Of a DNA stretch of 57,741 nucleotides, positions 1 to 57,741 are shown piece after piece. How positions within the stretch are numbered: position 1 is the first letter of the stretch; the number at the start of each line of letters is the position of its first letter. A program made the position numbers and the translations under genes. The stretch comes from an uncultured Chloroflexota bacterium (GTDB taxonomy: Bacteria; Chloroflexota; Limnocylindria; Limnocylindrales; Limnocylindraceae): the NCBI GenBank assembly GCA_903864185.1, contig CAIPEX010000025.1, positions 1 through 57,741 of the forward strand, given 5' to 3'. The notes beneath the pieces were generated by a model. That model saw nothing but the letters and a program-made list of their open reading frames with translations, searched no databases and was not told the origin of the DNA.

Positions 1-1
1 C

Positions 2-223
2 ACCACCGCAACAGAACTGCGGGCAGAACTTGCCAACCATCTCACGAGCGGCGTCGATTGGATCGCAGCCGTGACGGCGATGAGCGCAGGTGGCACAACG
101 CGCTTCATCGAGGTTGGCGCTGGTCGCGTACTCAGCGGCCTGGTGAAGCGAATCCCTGCAGCGAGTACCGCCGAGGTGCTCAGCATTGATGAGCTCTATG
201 CCGCAACAGCGGCTGGAGCATAG
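2..223 (+). CDS. fabD: Malonyl-CoA:ACP transacylase, C-terminal fragment (cut by window edge)
   Basis: Only the last 73 codons are present; the start lies left of the window. The readable frame runs from base 2 to a TAG at 221-223. It shows the FabD C-terminal pattern: V-x-W near the start, then FIEVGAGRVLSGLVKR, which matches the family signature F-x-E-x-G-P-G-x-V-L-x-G-L-x-K-R, with Ala in place of the usual Pro. FabD transfers malonyl from CoA to acyl carrier protein to feed fatty acid elongation in the cytoplasm. The stop is followed by an AGGAGG ribosome site for the next gene, fabF, 8 bp away. The catalytic Ser/His part is outside the window, so the call rests on the tail and the context. 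Confidence 0.8.
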   Translation, partial: TTATELRAELANHLTSGVDWIAAVTAMSAGGTTRFIEVGAGRVLSGLVKRIPAASTAEVLSIDELYAATAAGA

Positions 224-231
224 GAGGAAGC

Positions 232-1497
232 ATGCGCGAACCCGATCACACGCGACGCGTCGTTATCACCGGCCTCGGCATCGTCTCGCCGATCGGCAAC
301 ACCGTGGGCGACGTATGGAGTTCCCTCACCGAGGGGCGCAGCGGCATCGCGCAGATCACCCACTGGGATCCAACCCCCTATGCCCCTTACGTTGTTGCTG
401 GCGAAGTGAAGGGCTTCGACGCCAGCCAGTGGCTCGACGCAAAGCAGATCCGCCGCACTGGCCCCGAGATCCACTGGGGCGTTGCGGCAGCCATGGAGGC
501 ACTCCGCCACAGCGGCCTTGAGATCACCGATACGAACCGCGAAGAGGTGGGCGTCGTCTTCGGCTCGGGCGCAGGTGGACAGAGCCTCTTCATTGAGAAC
601 CAGATGGCCTGGAAGGAGAAGGGGTCGCGTTCTGTTGCGCCGACCTTCATCGCCCACGGCCTCGTCGACAGCACCTCGGGCATGATCGCGATCGAGTCGG
701 GTGCCGTCGGGCACAACCTCGCCGTGGTCTCCGCCTGCGCCACTGGCACGCACGCCTTGGGCGAAGCGGCCGAGGCGATCAAGCGTGGCGATGTCACCGC
801 CGTCATCGCCGGCTCCACAGAGAACCCCCTCATCGAGGTTGCCCATATCGGGTTCATGAACATGCGCGGCCTTGGTGCGCCGCGCGCCGGCGAGGGCCCA
901 GCAACGGCAAGCCGCCCCTACGACAAGGATCGCGCCGGCTTCGTTCTTGGCGAAGGGTCGGGCGCCTTCATTGTTGAAGACCTCGCCGCGGCAACCGCAC
1001 GCGGCGCCACGATCTACGCCGAAGTGGTGGGCTACGGCAGCTCCGCCGACGCACACGACATGATCCAGCCGATCGAGGGTGGTGCCGGCTCAGCACGCTC
1101 CATCAAGTGGGCGCTGCAGCGCGGCAAGATCGACGCGTCGGAGATCGACCTGATCAATCCGCACGGTACGAGCACCCCGGTGGGTGATGAGCGCGAGGCG
1201 CTTGCCTTCTATGCTGCACTCGGCCAGCGCGCGTCGCAGATCCCTGTATCGGCAACAAAGTCGCTCACCGGCCACCTCATGGGTGCCGCGGGTGCAGTTG
1301 AGGCGATCTTCACCACGCTCTCGCTCCACCACCAGACGATTCCTGGAACCCTCAACACGCGAGAGATCGACCCAGCGTGCAATCTCAACGTAATCCTCGA
1401 GACGCGAGCAGCGGAGATTCGCGCTGCGGTGAGCAACAATGTTGGCCTTGGCGGGCACAATGGTGCAGTCGTCTTGCGACGCTGGACAGGAAAGTAG
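232..1497 (+). CDS. fabF: Beta-ketoacyl-ACP synthase II (first of two tandem copies)
   Basis: The 421-residue thiolase-fold condensing enzyme extends acyl-ACP with malonyl-ACP. The Cys-His-His triad is intact: C169 in SACATGTHA, H311 in NPHGTSTPVGD and H348 in KSLTGHLMGAAG. The start is ATG 232 with AGGAGG five to ten bases upstream. It lies 8 bp after fabD and 8 bp before a second KAS II gene, so the three are probably cotranscribed. The length is normal for FabF (410-425). No acpP or fabG is visible between them. Because both copies keep the active Cys, this is not a KS-alpha / chain-length-factor pair. Different chain-length preference is possible, but I cannot see it from the sequence. 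Confidence 0.92.
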   Translation: MREPDHTRRVVITGLGIVSPIGNTVGDVWSSLTEGRSGIAQITHWDPTPYAPYVVAGEVKGFDASQWLDAKQIRRTGPEIHWGVAAAMEALRHSGLEITDTNREEVGVVFGSGAGGQSLFIENQMAWKEKGSRSVAPTFIAHGLVDSTSGMIAIESGAVGHNLAVVSACATGTHALGEAAEAIKRGDVTAVIAGSTENPLIEVAHIGFMNMRGLGAPRAGEGPATASRPYDKDRAGFVLGEGSGAFIVEDLAAATARGATIYAEVVGYGSSADAHDMIQPIEGGAGSARSIKWALQRGKIDASEIDLINPHGTSTPVGDEREALAFYAALGQRASQIPVSATKSLTGHLMGAAGAVEAIFTTLSLHHQTIPGTLNTREIDPACNLNVILETRAAEIRAAVSNNVGLGGHNGAVVLRRWTGK

Positions 1498-1505
1498 GAG
1501 GCGAG

Positions 1506-2780
1506 ATGGCAGCCGCGATGCGACCAGATGAACAGCGCGCCGTCATCACGGGCTACGGTGCCATCACACCCATCGGGAATAGTGCCGCCGAATATTGGGA
1601 CGGCCTGATCGCTGGTCGATCTGGCGCAGGACTGATCACCCACTTTGATCCAGGAGACAACGAGGTGCGGATTGCGGCAGAGGTCAAAGACTTCGACCCG
1701 CTCAAGACGATGGACATGAAGATGGCGCGGCGGATGAGCCGCTTTGTGCAGTTTGCGATCGCCGCGGCAACCGAGGCGATCGAGCACGCTGGCCTCTCGA
1801 AGATCCACGAGTGGGATGAGGAGCGCCGCGATCGTGTCGCCACGGTCATCAACACCGGTGGTGGCGGCATCGAGCAGGTCACGATTGGGAGTGATGCCTA
1901 CCGCGAGAAGGGTGGACGCTTCGTCAGCCCATTCGCAATCCCCGCCCTCAGCCCGAGCATGGGCGCCTGCATGGTGAGCATGAAGTACGGACTCACTGGT
2001 GCGGCGATCACCCAGGCGGCCGCCTGCGCAACGGGCGTGCTCGCCTTCCAAGACGCACTGCGCCTGATCCGTAGCGGTGAGGCCGATCTGGTGATTGCCG
2101 GCGGCGTTGAGGCGCCACTCCTCCCGATGGCCTTCGCCGCCCTCAGCAACATGGGCGCACTGAGCAAGCGCAACGAAGATCCGACGCGTGCGAGCCGCCC
2201 ATTCGACAAGAACCGTGACGGCTTCGTCTTTGGCGAAGGTGGTGCCGTCTTCGTCGTCGAGTCACTCGCCCATGCCAAGGCGCGCGGCGCCACCATTCGT
2301 GCCGAGCTGCTCGGTGCCGGTGCAACCGCCGACGCCTTCCATATCAGCGCACCTGAGCCAACCGGCCGCGGTGCCGCTGGCTCAATGACGAAGGCGCTTC
2401 GTGACGGCGGCGCAACGGCAGAAGAGGTCAGCTACATCGTGGCGCACGGCACCAGCACGCCACTGAACGACGCGACTGAGACGAAGGCGATCAAGCGAGC
2501 CCTCGGCGATCACGCCTACACGATCCCGATCAGCTCACCGAAGAGCATGGTCGGCCACCTCCTTGGCGGCGCTGGCGCCGTGGCCGGCCTCGCCGCCATC
2601 CGAGCGATCGAGACGGGCACCGTGCCGCCAACGATCAACCTCGAAACACCAGACCCAGAGTGCGACCTTGACTACGTACCGAACACCGCGCGCACGAACC
2701 AGGCAATCGACCGTGTGTTAATCAACGGCTTCGGCTTCGGTGGCCAGAACGCCTCGGCGCTCTTCGGGAAAATGCGTTAA
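1506..2780 (+). CDS. fabF: Beta-ketoacyl-ACP synthase II (second tandem copy)
   Basis: A 424-residue KAS II paralogue of the preceding gene, with triad C174 (AAACATGVLA), H314 (VAHGTSTPLND) and H351 (KSMVGHLLGGAG). I chose ATG 1506 because GGAGG lies 5-9 bases upstream. The reading frame is open further upstream to 1377, but that would overlap the first fabF by over 100 bases. The two copies are clearly diverged; the N-terminal strands read VITGLGIVSPIGN in the first and VITGYGAITPIGN in the second. The role is fatty acid chain elongation. A dedicated role in branched or long-chain acyl synthesis would be conjecture. Confidence 0.92.
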   Translation: MAAAMRPDEQRAVITGYGAITPIGNSAAEYWDGLIAGRSGAGLITHFDPGDNEVRIAAEVKDFDPLKTMDMKMARRMSRFVQFAIAAATEAIEHAGLSKIHEWDEERRDRVATVINTGGGGIEQVTIGSDAYREKGGRFVSPFAIPALSPSMGACMVSMKYGLTGAAITQAAACATGVLAFQDALRLIRSGEADLVIAGGVEAPLLPMAFAALSNMGALSKRNEDPTRASRPFDKNRDGFVFGEGGAVFVVESLAHAKARGATIRAELLGAGATADAFHISAPEPTGRGAAGSMTKALRDGGATAEEVSYIVAHGTSTPLNDATETKAIKRALGDHAYTIPISSPKSMVGHLLGGAGAVAGLAAIRAIETGTVPPTINLETPDPECDLDYVPNTARTNQAIDRVLINGFGFGGQNASALFGKMR

Positions 2781-2789
2781 GGCCAACGC

Positions 2790-3086
2790 ATGGAGATGCG
2801 CGTGCGTGCGTCGCTGATTCACTGGCGGGGGCCATCGCCATTTCATTTCGTCCCCATCCCAAAGAAGGAGAGCGCACAGATCAAGTCGCTCTCTCGCCAG
2901 CTCACCTACGGCTGGGGAGTAATCCCGGTCAAGGGACGCATCGGCGCCACTACGTTTAGCACCTCGCTCTTTCCTAAAAGCGACTCGTACCTCATCCCGA
3001 TCAAGGTTGCGGTCCGCACAGCCGAGGGATTAGAGATTGGCGATTCCGTAACTGTTGACCTCACTTTTGAATTGAGTCCGCAATAG
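2790..3086 (+). CDS. DUF1905-family small protein
   Basis: A 98-residue protein whose body matches the DUF1905 pattern as I know it: an early aromatic strand, a lysine/serine helix, then GRIGATTFSTSLFPKSDSY followed by a VRTAEGLEIGDSVTVDL-type ending. The family is a small beta-rich fold of unknown function, often found alone or fused to YdeI/OmdA domains. The start is ATG 2790 with AAGG nearby; a second ATG at 2796 is equally possible. It lies 9 bp after fabF and 2 bp before a YCII-domain gene, so cotranscription is likely. Confidence 0.7.
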   Translation: MEMRVRASLIHWRGPSPFHFVPIPKKESAQIKSLSRQLTYGWGVIPVKGRIGATTFSTSLFPKSDSYLIPIKVAVRTAEGLEIGDSVTVDLTFELSPQ

Positions 3087-3088
3087 CC

Positions 3089-3415
3089 ATGCGGTTCGTT
3101 CTCTTCGTCATTGACAGCGGCAGCAACACTGCCACCCCTGGCGAAGGTGCCGCAATCGACGCCTTCAACGAGCGCCTTACGGCGGGCAACCATTTGATCC
3201 TCGCCGCGGGTATTGCCGAACCGAACCGCGCCACGCTGATCGACAATCGCAACGATCTCGGCGCCATCACCCCTGGCACACTCTTCTCCGGCCCCGAGCA
3301 CTACAGCGGCTTTTGGATTATCAACGCCGATTCACCCGAGCAGGCGCAGGCCTTTGCGGTGGATGGCTCTCGCGCGTGTAATCGCCGGGTGGAGCTGCGG
3401 CCGTTTCTCGTTTAA
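3089..3415 (+). CDS. YCII/DGPF-domain protein
   Basis: A 108-residue protein with the ferredoxin-like YCII fold: a first strand MRFVLFVIDS, a helix with FNERL, then LILAAGI, a middle strand, and a final strand FWIINADSPEQAQAF in which the S-P-E-x-A/E-A helix is typical. Members are small cytoplasmic proteins, some with dehydrochlorinase-like chemistry and most uncharacterised. It ends in a 4-base overlap with the convergent membrane gene on the other strand. I assign no substrate. Confidence 0.65.
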   Translation: MRFVLFVIDSGSNTATPGEGAAIDAFNERLTAGNHLILAAGIAEPNRATLIDNRNDLGAITPGTLFSGPEHYSGFWIINADSPEQAQAFAVDGSRACNRRVELRPFLV

Positions 3416-4047
3416 CTTGCACGCACCTCAATTGACCAGTTAGGGCGCCAAGCCCAGAGCGCTGTGCCCAACGCAAGCAATATTGACGTACACGCCCAAG
3501 CCCAACCGTCAGCTACCGGAAGCCCGATCCAAGCCCATCCAGCCGCAGCGGTTTCATCAGCGAAACCAAACACGCCAACCGCCAGGAGATAGAGTGCCGG
3601 CGCAATTGACGCGGTGCGCCATCCAGCAAAGAACCGGGCAACGAGTAGCCAGCCTAGGTAAGTCATGAGCGCTCGTGTGGCAATCAGATACGTATCGCCT
3701 ACATCTGAAGCATTGAGTCCCGCAGAGACCTGTGCGCCGATCGCTCCAAGAGCCAAGAATGCACAGACGCTTGAGGCCACGAGTACTGCGTCATAGCGAC
3801 GTATGCGGCGCGCTGCTACGGACTCTTGCGCGGGAAGCCCACTAGACAGCCCAAACCCTAAAGCGCTTGGCAACCCTAAAGCGATGAAGAGGGCGATCAC
3901 CAGCGGTGCGCCAATGGGACTCACCCGAATAGAGATTGCGCTGGCTGGAACTTGCAAAAGAAGTGCCGATCCGACTACCGAAAGAGCAATCAGATTGACT
4001 CGGCGAACTTTTCGATACAGGGACACGCTATTGAATGCTGTAGTCAT
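3412..4047 (-). CDS. Membrane protein, third gene of an ABC cassette
   Basis: A 211-residue very hydrophobic protein with about five to six predicted membrane segments separated by short polar loops. I recognise no enzyme motif. The start ATG at 4047 lies 20 bases inside the end of the preceding membrane gene, so the two are translationally coupled behind an ABC ATPase. It probably forms part of the membrane channel or an accessory subunit of that transporter. Tryptophan-rich segments near residues 180-200 are notable. Family unknown. Confidence 0.6.
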   Translation of the reverse strand: MTTAFNSVSLYRKVRRVNLIALSVVGSALLLQVPASAISIRVSPIGAPLVIALFIALGLPSALGFGLSSGLPAQESVAARRIRRYDAVLVASSVCAFLALGAIGAQVSAGLNASDVGDTYLIATRALMTYLGWLLVARFFAGWRTASIAPALYLLAVGVFGFADETAAAGWAWIGLPVADGWAWACTSILLALGTALWAWRPNWSIEVRAS

Positions 4048-5305
4048 CGGGCGATTGGCATTTAGCGACTAACGCAGACAGACGCTCCAACCAAGCATTC
4101 CGTGTTGCGATGGACACGGCACTAAGTGTGCTGTACAGATCCTTGATGGGGATGCCGCCAGATGCTGACGGATCTGCGATCAACCAGCCGAGATTCTCTT
4201 GTAGCATCGCTTCGGACCCACCCATCGCTGTGAACCACCAGCCACGCAACACATCAATAGAAGAACCACTGAGAGGCGCAACCGCCGCCTCAAAAGCACA
4301 CGCGGGCCACGGCGCCAACCCTTGTGATATTGACCAGCGAACTGAATCTGGATCTGACTTCCACAAGTCGAGCGTGAGGGTGCCCACTGATGAGGGGCTC
4401 GCGAGCTCTTCACTCCAGCGACCTGGGATCGGCAAGTCCTCACGAGTCAGTGCAACTATCACTGCAGTCAACGTCGTCCGAAACACTTGTGTGGGGCCGT
4501 CGTGCTCAGACCACAGGCACAACTCTGTTGCGCCGACCATGCTGCACTTTAAGGCGGACCGATCGCGCGCCACCTCTGGAATCGGACCAACATTCCAGGC
4601 GAACGCGCTACTGACCATCACCCCTGTAACGAGCATTGCGGTTGCGACGATGCGTGACCATCGCATATGGAATGCGCCGATCGCATAGAGCGCTACGGCG
4701 ATGATTGTTACATTCATAATCAGGCCTGCGAGCAGTGCAGCCGGCGCAATATCAGCGCCGATGCGGCAGCAATCTCGGTACATGCCGCTTAACTGTCGCA
4801 ACCATTCCGCAGGCAGCGCCGGCACAAAGGCGAACCAGAGAAATGGTGCCAAGAGCATGCCTGGCAGAGCCACCGACATGGGGAGTCGTAGCCCTGCAAG
4901 GAAACCCACTAGGCTCCACGCGCAGATTGCAACGAATCCAACTACAACGATGCGAATCTCAGGCAGCCCTGCCTGACCGTAGACAGCGGCAAAAACGACG
5001 GAGCCGAGTAAAAACACTGCCCCCAAGATGATCGATGGGGTTACCGCGATGATCGTGATCGCCCACTTAGGGCGAGTGTGTGGCGCGTCCCATATGCCGC
5101 CGCGACGAAGCCGAGCAGCCTCCCATGCCGCAGTCGCCGCGACAAAACCCACTAAGAAGCACATAGAAGAGGTTGCGCCCGCCGTCGCAGCAACTCCGTA
5201 GTTGTTCGGGTAGATTGCCTTCGTCACATAGAGGATGGAAAGGATCAGCGTAGGTAACGTCAGCCAAGCTGCGGGCGATATCCTTAGAATTGTTCTGAGA
5301 CGCAC
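4028..5305 (-). CDS. ABC-cassette membrane protein with C-terminal soluble region
   Basis: A 425-residue protein with roughly six to seven membrane helices in the first 250 residues, then a soluble C-terminal part of about 170 residues with several Cys and Trp. The start is GTG 5305, immediately after the TAG of the ABC ATPase gene with no gap; no better start lies nearby. Gene order and hydrophobic profile suggest an ABC-2-like exporter permease, but no family motif is certain. The large soluble tail is odd for an ABC-2 permease and may face outwards. Lantibiotic immunity-type or peptide export would fit, but this is unproven. Confidence 0.6.
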   Translation of the reverse strand: MRLRTILRISPAAWLTLPTLILSILYVTKAIYPNNYGVAATAGATSSMCFLVGFVAATAAWEAARLRRGGIWDAPHTRPKWAITIIAVTPSIILGAVFLLGSVVFAAVYGQAGLPEIRIVVVGFVAICAWSLVGFLAGLRLPMSVALPGMLLAPFLWFAFVPALPAEWLRQLSGMYRDCCRIGADIAPAALLAGLIMNVTIIAVALYAIGAFHMRWSRIVATAMLVTGVMVSSAFAWNVGPIPEVARDRSALKCSMVGATELCLWSEHDGPTQVFRTTLTAVIVALTREDLPIPGRWSEELASPSSVGTLTLDLWKSDPDSVRWSISQGLAPWPACAFEAAVAPLSGSSIDVLRGWWFTAMGGSEAMLQENLGWLIADPSASGGIPIKDLYSTLSAVSIATRNAWLERLSALVAKCQSPDDYSIQ

Positions 5306-6052
5306 CTACTTGCTGCCAGCAATTAGTGTGAGGAATGCTGTCTCAATTGGGCGCTCACTCCCTGCAGGGGCACGCGCCGCAAAGTCCCGCAGCGCACCAT
5401 CAAACGCGATATTGCCTGCATGAAGTACGGCGACATGCTGATATGCGTTCGTTATTTCTCCTGTGTCATGGGTCGAAACCACAACCGTTCGGTCCGCACC
5501 AATCTTTACCAGTAATTCACGGAACATCGCTCGCTGCTCTGGGTCAAGGCCAGAGGTGGGCTCGTCAAGCAGCAAGACTTCTGCATCGTGAACCAGGGCA
5601 CTGGCAAGACCAACGCGCCGTTGCTGGCCTCCTGAAAGTTCACTTGCAGGCCGGTCAGCTAGATCCTGAAGAGACACGCGAGCTAACGCTTCAGTTGCCC
5701 CGCGCCATGAATCGTCACGACTCATCCCCTTCAGCCAACCAGAATACGCCACCTGCTCTCGCACGGTGAGCCCTGGTGCTGCTCGATACTGCTGCGGCAT
5801 CCATGCCACGCGCGTTCGAAACTGGGTTTGCTGCTCGTGGGAATCCAACTCGTTCAGCGAAACTTTGCCACCCTTTGCCATCAGCGCTGTCGCGCCAATG
5901 GACAAGAGCGTGCTCTTGCCTGCGCCATTGATCCCAAGAAGGGCGGTAACGCCTGTAGGCACGTGCCAAGTTAAGTGTTGCAGGACGGCAAGTTCGCCTT
6001 GGCCTTTGCGGCGGTAGCTGAAGGTGATGTCACGCAGTTGGAGCCCGTTCAT
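5306..6052 (-). CDS. ABC transporter ATP-binding protein
   Basis: A 248-residue ATPase subunit. Walker A is GINGAGKST (40-48), the Q-loop MPQQ is near 85, the signature LSGGQQRR is at 139-146, Walker B is VLLLDEPTSGLD (159-170), and the H-loop is in VVSTHD. I chose ATG 6052 because GGAGG lies six bases upstream; an ATG at 6067 in the same frame would put that site inside the gene. It energises the two membrane proteins directly downstream, with 0 bp spacing to the first. The subfamily resembles ABC-2 exporters of the multidrug, lantibiotic or Na+ type. The substrate is unknown. Confidence 0.85.
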   Translation of the reverse strand: MNGLQLRDITFSYRRKGQGELAVLQHLTWHVPTGVTALLGINGAGKSTLLSIGATALMAKGGKVSLNELDSHEQQTQFRTRVAWMPQQYRAAPGLTVREQVAYSGWLKGMSRDDSWRGATEALARVSLQDLADRPASELSGGQQRRVGLASALVHDAEVLLLDEPTSGLDPEQRAMFRELLVKIGADRTVVVSTHDTGEITNAYQHVAVLHAGNIAFDGALRDFAARAPAGSERPIETAFLTLIAGSK

Positions 6053-6108
6053 CACTTGCCTCCACATATACGAATCAAGTTCGGATATGTGGATCCTAGC
6101 AGGGGGGG

Positions 6109-8463
6109 CTACCTCTCGTCGTTGCGCATGTGGCTTCGCTCTAGCGGGAGCCTTCGCAGTCGCAAGGAGTTGAGCACAACGCTCACACTCGAGAGGCCCA
6201 TCGCTGCAGCAGCGAGTGCGGGGTCAAGACCAATACCAAATGTTGGGAGCAGCGCTCCGGCCGCGAGTGGCACGAGGATGATGTTGTAGCCGAAGGCCCA
6301 GGTGAGATTCTGCTTGATGATGCGCGTTGTCGCACGAGCAAGATCAATGAGCTGCACCACGCCGTGGAGATCCGAGCTTGCGAGTGTGGCGCTTGCGGCC
6401 TCGACGGCAATCTCAGCGCCGCCGCCCATGGCAATGCCAACGCTTGCAGCAGCGAGTGCTAGCGCATCGTTGATGCCATCGCCAACCATCGCAACCGGTC
6501 CACCAACGAGGCGTGAGATCTCTTCGACCGCGTCACCTTTTTCGCGCGGGAGCACGCCGCCGCGCGCGTGCTCGGGAGGGATGCCGATGCGTGCCGCAAT
6601 GGCGGCAACGGTCTCTGCGCGATCTCCCGAGATGATCCATGAGGCAATGCCACGATCGGCGAGCGCGCGTACCGTTGCTGCCGCCTCAGGTCGAACCTCG
6701 TCTGCAAGGGCAATGAGGCCAATCGGCTGTGCGTTCAGCGCAACATAGACAACGGTGTGGCCAGCCGCCGCCTCTTCATCGGCCCAGCGATCGAGCGGTG
6801 CGAGGAGTTCGGCCTGCACGCTGAGTGCCAGAAGGTGCGCGCGCGACCCGACGGCAATCGACGCGCCATCGATGGTGGCAACGACGCCGCCACCGACCAG
6901 GGTACGGCGCGCCGTTGCAGCTGGCCATTCCGCGGCAGCCGCAGTTGCGGCTGCAACGATGGCACGGCCGAGCGGGTGCTCGGAGCCGGCCTCGGCTGCT
7001 GCCGCGGCGATCAGGAGGGCATCGCTGTCGCCGGCAAGGGGCCCGGTTGAGAGGGGTCGCAGCGCAACGATGGCGGGGCGCCCGAGGGTGAGGGTGCCGG
7101 TCTTATCCCAGATGACCGCCTTCAACTTCCCCGCCGTTTCGAGCACGGCGGCATCCCGCACGAGGATTCCACGCTCAGAACCACGACCGATCCCAGCGAT
7201 GACGGCGGTTGGCGTGGCGAGCCCCATCGCGCAGGGGCAGGCGACCACGAGCACGGCGATCGCGCTGGCGACCGCCCGCACGAGGCGCGGCTCGGCGCCG
7301 AAGAGGTACCAGGCGGCAAAGGTGGCGAGGGCGATGAGGAGGATCGTTGGCACGAAGATTGCGGAGATTCGGTCGGCGAGGCGCGCGATCGCGGGCTTCG
7401 ATCCTTGCGCTCGTTCAACGGCGGCGACGATGCGCGCCAGCGCAGTGCTGCTGCCAACCGATACGGCACGCATGATGATTGGTGCATCGAGGAGCAGCGT
7501 GCCGGCAAGGATGCGTGCCCCCGTGTCGCGAAGGACGGGGATCGACTCTCCGCTCATTGCAGATTCATCGAGCGAGGCTCCGCCACGAACGATGATCCCG
7601 TCAACAGGAATTCTGTCACCAGGTCGAACGAGGATGAGATCTCCCGCAATAACGCGCGCGAGTTCGACGCGCTCGGTTCGCGTTGCATCAGGGTGCGGAA
7701 CGAGTTCCACGATAGATGGACGCAAGTTCAAGAGTGCGCGCACTGCACCAGTTGTTGCCTCGCGCGCGCGTGACTCCATCCATCGCCCGAGTGAAACGAA
7801 ACCGATGATCAGTGCGGCGGCATCCCATGTTGCATGTGCTGGAACGCCGATCTGCATCAGTTCGCTATGAAAGATCGTGAGCACAACAGACCAGCCCCAC
7901 GCGGTGGTGGTGCCGAGACTCACGAGCGTCTCCATCGTGAGGCTCCCATGGCGAAGTGCGCGCAGCGCCCGCGAATGGAACGGCCAACCAACGTAGAACT
8001 GCACGAGGGTTGCAGGAAGGATCAACCAACGATTGACCTGATCCATGCTGATGAAGAGCCAGTCTTGCAGCATGAGGAACATGGCAATGAATCCAAAGGC
8101 AGTGGCGATGATGCCACCGCGCAACATTGCGCGCGAGGCACGCGCGCGACCAGTGGCAAGCTCTTCGCTCAACGCTGCGCGCGCGGCATCAACATCGGCG
8201 TCTGGCTCACGGCCGGCGAGTGCGAGCGCGGCCGCCGGCACCTCATAGCCGGAGGCGGCGATTGCGGCGGCGAGTTCTGCAACGCCCGTCTGGTCGGGGA
8301 GATAGCGAATCGTCGCGCTCTCGGTCGCAAGGTTGACCTGCGCCTCTGCGACGCCGTCAGCTGCCTTGAGGAAACGCTCGACCCGGTTGACGCACGAGGC
8401 GCACGTCATCCCCACGATCGGCAGGGTGACCTCGGCGCCGGGAGTTGGCTCGTGTGTCTGCAT
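6109..8463 (-). CDS. copA: Copper-translocating P1B-type ATPase
   Basis: A 784-residue P-type ATPase. It has one N-terminal heavy-metal domain with GMTCASC (C21, C24), about eight membrane helices, an actuator loop with SGESIPV, the intramembrane metal site CPC in VACPCAMGLATP, the phosphorylation motif DKTGTLT, and the hinge GDGIND. CPC plus one CxxC domain indicates Cu(I) export (P1B-1). The ATG at 8463 overlaps a 7-3-7 palindrome, so leader and operator coincide. It is divergent from ogt with a 44-bp gap. The neighbourhood further on contains other copper proteins (CtaG, cupredoxins), which fits copper homeostasis. The first possible alternative start is Met19, which would remove the CxxC context, so ATG 8463 is favoured. 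Confidence 0.93.
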   Translation of the reverse strand: MQTHEPTPGAEVTLPIVGMTCASCVNRVERFLKAADGVAEAQVNLATESATIRYLPDQTGVAELAAAIAASGYEVPAAALALAGREPDADVDAARAALSEELATGRARASRAMLRGGIIATAFGFIAMFLMLQDWLFISMDQVNRWLILPATLVQFYVGWPFHSRALRALRHGSLTMETLVSLGTTTAWGWSVVLTIFHSELMQIGVPAHATWDAAALIIGFVSLGRWMESRAREATTGAVRALLNLRPSIVELVPHPDATRTERVELARVIAGDLILVRPGDRIPVDGIIVRGGASLDESAMSGESIPVLRDTGARILAGTLLLDAPIIMRAVSVGSSTALARIVAAVERAQGSKPAIARLADRISAIFVPTILLIALATFAAWYLFGAEPRLVRAVASAIAVLVVACPCAMGLATPTAVIAGIGRGSERGILVRDAAVLETAGKLKAVIWDKTGTLTLGRPAIVALRPLSTGPLAGDSDALLIAAAAAEAGSEHPLGRAIVAAATAAAAEWPAATARRTLVGGGVVATIDGASIAVGSRAHLLALSVQAELLAPLDRWADEEAAAGHTVVYVALNAQPIGLIALADEVRPEAAATVRALADRGIASWIISGDRAETVAAIAARIGIPPEHARGGVLPREKGDAVEEISRLVGGPVAMVGDGINDALALAAASVGIAMGGGAEIAVEAASATLASSDLHGVVQLIDLARATTRIIKQNLTWAFGYNIILVPLAAGALLPTFGIGLDPALAAAAMGLSSVSVVLNSLRLRRLPLERSHMRNDER

Positions 8464-8478
8464 ACTCCTGGGGAGTAT
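8462..8478 (-). promoter_or_regulatory. CsoR/CueR-like palindromic operator overlapping the copA start codon
   Basis: A perfect 7-base inverted repeat with a 3-base centre: ATACTCC, TGG, GGAGTAT on the plus strand. The minus strand carries TATACT (8479-8474), a good -10 element, inside the right arm. Transcription would then begin only 3-5 bases before the ATG, giving an almost leaderless mRNA. Copper-responsive repressors of the CsoR type bind G/C-rich palindromes with ATAC/GTAT ends, which this resembles. No csoR gene is in the window. A -35 element is not obvious. Confidence 0.45.
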
Positions 8479-8507
8479 AGAGGATTTTGAGCGGCTAGGA
8501 TCCCATC

Positions 8508-9041
8508 ATGAAGGAGTGGAGCTGGCGCAGTCCGTGGGGCACGATCCCCGTGCTTGTCGTGAATGGACGCATTGCCGCAATCGCGCTCGACGCGCGCACA
8601 CCACCCGAGGTGCCGGATGCGTCAACCGGTCGTATGCCCGCGCCTGGCCCGATCGCGAGTAGCGCGGTGATGAACGCCACGCTCAACGCGGCGATCGCTG
8701 GAAGGCTCTCATCGCGCGCACTGCTCGCTGCGGTCGACCTGCAATGGGCGACGCCGTTTGAACGTTCCGTGTTGCGTGCCCTTGCAACCATTCCTGCAGG
8801 TGCAACAGCAACCTACGGCGAGCTCGCTGCAGCAATCGGTGCGCCGCGCGCAGCGCGTGCAGTGGGGAGTGCACTCGGACGTAACCGTGTTCCAGTACTA
8901 CTTCCTTGCCATCGTGTCCTCGCTGCCGCAGGGATCGGCGGCTATGGGAGTGGCGCAGGATCGACGTGGCGTCCTGGCGGCATGGCGCCGCTTGCGTTCA
9001 AGCGCGCACTCTTAGCGCGTGAAGGGGTAGACCTGCGCTAA
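8508..9041 (+). CDS. ogt: Methylated-DNA--protein-cysteine methyltransferase
   Basis: A 177-residue suicide repair protein that moves the methyl group from O6-methylguanine to its own cysteine. The acceptor is C134 in LLPCHRVLAA. The helix-turn-helix region ATYGELAAAIGAPRAARAVG precedes it, and the GGYGSG loop with F-K-x-x-L-L-x-x-E-G follows, all standard for the family. The length is typical. The start ATG 8508 has AGGA seven bases upstream. It is divergent from copA, so a shared control region is possible. The 3' end overlaps the convergent small gene by 4 bases. Confidence 0.9.
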   Translation: MKEWSWRSPWGTIPVLVVNGRIAAIALDARTPPEVPDASTGRMPAPGPIASSAVMNATLNAAIAGRLSSRALLAAVDLQWATPFERSVLRALATIPAGATATYGELAAAIGAPRAARAVGSALGRNRVPVLLPCHRVLAAAGIGGYGSGAGSTWRPGGMAPLAFKRALLAREGVDLR

Positions 9042-9337
9042 GCGTGCAGCGAGAGTCCGTGGAATCCCACAACGATGCGCGCTCGCGGCATCTCATCAAA
9101 AACAAGTGCGAGCTCACCTTCGCGAACCAGCTGCTCGACAATTTTTGCCTCGCGCTCTGGGAGTCCGATCCATGCATCACCCGTTGGCGTGCTGATGCGC
9201 GTTGACATCTCTTCATCGCCAGGAAGGTTGTAGGCGCGCCGCACCTCGTGAAGCGGAACATACGGACGCGCCTTGGCCATGCGCCGCAACTGTGCGGCGG
9301 TCGCTTGCCGTTGCGCTGGTGCGCTCAACTCACTCAT
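9038..9337 (-). CDS. Small hypothetical protein at the end of the korAB operon
   Basis: A 99-residue soluble protein with a helical, Arg/Ala-rich first half and a second half containing WIGLPEREAKIVEQLVREGE, which looks like a small winged or swapped-hairpin fold. No family is recognised. It starts at ATG 9337, 2 bp after the stop of the M24 peptidase gene, and is the fifth gene of the coupled operon. It could be a small regulator or accessory factor of the peptidase, but nothing in the sequence decides this. Confidence 0.5.
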   Translation of the reverse strand: MSELSAPAQRQATAAQLRRMAKARPYVPLHEVRRAYNLPGDEEMSTRISTPTGDAWIGLPEREAKIVEQLVREGELALVFDEMPRARIVVGFHGLSLHA

Positions 9338-9339
9338 TG

Positions 9340-10587
9340 CTATCCAGCAACGACGTAGAGTTCGCGGCTTGTGAGATTGAGCTGGTCGACTGCGCGCTCA
9401 CCGCAGAGCACGATGTCTTCGATGCGCGCACCGTTCACCCCTTCAACGTAGATGCCCGGCTCAATGGAGAAGGCGTGCCCCGGGATAAGCGGCGTCGTAT
9501 TTCCGGCCACGATGTACGGATCTTCGTGCTCCTCGAGGCCGATCCCGTGCCCGGTGCGGTGGAAGAAGCGTGCCCCCTCCCCTGCCGCGTCGATCACGGC
9601 TCGAGCAGCAGCATCGACCGATTCGCAGCTCACCCCTGGGCGAACGTGATCGGTCGCCGCCTGGTGGGCGCGCTTCAAAATGTCGTAACGGCGCAGAAAG
9701 TCGTCACTTGGTGGCACCGCCCCGTTCGGGCCGGTCACCCAGAGGGTGCGGGTGGTGTCGGAACCGTAGCCGCCGAAGACCCCGCCGATGTCGAGCACGA
9801 TCGCATCGCCCGCGTTGATCACGCGCGACGAGGCCTCGTGGTGTGGTGATGCCGAGTTCGGGCCGGAGCCAACAATGGCGAACGATGAGACCTCGTGCCC
9901 CGCGCCGGTGAGTCGCTCGCGCACCTCGCGTGCCACATCGTTCTCTGTTCGACCGAGAAGTTTGCCGCTCGTGATCGCCATGACCACGGTGTCGACGGCG
10001 CGACCTGCGGCACGCAGGAGCGCCGACTCTTCGGCCGACTTCACCATGCGCAGCTTGCCGATCACTGCCGACGCGAGCTGTGTCTGCGTAATCGCGCCGT
10101 GCGTACGGAGCGCCGCCTCGATACGAATCAGGAACGTTGCCCAGAGTCGATCCGACACGGCGACGGTGCGCGCAGCGCCACCCGACCGACCGCCAGCCTT
10201 CACTGCACTCGCAACGAGTGCGAAGGGGTCGTCGGTCTCACCAAATGGAACACAGGCGACATGGCCGCCGCGCATCGCAGGAGCGTCGCCGGCCATCCCC
10301 GCCTCAAGTCGCGGAACAATCAATGTCGGCGCGCCACTCGCTGGGATCACCAGCATCGTGAGTCGCTCGAGCGCTGGTGCGGCGTACCCAGTGAGGTAGC
10401 GCATGTCGGCGCCGAAGCCGAGCAAGACGGCGTCGAGGCCAGCATCGTTCACCGCGTCACGCGCGGCGGAGAGTCGCGCCGCATACGCGGCGGGGCCGAT
10501 CAGGCGTGCCTCGAGTGCGTGCCCTGCGCCCAGGCCAGGGAGTGCGGCGGCATAGGCGGTGGAAATCTCCTGGGCTCGGTCACTCAT
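9340..10587 (-). CDS. M24-family metallopeptidase (Xaa-Pro aminopeptidase/dipeptidase type)
   Basis: A 415-residue pita-bread peptidase. The N-terminal creatinase-like domain (about 30-165) contains LLGFGADMRYLTGY. The C-terminal catalytic domain carries all five metal ligands: Asp in VLDIGGVFGGYGSD, the second Asp in SDTTRT, His in HRTGHGIGLEEHEDPY, Glu in SIEPGIYVEG and Glu in ARIEDIVL. It removes N-terminal residues before proline or cleaves Xaa-Pro dipeptides in the cytoplasm. The start is an ATGA overlap with the upstream receiver-like gene. Its linkage to korAB suggests peptide or amino acid carbon feeding 2-oxoacid oxidation, which is inference. Confidence 0.88.
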   Translation of the reverse strand: MSDRAQEISTAYAAALPGLGAGHALEARLIGPAAYAARLSAARDAVNDAGLDAVLLGFGADMRYLTGYAAPALERLTMLVIPASGAPTLIVPRLEAGMAGDAPAMRGGHVACVPFGETDDPFALVASAVKAGGRSGGAARTVAVSDRLWATFLIRIEAALRTHGAITQTQLASAVIGKLRMVKSAEESALLRAAGRAVDTVVMAITSGKLLGRTENDVAREVRERLTGAGHEVSSFAIVGSGPNSASPHHEASSRVINAGDAIVLDIGGVFGGYGSDTTRTLWVTGPNGAVPPSDDFLRRYDILKRAHQAATDHVRPGVSCESVDAAARAVIDAAGEGARFFHRTGHGIGLEEHEDPYIVAGNTTPLIPGHAFSIEPGIYVEGVNGARIEDIVLCGERAVDQLNLTSRELYVVAG

Positions 10588-10994
10588 TCGGCCTCCGGCA
10601 CTCGCGAGCCCGCTACCGGCGGCACCGGCAGGTCGAGCATCTCTGCGAGGATCGCATGTCCGCGCTCAAAGAGGGCGCGGTAGGGCATGGCACGCGCCGC
10701 ACCTGCAGCGATGAGCGCGGCGCGGGTGGCTGGATCGTCGTGCTGGACAAGCGCAAGCACGCGCCAGCCTGCCGCCGTAGCGCGCGCCACGGCATCGGCT
10801 GGGGCATAGGAGCGGCTGGTCGCGTCGATGGCGACGAGATCATGCGGAGCTGCGGTCGACCCGGCAAGCGCGGCGGTGAGCCCCTCGAGGGTGCTGTGCC
10901 GTTCAACGAGGGCGCCGAGGGTGCGCCCTTGACCTTCAATCCGCGTTGCCCAGATTAGGTCGTCGGCGAGTACGAAGAGGCGCGGTGCGCTCAC
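10584..10994 (-). CDS. Degenerate response-regulator-receiver-like protein
   Basis: A 136-residue alternating alpha/beta protein. Strands LFVLADD, HDLVAIDA and WRVLALVQH, and AARAMPYR near the end, follow the order of a CheY-like receiver. The acidic pair after strand 1 (ADD) and an Asp after strand 3 (AIDA) are present. The usual Ser/Thr after strand 4 and Lys after strand 5 are replaced by Gln/His and Arg, so phosphorylation is doubtful. The start is GTG 10994 in a GTGA overlap with korB, and the stop overlaps the M24 gene. Family membership is inferred from the pattern only; another Rossmann-like fold is possible. Confidence 0.5.
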   Translation of the reverse strand: MSAPRLFVLADDLIWATRIEGQGRTLGALVERHSTLEGLTAALAGSTAAPHDLVAIDATSRSYAPADAVARATAAGWRVLALVQHDDPATRAALIAAGAARAMPYRALFERGHAILAEMLDLPVPPVAGSRVPEAE

Positions 10995-12022
10995 TCTACG
11001 GTCCAGGTCTCCCCGGAGGCGAGGAGCTTCTGGAGATCAACGGGGCCCTTCGCGGCACGCGCCGCCTTCGCACCATCGATCTGCTCCACAAGAAGTTGGT
11101 CGTGCGTTGGGCGCGGCACGCGACGGAAGACGCCCACAGGGACGGGGAAGTCGGGCCACCACATGCGGCTCAAGATCTGCGTCCGCGTTGCATCTGGGTC
11201 GGTCTCGTCGTGAACCCAGAGGTCGGCAACGCTCACGCCGTTCTCGCCGATCGTCACGACCTCAGGTCGCAGGCCGTTGAGTCGGATCCCCTTGTTCTTC
11301 TCGGCGCCGAAGATCATCGGCTCGCCGTGCTTGAGCACCAGCATGCGATCCTCCTTCACCGACTTGTCGGTGAAGTCGCGCCAGGCGCCGTCGTTGAAGA
11401 TGTTGCAGTTCTGCAGTACCTCGAGAAAGGCGGCGCCGGAGTGCTCGCCCGCGCGATGCATCATCTCTTGCAGATGCTCAGAGTGCGTGTCGACCGATCG
11501 CGCGATGAAGCTCGCCTCTGCCGCAGCAACCAGGTTGAGCGGAATGATTGGCGTCTCGATGGTGCCGAGCGGCGTCGACTTCGTCTTCTTGCCGATCGGC
11601 GAGGTTGGCGAGGCCTGACCCTTCGTCAGACCGTAGATGCGGTTGTTGAACATGATCATCTTCATGTCGACGTTGCGACGCATCGCGTGAATCAAGTGGT
11701 TCCCGCCAATCGACAGCGCGTCGCCGTCGCCCGTGATCACCCAGACCATCAGGTCGGGGCGCGCCGCCTTGAGCCCAGTAGCAATCGTTGCCGCGCGGCC
11801 GTGAATGGTGTGGAAGCCGAAGGTGTTCATGTAGTACGGGAGTCGACCCGAGCAGCCGATCCCGGAGATGAAGACGATCTTCTCCTTCGCGACGCCGAAG
11901 TCGGGCATCGTCTTCTGGGTCTGCGCCAAGATGGAATAGTCGCCGCAGCCTGGGCACCAGCGCACGTCCTGGTCGGATTCGAAGTCCTTCTTTGTCAGTA
12001 CGGGGAGCTCACTCTGCGTCAC
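10991..12022 (-). CDS. korB: 2-oxoacid:ferredoxin oxidoreductase, beta (TPP) subunit
   Basis: A 343-residue subunit that binds thiamine diphosphate and a [4Fe-4S] cluster. WCPGCGDYSI supplies two cluster cysteines, GIGCSGR a third, and GDGDALSIGGNHLIHAMRRN is the TPP/Mg motif region. With KorA it oxidatively decarboxylates 2-oxoglutarate (or another 2-oxoacid) to the acyl-CoA and reduces ferredoxin. The GTG start lies in a GTGA overlap with korA, giving tight coupling and 1:1 subunits. The C-terminal RRVPRPTHDQLLVEQ region is typical of the KorB group rather than pyruvate oxidoreductase. The ferredoxin at 15.9-16.2 kb could be its acceptor. Confidence 0.9.
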   Translation of the reverse strand: MTQSELPVLTKKDFESDQDVRWCPGCGDYSILAQTQKTMPDFGVAKEKIVFISGIGCSGRLPYYMNTFGFHTIHGRAATIATGLKAARPDLMVWVITGDGDALSIGGNHLIHAMRRNVDMKMIMFNNRIYGLTKGQASPTSPIGKKTKSTPLGTIETPIIPLNLVAAAEASFIARSVDTHSEHLQEMMHRAGEHSGAAFLEVLQNCNIFNDGAWRDFTDKSVKEDRMLVLKHGEPMIFGAEKNKGIRLNGLRPEVVTIGENGVSVADLWVHDETDPDATRTQILSRMWWPDFPVPVGVFRRVPRPTHDQLLVEQIDGAKAARAAKGPVDLQKLLASGETWTVE

Positions 12023-13896
12023 TTCGCTACCTCCACACTCTCGCCGAGGAGCGACTCGGCCTTCGCTTCGATCTCACCAATCTGGAACGGCTTCCCGCGC
12101 ACGAGGTTGAAGCCGATGGCGTCAACGAGGTACTTCGAGCGAATGAGCATGCGCAGCTGCCCGGCGTTGAGCTCAGGCATCAGCACCTTATCGAAGCGCT
12201 GGAGGATCTCACCCAGGTCGCCTGGGAGTGGGTTGATGTGCCGGATATGCGCATGGCCGACCTTGCGCCCGCGTGCGCGCAGCCGCTCGACCGCCGAGCG
12301 AATCGAGCCATAGGTTGATCCCCAGCCGAGGATCAAGAGCTCGCCGCGATCATCGCCGTAGATCTCGGTCGCCGGGATATCACGCACGATGCGTGCAACC
12401 TTCTCGGCGCGCAGCAGGTTCATGCGGTGATGGTTGTCGGGGTCGTAGGAGACGGTGCCGAGCTCGTCGAGTTTCTCAAGCCCGCCGATGCGGTGCTCGA
12501 GCCCAGGCGTTCCTGGCACGGCCCATGGTCGCGCCAGCGTCTCTGGGTCGCGCTTATACGGACGGAATCCTGGACCCGTTGCGGCCGGTGCATTCTCGAC
12601 CTTGATCGATGGGAGATCGGCAACCTGCGGAATGAGCCACGGCTCTGCACCGGTCGCGAGGAAGGCGTCAGACAAATAGACGACCGGTGTCATGTGCTTC
12701 AGCGCAATGCGCCACGCCTCGATCGCCATCGTGAAGCACTCGGCAGGCGTTGCGGGTGCAACAACCGGAATCGGCGAGTCGGAGTTGCGGCCGAACATGC
12801 TCATCAGCAGGTCGCCCTGCTCGGTCTTCGTTGGCATCCCTGTCGACGGTCCAGCGCGCTGCACGTCGACAACGACGAGGGGGAGCTCGACCATCACGGC
12901 GAGTCCGAGCATCTCTGCCTTGAGCGCCATCCCTGGGCCTGACGTCGTCGTCATGCCGAGTGCGCCGCCGTATGCGGCGCCGACTGCGGCGCCGATCGCC
13001 GCGATCTCATCTTCAGACTGCACCGTCTTGATGCCGAGGTGCTTATATGACGAGAGCTGATGCAAGATGTCGGAGGCCGGCGTGATTGGGTAGCTCGCCA
13101 AGAAGAGGTCGCGCTCCGCGAGGCGTGAGGCGGTGACGAACCCGAGGGCGGTCGCCTCGTTCCCCGTAATGTTGCGATACATGCCCGGTGGTAGGTGCGC
13201 AGGCGCAACGCGATAGTGCGTGTGGAACATCTCCGTCGTCTCGCCGAACGCGTAGCCGGCATGGAGTGCGCGGCGATTCGCTTCGGCGACTGCATCTTTG
13301 CCTGCAAACTTTTCGGCGATCCACTTCTCGGTTGCGGCCATCGACCGCTCGTAGAGCCAGAACATGACGCCGAGGGCGAAGAAGTTTTTGGTGAGCTCGA
13401 TCTGCTTGCTCGTCATGCCGAGCCCCTCACACGCATTGGCAACCATCGTCGACATAGGGATCTCGTAGAGGTTGTAGCCCTGGAGTGAACGGTCCTTCAG
13501 CGGGTCGCTCTCATAGCCAGCCTTGCGCAGATTGATCTCGTTGAACGCGTCGGTGTTCACGATGATCCCGCCGCCGGGAACGAGGTCGGCAATGTTCACC
13601 TTGAGTGCAGCGGGGTTCATCGCCACGAGGACATCGGGGCGGTCGCCTGGGGTGTGGATGTCGCCACTAGAGAAGCTGATCTGGAAGCCAGAGACGCCTG
13701 GCAACGAGCCTGCTGGCGCGCGAATCTCCGCGGGGAAGTCGGGCAGGGTTGAGACGTCGTTGCCGAAGAGGGCGGTGGTGGCGGTGAACTGCGAGCCGGT
13801 CAGCTGCATCCCGTCGCCTGAGTCGCCAGCAAACCGAATCGTCACGCGATCCAGCTCGGTAATCGACTGCTGTTCTCCGCTCTTGTTCGTGGTCAC
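12019..13896 (-). CDS. korA: 2-oxoacid:acceptor oxidoreductase, fused gamma-alpha subunit
   Basis: A 625-residue protein. Residues about 15-195 form the gamma domain (RFAGDSGDGMQLTGSQF start), followed by the pyrimidine-binding alpha domain with SYPITPASDILHQLS and TTTSGPGMALKAEM, and a C-terminal transketolase-like domain with LGWGSTYGSI. Gamma-alpha fusion of this length is usual for KorA of actinobacteria, Chloroflexota and relatives. The start is GTG 13896 with a strong GGAGGAG site. It heads a five-gene operon with korB, a receiver-like gene, an M24 peptidase and a small protein. It offers an oxygen-tolerant ferredoxin-linked bypass of 2-oxoglutarate dehydrogenase in the TCA cycle. Confidence 0.9.
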   Translation of the reverse strand: MTTNKSGEQQSITELDRVTIRFAGDSGDGMQLTGSQFTATTALFGNDVSTLPDFPAEIRAPAGSLPGVSGFQISFSSGDIHTPGDRPDVLVAMNPAALKVNIADLVPGGGIIVNTDAFNEINLRKAGYESDPLKDRSLQGYNLYEIPMSTMVANACEGLGMTSKQIELTKNFFALGVMFWLYERSMAATEKWIAEKFAGKDAVAEANRRALHAGYAFGETTEMFHTHYRVAPAHLPPGMYRNITGNEATALGFVTASRLAERDLFLASYPITPASDILHQLSSYKHLGIKTVQSEDEIAAIGAAVGAAYGGALGMTTTSGPGMALKAEMLGLAVMVELPLVVVDVQRAGPSTGMPTKTEQGDLLMSMFGRNSDSPIPVVAPATPAECFTMAIEAWRIALKHMTPVVYLSDAFLATGAEPWLIPQVADLPSIKVENAPAATGPGFRPYKRDPETLARPWAVPGTPGLEHRIGGLEKLDELGTVSYDPDNHHRMNLLRAEKVARIVRDIPATEIYGDDRGELLILGWGSTYGSIRSAVERLRARGRKVGHAHIRHINPLPGDLGEILQRFDKVLMPELNAGQLRMLIRSKYLVDAIGFNLVRGKPFQIGEIEAKAESLLGESVEVAK

Positions 13897-13916
13897 TGCT
13901 CCTCCGTCAACTGGGT

Positions 13917-14591
13917 CTAGCGGGATCGCCGTTGGCGCTTGGGTGAGCCTACCCCATCTCCGTAGAAGGCTCGTAACTCGGCCAAGAGACGCTCCTCGTC
14001 ACGGCGCCCGAGGAAGTGCCAGAGCAGGTAGCCCGTAACACCGAGGGTCCAGAGGAGCGCTAGCGCCGGGACGATCGGCGGGATGCTCCCATCTGCCGCG
14101 AGGGCGAGACTCCCCTCGATGCCACTCACCCAGAGCACGAGCGCGCCAATTGAGTAGCCAACCGTCATTGCACTCGTAAAGGAGCTCGGACGAGCGAAGC
14201 TAAAGAAGGCGAGTTTCGGTGCGGCAGGATCGTTGAAGTAGGCCGCCTCGAGGCGGTGCGCAACAAGCGCTGCGCGACCAAGCTGCGCATTGATTGCGCG
14301 TTCCAAAAATTCTGCGTGTCGCCGGGCGAAGACCGTGTAATAAAACAGATAGCCCGCCTCAAGAAACGCGAAGGGCACGATGAATGGCACGCACGCAATC
14401 GCACGTTCGAACTGGTCCAGGTTTGAGAGTGCAAGCAGCCCGATGGCCACGATCCCCCAGATCGTGATCTGCCGAAAGAAGAGGGCCGAGTAGGCGTACT
14501 GCATCGCGCGCATGCGGCCGAGTTGCGCCTCGGAGATCCGAAGTTGGTCGCGTGCTGCTGACGTCACACCCTCATCATCGCCGATTGACAT
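13917..14591 (-). CDS. Four-helix membrane protein, unknown family
   Basis: A 224-residue protein with two pairs of predicted membrane helices (about 38-60 and 66-90, then 140-162 and 172-195), separated by a helical cytoplasmic loop rich in Arg and Ala. The tail is strongly basic (KRQRRSR). No catalytic motif is seen. It lies 20 bp upstream of korA on the same strand, so it could share a transcript. The ATG at 14591 is the only reasonable start. Function unknown. Confidence 0.55.
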   Translation of the reverse strand: MSIGDDEGVTSAARDQLRISEAQLGRMRAMQYAYSALFFRQITIWGIVAIGLLALSNLDQFERAIACVPFIVPFAFLEAGYLFYYTVFARRHAEFLERAINAQLGRAALVAHRLEAAYFNDPAAPKLAFFSFARPSSFTSAMTVGYSIGALVLWVSGIEGSLALAADGSIPPIVPALALLWTLGVTGYLLWHFLGRRDEERLLAELRAFYGDGVGSPKRQRRSR

Positions 14592-14617
14592 AAAACCGGC
14601 AGGCGCTAGAATGCCTC

Positions 14618-14995
14618 ATGAAGTCAATCGCGGCACTCCTGCTCGCCCTTCTCGTCGCCGCCTGCTCGAGTGGTCCTGAGGCGACTGGGCCAGCCGCCTA
14701 CGTCATCACCCGCAGCTGGTCGAACGGCTATGAGGAGTCCGGCACGGTCTACGCCGACGGGCACGTTGTTATGGATCATGGCGGCCATGTCGAGCGCGTG
14801 ATCCTGCCTGAAGACCAGATGCAGGAGCTCGCCGCAGCGGCAGCCCTCGGGGTGGCACCTGGAAGCAATGGCAGCGATCCGATTGTTGGGGTGACGGTTG
14901 GCATTGATGCTCCCGTTAGTCCTGCAGATCTCTCCGAAGGGTCACTCGCCGAACTCTTGAATCGCGTCCTCGACTCCCACACGCTCCACCCGTAG
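14618..14995 (+). CDS. Small predicted lipoprotein
   Basis: A 125-residue protein with a type II signal peptide: Lys2, a leucine/alanine core and the lipobox LVAAC at 12-16, followed by SSGPEA. After lipidation of Cys16 the mature part is about 110 residues, rich in Gly, Val and acidic residues, with an internal YVITRSWSNGYEESGTVYADG stretch that suggests a small beta domain. No family is recognised. It stands divergent from the membrane gene at 13.9-14.6 kb, with 26 bp between their starts. Confidence 0.6.
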   Translation: MKSIAALLLALLVAACSSGPEATGPAAYVITRSWSNGYEESGTVYADGHVVMDHGGHVERVILPEDQMQELAAAAALGVAPGSNGSDPIVGVTVGIDAPVSPADLSEGSLAELLNRVLDSHTLHP

Positions 14996-15002
14996 CGGCG
15001 CG

Positions 15003-15929
15003 CTACTCCGCGATCGCGTCGATCAGCACAAGGTGCCGCCCGAGCGGCTCACCGCGTCGCTCGGTAAACGTCCCGCCGAGCATCTCGCCGACCGCCTGCT
15101 CTAGGAGCGCCGCATCGAGATTCGGTGGCGCGAGGTCGATCACCGCAATCCTGCCGCCAGGAGTGAGCCAGTCGCGGGCGGCCGCCACCTGCCGTCGCCG
15201 CGCCTCCGCTGAGAGCTGACTCAACACAAAGGGGAGAACAACCAGCCCTGCCGGCGCGCCTTCTGGGCCGGCGTCGATAGCGCGTGGATGAAGATGCGCG
15301 GAGAGTCCGTGTGCGATCAGGCGGCGACGCGCGCGCTCCAGTCGCCGCTCATCTCCATCGTAGGCAGAGGTCTCGCCGCGCGATGCGAGGAGCACCGTCC
15401 AGAAGCCGATCCCCGCGCCAAGCTCCACGATGCGACCGGCGAATGGCAGCGCGTCGAGCCAGAGCACCGCGCGGTCGAGCTCTCCTTGCCACGTTGCACC
15501 GGCAAGTGGGCCGCGATCGTATGGTGCGCGATTCAAATACCACGCTTCCAGTGCATCTGGATCCTGCGGTGGCGGCAAGAGACCGAGTCGCGCCGGCACG
15601 CCCTCGCGCTCTGCTGCTGCATCAATCGGTGCGCGTGCGGCAGGCGCTGTTGTTGGAAGTGGAATGCCAACGGGTGGCGTGCCGCCAGCGCCGCGAAGGC
15701 GCAGGCCCTCTTTCAGTTTCGCGCGAAGGTACGGTTGCTCTGGTGCGCGGGTGAGGCACGATGAACAGAGGAGAGTCCAGCGCTCGAGTGCGTCAGCAGT
15801 TGGCGCAACTGCTGCGCCGCACCATGAGCACGAGAAGGGGACAAGGGCGCTCAAGGCGCCAGCCTTAGCGCGGCTTGGCGGTATCGACCGATGTGCGCGC
15901 TGCTGTCTTGTCCTTGTACCAGGTTGCAT
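15003..15929 (-). CDS. Zinc-ribbon SAM-dependent methyltransferase
   Basis: A protein of up to 308 residues. An N-terminal zinc-ribbon-like pair CSWC and CSSC (about 33-57) is followed by a variable linker, then a Rossmann methyltransferase: motif [14 protein letters not shown], an acidic residue after strand 2 (AYDGDER), and the strand-4 region [11 protein letters not shown]. The substrate is unknown. The longest reading begins at ATG 15929, 65 bases inside the upstream ferredoxin gene. A TTG at 15854 would avoid the overlap and still keep the ribbon, so the start is uncertain. Class I methyltransferase membership is firm; the target (protein, small molecule or RNA) is not. Confidence 0.7.
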
Positions 15930-16152
15930 CGATCTGGATGTAGTTTGACCACTGCGCTGGTACCGACTCGGCGGGGAAGATCGAGTTCACTGGGCACTCT
16001 GGCTCACAGGCACCGCAGTCGATGCACTCGTCGGGGTCGATGAAGAGCTTTCGGTCGCTCCCCTCTTCGAAGTGGATGCAGTCAACCGGACACACCGCGA
16101 CGCACGACTGGTCGAGGACATCGATACAGGGCTCAGCGATCACGTAGGCCAT
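15865..16152 (-). CDS. fdxA: Ferredoxin, 7Fe/[4Fe-4S] type
   Basis: A 95-residue low-potential electron carrier. The N-terminal half has C-x6-C-x3-C-P (cysteines in [19 protein letters not shown]), the arrangement of the [3Fe-4S]/[4Fe-4S] FdxA group. The second motif is [12 protein letters not shown]. The C-terminal extension with W-S-N-Y-I and Trp-Tyr is also typical of FdxA. It probably accepts electrons from the KorAB enzyme encoded nearby. A 7Fe versus 8Fe cluster content cannot be settled by reading alone. It lies upstream of and overlaps the methyltransferase frame. Confidence 0.85.
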
Positions 16153-16252
16153 CTCACCAACTCCTCATCTCTTGGCCGCCGCTCTAGCAGCCTCGTGCGC
16201 CCGAAGGTACCACTTCGCACCGTGGTTTGCCCTCTGCCCCACTGGTGAAGCG

Positions 16253-16489
16253 CTACATCCCCGACGGGGTAAAGGCAGGGTCAAGGTAGCGGCTCGGCTC
16301 ATCGCCGAAGTCGAGCATGCAGCCACGCCCGCAGAACCAGAAACGCTCGACCCCTGGCTCGGCAGGGTCAACAGCGCCGACGTGCCTGCCTGGTGCCGCC
16401 GCGTTGACCAGGTCTGCCACGAGCACCGTGCTCGTGAGCGCCGCCGGCTCAACCGCAACCTCCATGCCACACACTGGATCGATTGCCAT
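16253..16489 (-). CDS. YHS-domain metal-binding protein
   Basis: A 78-residue protein with the YHS pattern DPVCGMEV at the start and FWFCGRGCMLDF near the end, so three Cys and a Met could bind copper or another soft metal. YHS domains accompany copper ATPases and metal trafficking proteins. GAGGAGG lies just upstream; ATG 16489 gives better spacing than ATG 16492. It overlaps the end of ctaG, so the two are one transcript, which supports a copper-delivery role in oxidase assembly. The 100 bp between this gene and the ferredoxin contain no recognisable gene. Confidence 0.75.
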   Translation of the reverse strand: MAIDPVCGMEVAVEPAALTSTVLVADLVNAAAPGRHVGAVDPAEPGVERFWFCGRGCMLDFGDEPSRYLDPAFTPSGM

Positions 16490-17424
16490 CATGCCTCCTC
16501 CTCTGCTCGCTTCGCGCTCAGTGCCGCCTCGCGCCGATGAATCTCGGCCAAGGCGGGTGCAAGCGCCGCGTCGTCGCGGCCTGCCGTACGTTCAGCATCG
16601 CGCATCCACGCCGCGAGCACAACAAAGACCGCGATGAGGAAGAGGATGTCGCCGATCATCCACATCAGCGCGCCGGCAAGCTGCTGGTCTTCGAGTGGTG
16701 ACGGACCCCAGGTTCGACCGAGCGTTTCGTAGTGCGGGTAAAGGACGCGCGGTGCCCACATGATCGCGACGCCGAGGAAGCTGTTCTGCGGCATCTGCGT
16801 AATGAGATACCCGAGTGCAGCACCGCGCGAGAGCTTATGGCGCATCGGGTCGACCGAGAAGACGGGCGCCCAAAAGATCAGCGCGCAGGTGAGATAGAGC
16901 AGGTGCTCGGCATCGTGAACGAGCGGATCTTCAAGGGCGAGGTCGAAGAGCGATGAGAGATGCGTTGCCCACATCACAGCAACGAGGAGGACCCAACCCG
17001 TGATCGGATGCGTGACCGCGCCAACGGCACGACTCTGCAGCACGCGCAGGATGCGAGCACGCCGCGCCGGCGTCGCAAGTCGAAGGAGCAGCGTAATTGG
17101 GCCGGCCTGCAAGAGGAGGATCGGCACGGGGAAGAGCAAGATCAGGTGCTGCACCATGTGGACGCTAAAGAGTGCGGTGTCATACCGCTCGACAACCGAC
17201 TGCAAGGCGATGAGGGTGAGGGCGAGCGCGGCGATCAGTGCGACGCTACGACGGCGCGGGACTGGATTCCCTGGATGTGCGGCGTTCACACGTCGAACGG
17301 CGAGCCACCAGAGCACGAGGGTTGCGAGGACCGCCAGAGTGACGAGCGGAGGCGAGGTCCAGTAGCCGAGGGCGGCAATGCTCGGCTCGGGCGGCAAGGG
17401 TCCGTGGGCGGGAATCTGGCTCAC
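16489..17424 (-). CDS. ctaG: Cytochrome c oxidase assembly factor CtaG (caa3 type)
   Basis: A 311-residue integral membrane protein with about seven helices. It shows the family hallmarks HMVQHLILL in the second conserved segment, SSLFDLALED and HDAEHLLYLTCALIFW further on, and a final loop with GPSPLEDQQLAGALMW. CtaG-type proteins help insert copper into haem-copper oxidases in Gram-positive bacteria and alphaproteobacteria. The start is GTG 17424 without a clear ribosome site. The divergent small gene starts about 50 bp away. No oxidase structural genes are in the window. Confidence 0.88.
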   Translation of the reverse strand: MSQIPAHGPLPPEPSIAALGYWTSPPLVTLAVLATLVLWWLAVRRVNAAHPGNPVPRRRSVALIAALALTLIALQSVVERYDTALFSVHMVQHLILLFPVPILLLQAGPITLLLRLATPARRARILRVLQSRAVGAVTHPITGWVLLVAVMWATHLSSLFDLALEDPLVHDAEHLLYLTCALIFWAPVFSVDPMRHKLSRGAALGYLITQMPQNSFLGVAIMWAPRVLYPHYETLGRTWGPSPLEDQQLAGALMWMIGDILFLIAVFVVLAAWMRDAERTAGRDDAALAPALAEIHRREAALSAKRAEEEA

Positions 17425-17479
17425 GGGTACAATCTACCTGCCGAGAGTTGATCCGGTGATAGCTGCGAGGTGCAAGACA

Positions 17480-17644
17480 TTGCGTAGGTTCCCAATCGCG
17501 TTCGGTGCCCTCTTCTTCCTCATTGGCGGGGTCTACCTCTACGTCTCCAACGACATCGCTGGCGCCTTCATGCTCATCACCCTTGGGGTGGCCATGGCCA
17601 CGATGACGATGATCGTCATTCATGCCATGGAGACCGACAACTAG
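17480..17644 (+). CDS. Small two-helix membrane protein
   Basis: A protein of about 54 residues consisting mostly of two hydrophobic helices (PIAFGALFFLIGGVYLYVS and a second glycine/methionine-rich one) with a short charged tail. The start is uncertain. TTG 17480 has GAGG nine bases upstream and avoids the ctaG region, GTG 17456 is also possible, and an ATG at 17378 would overlap ctaG on the other strand. It lies 12 bp before the cupredoxin fusion gene. Size and context fit a small accessory subunit of a respiratory complex, but no family is certain. Confidence 0.5.
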   Translation: MRRFPIAFGALFFLIGGVYLYVSNDIAGAFMLITLGVAMATMTMIVIHAMETDN

Positions 17645-17656
17645 GCAGACGAGCAG

Positions 17657-18757
17657 ATGGACCTCCTTCGCGCGCTCCTTGAGTGGGTGGTCTCCCTGAT
17701 CGGACCCCTCGTCGCTCCCGACTGGGCAGCCCTGATCCGCCTCATCCCCATCGGCGTCCTCCTCCTCGTTGCCAGCTTCTACGGCTGGGTCCTCCTGCGC
17801 TATCGCCGCGCGGGGACGCGCCGCGTCGGTCACCCGCCACGTGCTCCGCGCGCGCCAGCAGGCATCCATCTCCCTGGTCCAAGCCTGGCGCCGTTCCTCA
17901 TCTCTGCTGCTGCGGCGGCGCTCTTCTTCTCAGCGGCGCTTGGTGGCATCGCCCTCCTCGTTGCGGCACTCTTCCTCGTCTTCGCGTTGATCGCCTGGGG
18001 CCGCGAGGCGGTGCATGAGTACGACGCACTCGGCGGCGTCCAGAGCCAGGCGCTCATCGCTGCTGACGCAGCGAACTCGACCGAACTACTGACTCCTGCC
18101 GGGCCACCAGATGGTGTGCACCTGCCGCCACCATCGCTCCTCCCCTTCCTCGTCAGCCTCGGCGCCGCAGTAATGCTCTTTGGTGCAGCGATCGGTCTCT
18201 CGTTCGTCTTGCTTGGCGCGCTCATGACCGTCCTCGCGCTCATCGGCTGGCTTATCGACTCTGGGCGGGAATATCGTGCAGTTGCCGAAGCAGATGCAAC
18301 GGGCCATCTGGTCTCACCAGCGCCAAAGCGCGCGCCACAGTTCGTCATCGCACTGATGTCGCTCCTCTTCGTTGTGGTTGGCGGCGCGCAGGCAGGGTTC
18401 TTCGCAAGCAGCGATGTGAGCCCGAGTCCAAGCCCATCGGGCAGCACGTGCGTTGCCGACGCGACAGGCGTTCTCACCGTGTGTGCCGAGCTCGTCGCCT
18501 TCTCGGTGCCAACCATCGAGATCGCCGCGGGAGCACCAACAAAGATTCGCTTCGTTAACTACGACGCTGGCGTGCCGCACAACATTGCCATCTACGAGGG
18601 GAGCGCCGATGCCAGTGGCACGCAGATCTTCAACGGCGAGATCTTTGCGGGCGTTGATGAGCGGACCTACGACATCCCTGCGCTCAATGCTGGAGCAACG
18701 TACGCATTCCTTTGCCTTGTGCACCCGAACATGGTCGGCACGGTGGTCGTGCAGTGA
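17657..18757 (+). CDS. Membrane-anchored cupredoxin with duplicated two-helix units
   Basis: A 366-residue protein in three parts. Residues 25-48 form one membrane helix. Residues 69-125 and 153-208 are two copies of a two-helix unit, each opening with G-I/V-H-L-P-x-P-S-L-x-P-F-L. After another helix (about 229-250) and a Ser/Pro linker comes a plastocyanin-like domain with type 1 copper ligands His308 (VPHNIAI), Cys353, His356 and Met359 (C-x2-H-P-x-M). The H-L-P-x-P-S motif recalls small haem-copper oxidase subunits, from memory. The domain probably sits outside and carries electrons. Its copper domain closely resembles that of the cytochrome c fusion at 21.7-22.7 kb. It overlaps the thioredoxin gene by GTGA. 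Confidence 0.75.
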   Translation: MDLLRALLEWVVSLIGPLVAPDWAALIRLIPIGVLLLVASFYGWVLLRYRRAGTRRVGHPPRAPRAPAGIHLPGPSLAPFLISAAAAALFFSAALGGIALLVAALFLVFALIAWGREAVHEYDALGGVQSQALIAADAANSTELLTPAGPPDGVHLPPPSLLPFLVSLGAAVMLFGAAIGLSFVLLGALMTVLALIGWLIDSGREYRAVAEADATGHLVSPAPKRAPQFVIALMSLLFVVVGGAQAGFFASSDVSPSPSPSGSTCVADATGVLTVCAELVAFSVPTIEIAAGAPTKIRFVNYDAGVPHNIAIYEGSADASGTQIFNGEIFAGVDERTYDIPALNAGATYAFLCLVHPNMVGTVVVQ

Positions 18758-19299
18758 TCCCCCCGGTGCGCACAGCGCACCGCAGCAGTGCGCAACGCGG
18801 CGCGCTCACGCTCCTTCTTGCACTTGTGCTTACCCTCTGCGCCGCCTGCTCGGGCGGGCCAGGTACATCGACGAGTGACGGGTTGATCGGCCGGACGATC
18901 AGCATCCCCAACGGCACGCTCCTCGATGGTGGAACGCTCGCCTCGTTCGGCGAGGTGGCCGGCGAGCGCCGCATCCTCCTCAACTTCTGGGCGAGCTGGT
19001 GTATGCCGTGCCGTGAAGAGATCCCGCTGCTCGCCGCCTACGCGGCTGAGCCAACGAGTGGGGCGGTGGTGATCGGCGTCCTCTATCGAGACGAGGCTGC
19101 GCTCGGTCAAACCGCCGCTGCCACGCTTGGCGCAACCTGGCCGACCCTTGTCGACGCCGACGGCGCAATCGCCGCGCAGGTCCCCGTGAATGCGGCGCCG
19201 CTCACCCTCCTCTTGAACTCCGAGGGGCTTGTCCTCGACTACCAGGTTGGACAGTTCGCAACTGCAGCAGACCTTGACGCATTCGCAAGCCAGCCGTAG
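18754..19299 (+). CDS. TlpA/ResA-like thioredoxin lipoprotein
   Basis: A 181-residue protein from GTG 18754, which overlaps the preceding TGA (GTGA). The signal has the lipobox LCAAC followed by SGGPG. The thioredoxin fold has a redox centre WASWCMPCREEIPLL (C-M-P-C) and a late cis-proline strand NAAPLTLLLNSEG. Such proteins reduce apocytochrome c or oxidase copper sites outside the membrane. Next to ctaG and cupredoxins, a role in keeping copper-site or haem-site cysteines reduced is likely. No ccs/res haem-ligation genes are nearby. Confidence 0.82.
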   Translation: MIPPVRTAHRSSAQRGALTLLLALVLTLCAACSGGPGTSTSDGLIGRTISIPNGTLLDGGTLASFGEVAGERRILLNFWASWCMPCREEIPLLAAYAAEPTSGAVVIGVLYRDEAALGQTAAATLGATWPTLVDADGAIAAQVPVNAAPLTLLLNSEGLVLDYQVGQFATAADLDAFASQP

Positions 19300-19335
19300 C
19301 GCAGAGCGCGCACGAAGAGAGATTCAAGCGGGGGT

Positions 19336-19410
19336 TGGTTGCGGGGGATGGATTCGAACCACCGACCTTCGGGTTATGAGCCCGACGAGCTGCCACTGCT
19401 CCACCCCGCC
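19336..19410 (-). tRNA. tRNA-fMet (CAT), CCA encoded
   Basis: The cloverleaf reads on the minus strand from 19410. Anticodon CAT lies in loop CTCATAA, on a stem TCGGG/CCCGA. The GGG/CCC base pairs next to the loop and the A11-U24 pair in the D stem mark it as the initiator. The first acceptor position is G1 opposite A72, an unpaired end as expected for an initiator, though C1 is the usual base. The 3' CCA is encoded at 19338-19336. No other RNA gene is adjacent. Confidence 0.93.
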
Positions 19411-19455
19411 CGTGCAGTATCAGGGCTGTGGCAGGCTTCGTCAAACCACGAGGGC

Positions 19456-19941
19456 TTATCGCTCGCTGATGTGCTGATGAAGATACGCGGCGAGTGGAAG
19501 GCGAGCACCAAAACCTTCGCCAAACGCGTGAGCGAACGCAACCTCGTCACCATCTGACTCTTGCCAGCAGAAGAGGAATGGCCGCCCATCGGCTACAGCG
19601 GGGAAATCAATCAACCCACGTTCGATATCGCGCAACTCCACACCACGAACAGAGACGCGATCGACGCTCGCCTGCATCTGATCGACAAGCGCCTTGATTC
19701 GCAACTCCACCATTGAGCTCGTGGTGAGCGCATCATGGAGTGACGCATCGGCGTCGGTGAACTGCAATTGATTTTGATCGGTGCCCCCAGGGAGCGCGCC
19801 GGTGCGCTCGAGGCGGCGGAGTCGCAGCAAATCCCCCTTCATCTGCTCGAGTGCCGAGCGCTGAGCACGGAGGAGGGCGATCAGAGGGCGCAACTCAACG
19901 AGCGCGCTCGTGGCAGCCTCGACCGACCAGATACGTTGCAT
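19456..19941 (-). CDS. DUF2203-family protein
   Basis: A 161-residue soluble, mainly helical protein. The start ATG 19941 is preceded by GGGAG ten bases upstream; the longer frame to 20001 has no support. The C-terminal half carries the DUF2203 signature: V-E-L-R-D-I-E-R-G-L-I-D-F-P-A, then GRPFLFCWQ and a final acidic F-x-H-x-F-G-E-G-F segment. Function unknown; it is widespread in Firmicutes, Chloroflexota and Deinococcus-type genomes as far as I recall. It lies between tRNA-fMet and tRNA-Lys. Confidence 0.8.
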   Translation of the reverse strand: MQRIWSVEAATSALVELRPLIALLRAQRSALEQMKGDLLRLRRLERTGALPGGTDQNQLQFTDADASLHDALTTSSMVELRIKALVDQMQASVDRVSVRGVELRDIERGLIDFPAVADGRPFLFCWQESDGDEVAFAHAFGEGFGARLPLAAYLHQHISER

Positions 19942-20029
19942 ACGGTGATTCTCCCACGGGAGGCGCCTCGTTTCTAGGTCGCACGGCCACACACAGCGCA
20001 CCGCATGCTCGCCGTGGGAGAATCGTCGC

Positions 20030-20104
20030 GGGCCGGTAGCTCAGTGGTAGAGCAGGGGTCTTTTAAACCCTTGGTCGCGGGTTCGAACCCCGCCCGGCTC
20101 ACCA
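20030..20104 (+). tRNA. tRNA-Lys (TTT), CCA encoded
   Basis: The acceptor GGGCCGG pairs with CCGGCTC (one G-U). D arm GCTC/GAGC, anticodon loop CTTTTAA with anticodon TTT, T arm GCGGG-TTCGAAC-CCCGC, discriminator A, then encoded CCA at 20102-20104. The 96 bp between it and the kelch-like gene contain no recognised gene. Confidence 0.93.
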
Positions 20105-20200
20105 AGACGCTCACCGTTGTCTCGAGCGTGCAGGGCCGCGCGGTGCGACAGGGTGAGGGAGAGGCGCGGGAGTGCGCCGGCGATTGGTGCGCTAGTAACT

Positions 20201-21703
20201 CTACGGATCCTTTCGTCCAAGTTTCGCGCGCAGCCAGGCGGCGGCACGCTCACGCTGGGCATAGACGACGGCCGCAGCAAGGAGGAGGACGAAGTTCAGC
20301 GTCCATGCACCTGCTGCCGACAGATAGCCAAGCTGCTGGCCAACTTCACCCTGAATCGCAAGGCCCGGCACGGTGAGCCCGAAGAGTCCGAGTCGGAATA
20401 CCGGTGCCTTGGGTGATGTGCCTGCAATGAGTGTGCTGTTTGCAGTCGCGAGCGCGCTGGGGGTTGTGCCACCAATGAGTACGGCGTGTCCGCCAAGCAC
20501 GATGCCGTGTGCGCCGATGCGCGCGTTGTCGACGGGCAGATCATCTTGTGCGATCGTCGCCCACTCGCCAGTGAGTCCAGCGGCTGTTGGTGCGATCCAG
20601 TAGGTGCTCGTGACAGCCGAACCATCTGCTGCAACTCCACCAGCAACGTAGAGCGTGCCGTTCGCCGACCAGAGCGCTGCGCCCACGCGCGGCGAAGGGA
20701 GGAGCGCACCTTCTGCCGTCCATCGATAGATCTCGCCAATCGGTGTCTCGCCTTGCGCAGGATCTGGGGTTGCGGCTGGTGCGCCGTGGCCAGTTGCTGG
20801 ACTGTGTGCAACGGCAAGATCGCCGCGAAGTACCACGTTTGTCGCAACTGCTGCCTCTGCCTCACTGCCGCCCCACACATAGAGTGCATCGCCGACAAGT
20901 GCGGCCGCTGCGTCGGCACGTGCGGCTGGGAGTTCCATCAGTGGGACCCATGCCGCAAGGTCACCGCTCGACTGCAGGGCTGCCTTCCAGACGCTCGTTT
21001 GCGCAACGCCATTGGCGTCTCGGCCGCCGATAAGGATGAGTCCGTCACTGACCGCAACGAGTGCTGCGCCAGAGCGCGCGCTCGGGAGATCCAGCATGGT
21101 CGAAGGTGTCCAGGTGGCAATGAGGCCCGTGGTTGCATCTGGCGTGCCGACATAGACACTCGTCGTTGCCTTCACGTCTAGTGTCGCTCCGCCAACGACA
21201 TACGCCTTCCCGGCGAAGAAGGCTGCGGCAACATCGGTTCGCGGTGCCGGAAGTGGTGCACCGGCGCTCCATGTGCTGAGTCCGTCGGGGCCAACTTCGG
21301 CAACGGCGGTTCCCGTCGTGCCGCCACCGCCGCCCAGGTAGTAGAGATGCGCACCAGCTTGGACAAGCCCGCCGCCGACTCCGCCACCAGGGAGATCCGT
21401 GGTCGTGCCGCTCTTCCACGGGAGGAGCGCGCCGTTTGGCGCAGGGCACGGGAGCCCCTCATTCTCTGCTGGGCAGATGTTCACGAGCGAGAGACCGTTG
21501 AGGCCGAGCTCAACGGTTGGCGAGACGGTGAGGTAGTAGGCGCGGTCCGGGATGTAGCCAAGCATCATGATGATGACAAGCGTCCAGAGGATTGCGCGTA
21601 CGCCAGCCCATCCCCAGCCCGATGCATCGAGCAGGCCGAAGAGCACACGCTTCGGTGGCACGTTGCCACTCTCGAGCGCGCGTGGGGCGTTCGTTGTATT
21701 CAT
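20201..21703 (-). CDS. Membrane-anchored kelch-like beta-propeller protein
   Basis: A 500-residue protein with one helix near the N-terminus (about 34-52) and one near the C-terminus (about 470-488), enclosing a large outer domain. That domain has repeated kelch blades of the kind LPAPRTDVAAAFFAGKAYVVGG, with a paired Gly-Gly after each hydrophobic strand and an aligned Trp; I count about six units. It is the last gene of the flavoprotein-cytochrome b operon, with start ATG 21703 overlapping the TGA of the cytochrome c-cupredoxin gene. Such a propeller could be a scaffold or docking surface for that complex. I know of no standard bc complex with this subunit. Confidence 0.7.
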   Translation of the reverse strand: MNTTNAPRALESGNVPPKRVLFGLLDASGWGWAGVRAILWTLVIIMMLGYIPDRAYYLTVSPTVELGLNGLSLVNICPAENEGLPCPAPNGALLPWKSGTTTDLPGGGVGGGLVQAGAHLYYLGGGGGTTGTAVAEVGPDGLSTWSAGAPLPAPRTDVAAAFFAGKAYVVGGATLDVKATTSVYVGTPDATTGLIATWTPSTMLDLPSARSGAALVAVSDGLILIGGRDANGVAQTSVWKAALQSSGDLAAWVPLMELPAARADAAAALVGDALYVWGGSEAEAAVATNVVLRGDLAVAHSPATGHGAPAATPDPAQGETPIGEIYRWTAEGALLPSPRVGAALWSANGTLYVAGGVAADGSAVTSTYWIAPTAAGLTGEWATIAQDDLPVDNARIGAHGIVLGGHAVLIGGTTPSALATANSTLIAGTSPKAPVFRLGLFGLTVPGLAIQGEVGQQLGYLSAAGAWTLNFVLLLAAAVVYAQRERAAAWLRAKLGRKDP

Positions 21704-22707
21704 CACTTCGCCGTCAACGTTCCGACCATGTTCGGATGCACCGTGCAGACGAAGGCGTAGGTGCCCTTTGCGAGCGCAGGGATCGTGTAGGTCTGCTGCG
21801 CAATACCAGGGAAGATCGCCCCCCGGAACACCTCTGCACCAGTGGCGCTCCCTGTGTGAATCGCGACGTTATGCGGAATGCCCAGATCCTGGTTGTCAAA
21901 CGCGATCGCAAACGGAACGCCAGCGGTCACCGTGAGGCTCATCGTGGTGTACTGCACGCCCTGCGCAACGATGCTGTAGGTCTTGCCGGGTGCAACAGAG
22001 GGGCCGCCCGTTGGGGCTGGCGTTGGCGATGCAGCAAATGCATCGCTCCAGCAATCAGGAACTGGCGTTGCATCGGCTGCTGGAACATATGCTGCGTCGC
22101 GCCAGCCCGTTACCTGAACCCTCGCTCCCGTTGCAGGATCGGTCACGGTGATCGTGTCAGTGTTCGTTGAGCGGATCCAGGCAATCAACTCTTCAATCTC
22201 GCGATAGTTGAGCGGTCCACCATTCGTGTCAGACCAGACACCCATGAGTGAATTTGCATTGCCGCACACGTACCGGCCGCCGACGGTCAGCACATTCTTG
22301 AGGTATGCCGGGGTTAGATGCGAGAGCAGCTTCCCTTGATCGTTTAGCACTGGCCCAATGCCACCCTGCCCCTGTGCGCCGTGACAGCGCGCGCAGTTTG
22401 CCTGGAAGAGGTTGTAGCCACGTGTCACCGTTTCGAGGTACTGCTCCTCTTTCGCGGCATCAAGGCGCGCAGAGCCAGTGACACCTGGGAGTCCCTGGTC
22501 GTAGAAGGTATACACGATGACAAAAAGCGTGACGATGGCGATGCCGAGCAGTGCTGCGGCGCGCGAGGAGCCGCTCTGCTTGACAATCTTTGCCGCTCGC
22601 TCAGCATCGAGCCCGTGCGTATGAATTGGTGCAGGGCTTGAGAGGCGTGGCACTGGCGTGCTCGCCTTCTCTACTGGAACAGGGAGCTGCTTCTGCTCGT
22701 CGCTCAT
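21703..22707 (-). CDS. Membrane-anchored monohaem cytochrome c fused to a cupredoxin
   Basis: A 334-residue protein. A cytoplasmic N-terminus (1-48) is followed by a membrane helix (about 50-68). Then a class I cytochrome c domain has haem site C105-A-R-C108-H109 and likely axial Met155, and a linker with C148 and C219 may form a disulfide. The C-terminal plastocyanin-like domain has ligands His279 (IPHNVAI), Cys321, His324 and Met327. The start ATG 22707 overlaps the Rieske stop (TAATG). It takes the operon place of cytochrome c1/f. Electrons can plausibly pass Rieske to haem c to copper within one chain. The copper domain closely matches that of the 17.7-18.8 kb protein. Confidence 0.85.
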   Translation of the reverse strand: MSDEQKQLPVPVEKASTPVPRLSSPAPIHTHGLDAERAAKIVKQSGSSRAAALLGIAIVTLFVIVYTFYDQGLPGVTGSARLDAAKEEQYLETVTRGYNLFQANCARCHGAQGQGGIGPVLNDQGKLLSHLTPAYLKNVLTVGGRYVCGNANSLMGVWSDTNGGPLNYREIEELIAWIRSTNTDTITVTDPATGARVQVTGWRDAAYVPAADATPVPDCWSDAFAASPTPAPTGGPSVAPGKTYSIVAQGVQYTTMSLTVTAGVPFAIAFDNQDLGIPHNVAIHTGSATGAEVFRGAIFPGIAQQTYTIPALAKGTYAFVCTVHPNMVGTLTAK

Positions 22708-23375
22708 TAGATGCACCCCGTTGCGGCGCGTGGCGCTTCGATCCCTGGCTGCCCGAGCGCTACGGGCATGCCGCCAAGGTTGATCTTCCCCGTGTCGAGG
22801 GTGAGCACGCCGTCGGCGTCAACGCTCAAGGAGAAGCGGTCCATGCCGCGCGGCGCTGGGCCGAGTCCGTCTGCCTTCGTGCCGAGTCGGTCGTAGCGAC
22901 TGCCATGGCAGGCGCACTCAAGCCAGTAGGTCTTGATGCAGGGGTTTGGCTTGCAGCCAAGATGTGGGCAGCGTTGATAGAGGGCGCGAACGTTGAGCGC
23001 ACTCCCCTCGCCTGTTGGGTCGTCACCGGCGATGAACTCCTTCCGGCTCGGATCAACGAGCATGATGAAGGCGCGGGCGTCTTGTACATACGCGGGGTAG
23101 CCCTGGTCAATTGGAAGTCCCACGTTGGCGTTGATCAGTGACTGCAGCGTGCCGACGCGCACCTTGCCACCAAATCCCCCTTCGAGATTTGGCCAGAGGA
23201 AGCCGAGTGTGCCCGCAGTGACCTCGAGGAGCCAGAGACCGAAACCGGCGCCAATCGTGGTGCGCAAGAGTCGACGGCGCGAGATGCCCTGAACCTCTTC
23301 ATGGCGCAGCGCCTTGATGGTCTCGCCGGTCAAGGCCTGTGGCTTGTCGGCTGGCTCAACTTGATAGTGGCTCAT
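22707..23375 (-). CDS. Rieske [2Fe-2S] protein of a cytochrome b complex
   Basis: A 222-residue subunit. The start ATG 23375 overlaps the TGA of the subunit IV gene. Near residue 35 is SRRRLLRTT followed by a hydrophobic helix, consistent with a Tat-type membrane anchor. The cluster motifs are CPHLGC and CACHGS, supplying two Cys and two His ligands plus the disulfide pair. An additional Cys in KPNPCIK between them is unusual. It accepts an electron from quinol at the outer site and passes it to the cytochrome c domain encoded next. It follows the usual order after cytochrome b genes. Confidence 0.9.
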   Translation of the reverse strand: MSHYQVEPADKPQALTGETIKALRHEEVQGISRRRLLRTTIGAGFGLWLLEVTAGTLGFLWPNLEGGFGGKVRVGTLQSLINANVGLPIDQGYPAYVQDARAFIMLVDPSRKEFIAGDDPTGEGSALNVRALYQRCPHLGCKPNPCIKTYWLECACHGSRYDRLGTKADGLGPAPRGMDRFSLSVDADGVLTLDTGKINLGGMPVALGQPGIEAPRAATGCI

Positions 23376-23959
23376 AGGCTGAAGAAGAATCCGGTTGACC
23401 AGGGGAGGATGAACGAGTAGCCCGGCCCGCGGAAGAAGATTCCGATGAAGGTGACGGTGAGGCCGAGTGCCCAAAGGAGCGAGAAGAGCATCACCTCAAG
23501 CTTCCGATCCGACGGGCGCGTGCTGCGAATGTTGCGACGGTCAAGATACGGAATGAGCGCAGAGCCAACGAGCACGCCGATCGGCGTGAGCGCACCGGCA
23601 ACGGTCGGGTGGAAATAGGCGAGGAGCTCTTGGAGTCCGAGGAAATACCACGGCGCCTTTGCAACGGCGGGGGTGACGTTCGGGTTCGCAAGCTCTTCGA
23701 GTGGTGCATTGATGAAGAGTCCGAGCATGAGCAAGAAGATGCTCATGGCCACGGCGGCCAAGAACTCAATCGTTAGGAGGTGGGGCCAGGTCATCACCGT
23801 GTCGTCTGGCTCTTTTTGTACGCGCACGACGGCGTCTTGCTTTACCAGCGCCAAGAGGCGGTAGGGGCGCGCTGCCATCGGCACGCGCTGCTTATCAATC
23901 TCCGTCTGGCGCGACGGATCGACTGGCAGCGAGCTTGCGGGGCGCTGCTCGTCACTCAC
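23372..23959 (-). CDS. Cytochrome b subunit IV-type (C-terminal cytochrome b) protein
   Basis: A 195-residue protein with three membrane helices after a long cytoplasmic N-terminus containing TWPHLLTIEFLAA. The sequence AKAPWYFLGLQELLAYF holds the quinol-oxidation loop in which the family PEWY is shortened to APWY. It provides the outer quinol site together with the cytochrome b6 protein. It starts with GTG 23959, 6 bp after the b6 gene. The split layout is that of b6f-type complexes rather than one-piece bc1 cytochrome b. Confidence 0.88.
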   Translation of the reverse strand: MSDEQRPASSLPVDPSRQTEIDKQRVPMAARPYRLLALVKQDAVVRVQKEPDDTVMTWPHLLTIEFLAAVAMSIFLLMLGLFINAPLEELANPNVTPAVAKAPWYFLGLQELLAYFHPTVAGALTPIGVLVGSALIPYLDRRNIRSTRPSDRKLEVMLFSLLWALGLTVTFIGIFFRGPGYSFILPWSTGFFFSL

Positions 23960-23965
23960 GGCAGA

Positions 23966-24694
23966 TCACAGCGGTCCGCTGATTCCGCCGTCCTTGCGGA
24001 TCCGCCAGAAGTGGACCGCGAGGAAGACGGCCGCGAGGAGCGGCAGCACCATCACATGGAGCACATAGAAGCGAAGGAGCGTGTTCTGTCCCACCTCGAG
24101 GCCGCCGAGGAGGAGGAGCTTCGATGGCGTATTGAAGAGCGGCGCATAGCCGGCCATGTTCGATCCGATCGTGATCGCCCAGTAGGCGATCTGATCCCAT
24201 GGGAGCAGGTAGCCGGTGAAGCTGAGCATCATCGTCAAGAAGAGGAGGAGGACGCCGACCACCCAGTTGAATTCGCGTGGCGGCTTGTATGCGCCGTGAT
24301 AGAAGACGCGCATCATGTGAAGGAAGACGAAGAACACCATGAGGTGCGCGCCCCAGCGATGGATGTTGCGCGTGATCTGCCCGAATGGGACGAGCGTCTG
24401 GATGCGAATGATGTCGCTATACGCCTGCGTTGCAGAGGGGGCGTAGAAGAACATCAGGTAGACGCCGGTCACGGTAAGGACGAGGAAGAGGAAGAAGGAG
24501 AGCCCGCCGAGACAGAAGGTGTAGGCGAACTTCACGGCGTGCTGGCGTACACGCACTGGGTGAAGGTGGAGGAAGACGTTGTTCATCACCGCATAGGCAC
24601 GGCTCCGCTCGTCGCTCGGGTAGGCATTGCGGAAAATGGAGCGCCAAGCTGACGACCGTCGAACTGCCTGATCGACTCGCGCTAGAAGGCTCAT
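23966..24694 (-). CDS. Cytochrome b6-type protein (N-terminal cytochrome b)
   Basis: A 242-residue protein with four helices. The haem ligands are His112/His126 in helix B and His213/His228 in helix D. The 14 residues between the helix D histidines are the b6f-type spacing (bc1 has 13). Cys61 in FCLGGLSFF lies where b6 and Bacillus QcrB have the Cys that binds an extra covalent haem. The start is an ATGA overlap with the large flavoprotein upstream. It carries quinone chemistry and moves electrons across the membrane with subunit IV and the Rieske protein. Confidence 0.92.
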
Positions 24695-26523
24695 TGCGCT
24701 CCTCCCCCTGTGCCGGCAACCCCTGCGAGCTGCCCATCTCGGTATGACTCCTTATAGAGGCGACCATCCGAGCTGATCTCCTGCATCTCGAACCTCTCCA
24801 TCGTAATGGCGTCGAACGGACAGCGCTTGACGCAGAGGGCGCAGCGGATGCAGCGCTCCTCGTCGAGGATCATGGCCGCGCCGTTCTCCCAGCCATACGC
24901 CTCGCTGAGCACGGGGAGCTGCCCCTCGGCCTTCAGCTGGTTGATATCCACCATATGGATGACCCCCTCGGGGCAGACATCGGCGCAGGCGCCGCACAAG
25001 ACGCAGCGCATCGGATCGAACCAGATGTTGTAGTTGCACATGAGGCAGCGGGTGCTCTCGGCGACCGCCTGCTGCGCCCCGTAACCAAGCTCCACCTGGG
25101 TGGTGAAGTTCACCGTTGGGTCGGCAGAGGGGAGGCGCGCTGCAAGCGGGAGCACGGGGATGTGCTGGCGCGGGATGGTGTCGTAGAACTCAGGCATGTC
25201 GTGGCGCCACGAACTCGTGACGCGCACATTCGCATCGACCGTCACCGTTGCCTGGCCCGCAAGGTAGCGATCGATTGCATAGGCGCACTTCTTCGCGTGA
25301 CCGGCCGCCTCGATCATCGTCGCTGGCCCAGTGACAAAATCGCCACACGCCCACACGCCACGGATGTTGGTGGCGTAGGTTGCCGGGTCAACCTTCACGC
25401 GACCGCGTGCAACTTCGAAGCTGCTCTGCACGGGAAGGAAGCCGAGGTCGGCCGCCTGCGAAACCGCCGGGATCACCGTGTCAGCAGGGATGATGAATTC
25501 TGATCCTTCAATCGGCACGGGGCTACGTCGGCCGGAGGCGTCGGGTTCGCCGAGGCGATTCTTAATCATGCGCACCCCGGTGATGTGGCCGTTCTCACCG
25601 ACCAGCTCGAGTGGCGAGACAAGGAAGTCCATGCGCACGCCCTCGCGCTCGGTCTCGCCCAACTCCTCTTCGTCGACAACGAGTTCGGCACGGGTGCGGC
25701 GATATGCAATCGTGACGCGCTCGGCACCGTGTCGGAGCGAGGTGCGCGAGCAGTCCATCGCCGTGTAGCCACCACCGATGACGACGACATCCTTACCCAC
25801 GCTGATCGGCTTTCCGAGGTTTGCATCTTTCATGAAATCAACGCCGTAGACGAGGCCGTCGAGGTCGGCGCCAGGGATGTCGAGGGCGACCGCGTTCATC
25901 GCACCAGCACAGATCGCAATCGCGTCGTAGTCGGCCTGCACCTGCTCAAAGCTCAGCTCGCGGCCGATCTCGGTGTTGTAGACAAACTTCACGCCGAGCC
26001 GCTCAATCAGCCGCACGTCGGTCTCGATCGCCTCGCGAGGGAGGCGGAATGCCGGCACGCCAATGAGCATCGTGCCGCCGCCGTACGGGAGGCTGTCATA
26101 CACGGTGACCTGGTAGCCCTTTACTGCAAGCTCGCGCGCCACAGAGAGGCCGGCGGGGCCGGCGCCGATCACGGCAACGCGCTCGGCGCGCGGCGAGATC
26201 GCTGGAGCGACATCGGGGATCCCCGATGCTGCGTGCCACTCGACGAGGAAGCGCTTCATCGCCCGGATCGCGAGTGGCCGATCAATATCGCCACGGCGGC
26301 AGGCCCGCTCGCACGGTGCCGAGCAGACGTAGGAGCACATTGCAGCGATGGGGTTTGGCTCGCGGGAGAGGATGTAGCCCTCTTCGAAGCGTCCTTCGGC
26401 GGCGAGGTTGAGGTAGCCGCGGCAGTTGGTGCCGACGGGACAGGCCTCCTGGCACTCAATGTTGCACTGCAACCATGAGGCGTCTACCGGCTGGACGAGG
26501 AAGTCCTGGTTCGCGAGAGTCAC
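24691..26523 (-). CDS. FAD/NAD(P)-dependent FeS oxidoreductase (GltD-like with C-terminal 2[4Fe-4S])
   Basis: A 610-residue cytoplasmic protein from GTG 26523 (AAAGG six bases upstream; TTG 26529 is the alternative). The N-terminal cysteine-rich domain has [15 protein letters not shown] plus [13 protein letters not shown], as in the glutamate synthase small subunit. FAD site [11 protein letters not shown] and NAD(P) site [11 protein letters not shown] follow. The tail contains [17 protein letters not shown] and [12 protein letters not shown], two ferredoxin-type clusters. It leads the operon for cytochrome b6, subunit IV, Rieske and c-cupredoxin, so it probably exchanges electrons between NAD(P)H or ferredoxin and the quinone complex. 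No gltB is nearby. Direction and partner are inferred. Confidence 0.88.
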
Positions 26524-26610
26524 ATTCAACCTTTCCTTGGGTCGCGCGACGGGGTTACTCCTCCGTGATCGTATCAGGGAGCCCTAAGCGCCGTGCTCAG
26601 CGAGGAACTG

Positions 26611-27093
26611 TTACGAACGTGCGGTGATCTCGGCGAGGACCTCAGCGGCATGCCCGGTTGGGGTGACCTTTGGCCAGACCCGCGCCACGGATCCATCGGG
26701 GGCAATGAGCAGGGTGATGCGGTGCACCGCGTGGAAAGTCTTCCCGAGCATCTCCCTCTCCCCCCAGGCGCCATACGCCTCGGCCACCGCGTGGTCGGGG
26801 TCGGAAAGGATTGGAAAGTTCAGTGAAAACTTCTCCCGGAATGCTGCCTTGCTCGCCTGGTCATCGGGACTCACGCCCCAGACCACGGCACCCGCTCGCT
26901 GCAACTCCGCGTCAGCATCACGAAACTCACACGCCTCGATCGTGCAGCCAGGCGTGTCGTCTTTCGGATAGAAGTAGAGGACGAGCCAGCTCCCCGCAGC
27001 ATCGGCACGCTTCCGCTCAATGCCGTCGGCGTCGCGCAGCGTGAAGTCGGGGGCGGGTGTCCCTACCGATGGATGGTCGCCCAGTTCGCTCAT
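26611..27093 (-). CDS. bcp: Thiol peroxidase of the Bcp/PrxQ family
   Basis: A 160-residue peroxiredoxin that reduces hydrogen and organic peroxides with thioredoxin. The peroxidatic Cys50 is in FYPKDDTPGCT and the resolving Cys55 lies five residues on (EACEF), the PrxQ arrangement. The start ATG 27093 overlaps the stop of the fused ECF transporter gene, so it is the last gene of the thiamine operon. Mass production with a thiamine transporter may reflect oxidant sensitivity of TPP enzymes such as KorAB, which is speculation. Confidence 0.9.
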   Translation of the reverse strand: MSELGDHPSVGTPAPDFTLRDADGIERKRADAAGSWLVLYFYPKDDTPGCTIEACEFRDADAELQRAGAVVWGVSPDDQASKAAFREKFSLNFPILSDPDHAVAEAYGAWGEREMLGKTFHAVHRITLLIAPDGSVARVWPKVTPTGHAAEVLAEITARS

Positions 27094-29210
27094 CGGGCAA
27101 GTATAGGCTCAAGGAGCGCACGCGCAATGCTCACAAGTACGCCGCCAGCGCTAGCGATAATTAGGACCAGGTCGGCGCGGCCAAACGTTGATGGCCGGAA
27201 GCGTGTTGCGGGTCGCGTGCGTGTTGGCATGCGCACGCCACGGATCTCGAGTGCAATCGCAATGCGTGGGACGGCGCGCACAAACGAGTCGAAGAGATCG
27301 ACGAGCAGGGTGAGGCCCCCACGCGACGTGGTAAGGCGCCGAATCGCCCGTCGCTCACGCGCTTCAGAGAACATCGCGGGGATCGTCGCCGCCGTTGTCA
27401 GGAGTGCCATCGTTGGTGCAAAGGGTGCACCGAGGCGCTCAACCGCCGCATCGGCAAGCCGGAGTGGCTCAAATGGACGGATCAAGACAAGGCTCCCCGC
27501 CGCAAAGGTGAGGAGTCGCGCAACGGCGCCGATCGCCTGCTCAACCTCTGCCCCGCCAATCACATTGGCAAGAAAGAGACCAAGCGCAGCGGGTGTGAGC
27601 GCGAGCCCAATGCGCAGGGTGCCGAGCGCATCGACGCCTGCGCGCCAGGCGATGAGGAGGGCTGGGATCGCAATTGCCCCTTGCGCCAAGAGGGTCGCTG
27701 GGCTGATGAGTGAGAGGAGGAACCAGAAGAGCGCCAGCCCCATGCGCGTGAGTGGGTTTGCACTGCCGACCAGGCGCTTGGTGATCGCTGGGCTCAACAG
27801 CTGCTGTGCCGCATCGACCACCTCGCCGAGCGGGGCAATCAGGCGCGTACGGATAGAAGGGGCGCCTCCCGCCGTCATCGTGCCGCGTGGGTGTTCGATG
27901 ACGCGCGCTCGGGCCGGAGCGAGTGCCGCGTCATGGGTCGCAATAAGGAGCGCAGTGCCAGCGGCGGCAAACTCATCGATGATCGCGCTCACCTGCGCTA
28001 CTGCGGCTGCGTCGAGTCCTGCGGTCGGCTCATCGAGCACAACCAGCTTAGCTTCACGTGCGAGTGCCACAACGAGAGAGAGGCGACGGCGTTCGCCATC
28101 GGAGAGTCGCGCGGGCATTACATCCACGAGCCTTGCGACGCGCAGTCGTTCGGCGAGCACGAGGGCTCGCGGCAGGTTCTCCACTGCAATCAACTGTCGC
28201 GCCGGCCGCGCGCCAAGCAAGAGCCCGGGGTCTTGCGGTGCATAGGCGATACGAACATCTGCCACCGTTCGCGCGCCGACCGAGAGCGGTAGTGTTCCAG
28301 CTACGAGGCTGAGGAGTGTCGACTTGCCGCTCCCCGTTGGGCCGGTGAGGATGGTTACTGTTCCGGGAATCACGTCAATGCTCACCGCTTCCATCTCGCG
28401 ACCAAGCGCGCGCGCACCACGCAACTGTGCGATTGATGTTTGCTGGTGGAGACGCACCGCTGATGCTGGTTGTGCAGTGGCCACAGTGGGATCGCCAGCA
28501 GCGAGAGCCGTTGCACCGCGGCCGTTAACCAGGTGGAGTGTGGCCGTAGGAGTTTCGCCCAGTGATTCTACGGTGTGGGTTGCGATGACGCGTGTCGCAC
28601 CGGTTGCACGCATCACCTGCCGCAGCGTTGTGGCGGTAGCAGCGTCGAGAGAGTTAAACGGTTCGTCGGCGATGAGGAGTTGCGGTTGCGCAACGAGAGC
28701 GGCGAGTGCGGCGGCGAGCATACGTTCTCCGCCACTGAGGTGCGCAACGGATCGCTCGAGCAGCGGGCTGATGGTGAGCTCGTGCGCCGCGGCGTCAATC
28801 GCCTGGCGCATTTCGCCCGTGGCGATGATCCGCGACTCCAAGGGGAGGGCGGCGTCATCAAGGAGGCGCGGGAGGGCGGCGGTTGGCGCCGGGCCGGCAG
28901 GGATCAGGCCGAGGCGAGCGAGGTGCGCGACGGGTGGCCCAGGCTCGCCACGGGCGGCCGCCGCGACGAGATCGATCCCGCCCACGGTGAGCTCCCCGCT
29001 CAACTCCCCCGGCAAGAGGGTGCCGAGGAGCCCGGCGAGGGCGAACAGGAGGGTGCTCTTCCCCGCACCTGATGCGCCCGTAATAAGGAGAAGGCCACCT
29101 GGTGCGAGGCTCGTGCGCGTCCCCCGTAGGTCGAGGGTCGGCGCTGGCGCGCCAGCGGGACGCCAGACGAGGTCACACATCTCAATAGCCGGAGGCGGCT
29201 CCTTCAGCAT
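27090..29210 (-). CDS. ECF transporter energising module: two ATPases fused to EcfT (YkoD-YkoC type)
   Basis: A 706-residue three-domain protein. The first ATPase has GASGAGKST, LSGGERML and LLIADEPFNSLD. The second has GPTGSGKST, LSDGERRRLSL and LVVLDEPTAGLD. From about residue 470 on follow five to six helices with the EcfT cytoplasmic loop and coupling motif region EARERRAIRRL...EIRGVRM. In Bacillus YkoD holds both ATPases and YkoC is separate; here all are one chain. It is directly downstream of ykoE (6 bp) and under the TPP riboswitch, so it powers uptake of thiamine or its HMP precursor. Confidence 0.88.
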   Translation of the reverse strand: MLKEPPPAIEMCDLVWRPAGAPAPTLDLRGTRTSLAPGGLLLITGASGAGKSTLLFALAGLLGTLLPGELSGELTVGGIDLVAAAARGEPGPPVAHLARLGLIPAGPAPTAALPRLLDDAALPLESRIIATGEMRQAIDAAAHELTISPLLERSVAHLSGGERMLAAALAALVAQPQLLIADEPFNSLDAATATTLRQVMRATGATRVIATHTVESLGETPTATLHLVNGRGATALAAGDPTVATAQPASAVRLHQQTSIAQLRGARALGREMEAVSIDVIPGTVTILTGPTGSGKSTLLSLVAGTLPLSVGARTVADVRIAYAPQDPGLLLGARPARQLIAVENLPRALVLAERLRVARLVDVMPARLSDGERRRLSLVVALAREAKLVVLDEPTAGLDAAAVAQVSAIIDEFAAAGTALLIATHDAALAPARARVIEHPRGTMTAGGAPSIRTRLIAPLGEVVDAAQQLLSPAITKRLVGSANPLTRMGLALFWFLLSLISPATLLAQGAIAIPALLIAWRAGVDALGTLRIGLALTPAALGLFLANVIGGAEVEQAIGAVARLLTFAAGSLVLIRPFEPLRLADAAVERLGAPFAPTMALLTTAATIPAMFSEARERRAIRRLTTSRGGLTLLVDLFDSFVRAVPRIAIALEIRGVRMPTRTRPATRFRPSTFGRADLVLIIASAGGVLVSIARALLEPILAR

Positions 29211-29216
29211 GGTCGA

Positions 29217-29777
29217 CTATGCGCCGATCAGGTCGAGGGCCCCACTGCGACGCAGTGCTGCGCGCAGGAGCCATGCCCCTACACCGCCGACGAGCGCCGA
29301 GCTGGCGACCATTGCACCAGCGAGGAGGAGTGCGAACGTCACATCCACACCAGCGAAATACAGCGGGATGTCATGCACGGCCATGCCGATCCCCGAGAGT
29401 GCACCGGCGAACACGACGATGTCGATGTGTGGCCGCCGATACGCAATCAGTGCAAACGCAACCTCTGCGCCGATCCCTTGCGCCGCGCCAGAAGCGATTG
29501 CATCAATCGACCACTGACTCGCAAGCAAGAACGAAACGGAGGCAGCGATCATCTCGCCGGCAAGTGCAGCACCAGGTCGGCGAATGATCAAACCCGCCAG
29601 CGGCCCAGCGATCACCCAGGTTCCCGCAAACAAGAGGTACTGCAGCGGCAAGACTGCGGCAAAGAGTGGCGAGAGTGAACTCCAGAGGATTCCCCACCCT
29701 GCAAACAGCACCCCCGATGCAATACCGAGTGTGGCAAGCGTCACGAGATCAAGGAGACTCCAACGGCGGCCGCTCAT
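29217..29777 (-). CDS. ykoE: ECF transporter substrate-binding membrane subunit YkoE
   Basis: A 186-residue protein with five to six hydrophobic helices and family features such as GTWVIAGPLAGLIIRRPGAA and GAAQGIGAEVAF. YkoE is the S component for thiamine or hydroxymethylpyrimidine. The start ATG 29777 overlaps the TGA of thiN; the longer frame to 29942 would run inside thiN and is rejected. It pairs with the fused AAT protein downstream, and is regulated by the TPP riboswitch at 30.5 kb. Confidence 0.85.
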   Translation of the reverse strand: MSGRRWSLLDLVTLATLGIASGVLFAGWGILWSSLSPLFAAVLPLQYLLFAGTWVIAGPLAGLIIRRPGAALAGEMIAASVSFLLASQWSIDAIASGAAQGIGAEVAFALIAYRRPHIDIVVFAGALSGIGMAVHDIPLYFAGVDVTFALLLAGAMVASSALVGGVGAWLLRAALRRSGALDLIGA

Positions 29778-30430
29778 GCGGTGACTCCGCTGACGAGGAG
29801 AAGCTTGCCGCTGTGGACGGTAAGAACAACGCGTGCGCTGGTTGCAACATTGGAGAGGCCGCGCGATGCGCCGACATGCAGCGTCTCGTGTGTCAGTGGC
29901 CATCGCGTGCCACTGATGCTTACCGTCGCGTCGGCACCCCACGGAATCAGTGAGAGCGTTTGACCCACGTGATCGAGAAGTTCGCAGCGCTCATTCGCGG
30001 CAAGGAGCCGCACAACAGAATCCGCGCCGAGCAGCACGAGCAGCGCGCCGCTCGCGCGCACGCGCGGATGCTCGAGGAGAGCGGCGATCCCCAGCGCATG
30101 ATCGACACGCCCACCCCAGACGCCGATCAGGGCAATCTCCGACGCACCAGCGTCGAGGGCGGCGAGGAGGGCGAGCTCGGTATCGGTCGCCTCTTTCTCT
30201 ACGGGGAACCTCGTGCAGCGCACCCCGGCCGCCACCAGCGCCTCGTATTCGGCGGAGGTGAGGGAGTCGAAGTCGCCAATGACCTGATGGAGCGTGAGGC
30301 CGAGTGCGGCTGCCTGGCGAGCACCGCCGTCGGCAGCAATCACGAGGTCGGCCGAGCGCCAACCTGGCTGCACGCGATCGAGGCTCGCAGCGTCGACCGG
30401 ATCACCGCCGGTAAGTATTAACGCGCGCAC
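29774..30430 (-). CDS. thiN: Thiamine pyrophosphokinase
   Basis: A 218-residue enzyme that converts thiamine and ATP to thiamine diphosphate. Motifs are LILTGGDP at the start, VIAADGGARQA, VIGDFDSL (Mg/ATP aspartates), FPVEKEATDTELAL and LIGVWGGRVDHALG, followed by a C-terminal beta domain. Two GTG codons are possible; GTG 30430 has GGAGG five bases upstream, whereas GTG 30436 would consume that site. It is the first gene after the TPP riboswitch and overlaps ykoE. The pathway logic is uptake by YkoE-AAT, then activation by ThiN. Confidence 0.92.
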   Translation of the reverse strand: MRALILTGGDPVDAASLDRVQPGWRSADLVIAADGGARQAAALGLTLHQVIGDFDSLTSAEYEALVAAGVRCTRFPVEKEATDTELALLAALDAGASEIALIGVWGGRVDHALGIAALLEHPRVRASGALLVLLGADSVVRLLAANERCELLDHVGQTLSLIPWGADATVSISGTRWPLTHETLHVGASRGLSNVATSARVVLTVHSGKLLLVSGVTA

Positions 30431-30459
30431 GAACACCTCCCACTATCGCGGAGGGCTCT

Positions 30460-30549
30460 GCGTCTCCCTTCGCCGGCATGACCCGGATCAGGTTCCGAGG
30501 GTTCGCGGGCCTTCCCGCATCTCAGCGCCATCTGGCGCTCCCCTGTCGC
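30460..30549 (-). ncRNA. TPP riboswitch (THI element)
   Basis: On the minus strand the conserved core is complete: GGCGCTGAGATG, later GAACCTGATCCGGGTCATG, then CCGGCGAAGGGAG, which are the pyrimidine- and pyrophosphate-sensing parts of the THI box. It lies between the HAD gene stop and thiN. After the aptamer, CCTCC (30454-30450) can pair with the thiN ribosome site GGAGG (30440-30436) across a 9-base loop, which suggests control of translation initiation. It turns the thiN-ykoE-AAT operon down when TPP is plentiful. Confidence 0.93.
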
Positions 30550-30561
30550 GATGGATGGAGT

Positions 30562-31236
30562 CTAGCGCTTTGGTGTCGCTATCGGGTGACCGTCGAGCAG
30601 CTGATCAACCCACGCTGCAACTGAGGCCGCATGCTCATGTGCGTCTGCCTCATAAAAACGATCGGGATGAAAGAAGGGCGAGTGAATCCCAACCGCGCGC
30701 GATCCAACTGCGCGCGCCATGCGCATATCGTCGAGCGTGTCGCCAAGATACGCAGAATCTGCCGTTGAGCCGCTATGCCCAAGCGCCGCGAGGCCGCGGC
30801 GGAGTGGCGCTGGGTGGGGCTTCTGCTCCGGCGCATCATCACCATAGACAACCGCCCCAAGCAGATCAACAACACCGGTGCGCTGCAACTGCACGCTCAC
30901 CACCTTCCGATCGCCCGCGGTCACCACGCCGATCGGAATCCCTGCATCAACGAGGCGTGTCAGCGCGGCGAACGCGCCAGGAAGGAGCTCCGCCGCGTGG
31001 CCGTGATACGCCGCATGCCAAACGTCTGCCGCGCCTTCAATGAGGTGCTCGGGGACGCCGAACGCCTTGTACATGAGCCGCCAGTTCGCCGAGAAGTGCT
31101 CACCGTATCGCTCGCGCGTGAGCGCAGGCAGGCCGAAGGCGCGCATCACCTCGACGTTGGCGAGGTAGACGTGCTCGGTCGTATCGATCAGGGTGCCGTC
31201 CCAGTCGAACAGCACCGCCTTCATTCCCGTCTGCAT
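30562..31236 (-). CDS. HAD-superfamily phosphatase (phosphoglycolate phosphatase-like)
   Basis: A 224-residue haloacid dehalogenase-type hydrolase with motif I FDWDGTLIDT, motif II in VVTAGD, a lysine-bearing loop QKPHP (motif III) and motif IV YLGDTLDDM. The alpha-helical cap between motifs I and II is of the Gph type. Likely substrates are small phosphoesters. Starts ATG 31236 or ATG 31224 are both possible. It ends 12 bp before the TPP riboswitch on the same strand. A link to thiamine monophosphate is possible but unproven. Confidence 0.85.
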   Translation of the reverse strand: MQTGMKAVLFDWDGTLIDTTEHVYLANVEVMRAFGLPALTRERYGEHFSANWRLMYKAFGVPEHLIEGAADVWHAAYHGHAAELLPGAFAALTRLVDAGIPIGVVTAGDRKVVSVQLQRTGVVDLLGAVVYGDDAPEQKPHPAPLRRGLAALGHSGSTADSAYLGDTLDDMRMARAVGSRAVGIHSPFFHPDRFYEADAHEHAASVAAWVDQLLDGHPIATPKR

Positions 31237-31269
31237 CGCCTGATCCTAGTGCGCGCCTAGAATCAAGGG

Positions 31270-31881
31270 ATGACGAGCAATCCAGCCCCGGTCCCTCGCG
31301 GCGCGCGTGAACCCCAGAGTCGCGTCAGCGACTTCCCTGGCGGTATGCACGTGCGGGCAACCTGGGGGAGCAGTGGCCAGGCGGCCGCCGTCTTCGCCCT
31401 CTCTGAGCAGGGCGGGGTGCTCATCGACCATGGGGCGCTCGGCGCCGGGGCAGACGGCGATCCCGATCGACTCTGCCGGATGGAGCTCCGTGTCGAGACG
31501 CCAGCTGGAGCCTGGGCGGTTCGGCTCGCCTCCACGATTTACGACGAGCCGCGCGCGCTCTACTGGGACGCTGGGCAACTCTTCGTTGCCGGCTACGGCT
31601 TCGCCGTCTACGCGTTTGGCGCGCGCAGTGGCGATCTCATCTGGAGCCATCAAGCGGGAACACCGATCGTTGAGCTCATCGCCTCGCCACGATTTGGTCA
31701 TGTGATTGTGCAAAGCGAAATTGAGACCTGGGCGATTCGCCCCGACGGTGAGGTGCGTTGGCGCCTTGCGCATAGTGATGTTGTTGCAGAAGCCGCACTC
31801 ATGGGCGGCCAACTCGTCTTGACGAGTGTGAGCGGCGAAACGCAGGCGATCGATCCTGCAACCGGATCGCGCCACGCATGA
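31270..31881 (+). CDS. PQQ-like beta-propeller fragment protein
   Basis: A 203-residue protein whose middle and end show short beta blades: LYWDAGQLFVAGYGFAVYAF, IWSHQAGTPIVELIAS, VRWRLAHSDVVAEAAL and LVLTSVSGETQAIDPATG. These resemble PQQ-like or WD-like propeller repeats, though fewer than a full ring. No signal peptide is seen. Its stop overlaps the next start (ATGA), so it belongs to a four-gene coupled operon. Function unknown. Confidence 0.55.
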   Translation: MTSNPAPVPRGAREPQSRVSDFPGGMHVRATWGSSGQAAAVFALSEQGGVLIDHGALGAGADGDPDRLCRMELRVETPAGAWAVRLASTIYDEPRALYWDAGQLFVAGYGFAVYAFGARSGDLIWSHQAGTPIVELIASPRFGHVIVQSEIETWAIRPDGEVRWRLAHSDVVAEAALMGGQLVLTSVSGETQAIDPATGSRHA

Positions 31882-32801
31882 TCTCTCCACTGCAACTCGC
31901 CGCTGGCGGTGCGCTCCTGATCGCTGCCGGTGCACTCATTAACGCACGCCTCGGTGCGCGCATGCGCGCAGGTCGCTTGCTTGCTGGCGTCCAGCCGCAC
32001 ACGCCAACCGAGGCACTCGCCTCTACCGATCATGCGTATGTCGCAATCAACGGAAGTGTTGATGCCGCTGAGGCCTTTGAAGACGAGAATCATCGGCCGC
32101 TCGTCTATCGTCGTGAGCGCGTGCTGATCTCCGACGGGAGGTCGTGGCGCGAGATCGACCGCGCGGTACGCAGTGTCCCGTTCTCTCTGAGCGATGCCAC
32201 CTCTGCGATCGCCATTGATGTGGGCGAACTCGACGAAGGGCTAATCGTCATCGAGCGTCGCTGGGATGGGAGTGTCGCCGAGCTTCACGCGGCCCAGCGC
32301 GAGTACGCCACGTCCGCATCAGCGGCACTTGTTGTTGAACTTGCAGCGAGCGACCCCGAGCGTGGTGCACGCCTCATCCTTGAGCAGATCAGCACGCTCG
32401 ATCACGCGACAGCCGCCGGTGGCCTGGCTGGGGGGCAGCTCACCGCTGGACCAGGGGGGCGACCCTTGATTCTCACCACGCTTGAGCGTGGTGAGGCGCT
32501 GCGCATCCTCGGTGCCGAGAAGCGCTGGGCGCACCTTGCCGGCCTCGCCGCACTCCTCCTCTTTGTGCTCGGCGCCCTCCTCTGCCTCGCCGCCGTAATC
32601 AGCCTCCTCGCGACGCCTCTCAGCGGGGCAGGAGTGACGGCCAGTCCCACCCCAACGCCCGAGACGGGTGATGCACGCACGGGTGGCACAAGCGTCGGCC
32701 TCGGTGGGCTCATCTCGCTCCTCCTGGCCCTTACCGCGCCATTCGCACTCGCGGGCCTCGTCGCCCTTCTTGCACGCGCCGCGATTAGAATGCGGCGATG
32801 A
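31878..32801 (+). CDS. Membrane protein with GIDE-like domain
   Basis: A 307-residue protein with an N-terminal helix (about 4-22), a soluble region of about 195 residues, and two or more helices near the C-terminus (about 220-245 and 270-298) around a Thr/Pro linker. The segment RPLVYRRERVLISDGRSW followed by VPFSLSD and IAIDVGELD recalls the GIDE domain of mitochondrial MUL1-like proteins and their bacterial relatives. No RING domain is present. It is coupled to its neighbours by ATGA overlaps on both sides. A membrane stress or quality-control role is only a guess. Confidence 0.55.
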   Translation: MISPLQLAAGGALLIAAGALINARLGARMRAGRLLAGVQPHTPTEALASTDHAYVAINGSVDAAEAFEDENHRPLVYRRERVLISDGRSWREIDRAVRSVPFSLSDATSAIAIDVGELDEGLIVIERRWDGSVAELHAAQREYATSASAALVVELAASDPERGARLILEQISTLDHATAAGGLAGGQLTAGPGGRPLILTTLERGEALRILGAEKRWAHLAGLAALLLFVLGALLCLAAVISLLATPLSGAGVTASPTPTPETGDARTGGTSVGLGGLISLLLALTAPFALAGLVALLARAAIRMRR

Positions 32802-34069
32802 AGCAGCGCCCCTACGCCATTGACGAGATTCGTTCGCGCTTCCCTGCGTTGAGCAACACGCTCCCCGACGGCACGCCGATCGCCTTCCTCGACGGACCGG
32901 CGGGAACGCAGGTGCCCGAGACGGTGATCGATGCCTATCGCGACTTTTTCCTTCACGCCAATGCGAACTCTGGTGGCGATTGGATCACCTCGAACCGACA
33001 GGCAGAGGTCGCAGATGCAGCGCATCGCGCTGCGGAAGATCTCCTGAACGCCCCGCGTGAATCCGTCAAGTTCGGTGCGAACATGACCACGCTGAACTTT
33101 GATCTTTCACGCTCTCTCGCACGCGGCCTTAAGGCGGGCGACGAGATCATTGTCACCATGCTCGACCACGACGCAAACTACAGTCCATGGAAGCTCCTCG
33201 CAGAGGACCACGGCCTTGTGATTCGCGGCATTCGCGTCAACCCAGAAGATGCGACGCTCGATATGGAGCAGTACACGACGCTGTTGTCCTCGCGGACGAA
33301 GATTGTCGCAACGGGGATGTCGTCGAATGCGGTAGGGACGATCAATCCGTCAAAAGAGATCGTGCGCCTCGCACATGAGGCGGGAGCGCTCACCGTCCTC
33401 GATGCGGTGTGCAGCACGCCGCACTACCCCATTGATGTGCAGGCGCTCGACACGGACTTCCTCCTCTGCTCCCCGTACAAGTTCTACGGACCCCATGCTG
33501 GCCTGCTCTTCGGGCGCCTTGAGCTCCTTGAGCGCTACGGCCGATATAAGGTGCGACCCGCCCACGACCAGTGGGAGACCGGGACGCCGAGCTTCGAGGG
33601 GATGGCCGGGGTCACCGCCGCGATCGACTACCTCGCCTGGATTGGCGAGGAGTTCGGAAGCCCGGCAGACACCTCCCCACTCACGGGGCGTCGTGGGGCG
33701 ATTCGTGCGGGAATTCGGGCGATCGGGCGCCATGAGCGCGCCATCACCACGCAGCTCCTCGACGGGCTGGAGGCGATCCCCGGGGTCACCGTGCGCGGCA
33801 TCACCGACCGCGATCGACTCGATGAGCGCACCTCCATCGTCTCGTTCACCACGACCTTTGCGCACCCCGATGCGATCCAACGTGCGCTTGGTGCACTCGG
33901 TATTCAAACCTGGAGCGGCGACTTCTATGCGGTGAATGCCATCGAATCGCTCGGGCTCACCGCGAGCGGCGGCACGGTGCGCATCGGGCTCATGTCGTAC
34001 AACAGCGCGGCAGAAGTAGATCGACTCGTGCACGCTGTGCGCGCAATGAGTGGCGCAGCACAGGTATGA
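32798..34069 (+). CDS. Cysteine-desulfurase-like class V aminotransferase
   Basis: A 423-residue PLP enzyme. It opens with FLDGPAGTQVPETVIDAYRDFF and NANSGG, features of the VC1184-type family (TIGR01976 as I recall). The PLP lysine is in LLCSPYKFYGPHAG, and MLDHDANYSPW holds the conserved His/Asn. The active-site Cys loop of SufS/IscS is not clearly seen, so sulfur transfer is not assured. It overlaps the membrane gene before it and the C26 gene after it (ATGA each). Selenocysteine lyase-like or other C-S chemistry is possible. Confidence 0.8.
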   Translation: MKQRPYAIDEIRSRFPALSNTLPDGTPIAFLDGPAGTQVPETVIDAYRDFFLHANANSGGDWITSNRQAEVADAAHRAAEDLLNAPRESVKFGANMTTLNFDLSRSLARGLKAGDEIIVTMLDHDANYSPWKLLAEDHGLVIRGIRVNPEDATLDMEQYTTLLSSRTKIVATGMSSNAVGTINPSKEIVRLAHEAGALTVLDAVCSTPHYPIDVQALDTDFLLCSPYKFYGPHAGLLFGRLELLERYGRYKVRPAHDQWETGTPSFEGMAGVTAAIDYLAWIGEEFGSPADTSPLTGRRGAIRAGIRAIGRHERAITTQLLDGLEAIPGVTVRGITDRDRLDERTSIVSFTTTFAHPDAIQRALGALGIQTWSGDFYAVNAIESLGLTASGGTVRIGLMSYNSAAEVDRLVHAVRAMSGAAQV

Positions 34070-34791
34070 GCAGCGCACCACTCATCCTTATCACCGTTGC
34101 GGATCACGACGCTGCACTTGATGCGGCGCGTGTCGCACTCGTGAACGCACGCTATGCCGATGGTGTACGCCGCGCAGGTGGACTCCCACTGCTCATCTCG
34201 CACACGAGTTCAGCAGAACAGCGCGCCACGGCATTCGCACGAATGGACGGGCTCCTCCTCTCTGGTGGTGCCGACATCGACCCTGCGCGCTACAACGAGC
34301 CGGTTGCGGGTGCGGTAGAGATTGATACGGCACGAGACGCACTTGAGTGGGCAGCACTCGATGCTGCTGATGCACGAAAGATTCCCGTGTTCGGCATCTG
34401 TCGCGGACTGCAGTTCCTGAATGTGCATCGCGGCGGCTCACTCTTGCAGCACATCGATGGCCAGGTCACTGCTGCATATCCAGAGACGCCAGCGCTTGTG
34501 CACCCGCTAGCGATTGAAGTGGGCACGCGCCTCGCGACGATCCTCGCTCCAAACAGCGCACCGCTCGCCGTCAATAGCTATCACCACCAGGCGGTCACGC
34601 CAGATCGCCTCGCGCCAAGCCTCCGCGCCGCTGCGTTTACCGACTCACCGCGCGGTCCACTCGTTGAGGGGCTCGAGGAGCCGGGCGAGCGATTCGTCTT
34701 GGGGGTGCAGTGCCACCCAGAGCGAACCGAGAGTAGCCCCGCCGAGCTCGAACTCGTCTGGCGCGCCTTTGTGAACGCAGCGCGCGGGTAA
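34066..34791 (+). CDS. Gamma-glutamyl-GABA hydrolase-type class I amidotransferase (C26)
   Basis: A 241-residue enzyme of the PuuD/peptidase C26 family. The nucleophile Cys is in FGICRGLQFLNV, the catalytic His in VQCHPERTE with following Glu, and the LLLSGGADIDPARY loop near residue 65 is characteristic. It hydrolyses gamma-glutamyl amide bonds, as in putrescine catabolism. The start overlaps the stop of the PLP enzyme. No other puu genes are present, so the actual substrate is open. Confidence 0.85.
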   Translation: MSSAPLILITVADHDAALDAARVALVNARYADGVRRAGGLPLLISHTSSAEQRATAFARMDGLLLSGGADIDPARYNEPVAGAVEIDTARDALEWAALDAADARKIPVFGICRGLQFLNVHRGGSLLQHIDGQVTAAYPETPALVHPLAIEVGTRLATILAPNSAPLAVNSYHHQAVTPDRLAPSLRAAAFTDSPRGPLVEGLEEPGERFVLGVQCHPERTESSPAELELVWRAFVNAARG

Positions 34792-34817
34792 CCTCAGGCT
34801 GTGGCACAGTCTGAGAC

Positions 34818-35831
34818 ATGAACCGCAACGCTGAACATGCCTCAGGTGAGCGATTCGACAAGAGCGACCGCTCCGCGCGCCTCCTGCGCACGCTCAAATA
34901 TGTAGAGGGGGCCGGCGAGGCGGGGATCCGTCCCGAAGACCTCGCGCGACGCCTCGGGGTAAGCCGCCGTACCGCCTACCGTGACCTCAAGGCGCTTGAG
35001 CGCGAGGTCGAGGTTCCGATCTGGAACTCGCACGGGCGCTGGGGCGTAACGAGCGAAGGCCTCCTCCCCGCCCTGCGCTTTAGTCGCGACGAGGCGCTCT
35101 CACTCGTCCTCGCGGCGCGCCTCCTCGCAAAGTTCTCAACCGGATACGACCCGGAGTTTGGTGCGGCGCTCATGAAGCTCGGCGGCATGCTCGATGAGCC
35201 GCTGCGCTCATCGGTTGAGCGCACCGTCACACAGCTGAGTGAACTCAATCGCGATACCGCAGCACAGCAGCGCTTGCGCCTGCTCGCAACTGCCTGGGTG
35301 AGTGGTCGCGTCGTTGAGTTTGATTACGCCGCGGCGTGGAGCAATGCTGGTGCAGTGCGCACCGCGCGCGTACATCCATATCTCATTGAGCCGTCATCGG
35401 CAACGCTCGCTACGTATCTGATTGGTTACGACGAGACGCGCAAGGCTCTGCGCACATTCCGGGCCGACCGCATCACCAACATCAAGGTGACGAGCGACAC
35501 GTTTGTTCAACCAAAAGATGTGGATCTTGAGCACACGCTTGCTGCAGCCTGGGACATTGTTGCCGACCAGCCGCTCGAAGAGATCGTCGTGCGATTTAGT
35601 CCTGCAGTTGCTGCGCGCGTTGCAGAGACACGGTGGCATCCCTCGCAAACAATTACCAACGAGCCAGGTGGCTCACTGGTGTGGAAGGCGCGTGTTTCTG
35701 GAAGTCTTGAGGTGCGCTCGTGGATCTTAGGGTGGGGTGATGGCGCAGAGGTGTTGCGACCAGAAACACTCCGTGCCGACGTCGCTCGAACCCATGCGAC
35801 CGCTGCAGCAACGTACACGGCACGCGGATAG
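34818..35831 (+). CDS. WYL-domain transcriptional regulator
   Basis: A 337-residue regulator. An N-terminal winged helix (about 15-70) has ARRLGVSRRTAYRDLKALE, a DeoR/HTH_11-type recognition helix. A middle helical part and a WYL-like ligand domain follow (about 160-230), with FDYAAAW at the start and RTFRADRI at the end; the Trp-Tyr-Leu triad itself is degenerate. A C-terminal WCX-type extension (LEEIVVRFSPAVAARVAETRWHPSQ) completes it. Such proteins sense nucleic acid or small ligands. It is 3 bp before the HD gene, which it may control. Confidence 0.82.
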   Translation: MNRNAEHASGERFDKSDRSARLLRTLKYVEGAGEAGIRPEDLARRLGVSRRTAYRDLKALEREVEVPIWNSHGRWGVTSEGLLPALRFSRDEALSLVLAARLLAKFSTGYDPEFGAALMKLGGMLDEPLRSSVERTVTQLSELNRDTAAQQRLRLLATAWVSGRVVEFDYAAAWSNAGAVRTARVHPYLIEPSSATLATYLIGYDETRKALRTFRADRITNIKVTSDTFVQPKDVDLEHTLAAAWDIVADQPLEEIVVRFSPAVAARVAETRWHPSQTITNEPGGSLVWKARVSGSLEVRSWILGWGDGAEVLRPETLRADVARTHATAAATYTARG

Positions 35832-35834
35832 CTG

Positions 35835-37235
35835 ATGGACGCGAGTAGGTTCAAGGCGGTCAACCTCATCTCTGATCCGATTCACGGCTATATCGAATTG
35901 ACGAAGCGCCTTGATGCTGAGGGTGCTGCGGCGCTGGGCTACGCGGCTGAGGGGGCGGCAGAAGAGGACCTCCTCGACACCCCCTGGGTGCAGCGATTAC
36001 GACGTATCAGCCAGCTACAGAGCGCCCGTTGGGTCTTCCCCACTGCCGAGCACAGCCGTTTTGCGCACGGATTGGGCGTCATGCACGAGGCGGGGCTCTG
36101 GGCGCGCCACCTCTATCCGTCGCTCGCCGAGCAGCTCCGTGCACAGGGAGATCCCTGCCCGAGCGAGGGGCTCGTCGTTGAAACCCTTCGCGTCGCGGGG
36201 CTCCTCCACGATGTGGGGCATGGCCCCTTCGCGCACTTCTTCGACCACGCCGTTCTCGAGGCGTACCCGGCACCAGCCGACCCACGCCGTGCGCCAGGAA
36301 AGCGCCTCGCCCATGAGGACCTCTCAGCGCTCATCATCGAACGCGAACTCGGCGACGTGATCCGCGCCCTCCGTCGTGCCCCCGGAGAGCAGGTCGCCCA
36401 TGCAGCATTCGAGCCGGATGAGTCGATCAATCCAATCTGGGTCAGCTTCCTCATCTCGAAGCCGCCACTCGTAGACGCGACGGTGCCGCGCTGGCTGCGC
36501 ATCGTGCAGCCACTCCTCTCGGGCGTCTTCACCGTCGACAACCTCGACTACGTTCGTCGCGACTCCTACATGACGGGGGTGCACATTGCCGCCGTCGACG
36601 TCGAGCGCTTGCGCCACTACAGCTTCATCGGACCGCGCGGGCTCACGCTCTATGAGCCCGCTGTCGGCGCGCTTGAAGCGTTCCTTGGCGCGCGACAGTT
36701 CCTCTATCAACAGGTCTACCTGCACCGCACCGTCCGGGGGATCGACCTTGATATGAAAGAGGCATTTGCGCCGAGCATCCGTGCGATCTTTGGTGACCAC
36801 TCTCCCGCTGACGATCTCGCGAGCTACCTCGAGCTCGACGAGTACGCACTCCTCCATCAAGCGGCACGCTGGGCGCGCGGTCAAGATCTTGCCGTGAACC
36901 CGCAGCCGAAAGATGGAACCGTCACCCCAGAGGTTGCCGAGGCATGGCGCGCAATCCTCTTCCGCAACCCGCGCTGGCATCTGGAAGAGGAGATTCGTGC
37001 CGACTACGAGACGCCAACCGTGCCGCAGTCACTCCTTGATCAGCTTGGCCAGGCCATCCCTGGCGAGGTTGAGATCGACCTCGGACTCTGCGACCCCCGC
37101 CATGTGGAGGGGGATGCCGCAGACCAACTTCTCGCAATTGAGGGGCATGACGGGCGGGCGGCGATCCCCATCTCCACCCTCCTTCTGAAGCTCCCCCTTC
37201 TCTCGGTGGTTGCAAGGCGTTATCGTCGGCGGTAG
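35835..37235 (+). CDS. HD-domain phosphohydrolase (dNTPase/SAMHD1-like)
   Basis: A 466-residue protein. The N-terminal signature DPIHGYIELT is followed by LRRISQLQSARWVFPTAEHSR-F-A-H, then LLHDVGHGPFAHFFD and LAHEDLS, together giving the H...HD...D metal set of the YwfO/SAMHD1 family. Related enzymes remove triphosphate from dNTPs. The C-terminal half contains the LDYVRRDSYMTG motif found in this family. It follows the WYL regulator with no real gap. A role in nucleotide pool control or phage defence is possible but not evident from the context. Confidence 0.85.
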   Translation: MDASRFKAVNLISDPIHGYIELTKRLDAEGAAALGYAAEGAAEEDLLDTPWVQRLRRISQLQSARWVFPTAEHSRFAHGLGVMHEAGLWARHLYPSLAEQLRAQGDPCPSEGLVVETLRVAGLLHDVGHGPFAHFFDHAVLEAYPAPADPRRAPGKRLAHEDLSALIIERELGDVIRALRRAPGEQVAHAAFEPDESINPIWVSFLISKPPLVDATVPRWLRIVQPLLSGVFTVDNLDYVRRDSYMTGVHIAAVDVERLRHYSFIGPRGLTLYEPAVGALEAFLGARQFLYQQVYLHRTVRGIDLDMKEAFAPSIRAIFGDHSPADDLASYLELDEYALLHQAARWARGQDLAVNPQPKDGTVTPEVAEAWRAILFRNPRWHLEEEIRADYETPTVPQSLLDQLGQAIPGEVEIDLGLCDPRHVEGDAADQLLAIEGHDGRAAIPISTLLLKLPLLSVVARRYRRR

Positions 37236-37282
37236 TCGTAGGCTAAACGGCGTCTGCCCGTTGCCCCGACCTGGGAGGGGCC

Positions 37283-40200
37283 ATGCGTAACCGCCGAGCA
37301 CACAACCCACGCAATCTCGCGGCCTTGCTCCTTCTCGCGGTGGCCTTGATTGCTCCAGCCCCCGCTACTGCGCAGAACAAGCGGCATGGGAGCCGGCCAC
37401 ATCCGGCTGGAACCGCTACCCCAATCAACGTGCACAGCATCCGCGGTGGTGCTGATGCAAACGGCACGGTTCACGTCATCGTGCGCCTCAAGACGCCAGG
37501 GTCGGGTGCCACAGCGGGGAGTGCCGCCATGGGGCGCATTCGCACCCTTGATCGTCAGGCGATGCGCACGACTATTGCACAGCTCGGTGGCACGATTGAC
37601 GCGCAATTCAGCCATATCTACAACGGACTTCGCGTGCACATGCCGATGAAGCGCGTCGAGACGCTCGCTGCAAATCCACGCGTTGCCTCAATCTCACTCG
37701 TCACTCGCTACCAGCGCCCCGCGTTCACATCTGGCGCCATGCGGCCAGCAAATGCCGGTGCCGCCATCGCAGTGCATGCGAGCAGCGTCTGGGCACAGAC
37801 TGCATCAAGATTTACTGGTACGGGCAAGGGTGTTGCAGTGGCCATCGTTGACACTGGAATCGACTACGAGCACCTTGACTTCGGACCAGGCGGGGCCAAC
37901 AACTTCGGCGAAGATGCGAAGGTGATTGGCGGCACCGACCTTGTGGGTGACAACTACGATCCTGGCGCAGGCGGAAGTGCAGATCTCCCCTTCCCTGACG
38001 ACGATCCGAAGGACTGCTCCACAGAACTTGGTGGCGGCCATGGAACGCACGTGGCAGGAACGATTGCCGGCTTTGGAGTTGAATACGACTCAGGCACATC
38101 GTCGTACTCCACCTATACGGGTCGATACGATGCTTCGCTCACGGCGCTCGACCTTGCTTCGATGCACATTGCGCCAGGGATGGCCCCTCGTGCATCACTC
38201 ATTGCGATCCGCGTCTTCGGGTGTAATGGCGCAACAGAGGTTGCTGCCGACGGGATTGAGGCGGCCGTTGCCGCTGGCGCCGACATCATTAACGTATCGC
38301 TCGGCTCACCCTACGGGATCAAGGGCAGCGCCGAGCAAGAGGCGATCGACGCCGCCACTGCTGCAGGCGTAACGGTGGTCGTTGCTGCGGGCAACGAAGG
38401 CGCTGGTGCCTTCTTGGTCGGTTCACCTTCGACTGAGGATGGCGCGCTCAGCGTGGCCGCCCTCGACGATCGCGCAAAGCACCCGGCGGTCAGGTTGATG
38501 CGCCAAGATCTAGCGAGTTGGGTAAGCGTGGGAACCTTCCTCAATACGAATGTCTATGACTTTGGTGGCGACACCTATGAACACACTATCGTCAGCCTCT
38601 TCCAAGATGCTGGGGCGGGTGGCAACCCATCAGAGTATTCACTCGGATGCCCATCTACGGGTGATGACGGCTCCCCGTATGTTCAAGACTGGGATACGTC
38701 GCGATCAGATTTGTCAGGCACGATCGTGATCATCCGTCGTGGCGAATGCACATTCAAAGAGAAGGTTGACGCGATGCTGGTAAAAGGCGTTGCAGGAGTG
38801 ATCATCTTGCAGAAGCAGGACCTCATCGTAGATGACCCTGAGGCATACCCTCCATTCCTTGGGGCTGAGTATCCGACCAGCAACATCCCTGTGCTCATGG
38901 CTAACGGTGATACTGAAACCGCACTCGTGAGTGCGCTTGATGGAGGTCTGGAAGGCAGCCCAAGTCGGCTTGAGCTCTCTCCCGATGGTCTAGCGAATCC
39001 CTACTACCAGACCGTTGCAGAATTCTCATCGGGCGGCCCGCGCTGGGGCGACCTCGCGCTGAAGCCGGAGGTTGCGGCGCCAGGTGTCGACATCGTCTCC
39101 GCAATGTCTGGCAGCGCAGACGGTGCTGCGTGGATGAGCGGCACCTCAATGGCAACGCCAGTGACGGCAGGGGTTGCTGCACTCGTGAAGCAGGCGCACC
39201 CAACATGGGCGCCAGATGCGATCAAGTCGGCAATTATCGGCTCTGCAGAATCGGTAGGCGACGGCATCAGCCTGCGTAGCGTTGGTGCCGGGCGCATCAA
39301 TGCACAGAACGCCGTCGCTGCAGCGGTAACGATCAAGGCGGGACCAAACGCAACCCTGAGTTTCGGCTGGGTGAAGGGCGATGCCCAAGGCACGCTCATC
39401 AAAACCTTGAGCTTTGTTATGACGAATCGAACAATGAAGACAACTAAATCCACACTGCGCGTCGGTGCGGCAGAAGGCTTCGACCTGCCGAGTGGCGTGA
39501 CCCTTGCCATCTATAACGGCACAAAGAGGCTCAAGTCGAGCACAAAGATCAGCCTCGCCAAGGGGAAGAGCGTCACGCTCACCGTGACGCTCACTGCGAG
39601 TGTTGCAGCACAAAACGCCTTCCAGGGACTCACGAATGAGGATGAGGGTGACACGGCGGACTGGGCACTCGGCGGCACGCTTAATGCACTCGTGCACGTC
39701 GACACGCCAAAAAAGCCATCACTCCGCCTCCCGGTGTTCGCCGTCCTGCGCCATACAGAGGCGTTCACGTTCGAACCAACCCTTACTGAGTTTGGCCCGG
39801 GAATCAGTTACACGAGCACCACTGGGACAGCAAGCGCAAATACGACGGTTGAGGCCTACACCTGGATCGGTCACGACAGCAGAGAGCGCATTGCCAATGG
39901 GGCAGACCTTCGTGACCTTGGCTTCAATGCGTGGGTAGCGAGCGACTGGTCGATGTTCTCTCACGATATGGGAGCACTTGATCTGCTCCTTACAAGCTAC
40001 ACGCCATCGTGGAACCAGGCACTGAACGAATACGACATCGAGTTCGACCTTAACCAGGATGGTTCTACCGATGTGAGCATTGTCATCGGAGACTATGGAT
40101 ACTTATTCAGTGGATACGCAGATGGCACACTCGGCTGCCTCTACGTTGACTATTTTGGCTGGGTAAATAATCAGTTGCCTGGGGGCACCTACGATGGTGG

Positions 40201-40669
40201 TGCCGAGGGGATCTGCTCCGCCTCTGCAGATCCTGGCAGCTCTGCACTGCGTGTGCACTTGGACGATCTCTACTATTTCGTGAACGATGACGGGAATTTT
40301 GGAGGGATCCCGGAGATTCCATTCACCATCACGAGCTATAACGGTGGTGGTTGGGATTACGATCAGTTTGGCTCCATGGGTAATCCATTTGTGATCAACG
40401 TTGAGTCGATTACAGAAGCGACGGGGTCGATTCCTTCTGGCAGTACACCCGAATGGACTAACCCCGGTCTTGAGGTTATTGCAGAAAGCACAACAGGGGA
40501 GGGTGGTGGTTTCTACATGGCGTATCGTGGCAGTCAATATTATGGTAATACCGATACGGGATACATCGATTCAACCTGCACGCCAAGCCTCGGATGGATC
40601 CTGCGAAATCCGTACGGTGTTGATACGGCGTCAGAAACGTACGAGGTCTATCTTCCCTTACCGAACTAA
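37283..40669 (+). CDS. Secreted S8 subtilisin-like protease with PA domain insert
   Basis: A 1128-residue exoenzyme with a Sec signal peptide (cleavage after about residue 30, ATA-Q) and an inhibitor-I9-like propeptide (about 60-145). The catalytic domain has Asp190 (VAIVDTGID), His253 (GHGTHVAG), oxyanion Asn371 (AAGNEGAG) and Ser622 (SGTSMATP). A protease-associated domain is inserted at about 440-560 (IVIIRRGECTFKEKVDAML). The C-terminal 450 residues are beta-rich and poor in recognisable motifs, with several Cys. Layout resembles cucumisin/C5a-type subtilases. A good GGGAGGGG site precedes ATG 37283. It ends in a 4-base overlap with the convergent nuclease gene. No cell-wall anchor is seen. 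Confidence 0.9.
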   Translation: MRNRRAHNPRNLAALLLLAVALIAPAPATAQNKRHGSRPHPAGTATPINVHSIRGGADANGTVHVIVRLKTPGSGATAGSAAMGRIRTLDRQAMRTTIAQLGGTIDAQFSHIYNGLRVHMPMKRVETLAANPRVASISLVTRYQRPAFTSGAMRPANAGAAIAVHASSVWAQTASRFTGTGKGVAVAIVDTGIDYEHLDFGPGGANNFGEDAKVIGGTDLVGDNYDPGAGGSADLPFPDDDPKDCSTELGGGHGTHVAGTIAGFGVEYDSGTSSYSTYTGRYDASLTALDLASMHIAPGMAPRASLIAIRVFGCNGATEVAADGIEAAVAAGADIINVSLGSPYGIKGSAEQEAIDAATAAGVTVVVAAGNEGAGAFLVGSPSTEDGALSVAALDDRAKHPAVRLMRQDLASWVSVGTFLNTNVYDFGGDTYEHTIVSLFQDAGAGGNPSEYSLGCPSTGDDGSPYVQDWDTSRSDLSGTIVIIRRGECTFKEKVDAMLVKGVAGVIILQKQDLIVDDPEAYPPFLGAEYPTSNIPVLMANGDTETALVSALDGGLEGSPSRLELSPDGLANPYYQTVAEFSSGGPRWGDLALKPEVAAPGVDIVSAMSGSADGAAWMSGTSMATPVTAGVAALVKQAHPTWAPDAIKSAIIGSAESVGDGISLRSVGAGRINAQNAVAAAVTIKAGPNATLSFGWVKGDAQGTLIKTLSFVMTNRTMKTTKSTLRVGAAEGFDLPSGVTLAIYNGTKRLKSSTKISLAKGKSVTLTVTLTASVAAQNAFQGLTNEDEGDTADWALGGTLNALVHVDTPKKPSLRLPVFAVLRHTEAFTFEPTLTEFGPGISYTSTTGTASANTTVEAYTWIGHDSRERIANGADLRDLGFNAWVASDWSMFSHDMGALDLLLTSYTPSWNQALNEYDIEFDLNQDGSTDVSIVIGDYGYLFSGYADGTLGCLYVDYFGWVNNQLPGGTYDGGAEGICSASADPGSSALRVHLDDLYYFVNDDGNFGGIPEIPFTITSYNGGGWDYDQFGSMGNPFVINVESITEATGSIPSGSTPEWTNPGLEVIAESTTGEGGGFYMAYRGSQYYGNTDTGYIDSTCTPSLGWILRNPYGVDTASETYEVYLPLPN

Positions 40670-42669
40670 CGGTTAGCGCGAAGCCAGGAGAGCACCTCGG
40701 CCATGGCGCGGCAGTCGACCTCGTTATAGGCGGCTACCGCGCGGATGAAGTCGTAATCCGTCAATCCTGTACTCGTGCTCGCGGCGCGGTGCTCCGCCTC
40801 ATAGGCGGCGGCCATCGCACCGAGGCCATCTGCAGGGCCATCCGACCAGACGGTTGCGATGAGACCGGCCTGGTGCATCGCCTTGGCAATCGACTTCAGG
40901 CCAAAGCCCCACGCGCCCGTCACTCCAACTGGCACGCGGTGCACGAGCTGATCGAGGGCATCAAACCAGCCGAGCTCCTCAGGTAGGCGCCAGTCGGGAT
41001 GACGATCGGCCGCACAGTTGTAGGAGTTCGAGAGGAGATTCGGCTCCGCTGGCGACCAGTGCACGATCCGCGCGGCCGACCAGTCGAGCCCGAGTGAGCG
41101 TCGCCATGCGTCCATGTAGGCGCGCCAGTCATCGAGCACCTCGCGCTCACCAGAGAGCGAGAGGCGCGACGCGGTCCACTGCCCAAATGGTCCATCTACT
41201 GGGGCGTGACCGGCAACCGCACCCGCAGCCTGGGCCACGGCAATCTCACTAGCTGTTGGTGGCCGCCCGTCGACTTGCACGAGGCAGCCAACCTGGAAGA
41301 TGCAAACGTTTCCGCCAACTGCAGGGAGTTGAAGGAAATCATCGTCGAGATTCTGCGTGTTCTCAAAGTCGACACAGAACTCGAGTTTCCATGGCGCACG
41401 CCAGACCTGCTCCTGATCGGGCGGAAGTGCGATGCGCTCGGGAATAACCGCTCGCTCTGGATGAGCAGCAACATCGCGCACCCGTTCCGGACTATTTGCC
41501 TCGAGGACGAGTGCGAGGCGACGCGGTCGAACATCACCACCAACACCGAGTAGCTCAGGGGTGAGGCCACCCGTGTCGCGGCGCATGATGCCCTTCGCAA
41601 TGGCGGCATCGCGCAACTCTGGTCCAACTCCTGGAAGCGCGGTGAGCTCGCCAATCTCGCGAGCAATCTTCGACTTTGCGCTACTCCACGGCGCATCTTC
41701 GCCTGAGCCGAGGTTCGGATAGAGCTCGGGGCGCGTTGGCCGCGGAAGTGCATCCCAGCTCGCCCCCTCGGCACGAACAAGTCGCATCCACTCAATCGCT
41801 CGCGCGACATCGTCAACGAGTGGGAGGGCACCGTCGCGTGTTGCCTCGCGCTCGACGGGGACGCGCCCAAGGCGCTCGAGCGCACCACCGCCGCGCTGCT
41901 TCTGATTCACCCAGTTGCGACCGAGCAAGAACGCGTCGGGTGGGCAGTAGCCCTGGATACGCGCCACGGCGGCCGTGTAGACGAGCACCTGGCCCGCATA
42001 GTGCCGATGCGCGTTGGAGGCGAGGCCGCTCGTGGTGATGTCGAGCGTCGAGAACTTCACGTCGATGACAACGTAGTGCCAGGGTGGAACAGCCCCGTGA
42101 TCGCTCGCCAGGCCAGGCGCGGGAGCCTCTGCCTCACCCGCGCCGAGCGTGCCGGGGAAGAGGCGCTCGAGCGCGTCGCTCCGCACAAGAAGATCGATCG
42201 ATCCATAGGTGCGGTCTTCGGGGTTTCGAACGACCGCCTGCTCGATCATCTCGACGCCGGCACGCATTGCCTCAAACGTCTCGACCGCCGACTCCAAGCG
42301 TAGTGCCGCCTCCCAGCCGCCACCAATCACCGTATGTGATGCAACCTTCGGCTCAAGGAGGCGGAAAATCCCCTCTTCAAACTCCGACCCCTTGCGAAAG
42401 AGGAGCGCGGTCAGATCGTACGGACTCGGTGGCACGGCGTCCGCGCCCTCATCTTTCACGAATCCTTTCGCTGCGCCGTGCGCATGGAGCCAATCAAGCA
42501 GTGGATCACGCCGCAACCAGTTGCGCGTCTTCGACGCCGACACCCAGTCGCGCCATGCGGCACGATCTCCAGGTGCAGGATTCAGTGTCTCTCCGCGATC
42601 GTTCGTCGTAAGCGCGGCGCGACCCTGTACAGGAATGTTGCCGGCGCGATACTGGCGCATCTCTCCCAT
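40666..42669 (-). CDS. TM0106-type RecB-like nuclease with C-terminal RNase H-like domain
   Basis: A 667-residue protein. The first part is a PD-(D/E)XK nuclease: acidic residues in KGSEFEEGIF (E96/E99), D159 in GSIDLLV, the D-x-K in YVVIDVKFS (D203/K205), and a later AGQVLVYTAA (Q and Y). A helix-hairpin-helix around LTALPGVGPEL follows near 340. The last third looks like an RNase H/DEDD exonuclease with FCVDFEN and YNEVDCRAM. This order is known for the TM0106 group of unknown role. Start ATG 42669 or 42660. It is 2 bp downstream of an EamA transporter gene, which says little about its job. Confidence 0.78.
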   Translation of the reverse strand: MGEMRQYRAGNIPVQGRAALTTNDRGETLNPAPGDRAAWRDWVSASKTRNWLRRDPLLDWLHAHGAAKGFVKDEGADAVPPSPYDLTALLFRKGSEFEEGIFRLLEPKVASHTVIGGGWEAALRLESAVETFEAMRAGVEMIEQAVVRNPEDRTYGSIDLLVRSDALERLFPGTLGAGEAEAPAPGLASDHGAVPPWHYVVIDVKFSTLDITTSGLASNAHRHYAGQVLVYTAAVARIQGYCPPDAFLLGRNWVNQKQRGGGALERLGRVPVEREATRDGALPLVDDVARAIEWMRLVRAEGASWDALPRPTRPELYPNLGSGEDAPWSSAKSKIAREIGELTALPGVGPELRDAAIAKGIMRRDTGGLTPELLGVGGDVRPRRLALVLEANSPERVRDVAAHPERAVIPERIALPPDQEQVWRAPWKLEFCVDFENTQNLDDDFLQLPAVGGNVCIFQVGCLVQVDGRPPTASEIAVAQAAGAVAGHAPVDGPFGQWTASRLSLSGEREVLDDWRAYMDAWRRSLGLDWSAARIVHWSPAEPNLLSNSYNCAADRHPDWRLPEELGWFDALDQLVHRVPVGVTGAWGFGLKSIAKAMHQAGLIATVWSDGPADGLGAMAAAYEAEHRAASTSTGLTDYDFIRAVAAYNEVDCRAMAEVLSWLRANR

Positions 42670-42671
42670 CG

Positions 42672-43613
42672 TTATGGTGCTCGCGTGATGAGCGCCACGC
42701 CACCGAGAAGCAGGAGTGCACCCGCAGCGAGTCCGGCATCGAGCGGCTCGTGGAGAAGCCCGACGCCGAGCAATGCGGCAACGAGCGGCTGCAAGAAGAG
42801 GATCCCCGCAGCAGTCCGCGGCGGCGCCGCAGCATATCCGCGATACCAGCTGCTCCAGCCGATTGCTGTTGCGCCAATACCGAGATAGGCGATCCCGGCG
42901 AGCGTTGCAGGCTCCGTTGCGGCGCGCAGGTCGATGCCGCGCACAGCGAGTTCAATCGCGGCGAAAGGCACGATGAGTGGAAGTGAGATCGTCGCGGTGA
43001 GGGCGATGGCGCGACGGGCACCGATAGCAGCAACGATCGGTCGGCCGAGGCTCGAGTAGAGCGCCCAGGTTGCGCCTGCGCCGATGAGCATGCCGACGCC
43101 AAGGAGGCGGCTCGTATTGAGCGGGGTGGCGACGATCGATGCTTCGAGCGCGCCGCTCGCGCGGAGGGCGAGCACGGCAACGCCGAGTGTTGCCACGACG
43201 ATCCCAAGCCAGGCGCGCGGTGCGATCGGCTCGCCTTCGCGTGCACGCCCAAAAAGCAAGACGAAGACGGGGGTCGACATCGTCACTACCGCCCCCTCAA
43301 CTCCAGACGTGAGCGAGGTGCCGCCAAACTGCAAGAGCATGGAGGTCGCGCCAACTGCTGCAGCGATCACCGTCGCACGATGCGGCGCGAGGTTCCACCC
43401 ACTCGACTCGCCGCGCAGTCGTCCGAACAGCGTGAGCACGCCAACCCCGAGTGCGAGGCGTAGGAGGGTGAGGGTGGCAGGCGGCACCGCCGAGAAAACT
43501 GCCGCCGAGACAACGTAGAGGCCACCCCAGAGCGCAGCGGCAAGAGCAAGATCGGCTACGGCGGAGGGGCTTGCCTGGCGTTGCTGCATCTCGTGCAGTC
43601 TAGCGGTGTGCAT
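42672..43613 (-). CDS. EamA/DMT-family transporter
   Basis: A 313-residue protein with ten predicted helices in two EamA repeats of about 140 residues, including TLLRLALGVGVL, LLQFGGTSLTSGVEGAVV and YLGIGATAIGWSSWYRGY. Drug/metabolite transporters export amino acids, nucleosides or other metabolites. ATG 43613 is chosen (AGGA nearby), with ATG 43589 as an alternative. It is divergent from the hypothetical gene at 43.6 kb and close to the nuclease gene downstream. The substrate is unknown. Confidence 0.83.
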   Translation of the reverse strand: MHTARLHEMQQRQASPSAVADLALAAALWGGLYVVSAAVFSAVPPATLTLLRLALGVGVLTLFGRLRGESSGWNLAPHRATVIAAAVGATSMLLQFGGTSLTSGVEGAVVTMSTPVFVLLFGRAREGEPIAPRAWLGIVVATLGVAVLALRASGALEASIVATPLNTSRLLGVGMLIGAGATWALYSSLGRPIVAAIGARRAIALTATISLPLIVPFAAIELAVRGIDLRAATEPATLAGIAYLGIGATAIGWSSWYRGYAAAPPRTAAGILFLQPLVAALLGVGLLHEPLDAGLAAGALLLLGGVALITRAP

Positions 43614-43633
43614 TCATCCTGCGCAGCGCTACG

Positions 43634-44356
43634 ATGCGTTGTATGAACGTACGACTTGACGAGACACTGCGTGCCCCAGCCTTCACCCCCGCAGGTGACA
43701 AACGCGCCGTCTACGAAACCTACGGAACCTCGTTCCTCACCTACCTCGCACGTCGAGCTGCGAAGACGCAGATCCTCGTCCCGCTCGCTACGCTCCTCGC
43801 TCGAGGGCGACCCGGCGGCCCAGAGACGGCAGCGGCACTTGCCTGCCTCGCCTACTACGCTGCTGCGGCGTCAACAACCTACGGAACGGGCTATCGACAG
43901 CCGAGCTTCGTTAATGAGGAGGAGGCGCACGAACGCGACCGAGAGACTGGTGTCGACATCACTGCCATCAATCTGGGGAAGGGGCGTGAGATCGCTGCAG
44001 AGATTCGTGCCCTCATTCCTCGAATCGGCATGTATACGAGTCGCGAGCGCGTGCTCGGGACAACGATTGGCTTGCGGGGTCTCGGCATGCCAGCGCCATC
44101 CACATTCACCTTTGCGGTGAGTAGTGAGGGGCGCCGCGCGGGCCTGGTGGAGTGGAGCGCCTCAGCGCGCGGCACCATCGTCACCGAGCTTGCCCCTCTG
44201 CTCAACAGGAGCCGGATCCGGGCCTACGGCGGGCTCGACCTGAGCGGCAGCGACGGGAGCCGCGGCAGCGCCACCCTCACGCGCGATGGGGCGTGCGAGA
44301 TCCGTATCGTCGATGCGAATGGGAACGCGATCCACCTGAAGGCCCCCCTCAAGTAG
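43634..44356 (+). CDS. Hypothetical protein
   Basis: A 240-residue protein without signal peptide. Residues 40-85 are an Ala/Leu-rich segment that could be one or two membrane-associated helices (LVPLATLLARG, AAALACLAYYAAAA). The rest is soluble, with VLGTTIGLRGLGMPAPSTFTF and a C-terminal beta region. No family is recognised. Starts ATG 43634 or ATG 43643 are possible. It is 24 bp upstream of the Rieske oxygenase on the same strand, so it may be part of that pathway. Confidence 0.5.
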   Translation: MRCMNVRLDETLRAPAFTPAGDKRAVYETYGTSFLTYLARRAAKTQILVPLATLLARGRPGGPETAAALACLAYYAAAASTTYGTGYRQPSFVNEEEAHERDRETGVDITAINLGKGREIAAEIRALIPRIGMYTSRERVLGTTIGLRGLGMPAPSTFTFAVSSEGRRAGLVEWSASARGTIVTELAPLLNRSRIRAYGGLDLSGSDGSRGSATLTRDGACEIRIVDANGNAIHLKAPLK

Positions 44357-44380
44357 CGCGACTCGTGGCACCATAGGCAG

Positions 44381-45676
44381 ATGATCATCGCCAAGCGGCC
44401 AGCACCTCTCGACCCCGCCCGCATCGCTGCCGTACGCCGCCCGTTCGACGAAGCAGACATGTTCCCGCCGCAGGTCTTCCACGACGCGGCGCTCTTTGCC
44501 TGGGAGTCTGAAGAGATCTTCCGTCACGAGTGGCGCTGTGTTGGCCGCGATGAGGAGACGCCGAATGTCGGCTCGTATCGCCTCCTCGAGTTTGCTGGCG
44601 AGCAGGTCATCATCTCGCGCGGCGAGGACATGCAACTGCACGCCTTCATCAACGCGTGCCGACACCGCGGAGCGACGCTTATCGAAGGACCCGCCGACGG
44701 GAGGTCCGACTGTGGCGAGGCGAAGAAGATCGTCTGTCCGTATCACGCCTGGGTGTATGGGCCAGACGGGAAGCTACAGAAGGCGAAGCACACCGAAGAT
44801 CTGAAGCGCTTCAATCCGGGCGACTACGACCTCGTGCCGTTGCGGTGCGAAACGTGGCAGGGATTTGTCTTCCTCACCCTCGACACAGATGCGGAGCCGC
44901 TCCTCACCTACCTTGATGATCTCGTCGACGTATTCTCGCGCTTTAACTTTGCACCACTGCGACGCGCGAAGCGCGAGGTGTACGAGGTTGCAGCGAACTG
45001 GAAGATCCTCGTCGAAAATTATTCTGAGTGTTATCACTGCCCTGGAGTGCACCCACAACTGAATGCGCTCACCCCCTACGACCTTGGCGAAGATATTCCG
45101 GCGCGCGGTTGGTGGAAGGGTGGCTGGCAGCCACTGGTCGGCGAGGCACTCACCATGGGTCTCGACAAGGGCTCACACGAGCGACCATGGCTGCACGGGA
45201 TGACCGAGACCGACGCGAAGCGGATCCAGTACTTCGCCGTCTGGCCGAATCTCCTCCTCTCACTCCATCCCGACTACCTCATGGTGCACATGATCGAACC
45301 GCTTGGGCCGGGGCAATCGCGGGTGGTGTGCGACTGGTATCTCCACCCCGACACGATGAAGCGCCCCGACTACGACTTCTCCGATGCGCACGGGTTCTGG
45401 GATATGACAAACCGCCAGGACTGGCACGTCTGTGAGCTGCAGCAGCGCGGCACCGCATCCCAACAACTTCCACCAGGGCGCTACACCGAGCTCGAGGCGA
45501 GCGTGCAGGCGTTCGACCTGATGGTTGCCGATCGATATGCCGCCGACGGCGTGCGCACCGCTCGCGGTTGGGCGGCTGGTCTTGCGCCAGGCGACATGGA
45601 GGGGATCGACTTCTCCGACCGGCAGGCGGCGCGGGCGGCGATCGCTGCAAAACTTGCGGCGGCCGAACTCCCCTAA
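44381..45676 (+). CDS. Rieske non-haem iron oxygenase, alpha subunit (quaternary-ammonium type)
   Basis: A 431-residue oxygenase. The Rieske cluster ligands are C93/H95 (NACRHRG) and C119/H122 (CPYHAW). The mononuclear iron ligands are H219 and H224 in NYSECYHCPGVHPQL. The bridging residue before H219 is Glu216 instead of the usual Asp; as I know it, Glu here marks carnitine and glycine betaine oxygenases (CntA, GbcA). Length also fits GbcA. It likely removes a methyl group from a quaternary amine as formaldehyde. No reductase partner is adjacent. It converges with a sarcosine oxidase-like gene, 16 bp apart. Confidence 0.85.
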   Translation: MIIAKRPAPLDPARIAAVRRPFDEADMFPPQVFHDAALFAWESEEIFRHEWRCVGRDEETPNVGSYRLLEFAGEQVIISRGEDMQLHAFINACRHRGATLIEGPADGRSDCGEAKKIVCPYHAWVYGPDGKLQKAKHTEDLKRFNPGDYDLVPLRCETWQGFVFLTLDTDAEPLLTYLDDLVDVFSRFNFAPLRRAKREVYEVAANWKILVENYSECYHCPGVHPQLNALTPYDLGEDIPARGWWKGGWQPLVGEALTMGLDKGSHERPWLHGMTETDAKRIQYFAVWPNLLLSLHPDYLMVHMIEPLGPGQSRVVCDWYLHPDTMKRPDYDFSDAHGFWDMTNRQDWHVCELQQRGTASQQLPPGRYTELEASVQAFDLMVADRYAADGVRTARGWAAGLAPGDMEGIDFSDRQAARAAIAAKLAAAELP

Positions 45677-45692
45677 CCGCTTCGTCGAACCT

Positions 45693-46862
45693 CTAGCTGT
45701 TCGGCTCGCCCATGTCGCCCATCGGACTTGATGGTCCGCCTGCGCGATTGCGCAGTGCAAAGCGACGATCTGGTAGAACGAGCGGATCGCGATGGAGTGC
45801 GGCGCGCGCCACCATCTCGCCAACCGCAGGGCCTTGCTTATAGCCGTGCCCGGAGCCGCCGCCCGCAAGCCACACCTGCGGGTTATCTGGATGTTGGTCG
45901 AGGACGTAGTGCCCACTCTTCGTGCGTTCATGCTGGCAGGCACGGCTCTCGCGAATCGGTGCATCGCTCAATCGCGGGAAGCGCACGGCGCAACTTCGAG
46001 CGCGCTCAATTGATCCAGGATGTGCAGCATCGGGCCATTCGCTCGGATTGAAACTTCCGTTGTCGAACTCTGGTCCAACCTTTGTGCCGTGTCCGCGCTC
46101 GTCGGGAATCCCCCAGACGGCGAGCCCCTCGTCGATCCACGTAGGAATCTCACCGAGCCCCATCCCTGGCGCATCAAAGTAGATTGCATCGCGGCGCGTT
46201 GGCACGATCGACGCTTCTGCGTCGGCGCCAACCAGTGCCGGGAAGAGTGTCGGTAGCCACGGTCCAGCGGCCCATACCGTTGCCCCAGCGGAAATTGGCG
46301 CACCGCTCTCATCGAGTGCGGTGCCATCGGCTGCGGGCGTCGCGCGACCGCGAATAATCTCGCCGCCCTCTTCACGCAGTGCGCGGGCAGCTGCACGCAC
46401 GCCATCACCGGCGCGCAGGAATCCCGCCGTCGGCTCGAGCAGCACGTAGCGCACATGGTCTCCAGCGACTGCGGGCCAACGGCGAAGCGCCTCGTCGACC
46501 GTGAGTCGCTCGCATGGGACGCCGGCTTCGCGCATGCGCAGTTCCGACGAGCCCTCCCAGACGCCTGTGCCAGAGACAAACCAGGCGACACCGGTATTCA
46601 CGAAGATCTCCTCGCCCACCTGCGCCCCGAGCTCTTTCCACGCGGCGAGTGAGCGCTGGGCCCAACTGAGCAAGAGTGTGTCCTCGCCGTGCGAGTGGCG
46701 AATGATGCGGCTGTGATCGCCAGAGGTGGTCTGCGGATGCCCTGGCTCGCGCTCTTCAATAAGTTGGACACTCGCGCCGAGCCGGCGCGCCTGTAGTGCC
46801 GTCCAGGTTCCCCAGACGCCGCCGCCAACCACGAGAAGGTCGGGGGTGCCGCCCTTCTTCAT
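45693..46862 (-). CDS. FAD-dependent amine oxidase, sarcosine oxidase-like (DAO family)
   Basis: A 389-residue flavoprotein. It has the FAD motif VVGGGVWGTWTA near the start, GDHSRIIRHSHG and the late GGGSGHGYKQGPAVGE. A Cys in RESRACQHERTKSGHYV sits where monomeric sarcosine oxidase binds FAD covalently. It oxidises N-methyl groups of amino acids or a secondary amine, releasing formaldehyde and H2O2. The gene starts 2 bp after the ABC ATPase, so it belongs to the importer operon. Together with the Rieske oxygenase it suggests stepwise demethylation. The real substrate is not determined. Confidence 0.82.
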   Translation of the reverse strand: MKKGGTPDLLVVGGGVWGTWTALQARRLGASVQLIEEREPGHPQTTSGDHSRIIRHSHGEDTLLLSWAQRSLAAWKELGAQVGEEIFVNTGVAWFVSGTGVWEGSSELRMREAGVPCERLTVDEALRRWPAVAGDHVRYVLLEPTAGFLRAGDGVRAAARALREEGGEIIRGRATPAADGTALDESGAPISAGATVWAAGPWLPTLFPALVGADAEASIVPTRRDAIYFDAPGMGLGEIPTWIDEGLAVWGIPDERGHGTKVGPEFDNGSFNPSEWPDAAHPGSIERARSCAVRFPRLSDAPIRESRACQHERTKSGHYVLDQHPDNPQVWLAGGGSGHGYKQGPAVGEMVARAALHRDPLVLPDRRFALRNRAGGPSSPMGDMGEPNS

Positions 46863-46864
46863 GG

Positions 46865-47728
46865 CTACTTCTTTGTGCCGAGCGTTCGGAAGCGGGCGAG
46901 GAAGTCGCGTGTGCGCTGATCTTGCGGCGCGTCGATCACCTGCTCTGGTGGCCCAACCTCGACAAATTCGCCCTGGTCCATGTAGTAGACGCGGTCTGCC
47001 GCCTCGTGGGCGAAGTCCATCTCATGCGTGACGACGATCATCGTTCGCCCCTCGTGGGCGAGGTCGGCCATCACCTTGAGCACCTCGCCGACAAGCGTCG
47101 GGTCGAGTGCACTCGTCGGCTCGTCAAAGAGGAGGACCTTCGGCTGCATCGTGAGCGCGCGAGCGATCGCGACACGCTGCCGCTGTCCGCCCGAGAGTCG
47201 CGATGGATACTCGTCGCGCTTATCGAGCAGGCCGACCTTCTCGAGGTACTTCTCGGCGATCGCCTCCGCCTCTTTTCGCGCCATCCCCTTCACGAGGATT
47301 GGCGCCTCAATGCAGTTGCCAATCACGCTCAAGTGTGGGAAGAGATTGAACTCCTGAAAGACCATGCCTGCGCGCATGCGCAGCTCGCGAATGCGCTCGG
47401 CGCGATCCTTCCCCTCGGTATGGAACGGGTCTGCATTAACGACAACGCCGTCGATCTCTACGCGGCCGTCGGTTGGGTCTTCGAGGAAGTTCAGGCTGCG
47501 CAAGAAGGTGCTCTTCCCCGAGCCAGAGCGGCCGAGAATGCAGACCGTCTCGCCTGGCCACACCGTGATCGATGCGCCACGCAGTACATGGTTGTCACCG
47601 AACCATTTGGCAATCCGTGTGGCCTGCAAGACTGGCCCTGCGCCTGCCTTCACAAGCACGCCAGGCTTTTCTGCGGGGTGGAGCTGGTGTGGCTCTGCTG
47701 CGCCGCGCAAGTCGATCGGCTTGCTCAT
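46865..47728 (-). CDS. Polar amino acid ABC transporter, ATP-binding subunit
   Basis: A 287-residue GlnQ/HisP-type ATPase with Walker A GRSGSGKST, signature LSGGQRQRV, Walker B VLLFDEPTSALDP and switch VVTHEMDFA. An N-terminal extension of about 35 residues precedes the fold. It overlaps the permease gene (ATGA) and is followed by the sarcosine-oxidase-like gene. It drives uptake by the cognate permease and lipoprotein encoded upstream. Confidence 0.9.
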   Translation of the reverse strand: MSKPIDLRGAAEPHQLHPAEKPGVLVKAGAGPVLQATRIAKWFGDNHVLRGASITVWPGETVCILGRSGSGKSTFLRSLNFLEDPTDGRVEIDGVVVNADPFHTEGKDRAERIRELRMRAGMVFQEFNLFPHLSVIGNCIEAPILVKGMARKEAEAIAEKYLEKVGLLDKRDEYPSRLSGGQRQRVAIARALTMQPKVLLFDEPTSALDPTLVGEVLKVMADLAHEGRTMIVVTHEMDFAHEAADRVYYMDQGEFVEVGPPEQVIDAPQDQRTRDFLARFRTLGTKK

Positions 47729-48546
47729 GCTTTTACCGCCTGATTCCTATCGCCGGCAGCCATGCGGCGCTCGAGCCAGCTCTGCAGCGCGGAGAAGGCG
47801 ATCGTCATGATCCAATAGAAGACGGCAGCGATGAGAAGCGTCTGCAGCGACTTGAACTCGCGGCGTCCGATGTTTTGTGCGCGCCAGAGAATTTCATGCA
47901 GCGTCACCGTTGATGCGAGTGCTGAATCCTTAAGCATCGCAATGAAGTCGTTGCCGATCGCTGGCAGCACGATGCGGAACGCCTGCGGCGCAACCACACG
48001 TCGAAACGCGGTCTGCTCCGACATTCCGAGCGCGACCGCGGCTTCGCGCTGGCCAACCGGCACCGCCTGAATCCCGGCGCGGAAGAGCTCGGTCATGTAG
48101 GCGCCGTAATTCATGCCAAGTGCGCCGACAGCACAGACAAACGGATCGAGCACGATCCCAACCTGCGGGAGTCCGAGGTACCAGAAGAGCACCTGCAAGA
48201 GGAGCGGGGTGCCGCGGAAGAAGCTGACGTAGAAGGAGGCGATGGCGTTGGCCGTGGCGCTGCGTGAGAGGCGGCCGAGGGCGCCGAGCACCGCAAGGAT
48301 GGTTGCGAGCATTATCGAGAGCAGCGCGACAACAATCGTAAGGCTGATGCCGCCAGCGATGAACGGCGCGGCGCTCGCCAGGAAAGTGGCCTCGACATTG
48401 AAGTAGACAGCGATAAAGGTGCCGATTGCAAGCAGGATCAGGGTCGTGATGATGCGGAAGCGCAAGCTCCATGCTGATTCTCGGCGGCGATCGCTCTGAG
48501 CAACAGCCGCTGCAAGTTCACTTTGGCTTAACGATCCTGCGTTCAT
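47725..48546 (-). CDS. Polar amino acid ABC transporter, permease subunit
   Basis: A 273-residue inner-membrane protein with five to six helices and the HisMQ-type region FFRGTPLLLQVLFWYLGLP plus the EAA loop around GQREAAVALGMSEQTAFRRVVAPQAFRIVLP. It forms a homodimeric channel with the ATPase. It is separated from the binding protein gene by 110 bp holding a strong hairpin, which fits the common excess of binding protein over permease. Confidence 0.9.
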   Translation of the reverse strand: MNAGSLSQSELAAAVAQSDRRRESAWSLRFRIITTLILLAIGTFIAVYFNVEATFLASAAPFIAGGISLTIVVALLSIMLATILAVLGALGRLSRSATANAIASFYVSFFRGTPLLLQVLFWYLGLPQVGIVLDPFVCAVGALGMNYGAYMTELFRAGIQAVPVGQREAAVALGMSEQTAFRRVVAPQAFRIVLPAIGNDFIAMLKDSALASTVTLHEILWRAQNIGRREFKSLQTLLIAAVFYWIMTIAFSALQSWLERRMAAGDRNQAVKA

Positions 48547-48577
48547 TCTCTCCCTATCAATCTCTTTGGCGAGATAT

Positions 48578-48616
48578 GAAACGGGGAGCCGCGGCGGTGC
48601 CGCGACTCCCCGTTTC
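48578..48616 (-). terminator. Strong stem-loop between binding-protein and permease genes
   Basis: A near-perfect inverted repeat on either strand: GAAACGGGGAG and CCGCGGC pair with the matching right half across a 3-base loop, with one C-A mismatch. The stem is about 17 bp. No long T run follows on the minus strand. It may be an RNA processing/stabilising hairpin or a partial terminator limiting transcripts into the permease and ATPase genes. Confidence 0.6.
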
Positions 48617-48656
48617 GCCAGTCGATCCCGGTGATCCGGGTTCTGGTCTCGTTACC

Positions 48657-49532
48657 TTACGGTGCGACCGTGACGTCAACGCCCAGGTAGCTCTCTGACA
48701 GAGCAGAGAGCGCCCCGCTCGAATGACCAAGCGCAATGATGCGGTTGATCTCTGCGAGCAGTGCAGGGTCTGCACCCTCGGAGCCCTTGTCAAGCGCAAC
48801 CGAGATCTTCTCCGTCGTAAGGACAAGTGCTGGATCCATCACCTTGATTGCTGCGACGCCATCCGTGGCAGCAGCCTCAAGCGTGGCAATGGAGTTCGCA
48901 ATGAAGTCCTTGCTCTGGATGAAGAAGTCCCAGGTGCGGCCGGCGCTCAGGCCTTCGATGCAGAGGTTGTCTGTATCTTCAGTCTGAACAGTCACACCCG
49001 TGAGCGTCATTGGCGTGTTAACGGTGACAAGCGTCTCACCAGCAAGTTCGCCAGCAAGCCACTTCTCGTAGATCGTCGACGAGCCGACACAAGCCTTCAG
49101 GCCGTTAAGGTCTGCCAACGACATAGCCGTTGAGTCCTGCGGCACGGCAATCGTTGCCTGTGCGTAGTAGTACGGCTCGGAGAAGTCAATCACCTTAGTG
49201 CGAGCTTCCGTCTGGGCCATTGAGCCAACAGAGATATCCCATCGTCCGCCCCAGCTGCCAGCGGTGAGCTCGTCCCATGTTGGGGTGACCCACACGATGT
49301 CAACTTCAAGAGCAGTAGCGATCATCTTCGCGACTGAGGTGTCGAACCCGTCGTACTCGCCCGACGCTGTGTCGAGGAACGAATAGGGGGCGTAGTTCGG
49401 GTCGGTGGCAATGCGGATCACGCCAGCCGTCTTAATTGCGGCCAAGGTGGTCTTTGGTGCCGAGCACCCCGCCAGGGCAACTGTCATCGCCGCAACCGCG
49501 AGCGCGGCGAATAGTGTCTTACGCATACGCAT
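48657..49532 (-). CDS. Amino acid ABC transporter substrate-binding lipoprotein (SBP_bac_3)
   Basis: A 291-residue family 3 binding protein. The signal peptide ends in the lipobox ALAGC. Motifs IRIATDPNYAPYSFLD and GEYDGFDTSVAKMIA open the fold, and AQTEARTKVIDFSEPYYY contains the Arg that normally grips the amino acid carboxylate. This suggests an amino-acid-like ligand, perhaps an N-methylated one given the neighbouring oxidase. Start ATG 49532 (next ATG 49526), with GAGG ten bases before it. It is the first gene of a four-gene operon. Confidence 0.9.
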   Translation of the reverse strand: MRMRKTLFAALAVAAMTVALAGCSAPKTTLAAIKTAGVIRIATDPNYAPYSFLDTASGEYDGFDTSVAKMIATALEVDIVWVTPTWDELTAGSWGGRWDISVGSMAQTEARTKVIDFSEPYYYAQATIAVPQDSTAMSLADLNGLKACVGSSTIYEKWLAGELAGETLVTVNTPMTLTGVTVQTEDTDNLCIEGLSAGRTWDFFIQSKDFIANSIATLEAAATDGVAAIKVMDPALVLTTEKISVALDKGSEGADPALLAEINRIIALGHSSGALSALSESYLGVDVTVAP

Positions 49533-49594
49533 AGGTTCTTTACCTCGCTTGCAGGGGCGGGACAGCCGAGAGGCTACCTCTGCGCCTTAGCGGG

Positions 49595-49603
49595 ATTATC
49601 GCA
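49595..49603 (-). promoter_or_regulatory. Candidate extended -10 promoter for the amino acid importer operon
   Basis: The minus strand reads TGCGATAAT, an extended -10 element, about 62 bases before ATG 49532. A -35 is not clear, as allowed for extended -10 promoters. The leader contains a small AGAGG-TAG-CCTCT hairpin. Confidence 0.35.
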
Positions 49604-49650
49604 CGCTGACGGGAGGTCGGGGGGTGGCAGTTGCGAGGTCGCTACGCGGG

Positions 49651-50562
49651 TTAGCGACGGGCGGCGACCACGACCCCTACGAAGAGCACGAGGGCCCCAA
49701 GGAGCTGGCCGGGGGTGGGCAACTCCTGGAAGACCAGGCTCCCGACAAGGAGGGTCATGATCGGCTGCACAAAGAGGAGTACCGAGCCCACCACGCTCGG
49801 GAGGTGAGGGATCGAGGCGTTGATGAGGGGGTAGCCGAGCACCTGCGAGAGGAGGGCGAGAAGGACGAGCCAGCCCACCCCTGGCCAGAGGTCGGGTGGG
49901 AGCAGGGTGCCCCCGGCCAGCCCGAGGACGAGAGCGACGAGGACCGTCCCGATCGCCGCATCGCGCAGGAGCCCAAAGGGCCCAACCGCCGCGGACCCGG
50001 TGGAGACTCGTCGGGTGATCACGAGGTAGAGCCCATAGAAGGTGGCTGCGCCCAGACCCCAGAGCACGCCGAGGGCTGGGTCGCTCCCTGCTGAGGCCTG
50101 CCCCGCAGGCGTGAGCCCCAACGCGACGAGCGGATCAAGGACGCGGGCGAGCATGAGGAGGCCGAGAAAGGCAAGCGGGATCGCCGCAATGGCGCGACCT
50201 GGGGTGCGCTCACCCGTGAGCGCCGCAATGATGCCAACGAGGAACACCTGCGCATTCGGTACGACCGTTGCGAGGCCAACCCCGAGGAGTGGGATCGCGA
50301 TATGGAAACACTGCAGGTCGAGCGCAAAGAGCGCACCCGCTGCGAGCCCGAGCAGGCGGTCGCGCCGGGTCGCGCGATGCCCTTCACGGTGGGCAAGGAT
50401 GGCCAAGAAGGGGAGGGCGATCGCGCCGCGGAAGAGCGTGACGACTGCTGGTGCTGCTCCAGAGAGCTTCGCGAGTGGGGACGACTGGGAGATCGCAATC
50501 GCCCCGAGCGCCGCGCCGAGTCGTGGATGGCGAGTGGCGAAAGCGAGTGGTGCAGCGGGCAT
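49651..50562 (-). CDS. EamA/DMT-family transporter
   Basis: A 303-residue protein with ten helices in two EamA halves, for example VTLFRGAIALPFLAILAHR and LLGVGLATVVPNAQVFLVGIIAALTGER, then ALLSQVLGYPLINASI in the second half. ATG 50562 is preferred; the frame opens at GTG 50577 but that lies in the terminator hairpin. The ATG follows directly after a T run that serves as terminator for the upstream gene. Exported metabolite unknown. It is not closely similar to the other EamA protein in this window. Confidence 0.83.
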   Translation of the reverse strand: MPAAPLAFATRHPRLGAALGAIAISQSSPLAKLSGAAPAVVTLFRGAIALPFLAILAHREGHRATRRDRLLGLAAGALFALDLQCFHIAIPLLGVGLATVVPNAQVFLVGIIAALTGERTPGRAIAAIPLAFLGLLMLARVLDPLVALGLTPAGQASAGSDPALGVLWGLGAATFYGLYLVITRRVSTGSAAVGPFGLLRDAAIGTVLVALVLGLAGGTLLPPDLWPGVGWLVLLALLSQVLGYPLINASIPHLPSVVGSVLLFVQPIMTLLVGSLVFQELPTPGQLLGALVLFVGVVVAARR

Positions 50563-50605
50563 AAAAAAAGAATACACCGTGCACGCATCCGTGCACGGTG
50601 TATTC
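50563..50605 (-). terminator. Intrinsic terminator of the acidic membrane protein gene
   Basis: On the minus strand a perfect 16-bp stem (arms 50605-50590 and 50585-50570) with a 4-base loop is followed by seven Ts (50569-50563). It begins 11 bases after the stop at 50616. The T run ends at the ATG of the EamA gene, so the two features are fused end to end. Confidence 0.9.
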
Positions 50606-50615
50606 CCAGTGCTAG

Positions 50616-51122
50616 CTAGTCGTCTTCGCCTTCTCCTTCATCTTCACCGTCAGAATCGCCACCCTGATTATCCCCGCCGCCTGTGCCTGCGTGATCACCT
50701 GAGTGGTGCTTCCCGCCATTGTCATCGCCCTGATCGTCGTTCTCATCATCGCCGCCGCCACCAGGAGGCGGTGGGAGCACGCCCCCACCGTTTGTTGGAT
50801 CGGGCTGCGCTGGCATGCTCGCGTCAACGACCGGGTCAACACTTACTACAGGTGTTGCGCTTGGTTCAACGACATCCATCGATGGGGATGCAGTAGCTCC
50901 TGCTACTTCCACCGACGTGGTGTTGCCCTGCGGTGGGAAAAGAGCACCGTCGTCTGCAAATGCAGAGCCGACTGCCAGGCCGCCTGCAACGGCCAGCACA
51001 AAGGCGGCAATCGCTCCAGCTGGATGACTCGATGCACGCTCTTGAACAGCCGGGGGAATCATGTTCCAAGGCTCGACTGGAGCCCCAACATGGTTCGACG
51101 GTTGATTCTTGCGCTTGTCCAT
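50616..51122 (-). CDS. Single-pass membrane protein with acidic, glycine-rich outer tail
   Basis: A 168-residue protein from ATG 51122 (AGAGAGG seven bases before). One helix at about 34-56 (GAIAAFVLAVAGGLAVGSA) is followed by a Pro/Val-rich region and a low-complexity tail of Asp, Glu, Gly and a few His (KHHSGDH), ending in EGEGEDD. The tail could bind metal ions. No family is recognised. It has its own strong terminator. A similar acidic Gly-rich tract occurs in the outer loop of the histidine kinase at 54.6-56.1 kb. Confidence 0.6.
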   Translation of the reverse strand: MDKRKNQPSNHVGAPVEPWNMIPPAVQERASSHPAGAIAAFVLAVAGGLAVGSAFADDGALFPPQGNTTSVEVAGATASPSMDVVEPSATPVVSVDPVVDASMPAQPDPTNGGGVLPPPPGGGGDDENDDQGDDNGGKHHSGDHAGTGGGDNQGGDSDGEDEGEGEDD

Positions 51123-51142
51123 CGTGTACCTCTCTTCTTTTT

Positions 51143-51158
51143 GACACCGTCTGGTGTC
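51143..51158. repeat. Inverted repeat upstream of the acidic protein gene
   Basis: GACACC and GGTGTC flank a 4-base centre, about 20 bases before the start of the gene at 51122. It may be an operator or a leader hairpin. The rest of the 111-bp gap holds an A/T run near 51205-51210 but no clear terminator for the apbE operon. Confidence 0.4.
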
Positions 51159-51233
51159 TGCACTCATCTTCCGTGCTGGGCTGCGCTGCGTCCTGTGCTC
51201 AGCCAAAAAATACGGTGAGAAGTCTCTAATACT

Positions 51234-52001
51234 TTAGATGCTCACGAGGCGAAATCCCTCTGTGGCTAGCAGCCGCCCGTCGTAGGCCATGGCGAGGGCT
51301 CCAAAACCAGGCTCCTGGTCGACCCGGGCCAGGCCCTCCTCCCCTTCCAGGTAGCCGATGGTAGCGAGGGTGTCGGCGCGGGCGATTGAGGGCCCCACGA
51401 CCGAGAAGCTCACCCATGGAGAGGTGGAGGGGAGGCCGGTTCGAGGGTCGCGGAGGTGCCCTGGCCGCTCGGTGGGGCCACTCGTGGCGATCGCCGCATC
51501 ACGGAGGAGCACCCGTGCCATGACGGAGCCGGGGGCGAGCGGGTCGACCACCCCCACGTCCCAGCCGATCCCTCGTGGCCCGCCGCCCGTGGCAGCGACG
51601 TCACCGCCGATGCCGAGCGTCAGGTTCACCATTCCTGCCTGGTTCAACACCCCCATGGCCTCGCCGATCGCCCAGCCTTTGACGAAGCCCGACGGATCGA
51701 GGCGCCCATCCATGCTTGCATGCCATGCGTCGAAGAGCCCGCTCGTCTCTTCGTAGAGGGCATCGCAGATTTCCAGAACCATGCGCGTCTCGGCGTGCGC
51801 ATCGTGCAGGTGTAACAGGCCGTCACGAATGCGGCTGATCTCTGAGGTTGGACGGTAGGTCGAAAAGCGCTCTTCGATCTCGTCGAGTCGAGTAAAGCAC
51901 GCCTCTACCGCCTCGTGGTTGATTGCGCCAATAACACCAAGAGAGGCGGCGCTGCCAAAGACTGGCCGAACGATCCGGTGAACTGATGCAGGCTCCAGCA
52001 A
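51234..52001 (-). CDS. apbE: FAD:protein FMN transferase (ApbE family)
   Basis: A 255-residue enzyme that attaches FMN from FAD to a Ser/Thr of target proteins. Recognisable parts are ERFSTYRPTSEISRI, LDPSGFVKGWAIGEAM, LTLGIGGDVAATGG, IATSGPTERPGHLRDPRTG (His-Asp-Pro motif) and ADTLATIGYLEG. The start is TTG 52001, directly after the stop of the FMN-binding protein; no ATG or GTG lies nearby. The N-terminal MGT motif of ApbE is replaced by FGSAA. No signal peptide is visible, so location is uncertain. Its substrate is surely the preceding FMN-binding protein. Confidence 0.85.
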   Translation of the reverse strand: MLEPASVHRIVRPVFGSAASLGVIGAINHEAVEACFTRLDEIEERFSTYRPTSEISRIRDGLLHLHDAHAETRMVLEICDALYEETSGLFDAWHASMDGRLDPSGFVKGWAIGEAMGVLNQAGMVNLTLGIGGDVAATGGGPRGIGWDVGVVDPLAPGSVMARVLLRDAAIATSGPTERPGHLRDPRTGLPSTSPWVSFSVVGPSIARADTLATIGYLEGEEGLARVDQEPGFGALAMAYDGRLLATEGFRLVSI

Positions 52002-52601
52002 CTAGTAGGTCGCCTGATCAATCGCATTCTGGAGTGAGTTCGCGTAACCCCACCATGAGTACGATGCGCCACTGCACGCACTTGGGGGATTTGCAAGAGC
52101 GTTCAGTGGCCTGCCTGCGAAGGTCTCACCCGTCGTTTTTCCTGCATTGAGTCCGATTGCAGCATTGTTGAACACCGTTGCGGTGCAGCTTGCCCTGCGG
52201 TAACCGATTGAATATGAACCAGTCTTCTGTACAGACGCATCAACAACTTGTCCATTCGCAATTTTTACTGTCACTTGCATGAGGCCATAGCGGTAGTTGA
52301 CGTTCGCGCCAGTGTAGGTTCCGTTATGTACCGTCTTACCGGCTGGCGTCGAGGTTGGCGTCGGGGTTGGCGTCGGGGTCTTTGTTGGTTTCGGCGTGTT
52401 TGTTGGCTTCGGCGACTTGCCGCTCGTGGCGCTCGAGGTCGGCGTGGGAGTTGGCGTCGGCGTTGCCGAGGCTCCAGGATCTGGCGTCAGTGATGGATCA
52501 GGGCTAAAGCTGATGCCGCCATCGTCTGGTGGCGCATAGGCGAGGATGAGTCGCAGCGCTGCGACGGTGAGGATCAGGGAGACGAGGCCGCGCTTCGGCA
52601 T
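52002..52601 (-). CDS. Exported FMN-binding domain protein with Thr/Pro linker
   Basis: A 199-residue protein. An N-terminal signal anchor (6-22) is followed by a Pro-Thr-rich linker (about 45-87) and an FMN_bind domain (about 90-199) with Y-R-Y-G-L-M-Q-V and SGAS (177-180) near the end, the place of FMN attachment (probably Ser180). C139 and C176 could form a disulfide. The gene sits between the ferric-reductase-like gene (TAATG overlap) and apbE. It likely takes electrons outside the membrane as a single-electron carrier. Confidence 0.85.
   Translation of the reverse strand: MPKRGLVSLILTVAALRLILAYAPPDDGGISFSPDPSLTPDPGASATPTPTPTPTSSATSGKSPKPTNTPKPTKTPTPTPTPTSTPAGKTVHNGTYTGANVNYRYGLMQVTVKIANGQVVDASVQKTGSYSIGYRRASCTATVFNNAAIGLNAGKTTGETFAGRPLNALANPPSACSGASYSWWGYANSLQNAIDQATY
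52345..52470. repeat. Short tandem repeats encoding the Pro-Thr linker
   Basis: Three adjoining 12-base units of the GGCGTCGGGGTT type (52345-52356, 52357-52368, 52369-52380) and further degenerate copies. On the minus strand they encode the PTPTPT linker of the FMN-binding protein. Such repeats are prone to length change. Confidence 0.7.
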
Positions 52602-54001
52602 TACCAGTTGAAGCGCTCAAGGTGGACCTGGCGCTTTGGCACGCCGAGCTCCTTGAGGCTCTCCTCTACTGCCGACATCATGCTTGGCGAGCCACAGAGA
52701 TAGACATCGCGATCACGGATATCAGGATACGAGGCCCAGAGCCCGGCGGGCGAGAGCGGATCGTCGCGGAATGCGTACTTATCACGGCTTCCCAGCATGT
52801 AGCTCACCTTAGCGCCGCGCATCTCAGCGATGCGGTCGACCTCAGTGCGCAGCACGAGCGACTCTTTTGAGGGACCGCGGTAGAGGAGCGCGAGGTCGCC
52901 GCGGCGAGCGGGGAGCACTTCGAGGAGTGCCCGCAGCGGCGTGATCCCAATGCCACCGGCGATCAGGAGCACCTTCTCGCGCGTTCGCACCGCTCCGGTC
53001 AAGATGCCATATGGGCCTTCGAGGAAGACGCGCGTTCCTGGCTTAACACGCTGCAACTCGTGCGTGCGGTCGCCAAGCGCCTCGATCGTGAAACGCAGCG
53101 TTTTTCCGTCGGGGCCAGCGGAGAGCGAGAACGGATGCGAGCGCCACCAACCATCAGCGGCGAGGACACGTATGCCAAACCACTGTCCTGCGCGAACTGG
53201 GAGGCGATCGAGTCCGCTCCCAGCGATGTAGATTGACGCGACACCGGAGCGCTCAATTACCACCTGGTCAATGTAGTAGCGATGCGCGATGTTGCGAATC
53301 AGTGGCTCAATAAAACGATAGATGACAAGTGGCAAGAACGTGACTGCATAGATTGCGATCCATGTGATGAGTGCGATCTGATCGTTTGCGAAGTCGCTCC
53401 CGATCTTGATCTGATGCAAGAAGCCCAGCGCAACAGCGATGTAAACGTAGAGATGGATGCCGTACCAGGTCTCATACGAGATGCGTGCACGTGCCGCGCG
53501 CACTGAGACGATCGCGACAACGATGAAGAGGGCGAGCCCAACGCTGCCGCCAAGGCCGCCCGGCTGATTGAATGTGAAGTCAACCGCAGATGCCCAAATC
53601 TCTCCCGGTGATGCGATGGCATCGAACGATGCAAAGGCGGCCGACGAGGCGATCGCGTGTGCGAGCAGGAGCCAAACACTTGCAAAACCTGCAAGTCGAT
53701 GGAGGCGCGAGGCTTCGTCACTCCCAACAACCTGATCGATCCAGGGCGCACGCGACATAAGCAGCACGCCGACAAGCGCGAGATAGGTGCCGAAGATTGC
53801 GGTGAGCTGGCCAATCGAGGCGATGATGTCAATCGGGCTCGCAACATGATTGGCACCGCCGTGCCGGAGCCACATCCCGAAGAGGACGATGCCAACGCCA
53901 AGCACGATCCAGTTCAAGTCCGAGGGGGAGATTGACCAGCGCCGAGGCAGCGGCGGGCTGTTCTTCGGTAGGGCGCGCTGGGGCGTGGTCATTGTTGCCA
54001 T
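52601..54001 (-). CDS. Ferric-reductase-like transmembrane flavohaem oxidoreductase
   Basis: A 466-residue protein with six helices. Haem ligands are likely His101/His115 and His183/His196 in two helices. From about 245 on is a ferredoxin-reductase module: FAD motif WWRSHPFSLSAG, NAD(P) motif LLIAGGIGITPLRAL, and the end VYLCGSPSMM. It transfers electrons from cytoplasmic NAD(P)H through two b haems to the outside, probably to the FMN-binding protein encoded next. Starts ATG 54001 or ATG 53992. It leads the reductase-FMN protein-apbE operon and follows the two-component operon after 96 bp. Confidence 0.85.
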   Translation of the reverse strand: MATMTTPQRALPKNSPPLPRRWSISPSDLNWIVLGVGIVLFGMWLRHGGANHVASPIDIIASIGQLTAIFGTYLALVGVLLMSRAPWIDQVVGSDEASRLHRLAGFASVWLLLAHAIASSAAFASFDAIASPGEIWASAVDFTFNQPGGLGGSVGLALFIVVAIVSVRAARARISYETWYGIHLYVYIAVALGFLHQIKIGSDFANDQIALITWIAIYAVTFLPLVIYRFIEPLIRNIAHRYYIDQVVIERSGVASIYIAGSGLDRLPVRAGQWFGIRVLAADGWWRSHPFSLSAGPDGKTLRFTIEALGDRTHELQRVKPGTRVFLEGPYGILTGAVRTREKVLLIAGGIGITPLRALLEVLPARRGDLALLYRGPSKESLVLRTEVDRIAEMRGAKVSYMLGSRDKYAFRDDPLSPAGLWASYPDIRDRDVYLCGSPSMMSAVEESLKELGVPKRQVHLERFNW

Positions 54002-54053
54002 GCCCTAAGGATGGGCGGTAGCCCCCCTTTGCGTCCTGTTGCCGTTCAAATGG

Positions 54054-54094
54054 TCACGCTCGTCATATGAGAAATATCAAAAAATCAAGCGTGA
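54054..54094. promoter_or_regulatory. Inverted repeat with AT-rich core upstream of the ferric reductase operon
   Basis: TCACGCT (54054-54060) and AGCGTGA (54088-54094) flank a 27-base AT-rich spacer that includes TCATATGA and an A run. It is in the 96-bp gap between ybaK and the reductase gene. It may be an operator, for instance for the adjacent response regulator, or a promoter region. No other structure is seen in this gap. Confidence 0.35.
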
Positions 54095-54097
54095 GCC

Positions 54098-54640
54098 CTA
54101 GCGCGGATGGGTAAGCGGGGCCGACCGCCCGCCCGTTGCCCTGAGGAGGTCGTGCGGCGCAAGGGCGACTGAGAGACCGCGCCGTCCGGCAGAAACGACG
54201 ATCGCATCGAGCGAGAGCGCGCTCTGGTCGAGCAGGAGTGGGATCTGGCGCTTCGGACTCAGTGGGCTCACCCCGCCCGGCACACTCCCCGTCACGCGTC
54301 GCACATCGTCAATGCTGGCGAGCACTGCCCGCTTCGCCTCCAGCTCCGCGGCGATGGTTCGTTCTGCCGCCTCGCTCGTACTCGGGATGACTGCGAAGGC
54401 ATAGGCGCCCACTGCAGGTGGCGCACCCTCAAGTGCAAAGAGGAGTGTCTTGAAGAGCGTGCTTGGATCGATGCCCAGTTCAGCGGCAGCTGCTGCGCCA
54501 TATGCAACTTGGACCCCACGATGCTGCTCGACGCCCGTTGGCGGTGTGATCTCATAGTGCACAAGCCTGTGCGGGATATGTTGTTGCACGAGCAGCGCAA
54601 CGCCCGGAGTGGGCGCTGGGATTCGCGTCTCGTCACTCAC
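54098..54640 (-). CDS. ybaK: YbaK/ProX-type aminoacyl-tRNA deacylase
   Basis: A 180-residue trans-editing protein. It has the family lysine in STLFKTLLF and the loop VTGSVPGGVSPLSPK. It hydrolyses mischarged tRNAs such as Cys-tRNA(Pro). The start GTG 54640 overlaps the histidine kinase by eight bases, which places it in the two-component operon, an unexpected partner. Confidence 0.85.
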   Translation of the reverse strand: MSDETRIPAPTPGVALLVQQHIPHRLVHYEITPPTGVEQHRGVQVAYGAAAAAELGIDPSTLFKTLLFALEGAPPAVGAYAFAVIPSTSEAAERTIAAELEAKRAVLASIDDVRRVTGSVPGGVSPLSPKRQIPLLLDQSALSLDAIVVSAGRRGLSVALAPHDLLRATGGRSAPLTHPR

Positions 54641-56132
54641 CTACAGAGCTGAGCGGGATGCGTACGATCATGCGTGCGCCACCGGTCGCTGATGACTCAG
54701 CAGTGATCGTTCCGTTGTGGGCTAGTGCAATGCTACGTGCAATTGCCAACCCGAGCCCTGCGCCTCCATCTGCACGTACCGCACCTGCACCACGGTAGAA
54801 GGGTTCAAAGATCTTCTCGCGTTCGCTCTCTGGGACTCCGGCACCAGAATCATCAACCCAGATTGCTGCACCAACTGCGTCGGTGCCAGCGCCAATGCTG
54901 ATCTCACCTCGTGGGAGTGAGTGGCGCATCGCATTTTCAACAAGGCCAAGGATTAACTGGATCAGTCGATCGCGATCGGCAGAAACTGGCAGCTCGACAA
55001 GTTCAATCGCCTCGTGAAGCGAGAAGTTGCTCTTTTGCACCATCGGGCGCGCCCGCTCAAACGCACTGCGTGCTATATCGCCAAGATCCACTGCATCAAG
55101 GTTCACACCAGCACCCTGAAGGGTGACGAGGTCTGCGCTCAGCCGGCCAAGGCGCTCAGACTCCGCAACGATCCCGCGCAACAAGTCAAGGCCGGCTGGT
55201 TTCACGAGATTTTCGCGTTCGAGGATTTCGGCACTCGACAAGATGACGGATGTCGGGGTGCGGAGCTCGTGGGATGCGCTTGCAACCATCGCTCGCTCGC
55301 GAGCAGCGGCAGCGGCGATCGGCGCAAGGGCTCGTCGCGTGATCAAGAGTGCAACACCAAGCGCTGCGCCGAGGGAGAGGAGCACGACGAAAATAAGTGA
55401 GCTGAACAGGTTCTGCCGCTGTGCATCCCGCACGTCAAGGCGGCCCGCAACTTGCACGTAGGCGAGCACGGGGCCGGTTGGATCTTGCGGGTGGCGCAGC
55501 GGGATCGTGATCACGCGGTACTCCACCCTACCGATAACAACCGTGAGTCCGATAGGCCCGTTGGCCTCATGTATCTGCGTGACGATGGGGAAATCGGTGA
55601 GCGCGCCAGCGGAAAGTGCGAGAACCGCTCCCTGCGGAGAGAGGACTGCCCACGGCCCACCCGCGCCGTACTCTTCGTCGTTGAGTCCAGGAGGGATACT
55701 TGGCGGCGCATCGATGTGGATGCTCGTGAAGTAGCGCGCGTTCACGGCAACAGACGCGTGAGCCCCAGAGCTACCACCATCACCGTTCTCATCGTCGTCG
55801 TTCCCGTCTCCACCAGGATCTTCGCTCTCACTCGGCATGCTCGCCCCCGGCCTCTCGCTCTTGTCGGGCTTCGGCGTGGGCTTGGCACTTGGCGTTGGAG
55901 TTGGCATGGGTGGAAGCTCTTCTTGGATCGCCGCTGCGATCCGTGTTGCGCGCTCTACCAGTGCAGCATCGAGCCCAGCATCAAGTGCATTGGTTCCCGC
56001 TACTGCCCCGCCGATCGCAACGAGCCCAACAACGAGCCCCGTGGCCACAAGGATAAAGATGGTGATCTGGCGCTTCGTTCGCGAAAGGAGTGCCTCAACG
56101 CCTTCACTCCCCGTGTGCGTCTGATACGGCAT
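54633..56132 (-). CDS. Sensor histidine kinase with acidic outer loop
   Basis: A 499-residue kinase. TM1 is at about 22-45 and TM2 at about 243-265. Between them is a 195-residue outer domain that begins with a Pro-rich stretch and a very acidic Gly/Asp/Glu/Ser tract (about 101-123). The phosphoacceptor His288 is in SASHELRTPTSVIL. ATP-binding boxes are LGLVENAMRHS (N), WVDDSGAGVP (G1) and GAGLGLAIARS (G2). No HAMP domain is seen. The acidic tract suggests sensing of cations such as iron or calcium, which is inference. It is 1 bp after the response regulator. Confidence 0.9.
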   Translation of the reverse strand: MPYQTHTGSEGVEALLSRTKRQITIFILVATGLVVGLVAIGGAVAGTNALDAGLDAALVERATRIAAAIQEELPPMPTPTPSAKPTPKPDKSERPGASMPSESEDPGGDGNDDDENGDGGSSGAHASVAVNARYFTSIHIDAPPSIPPGLNDEEYGAGGPWAVLSPQGAVLALSAGALTDFPIVTQIHEANGPIGLTVVIGRVEYRVITIPLRHPQDPTGPVLAYVQVAGRLDVRDAQRQNLFSSLIFVVLLSLGAALGVALLITRRALAPIAAAAARERAMVASASHELRTPTSVILSSAEILERENLVKPAGLDLLRGIVAESERLGRLSADLVTLQGAGVNLDAVDLGDIARSAFERARPMVQKSNFSLHEAIELVELPVSADRDRLIQLILGLVENAMRHSLPRGEISIGAGTDAVGAAIWVDDSGAGVPESEREKIFEPFYRGAGAVRADGGAGLGLAIARSIALAHNGTITAESSATGGARMIVRIPLSSVGE

Positions 56133-56133
56133 G

Positions 56134-56826
56134 CTACTTCTTCTTTTTCATCTCGCTCAGTCGGTAGCCAACACCGCGAACGGTCTTGAGCAGGTCTGCG
56201 TGCCCCGCCTCTTCGAATTTATTCCGAAGATAGTGGACATACAAATCGACAACATTTGAGTACACGTCTGGCTCTGAACCCCACACCTCGTCGAGGATCT
56301 GCTGCCGTGTCAGCACCGTGTCGCGGTTGCGCAGCAGGTAGGCAAGGAGTGCGTACTCGCGCGCTGAAAGATCGATGATCTGCTCGCCCTTCTTCAACGC
56401 GTGGCGCGCCTCATCGAGAATGAGTCCCGGAGCAATCTCACGTGTCGCCTCGCCGTTGAGACTCATCTCGCCACGACGGCCGAGCGCACGCACGCGTGCG
56501 AGGAGTTCCGACGCGGCGAATGGCTTTGTCAGGTAGTCGTCCGCACCAGAGTCGAGACCTTCTACACGATCGTCGACGGTGCCGAGCGCGGTAAGCATCA
56601 GCACGGGGGTGGTGTCGCCAGCGTGGCGCATCTCGCGCAGGATGGACGAGCCCTCCAGGTCGGGCAGCATGCGGTCGAGCAGGACCAGGTCCCAGGTGCC
56701 CGACTGCCAGCGCAACATCCCGTCGGCGCCAGTGGCGGCGAGCTCCGTCGTGTGCTGCTCGCCAGCAAGGAGCCGCACGATGAGTGGGCCGAGCCGTGCG
56801 TCGTCTTCGATCAACAAGATGTGCAT
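56134..56826 (-). CDS. OmpR-family response regulator
   Basis: A 230-residue regulator with a receiver domain (Asp in LVLLDRMLPD, Lys in YLTKPF) and a winged-helix DNA-binding domain with LSAREYALLAYLLRN and RGVGYRLSEM at the end. It is the first gene of an operon with the histidine kinase and ybaK. It could control the ferric-reductase operon downstream. The tail is KKKK. Confidence 0.92.
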   Translation of the reverse strand: MHILLIEDDARLGPLIVRLLAGEQHTTELAATGADGMLRWQSGTWDLVLLDRMLPDLEGSSILREMRHAGDTTPVLMLTALGTVDDRVEGLDSGADDYLTKPFAASELLARVRALGRRGEMSLNGEATREIAPGLILDEARHALKKGEQIIDLSAREYALLAYLLRNRDTVLTRQQILDEVWGSEPDVYSNVVDLYVHYLRNKFEEAGHADLLKTVRGVGYRLSEMKKKK

Positions 56827-56907
56827 AGGGTGATCGTGCGCGTCGCACGAGATATGGTCAAGCGCTCGGCCTGCTCTCTGTGCGTTTTCTCATTTATGAG
56901 CGTGGAG

Positions 56908-56984
56908 TGGTGCGCCCGGAGGGAATCGAACCCCCGACCCTCTGGTCCGAAGCCAGATGCTCTAATCCGCTGAGCTACGGGCGC
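56908..56984 (-). tRNA. tRNA-Arg (TCG), CCA encoded
   Basis: Acceptor GCGCCCG pairs with CGGGCGC, anticodon loop CTTCGGA with anticodon TCG on stem TCTGG/CCAGA, T loop TTCGATT, and encoded CCA at 56910-56908. The 81 bp to the response regulator start hold no gene. Confidence 0.93.
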
Positions 56985-57000
56985 ATATCGCGAGGAGTGC

Positions 57001-57077
<77 letters not shown>

Positions 57078-57132
57078 ACCGATCCCGCTCCCGCGAGGGT
57101 GGAATGATAGCGGATGGGGGTACCCTGCGCCC

Positions 57133-57741
57133 ATGAGAAAAAACGCGGAAGAGACGGGCGACGTCATCCTCCAGGTGGCGCTGACCTTCGATCACGACGC
57201 GATCAGCGCCGATGTTGGCGAGGGGAGCCGCGTCTTTGAGCGATCGGTTGGCGAGCTCGGTCCGCGCGTTGGTCTCCCGCGCATCCTTGCGCTGCTCGCG
57301 CAGGAATCAATTCCGGCAACGTTTTTCGTCCCCGTGCACACCGCACGAACCTGGCCGGGCGACCTCGCCGCAATCGTTGCTGGTGGACATGAGGTCGCAT
57401 GCCACGGTTGGGCGCACGAAGATCACGCGGCACTTGCACCGGCAGCCGAGAAGGAACTTATCGAACGCCAGCGCTCTGCGCTGACCGAGGCCGTGCGCAC
57501 ACTCGATCCAGGCGCCGCAGCAGTGCGTGGCTTTCGCGCGCCGTACTGGTCGCTCTCTCCGTCGACCCTTACGTTTGCCGAGGCGGCGGGATTCTCCTAT
57601 GACTCGTCGCTCGGCTGGGAGGAGACCCGCATCACTCCAGTTCGCCATGGCGATGCACATGCACGTGAGGTTTCACAACTGGGCAGCGCTGGAAAAATCC
57701 TTGAGGTGCCGATCAGTCGCTGGCTCGACGATTGGGCCTGG
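57133..57741 (+). CDS. Polysaccharide deacetylase-like protein, N-terminal fragment (cut by window edge)
   Basis: 203 codons from ATG 57133 to the window end without a stop. NodB-type motifs are present in modified form: [11 protein letters not shown] (motif 1, Asp-His-Asp), [13 protein letters not shown] (motif 2, two His) and RGFRAPYWS (motif 3). The Asp-rich first motif resembles the PuuE/chitin-deacetylase-like subset that removes acyl groups or acts on amides. No signal peptide is seen, so it is probably cytoplasmic. The substrate cannot be told. Confidence 0.82.

Follow-up and report, generated by a model that had tools for sequence, protein, structure and literature searches.

Complexes in which a b6-type cytochrome b is linked to the NAD(P) pool have been proposed in anammox bacteria, with Kuste4569-4574 and Kustd1480-1485 of Kuenenia as the two described cases (PMC12954380). 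By their description, these complexes comprise a b6-like cytochrome b, a subunit IV with five transmembrane (TM) helices, a Rieske protein and an operon-encoded FAD/NAD(P) FeS protein on the cytoplasmic side, together with a haem cn carrying a Glu ligand and hexa- or octahaem cytochromes as the electron outlet. The anammox hosts have two further complexes III besides such a complex, whose function there is unproven; potentials of +303 and +335 mV have been measured for the Rieske proteins (PMC12954380). The b6f complexes of chloroplasts and cyanobacteria are a second point of reference, and a third is StnC, an NADPH-binding protein with a non-bifurcating FAD (PMC10482914). The six-gene operon described here is an aerobic variant of the NAD(P)-linked b6 complexes, a type earlier proposed only for anammox bacteria. 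A search of the literature on freshwater Chloroflexi found no discussion of such a complex.

The operon lies in a window of 57,741 nucleotides from a metagenome-assembled genome (MAG) of 1.1 Mb affiliated with the Limnocylindria (Chloroflexota). It occupies positions 20201-26523 on the minus strand and encodes, in order, an FeS flavoprotein, cytochrome b6, subunit IV, a Rieske protein, a cytochrome c-cupredoxin and a kelch protein; past its kelch end, a tRNA-Lys gene is found on the plus strand (20030-20104). A check of the open reading frames (ORFs) showed that the genes are joined by overlaps of 1-4 bases or by a gap of 6 bases. The flavoprotein/b6 and subunit IV/Rieske junctions are ATGA overlaps, the 6-base gap separates b6 from subunit IV, and the last two junctions are a TAATG overlap (Rieske/cytochrome c-cupredoxin) and a TGATG overlap (cytochrome c-cupredoxin/kelch). 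The first gene starts with a GTG at 26523, a start that a GGAAAGG motif fits, while an in-frame TTG at 26529 is an alternative.

Cytochrome b is split into a four-helix, petB-like b6 (23966..24694, minus strand; 242 aa) and a three-helix, petD-like subunit IV (23372..23959, minus strand; 195 aa), which match Pfam PF00033 (Cytochrome_B) and PF00032 (Cytochrom_B_C), respectively, above cut-off. This split is shared with b6f, as are the four haem b histidines, the haem cn cysteine and the Rieske protein. The b6 aligns with spinach b6 along 184 residues. Alignment and conservation place the haem b ligands at H112, H126, H213 and H228, and alignment to the PDB structure equates C61 with spinach C35, the thioether ligand of haem cn. 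Hydropathy gives subunit IV three TM helices, in contrast to five in anammox bacteria. Its Qo motif is APWY, not the PEWY of b6f, and E65 aligns with spinach F40, so that the axial ligand position of haem cn holds Glu, as in the anammox complexes, rather than Phe. The Rieske 2Fe-2S protein (22707..23375, minus strand; 222 aa; PF00355 above cut-off) contains both ligand boxes, CPHLGC and CACHGSRYD, a Tat-like SRRRLL and the potential-raising Ser and Tyr, and the nearest solved structures are those of the anammox proteins (9rk4/9rk3). On sequence grounds, the operon encodes an intact b6 Rieske/cytochrome b core of the menaquinone type, although menaquinone use, for which the Qo motif is the one indication, is put no higher than probable.

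Comparing flavoprotein-plus with flavoprotein-minus complexes for flavoprotein-linked tuning of haem cn, the Qo site or the Rieske protein yielded none. The haem cn Cys is present in 82/85 flavoprotein-plus and 22/32 flavoprotein-minus proteins, the haem cn Glu in 76/76 and 24/25, and APWY in 75/76 and 23/25, respectively. As these motifs are unchanged in the presence of the flavoprotein, a working Qn pocket seems to be kept. In the anammox cytochrome b Kuste4571, an N-terminal histidine, His43, belongs to an interfacial haem b. The b6 described here has H43 and H45, either of which might or might not be its equivalent; both are nearly invariant, but they are equally kept in flavoprotein-free b6 and were rejected as a flavoprotein-specific haem site. 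Two inner-face histidines, H52 (82/85) and H133 (77/85), accompany the flavoprotein and are rare without it, a suggestive pattern that is confounded by phylogeny; the flavoprotein-plus locus L165 lacks H52. On the b6 tree, which was built by a quick method and is weakly resolved (21 of 50 inner branches open), four label changes were obtained as a parsimony count only.

The flavoprotein (24691..26523, minus strand; 610 aa) matches Fer4_20, Pyr_redox_2 and Fer4 of Pfam above cut-off, and hydropathy revealed no TM helix. Its AF2 model (pLDDT 75) finds the best PDB folds in StnABC (8oh5_C) and NfnABC (9bov_A), with StnC/NfnA ranking first and NfnB/GltD next. It consists of a StnC/NfnB (GltD-like) NADP(H)-FAD module followed by a C-terminal 2[4Fe-4S] domain, and four [4Fe-4S] clusters are predicted. 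Residues C34, K90 and R160 correspond to C114, K170 and R239 of StnC (FAD-proximal cluster ligands and flavin Arg); R160 and K90 are found in 21/21 flavoproteins compared and C34 in the 18 from Limnocylindria. R275/R276, which bear on a possible preference for NADP(H) over NAD(H), are also conserved. The fold and the FAD and NADPH domains are shared with StnC, NfnA and NfnB, and the ligand residues with StnC, but the protein described here is encoded inside a cytochrome b operon, without StnAB/HydBC or NfnA, and has a dicluster ferredoxin domain of its own. The flavoproteins of loci L172, L177 and L165 are not supported as orthologues, as they show 29-38% identity, fall outside the class clade and lack C34.

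On the outer face, there is no cytochrome f. The fifth gene (21703..22707, minus strand; Cytochrome_CBB3 and Cupredoxin_1, above cut-off) encodes a class I cytochrome c with a single haem c (CARCH at 105) fused to a type 1 copper domain with the ligands H279, C321, H324 and M327. The copper domain matches amicyanin and plastocyanin in the PDB, and one N-terminal TM helix anchors the protein in the membrane. This outlet differs from the multihaem cytochromes of the anammox complexes, and the kelch protein (20201..21703, minus strand; 500 aa; Pfam kelch above cut-off) is an addition relative to both anammox and b6f, as the dedicated flavoprotein gene is relative to b6f. The kelch protein is conserved throughout the order and forms a beta-propeller with one TM helix at each end (AF2 pLDDT 79; PDB kelch folds, E 3.6e-18). 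The initial annotation had proposed this six-gene order, the association of a split b6-type cytochrome b with an FAD, FeS and NAD(P) protein on the cytoplasmic side, and the replacement of c1/f by a haem c-type 1 copper fusion; all three are supported, and the anammox precedent to which it referred is real and published (PMC12954380). The electron confurcation or reverse flow that it also considered is a hypothesis.

The linkage holds across relatives. Of the class genomes, 81 contain the flavoprotein gene as well as b6, 25 contain neither and 11, mostly fragmented MAGs, one alone. Wherever a single contig carries the pair (78/78 genomes), the flavoprotein gene lies directly upstream of b6 in the same orientation. 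The six-gene order is kept in 40/40 Limnocylindrales loci whose contigs extend 5 kb or more downstream, two of which were flagged solely through an early start call of the cytochrome b ORF, and in all 40 the kelch gene, confined to Limnocylindrales, is present downstream. Within the order, flavoprotein identity is 78-84%, against 83-90% for b6, 76-77% for COX1 and 75% for the StnC-like subunit of complex I. Together, order conservation and flavoprotein identity place the operon far beyond chance. In genus g3 (four genomes; 40 relatives searched), COX1, b6 and the flavoprotein are all missing together. The claim of one conserved operon is supported, and neither the flavoprotein nor the kelch gene proved to be usually unlinked to the cytochrome genes. 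The view of the six genes as one functional invention is not supported: in sister families with the flavoprotein, the outlet is a dihaem cytochrome, the haem-copper fusion is found in other Chloroflexota that lack the flavoprotein, and the kelch gene is limited to one order. Flavoprotein-free Chloroflexota complexes (e.g., L145, L153, L164 and L149) show the same b6, subunit IV, Rieske and c-type order and the same haem cn and Qo motifs, with a dihaem c or haem-copper subunit, but have neither flavoprotein nor kelch. Inner and outer ends vary independently of each other, so that what is new on either side is a separate module. A further haem-copper candidate, L150, was a false positive, being a LysM protein.

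PF00032 has a single match in the genome, which makes this the only Rieske/cytochrome b complex found there, and NrfD of alternative complex III is absent in 19/19 genus genomes; the operon thus encodes the only recognisable quinol-oxidising complex (complex III) of the genus. The genome also has one COX1, a complex I cluster that includes a StnC-like subunit, the transhydrogenase PntB (present in 38/41 relatives) and cupredoxin genes, which lie next to CtaG and within the COX operon. The window contains korAB, encoding 2-oxoglutarate:ferredoxin oxidoreductase (KGOR), while 2-oxoglutarate dehydrogenase E1 was not found in 19/19 genus genomes.

That an aerobic complex III, the only one of an abundant freshwater lineage, combines a Q cycle with a physical wire to the NADP(H)/ferredoxin pool, whether quinol bifurcation then yields NADPH, oxygen being the high-potential sink, or electrons of NADPH/ferredoxin enter at Qn, has in our judgement somewhat better than even odds. 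Tentatively, with a probability of about 40%, we read the operon as this sole complex III with the flavoprotein attached and the wire serving electron input at Qn. The b6-type complex would run a Q cycle in an aerobic, probably menaquinone-using bacterium, and outward electrons would pass from haem c to the type 1 copper site, probably to membrane cupredoxins, as the cupredoxin genes noted above suggest, and on to an aa3-type oxidase. The StnC-type, non-bifurcating NADP(H)-FAD protein would sit on the cytoplasmic face, with its four predicted clusters as a wire leading to haem cn in the Qn pocket. NADPH, or ferredoxin that KGOR has reduced, to which korAB and the missing E1 point, would there supply electrons that join those returning from haem bn in reducing menaquinone, in a manner resembling the presumed entry of ferredoxin electrons into cyclic flow in b6f, and the route may run both ways. 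The constant adjacency of flavoprotein and b6 and their shared loss in g3 argue for the reading as a whole. The kelch propeller could be an outer-face accessory of Limnocylindrales only, perhaps for assembly or docking of the copper acceptor. However, with complex I and PntB present, a direct transfer from NADPH to menaquinone would be wasteful of energy, an argument that the anammox authors also raise against this direction (PMC12954380). Reduced ferredoxin could also go to the StnC-like subunit of complex I, and the Rieske Ser and Tyr suit an NADPH-producing scheme as well.

Such a scheme, as proposed for anammox bacteria, would have the Qo site bifurcate quinol, sending one electron to the copper acceptor and oxygen and the other through bp, bn, cn, the FeS wire and FAD to NADP+. 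The gene logic is that of Kuste4569-4574 and Kustd1480-1485 (PMC12954380), whose Rieske proteins, with the potentials measured for them, are the nearest solved ones. The Ser/Tyr pair is present in the Rieske protein here, the four predicted clusters agree with the anammox model and the StnC-type residues are retained. Yet we consider NADPH production unlikely, and electron input at haem cn/Qn is favoured over it: the genus has no other complex III, relatives without the flavoprotein show the same Glu-ligated cn and the same Qo and Rieske motifs, so that no special energetic tuning is visible, proton-pumping PntB is widespread among relatives, and electrons bound for NADP+ would be trapped at a cn haem of about -50 mV. 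Less likely again, the flavoprotein would be a soluble ferredoxin:NADP+ oxidoreductase that shares no more than a transcript with an ordinary complex III of b6 type. The lack of a TM helix, the commonness of soluble GltD-like proteins, the need of KGOR-reduced ferredoxin for an oxidase and the many Chloroflexota with the same b6 complex minus the flavoprotein would suit it. Against it stand the invariable position upstream of b6 across the class (ATGA-coupled here), a conservation close to that of b6 and above that of COX1 and the complex I StnC-like subunit, and the loss along with b6. A dedicated Ext-type route for selenite/tellurite or extracellular electrons, suggested by the NCBIfam label of b6 (score 297.6; ExtP cut-off 290), is very improbable. 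Ext clusters include genes for a porin and for cytochromes with 4 to 12 haems (PMC5877670), whereas multihaem cytochromes are absent from the operon, subunit IV scores 49 against an ExtQ cut-off of 150 and the other four proteins match no Ext family; the missing partners refute membership of an Ext system.

The anammox logic thus recurs in aerobes, abundant freshwater bacteria whose only complex III found is flavoprotein-linked. Their complex III appears to be built in modules, of which the inner and the outer can be exchanged separately, and the two StnC-like proteins suggest that complex I and complex III of one respiratory chain each carry a GltD module of NADP(H) type. Sister lineages with the same core, but lacking the flavoprotein or having a different outlet, provide a natural comparison, in which the effect of a nicotinamide-linked module on the Q cycle and haem cn would become testable.

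The initial annotation placed six coupled genes on the minus strand at 20201-26523, in the order flavoprotein, cytochrome b6, subunit IV, Rieske protein, cytochrome c-cupredoxin (gene 5, 21703-22707) and kelch protein, and this layout holds, the genes being joined by overlaps (ATGA, TAATG or TGATG) apart from a single gap of 6 bases. All six products received a Pfam assignment above the cut-off in a profile search. A peroxiredoxin gene (26611-27093) precedes the operon and was not counted as a member, while a plus-strand tRNA-Lys marks its end. The source genome is a 1.12-Mb MAG, 92% complete, whose named relatives, with flavoprotein identities of 91-93%, are lake MAGs of Candidatus Aquidulcis and Candidatus Limnocylindrus; their origin indicates a freshwater Limnocylindria bacterium.

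In Limnocylindrales, the complete gene order was kept in 40/40 loci that extend 5 kb or more downstream of the flavoprotein gene. Among 117 class genomes, each at least 80% complete, flavoprotein and b6 were both found in 81 and both missing from 25, with the flavoprotein alone in 7 and b6 alone in 4 (Fisher p = 3e-15, a value inflated by kinship of the genomes), and b6 lay directly downstream and co-oriented in all 78 class genomes carrying both on one contig. One genus among the relatives searched (g3) lacks b6, flavoprotein and COX1 jointly in 4/4 genomes, a shared absence that links the operon with aerobic respiration. Across the order, flavoprotein identity is 78-84%, against 76-77% for COX1. 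From this linkage, co-loss and high conservation, we infer that the flavoprotein is physically attached to the b6 complex.

No transmembrane helix was predicted in the flavoprotein, and the best fold matches of its AlphaFold2 model (pLDDT 75) are StnC of StnABC and NfnA of NfnABC, followed by NfnB and the glutamate synthase subunit GltD. The GltD-like part of StnC binds FAD and NADPH, this FAD not being the bifurcating flavin; its FAD-proximal cluster is ligated by C114 or K170, with R239 close to the flavin (PMC10482914). These residues align with C34, K90 and R160 of the flavoprotein, of which K90 and R160 are invariant across all 21 complex-linked flavoproteins compared and C34 occurs in 18/18 from the class. 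Together with a second N-terminal cysteine set (63, 67, 71, 75) and a C-terminal dicluster motif (507-517, 558-568), the StnC-type ligands predict four [4Fe-4S] clusters, the same number as modelled in the anammox proteins. Judging by its family, the flavoprotein is probably specific for NADP(H). Distant GltD-like flavoproteins (29-38% identity) also lie upstream of cytochrome b in three Chloroflexota loci outside the class (L165, L172, L177), possibly as separate recruitments.

Alignment of cytochrome b6 (23966-24694) identified the four haem-b histidines and matched C61 to spinach C35, the residue that holds haem cn by a thioether bond. In subunit IV, E65 occupies the position of spinach F40, the axial site of haem cn; glutamate is found here in 76/76 flavoprotein-bearing and 24/25 other sequences, the latter including the spinach reference. 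The Qo motif of subunit IV is APWY and not PEWY. PEWY is associated with ubiquinone or plastoquinone and other variants with menaquinone, so that, judging by this motif, menaquinone is the likely quinone. The second Rieske box, CACHGSRYD, contains the Ser and Tyr that raise the redox potential (PMC12954380), and the nearest solved relatives in a PDB comparison are two anammox Rieske proteins. On the inner face of b6, H52 and H133 occur in 82/85 and 77/85 flavoprotein-bearing Limnocylindria and are rare in other Chloroflexota; they could represent flavoprotein contacts or else shared ancestry. As the genome holds one match to the subunit-IV family and one COX1 copy, and NrfD was not found in the genus (19/19 genomes searched), no candidate complex III other than this operon was found in the 92% complete MAG.

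In Limnocylindrales, gene 5 combines one CxxCH with a type 1 copper site. Its counterpart in f3, f4 and f5, sister families that likewise have the flavoprotein, shows two CxxCH and no copper site, and the haem-copper fusion occurs without the flavoprotein in other Chloroflexota (L145, L153, L158, L160, L164, L166). All four combinations of inner and outer modules thus exist, and the initial view of the two ends as one joined invention fails. A few deep-branching Limnocylindrales (among them L067 and L082) have a diverged copper domain that misses the Pfam cut-offs, sometimes narrowly, yet keeps the Cys-His-Met pattern. A further Chloroflexota b6 operon encodes a cytochrome c-LysM repeat fusion at the gene-5 position (L150, 9189-10841). 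The kelch protein is modelled by AlphaFold2 as a kelch propeller (pLDDT 79) with a transmembrane helix at either end, the membrane ends being conserved and the propeller variable. The protein was found in 55 genomes of Limnocylindrales, and its sole match elsewhere is an 81-residue fragment; a role in assembly or docking is a guess.

The direction of electron flow was judged by comparing flavoprotein-bearing with flavoprotein-free relatives, between which no special tuning of the cn Cys, cn Glu, Qo motif or Rieske Ser/Tyr was found. The Qn pocket hence still looks able to reduce menaquinone, which favours electrons entering at Qn. Reduced ferredoxin would be an available donor, as a korAB-type 2-oxoacid:ferredoxin oxidoreductase is encoded ~6 kb from the operon (10991-13896, minus strand) and 2-oxoglutarate dehydrogenase E1 was not found in 19 genus genomes, a gene content that points to a ferredoxin-dependent step in an aerobe. 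Conversely, quinol bifurcation may generate NADPH, as proposed for anammox; the Rieske motif counts for this direction, whereas the presence of PntB and the status as sole complex III count against it. In the complex I cluster of the same genome (L186, 3628-7943), an 846-aa StnC/NfnA-like protein with 2Fe-2S, GltD-like FAD/NADP(H) and Fer4 domains (best PDB match 9bov_A, E 1.4e-163) replaces the usual NuoG and adjoins nuoF, and similar matches sit next to nuoF across the order; this suggests a complex I N-module linked to NADP(H) in an aerobe.

A b6f-like cluster is known in a phototrophic member of Chloroflexota (PMC10972752), and two PetAB complexes are known in RBG-9 (PMC3971608); the freshwater Chloroflexi literature searched contained no discussion of the six-gene complex. 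Kuenenia has b6-like complexes whose operons also encode NAD(P) oxidoreductases, and NAD(P)H formation was proposed for them (PMC12954380). The operon logic is the same, but the multihaem outlet and five-helix subunit IV of Kuenenia are missing here, while a copper outlet and kelch protein are added and the host is aerobic, so that we rate the Limnocylindria complex as neither a member of the anammox group nor categorically new. Other cupredoxins occur near oxidase genes: CtaG, a cytochrome oxidase assembly gene, adjoins a divergent membrane protein whose C-terminal domain is a cupredoxin (17657-18757, within 16489-18757), and the COX operon region of locus L187 (2430-3686, minus strand, and 6955-7809, plus strand) encodes a two-domain sulfocyanin/plastocyanin-like protein and a membrane cupredoxin resembling that of gene 5 (score 89). 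Given these positions, electrons may reach the oxidase by way of copper, and copper proteins may take the place of soluble cytochrome c.

Follow-up and report, generated by a model that had tools for sequence, protein, structure and literature searches.

A cytochrome c-cupredoxin fusion in the c-subunit position of a b6f-like complex of Limnocylindrales

The window, a stretch of 57,741 nucleotides from an uncultured Chloroflexota bacterium of the order Limnocylindrales (GCA_903864185.1, contig CAIPEX010000025.1), carries on one strand, in this order, genes for a GltD-like flavoprotein, PetB, PetD, a Rieske protein, a cytochrome c-cupredoxin fusion and a kelch-repeat membrane protein (Table 1). 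Stop and start codons of neighbouring genes overlap (TAATG at the Rieske-fusion junction, TGATG at the fusion-kelch junction), which suggests one translationally coupled unit. The petB-petD-Rieske-fusion order is identical in relatives from the same order wherever the contig is long enough. Within the order the bc operon opens with the GltD-like gene, as it also does in class members of families f3, f4 and f5 and at loci L214 and L255; the product of this gene is a possible entry point for NAD(P)H or ferredoxin into the bc complex. The kelch-repeat gene ends the operon across the whole order.

Table 1. Genes and features of the fusion locus, with positions in the window
Feature	Position	Strand	Evidence
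COX4-like multi-TM protein with C-terminal cupredoxin	17657-18757	plus	46% identity to the fusion's cupredoxin; outside the cox operon
Kelch-repeat protein, last gene of the cluster, hydrophobic segments at the termini	20201-21706	minus	start overlaps fusion stop
Cytochrome c-cupredoxin fusion, putative c-type subunit of b6f-like complex, 334 aa	21703-22707	minus	single open frame
Type 1 cupredoxin domain, ~residues 243-334	21706-21981	minus	PF13473; pLDDT 91-98
Copper loop C321-T-V-H324-P-N-M327, amicyanin-type C-x2-H-x2-M	21727-21747	minus	aligned with amicyanin CTPHPFM
His279, putative copper ligand	21871-21873	minus	aligned with amicyanin ligand histidine
Flexible linker, ~residues 220-242, rich in Pro/Ala/Ser/Gly/Thr	21982-22050	minus	pLDDT 38-44
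Cys219, proposed disulfide partner of Cys148	22051-22053	minus	46/46
Cytochrome c domain, ~residues 88-180	22168-22446	minus	Pfam PF13442/PF00034; mean identity 0.70
Met155, likely distal haem ligand	22243-22245	minus	47/47 invariant; ligation putative
Cys148, proposed disulfide partner of Cys219	22264-22266	minus	47/47
CARCH haem c attachment site, residues 105-109	22381-22395	minus	CxxCH 47/47
Single transmembrane helix, ~residues 50-72	22492-22560	minus	AF2 helix 35-71
Rieske [2Fe-2S] subunit	22707-23375	minus	PF00355; ligand motifs CPH and CACH invariant 23/23
petD / subunit IV	23372-23959	minus	PF00032
petB / cytochrome b6	23966-24694	minus	PF00033; haem b histidines 112, 126, 213, 228 and Cys61 in FCLGG
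GltD-like flavin/4Fe-4S oxidoreductase, opening the cluster	24691-26529	minus

The plus strand opposite the fusion is interrupted by stop codons and is non-coding. In the minus-strand frame, the residue numbers that an earlier note on this DNA had assigned to the CARCH site, Met155, His279, Cys321, His324 and Met327 are all correct, and its description of the chain as membrane-anchored agrees with one transmembrane helix. This helix is the sole case in the assembly of a strongly hydrophobic stretch lying 5' of a CxxCH, and the ~50 residues before it would be cytosolic. Pfam searches matched the fusion to Cytochrome_CBB3 (E 2.8e-8), Cytochrom_C (E 4.4e-8) and Cupredoxin_1 (E 7.2e-9), each above the curated cut-off, and a short beta region lies between the cytochrome c domain and the linker. 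In a PDB sequence match, the ligands of amicyanin line up with His279 and C321-x2-H324-x2-M327.

We aligned 47 orthologues of the fusion from Limnocylindrales, the nearest relatives among named genomes being Candidatus Limnocylindrus and Aquidulcis MAGs (Chloroflexota). The haem attachment site and Met155 are present in every row, consistent with the proposal that Met155 is the likely haem ligand. Cys321 and Met327 occur in 42 of the 42 rows that extend into the cupredoxin domain, and His279 in 44 of 45, the lone exception (L050) being out of frame in that part. His324 is present also in five rows where the alignment shifts its position; these come from five genomes of family f2 with a longer, azurin-type loop (C-x4-H-x3-M). 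The copper ligands are thus kept in every row with a complete, in-frame C-terminus, so the earlier reading of both sites as intact extends to the orthologues. Cys148 and Cys219, both absent from that reading, are invariant as well and likely form a disulfide, judging from their conservation.

Frame splits in L030 and L050 raised the alternative of separate cytochrome c and cupredoxin genes, which was rejected for L050, a single frameshifted coding region; its contig is also present among the named genomes, as L144, and is out of frame there too. In family f2, no match for the fusion turned up in the majority of genus g3 genomes (G020, G034 and others), and the two genomes checked lacked a close cytochrome b; this genus may have lost the bc complex.

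An AlphaFold2 model built from 63 sequences reached a mean pLDDT of 80.8, with high values in the cupredoxin and values below 50 for residues 226-239. Searched with Foldseek, the copper domain has its nearest PDB folds in Chloroflexus auracyanin (1qhq, E 2.8e-8) and amicyanin (1id2, E 7.8e-8). It combines the type 1 cupredoxin fold with the His-Cys-His-Met ligand set, and would accordingly be expected, on its ligands, to hold a metal-loaded blue type 1 copper centre. Mean identity within the order is 0.34 in the linker, compared with 0.70 in the haem domain, the best-conserved region, and 0.45 in the cupredoxin. Measured from Cys219 to the first strand, the linker spans 19-40 residues among orthologues and is 75% Pro/Ala/Ser/Gly/Thr. 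Its predicted disorder (pLDDT 38-44) and variable length speak against reading the suggested two-centre wire within the chain as a fixed one; because of them, the fusion looks like a tethered, swinging carrier rather than a rigid conductor.

The neighbouring genes point to a b6f-like complex. The four haem b histidines of PetB and the Cys of FCLGG are kept in 17 of 17 sequences and the Rieske protein in the window retains its cluster ligand motifs, CPHLGC and CACHGS, from which we classify the complex as b6f-like. In b6f complexes the Cys of FCLGG carries haem ci, which would make PetB Cys61 a putative haem ci site. The Rieske subunit also has an extra invariant Cys close to its C-terminus (ATGCI, 23/23). 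Synteny places the fusion in the same slot of the Rieske/cytochrome b operon as cytochrome c1/f, in line with the position first proposed for it. Cytochrome b and Rieske genes are encoded together with it in the window and in those order relatives with enough contig, and the chain has a membrane anchor and a CxxCH with a putative distal ligand. On sequence grounds, the fusion would be the c subunit assembled in this complex and reduced by quinol.

Several established classes were considered for the complex and its c subunit. Alternative complex III, which dispenses with the pair of cytochrome b and bc-type Rieske protein in oxidising quinol, was rejected, as genuine petB, petD and Rieske genes with their ligands are present. 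The fusion has no PF02167 match at E 0.01 and its anchor is N-terminal, not C-terminal as in cytochrome c1. It matches no cytochrome f family, and its haem domain is mostly helical behind an N-terminal anchor in the AF2 model, whereas cytochrome f is largely of beta structure and uses its N-terminal amine to ligate haem. It also differs from the QcrC-type di-haem c subunit in having only one CxxCH and a cupredoxin as second domain.

In other families of the class (f3, f4 and f5), the last component of the same operon is a c subunit that has two CxxCH motifs and lacks a cupredoxin. Across a phylum-wide sample this di-haem form is the commonest and occurs in many families, and haem-plus-copper c subunits recur in f13, f21, f35 and f38 and in f56, f76, f78 and f82. 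A petB/petD tree of 73 rows implies that the haem/copper state switched, by gain or loss, at least three times within Chloroflexota. The copper-bearing Limnocylindrales are sister to the di-haem family f4 (support 100/98), and a single clade of all copper-type c subunits was rejected (AU p = 3e-163); forcing Limnocylindrales together with the f13/f21/f35/f38 group alone gave p = 0.024.

Two further arrangements were seen in the sample. In f21, the c subunits of two petB-petD-Rieske operons (L225, 7983-9080, plus strand; L229, 3632-4702, minus strand) have an intact copper loop and no CxxCH, which is replaced by CTNSCF / CTDDCY; with the copper loop kept, the haem has apparently been lost. In f76, the c subunit at L250 (5571-6845, plus strand) combines a single haem site with a pair of cupredoxin loops (CNVPGHKDAGM and CNVPGHKEAGM) in the same chain.

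The window's assembly comprises 1.12 Mb and is 92% complete. Within it, a search with PF13442 and PF00034 returned the fusion gene as sole match. All 78 CxxCH codon patterns were also read in frame, requiring an ORF no shorter than 80 aa and an upstream membrane or signal segment, and in this 92% complete assembly they yielded no exported CxxCH protein besides the fusion. A second cytochrome c elsewhere in the genome is still conceivable, because ~8% of it is missing.

The genome encodes one COX1 and one COX2. Its cox operon encodes COX2, which is of CuA type and has no carrier fused to it, together with COX1, COX3 and a COX4-like protein that carries a cupredoxin at its C-terminus. Divergently beside COX2 on contig C6 lies a gene (L056, 2430-3686, minus strand) for an N-terminally anchored protein with three sulfocyanin-like cupredoxin domains, each with an H...C-x4-H-x4-M set, and contig C47 encodes a NirK-like copper protein whose N-terminal part is a cupredoxin domain (L068, 1168-2553, plus strand). 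No soluble single-domain cupredoxin was found in the genome. The claim that the fusion would make a soluble carrier unnecessary is therefore plausible for cytochrome c, given the lack of another exported CxxCH protein in the assembly, but unproven for copper, given the anchored cupredoxins on oxidase-type subunits and the sulfocyanin-like triple protein.

Copper heads occur on oxidase subunits of related families too. In f2, C-terminal cupredoxins are found on both COX2 and the COX4-like subunit, and in f4 they were seen on COX2 only; the COX2 fusions are L057, L058, L059, L060, L061 and L062 in f2, and L256-L260 and L268 in f4. A strict link between copper-type c subunits and copper-bearing COX2 was rejected: f4 has COX2::cupredoxin beside c subunits of the di-haem type, and the reverse holds in the genome of the window.

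A tree built on few columns from 69 cupredoxin domains clusters the heads mostly by lineage and not by host protein: COX2 and COX4 heads pair together in G044 and in G033, and the c-subunit heads of genus g1 cluster with a COX4 head of the same genus. Across nine genomes and ~100 columns, c-subunit and oxidase heads from the same genome shared an identity of 0.489, compared with 0.432 for shuffled pairs (p = 0.0005), and COX2 and COX4 heads 0.54 compared with 0.45 (p = 0.0014), a modest likeness in both cases and one in which related genomes are not independent. It may reflect gene conversion, domain trading or shared selection.

We consider it probable that electrons follow a swinging-cupredoxin route from quinol through Rieske, haem c and type 1 copper to an aa3-type oxidase, leaving mobile cytochrome c unused. 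Quinol would be oxidised by the b6f-like complex, its electron passing to the Rieske [2Fe-2S] cluster and on to the membrane-proximal domain with its haem c (Cys105/Cys108/His109, Met155). The cupredoxin, on its ~20-residue flexible linker, would dock on the haem domain, accept the electron at its type 1 copper and swing out to the oxidase, entering at CuA or via the cupredoxin head of the COX4-like subunit. It would act in place of the second haem domain that di-haem (QcrC-type) c subunits carry, a position we assign to it because the same operon of other families carries such a subunit. Actinobacterial di-haem QcrC passes electrons straight to aa3, and C. glutamicum apparently has no other cytochrome c (PMC9145763); on this model, hand-over to the oxidase would most likely proceed without a soluble cytochrome c. 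Metal loading, the order of electron flow and the direct hand-over are what we infer here.

Among the other readings, the tethered cupredoxin could reduce another copper carrier, such as the triple sulfocyanin-like protein, which would in turn reduce CuA. The divergent position of that gene next to COX2 and its three complete ligand sets favour such a relay; we think it rather unlikely, since COX2 is of the plain CuA kind and lacks an added head, the genome yielded no soluble single-domain cupredoxin and the additional step is unnecessary. Cupredoxins are frequent donors to NirK, and the NirK-like protein on contig C47, with its own N-terminal cupredoxin, could be a second acceptor fed by the copper head, with the oxidase being reduced directly by the haem domain. 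Branching of this kind seems improbable, as the fusion is found order-wide and its copper sits exactly at the second-haem position of the di-haem relatives.

Very improbable, in our judgement, is a C-terminal domain that stores or delivers copper for CuA/CuB assembly and carries no electrons, even though the window encodes an HMA-domain P-type ATPase and CtaG and similar heads occur on COX2 and COX4-like proteins. The invariant Cys-His-His-Met type 1 set differs from the His/Met motif carried by PCuAC chaperones (PMC9145763), and the domain takes the place of a haem domain in relatives.

Beyond the swinging-cupredoxin route, the comparisons across the phylum allow a wider and tentative picture, which we hold with slightly less than even confidence. 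The end domain of the bc c subunit would be a plug-in slot in which haem c and type 1 copper were exchanged at least three times, and copper heads would have been traded, or have co-evolved, between the oxidase of a cell and its quinol-oxidising complex. In f21 (L225, L229), haem would have been lost and the Rieske protein would pass electrons to copper, and the window's organism would respire on tethered copper heads only, with no mobile cytochrome c.

We found no description of a cytochrome c-cupredoxin bc subunit in the open literature, subscription papers being outside the scope of the search. Within that literature, the component parts are of known kinds, and what is new is their combination in a bc c subunit. 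Bc complexes with fused carriers, such as the actinobacterial ones, have been described with a second haem, and the fusion is the copper version. Its conservation throughout an order some of whose members are abundant in lakes indicates that the kind of the last carrier is exchangeable with the complex unchanged. The natural series from di-haem through haem plus copper to apparently copper only offers a test of what the distal carrier must supply. For this freshwater Chloroflexota bacterium, the copper version also predicts a respiratory chain whose sole cytochrome c belongs to the bc complex.

Among known systems, the fusion is closest to actinobacterial QcrC, the di-haem cytochrome cc of the bcc-aa3 supercomplex, which also serves a Rieske/cytochrome b complex as c subunit and has two redox domains per chain; the top PDB sequence match of the fusion is a QcrC-type c subunit. 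The fusion differs in that the second redox domain is type 1 copper rather than haem c, in its single N-terminal anchor and in its score of 27 bits, compared with the NCBIfam QcrC cut-off of 200, and the cytochrome b of the window's operon is split in the manner of b6f. It lacks the defining features of di-haem QcrC, c1 and f, yet by analogy would work like QcrC. The di-haem c subunits of sister families (f3, f4, f5 and others) share its operon order and a related proximal cytochrome c domain, and within the class also the GltD-like first gene; unlike the fusion, they have a second CxxCH and no copper loop in the distal domain.

The cupredoxin itself resembles auracyanin and amicyanin in fold and ligand set, with a loop of amicyanin's length, but scores 30.9 bits against a cut-off of 110 for the amicyanin family and is covalently joined to a cytochrome c in a bc complex. 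In Archaea, the blue copper proteins sulfocyanin and halocyanin replace cytochrome c as the step that links a bc-like complex to the oxidase (PMC3062577); unlike the fusion, these are separate proteins with no haem c domain attached. The caa3-type oxidases, in which COX2 is fused to cytochrome c, also join a carrier domain to a membrane complex, and COX2::cupredoxin of f2 and f4 is their copper counterpart, whereas the fusion lies on the quinol-oxidising side and combines haem and copper in one chain.
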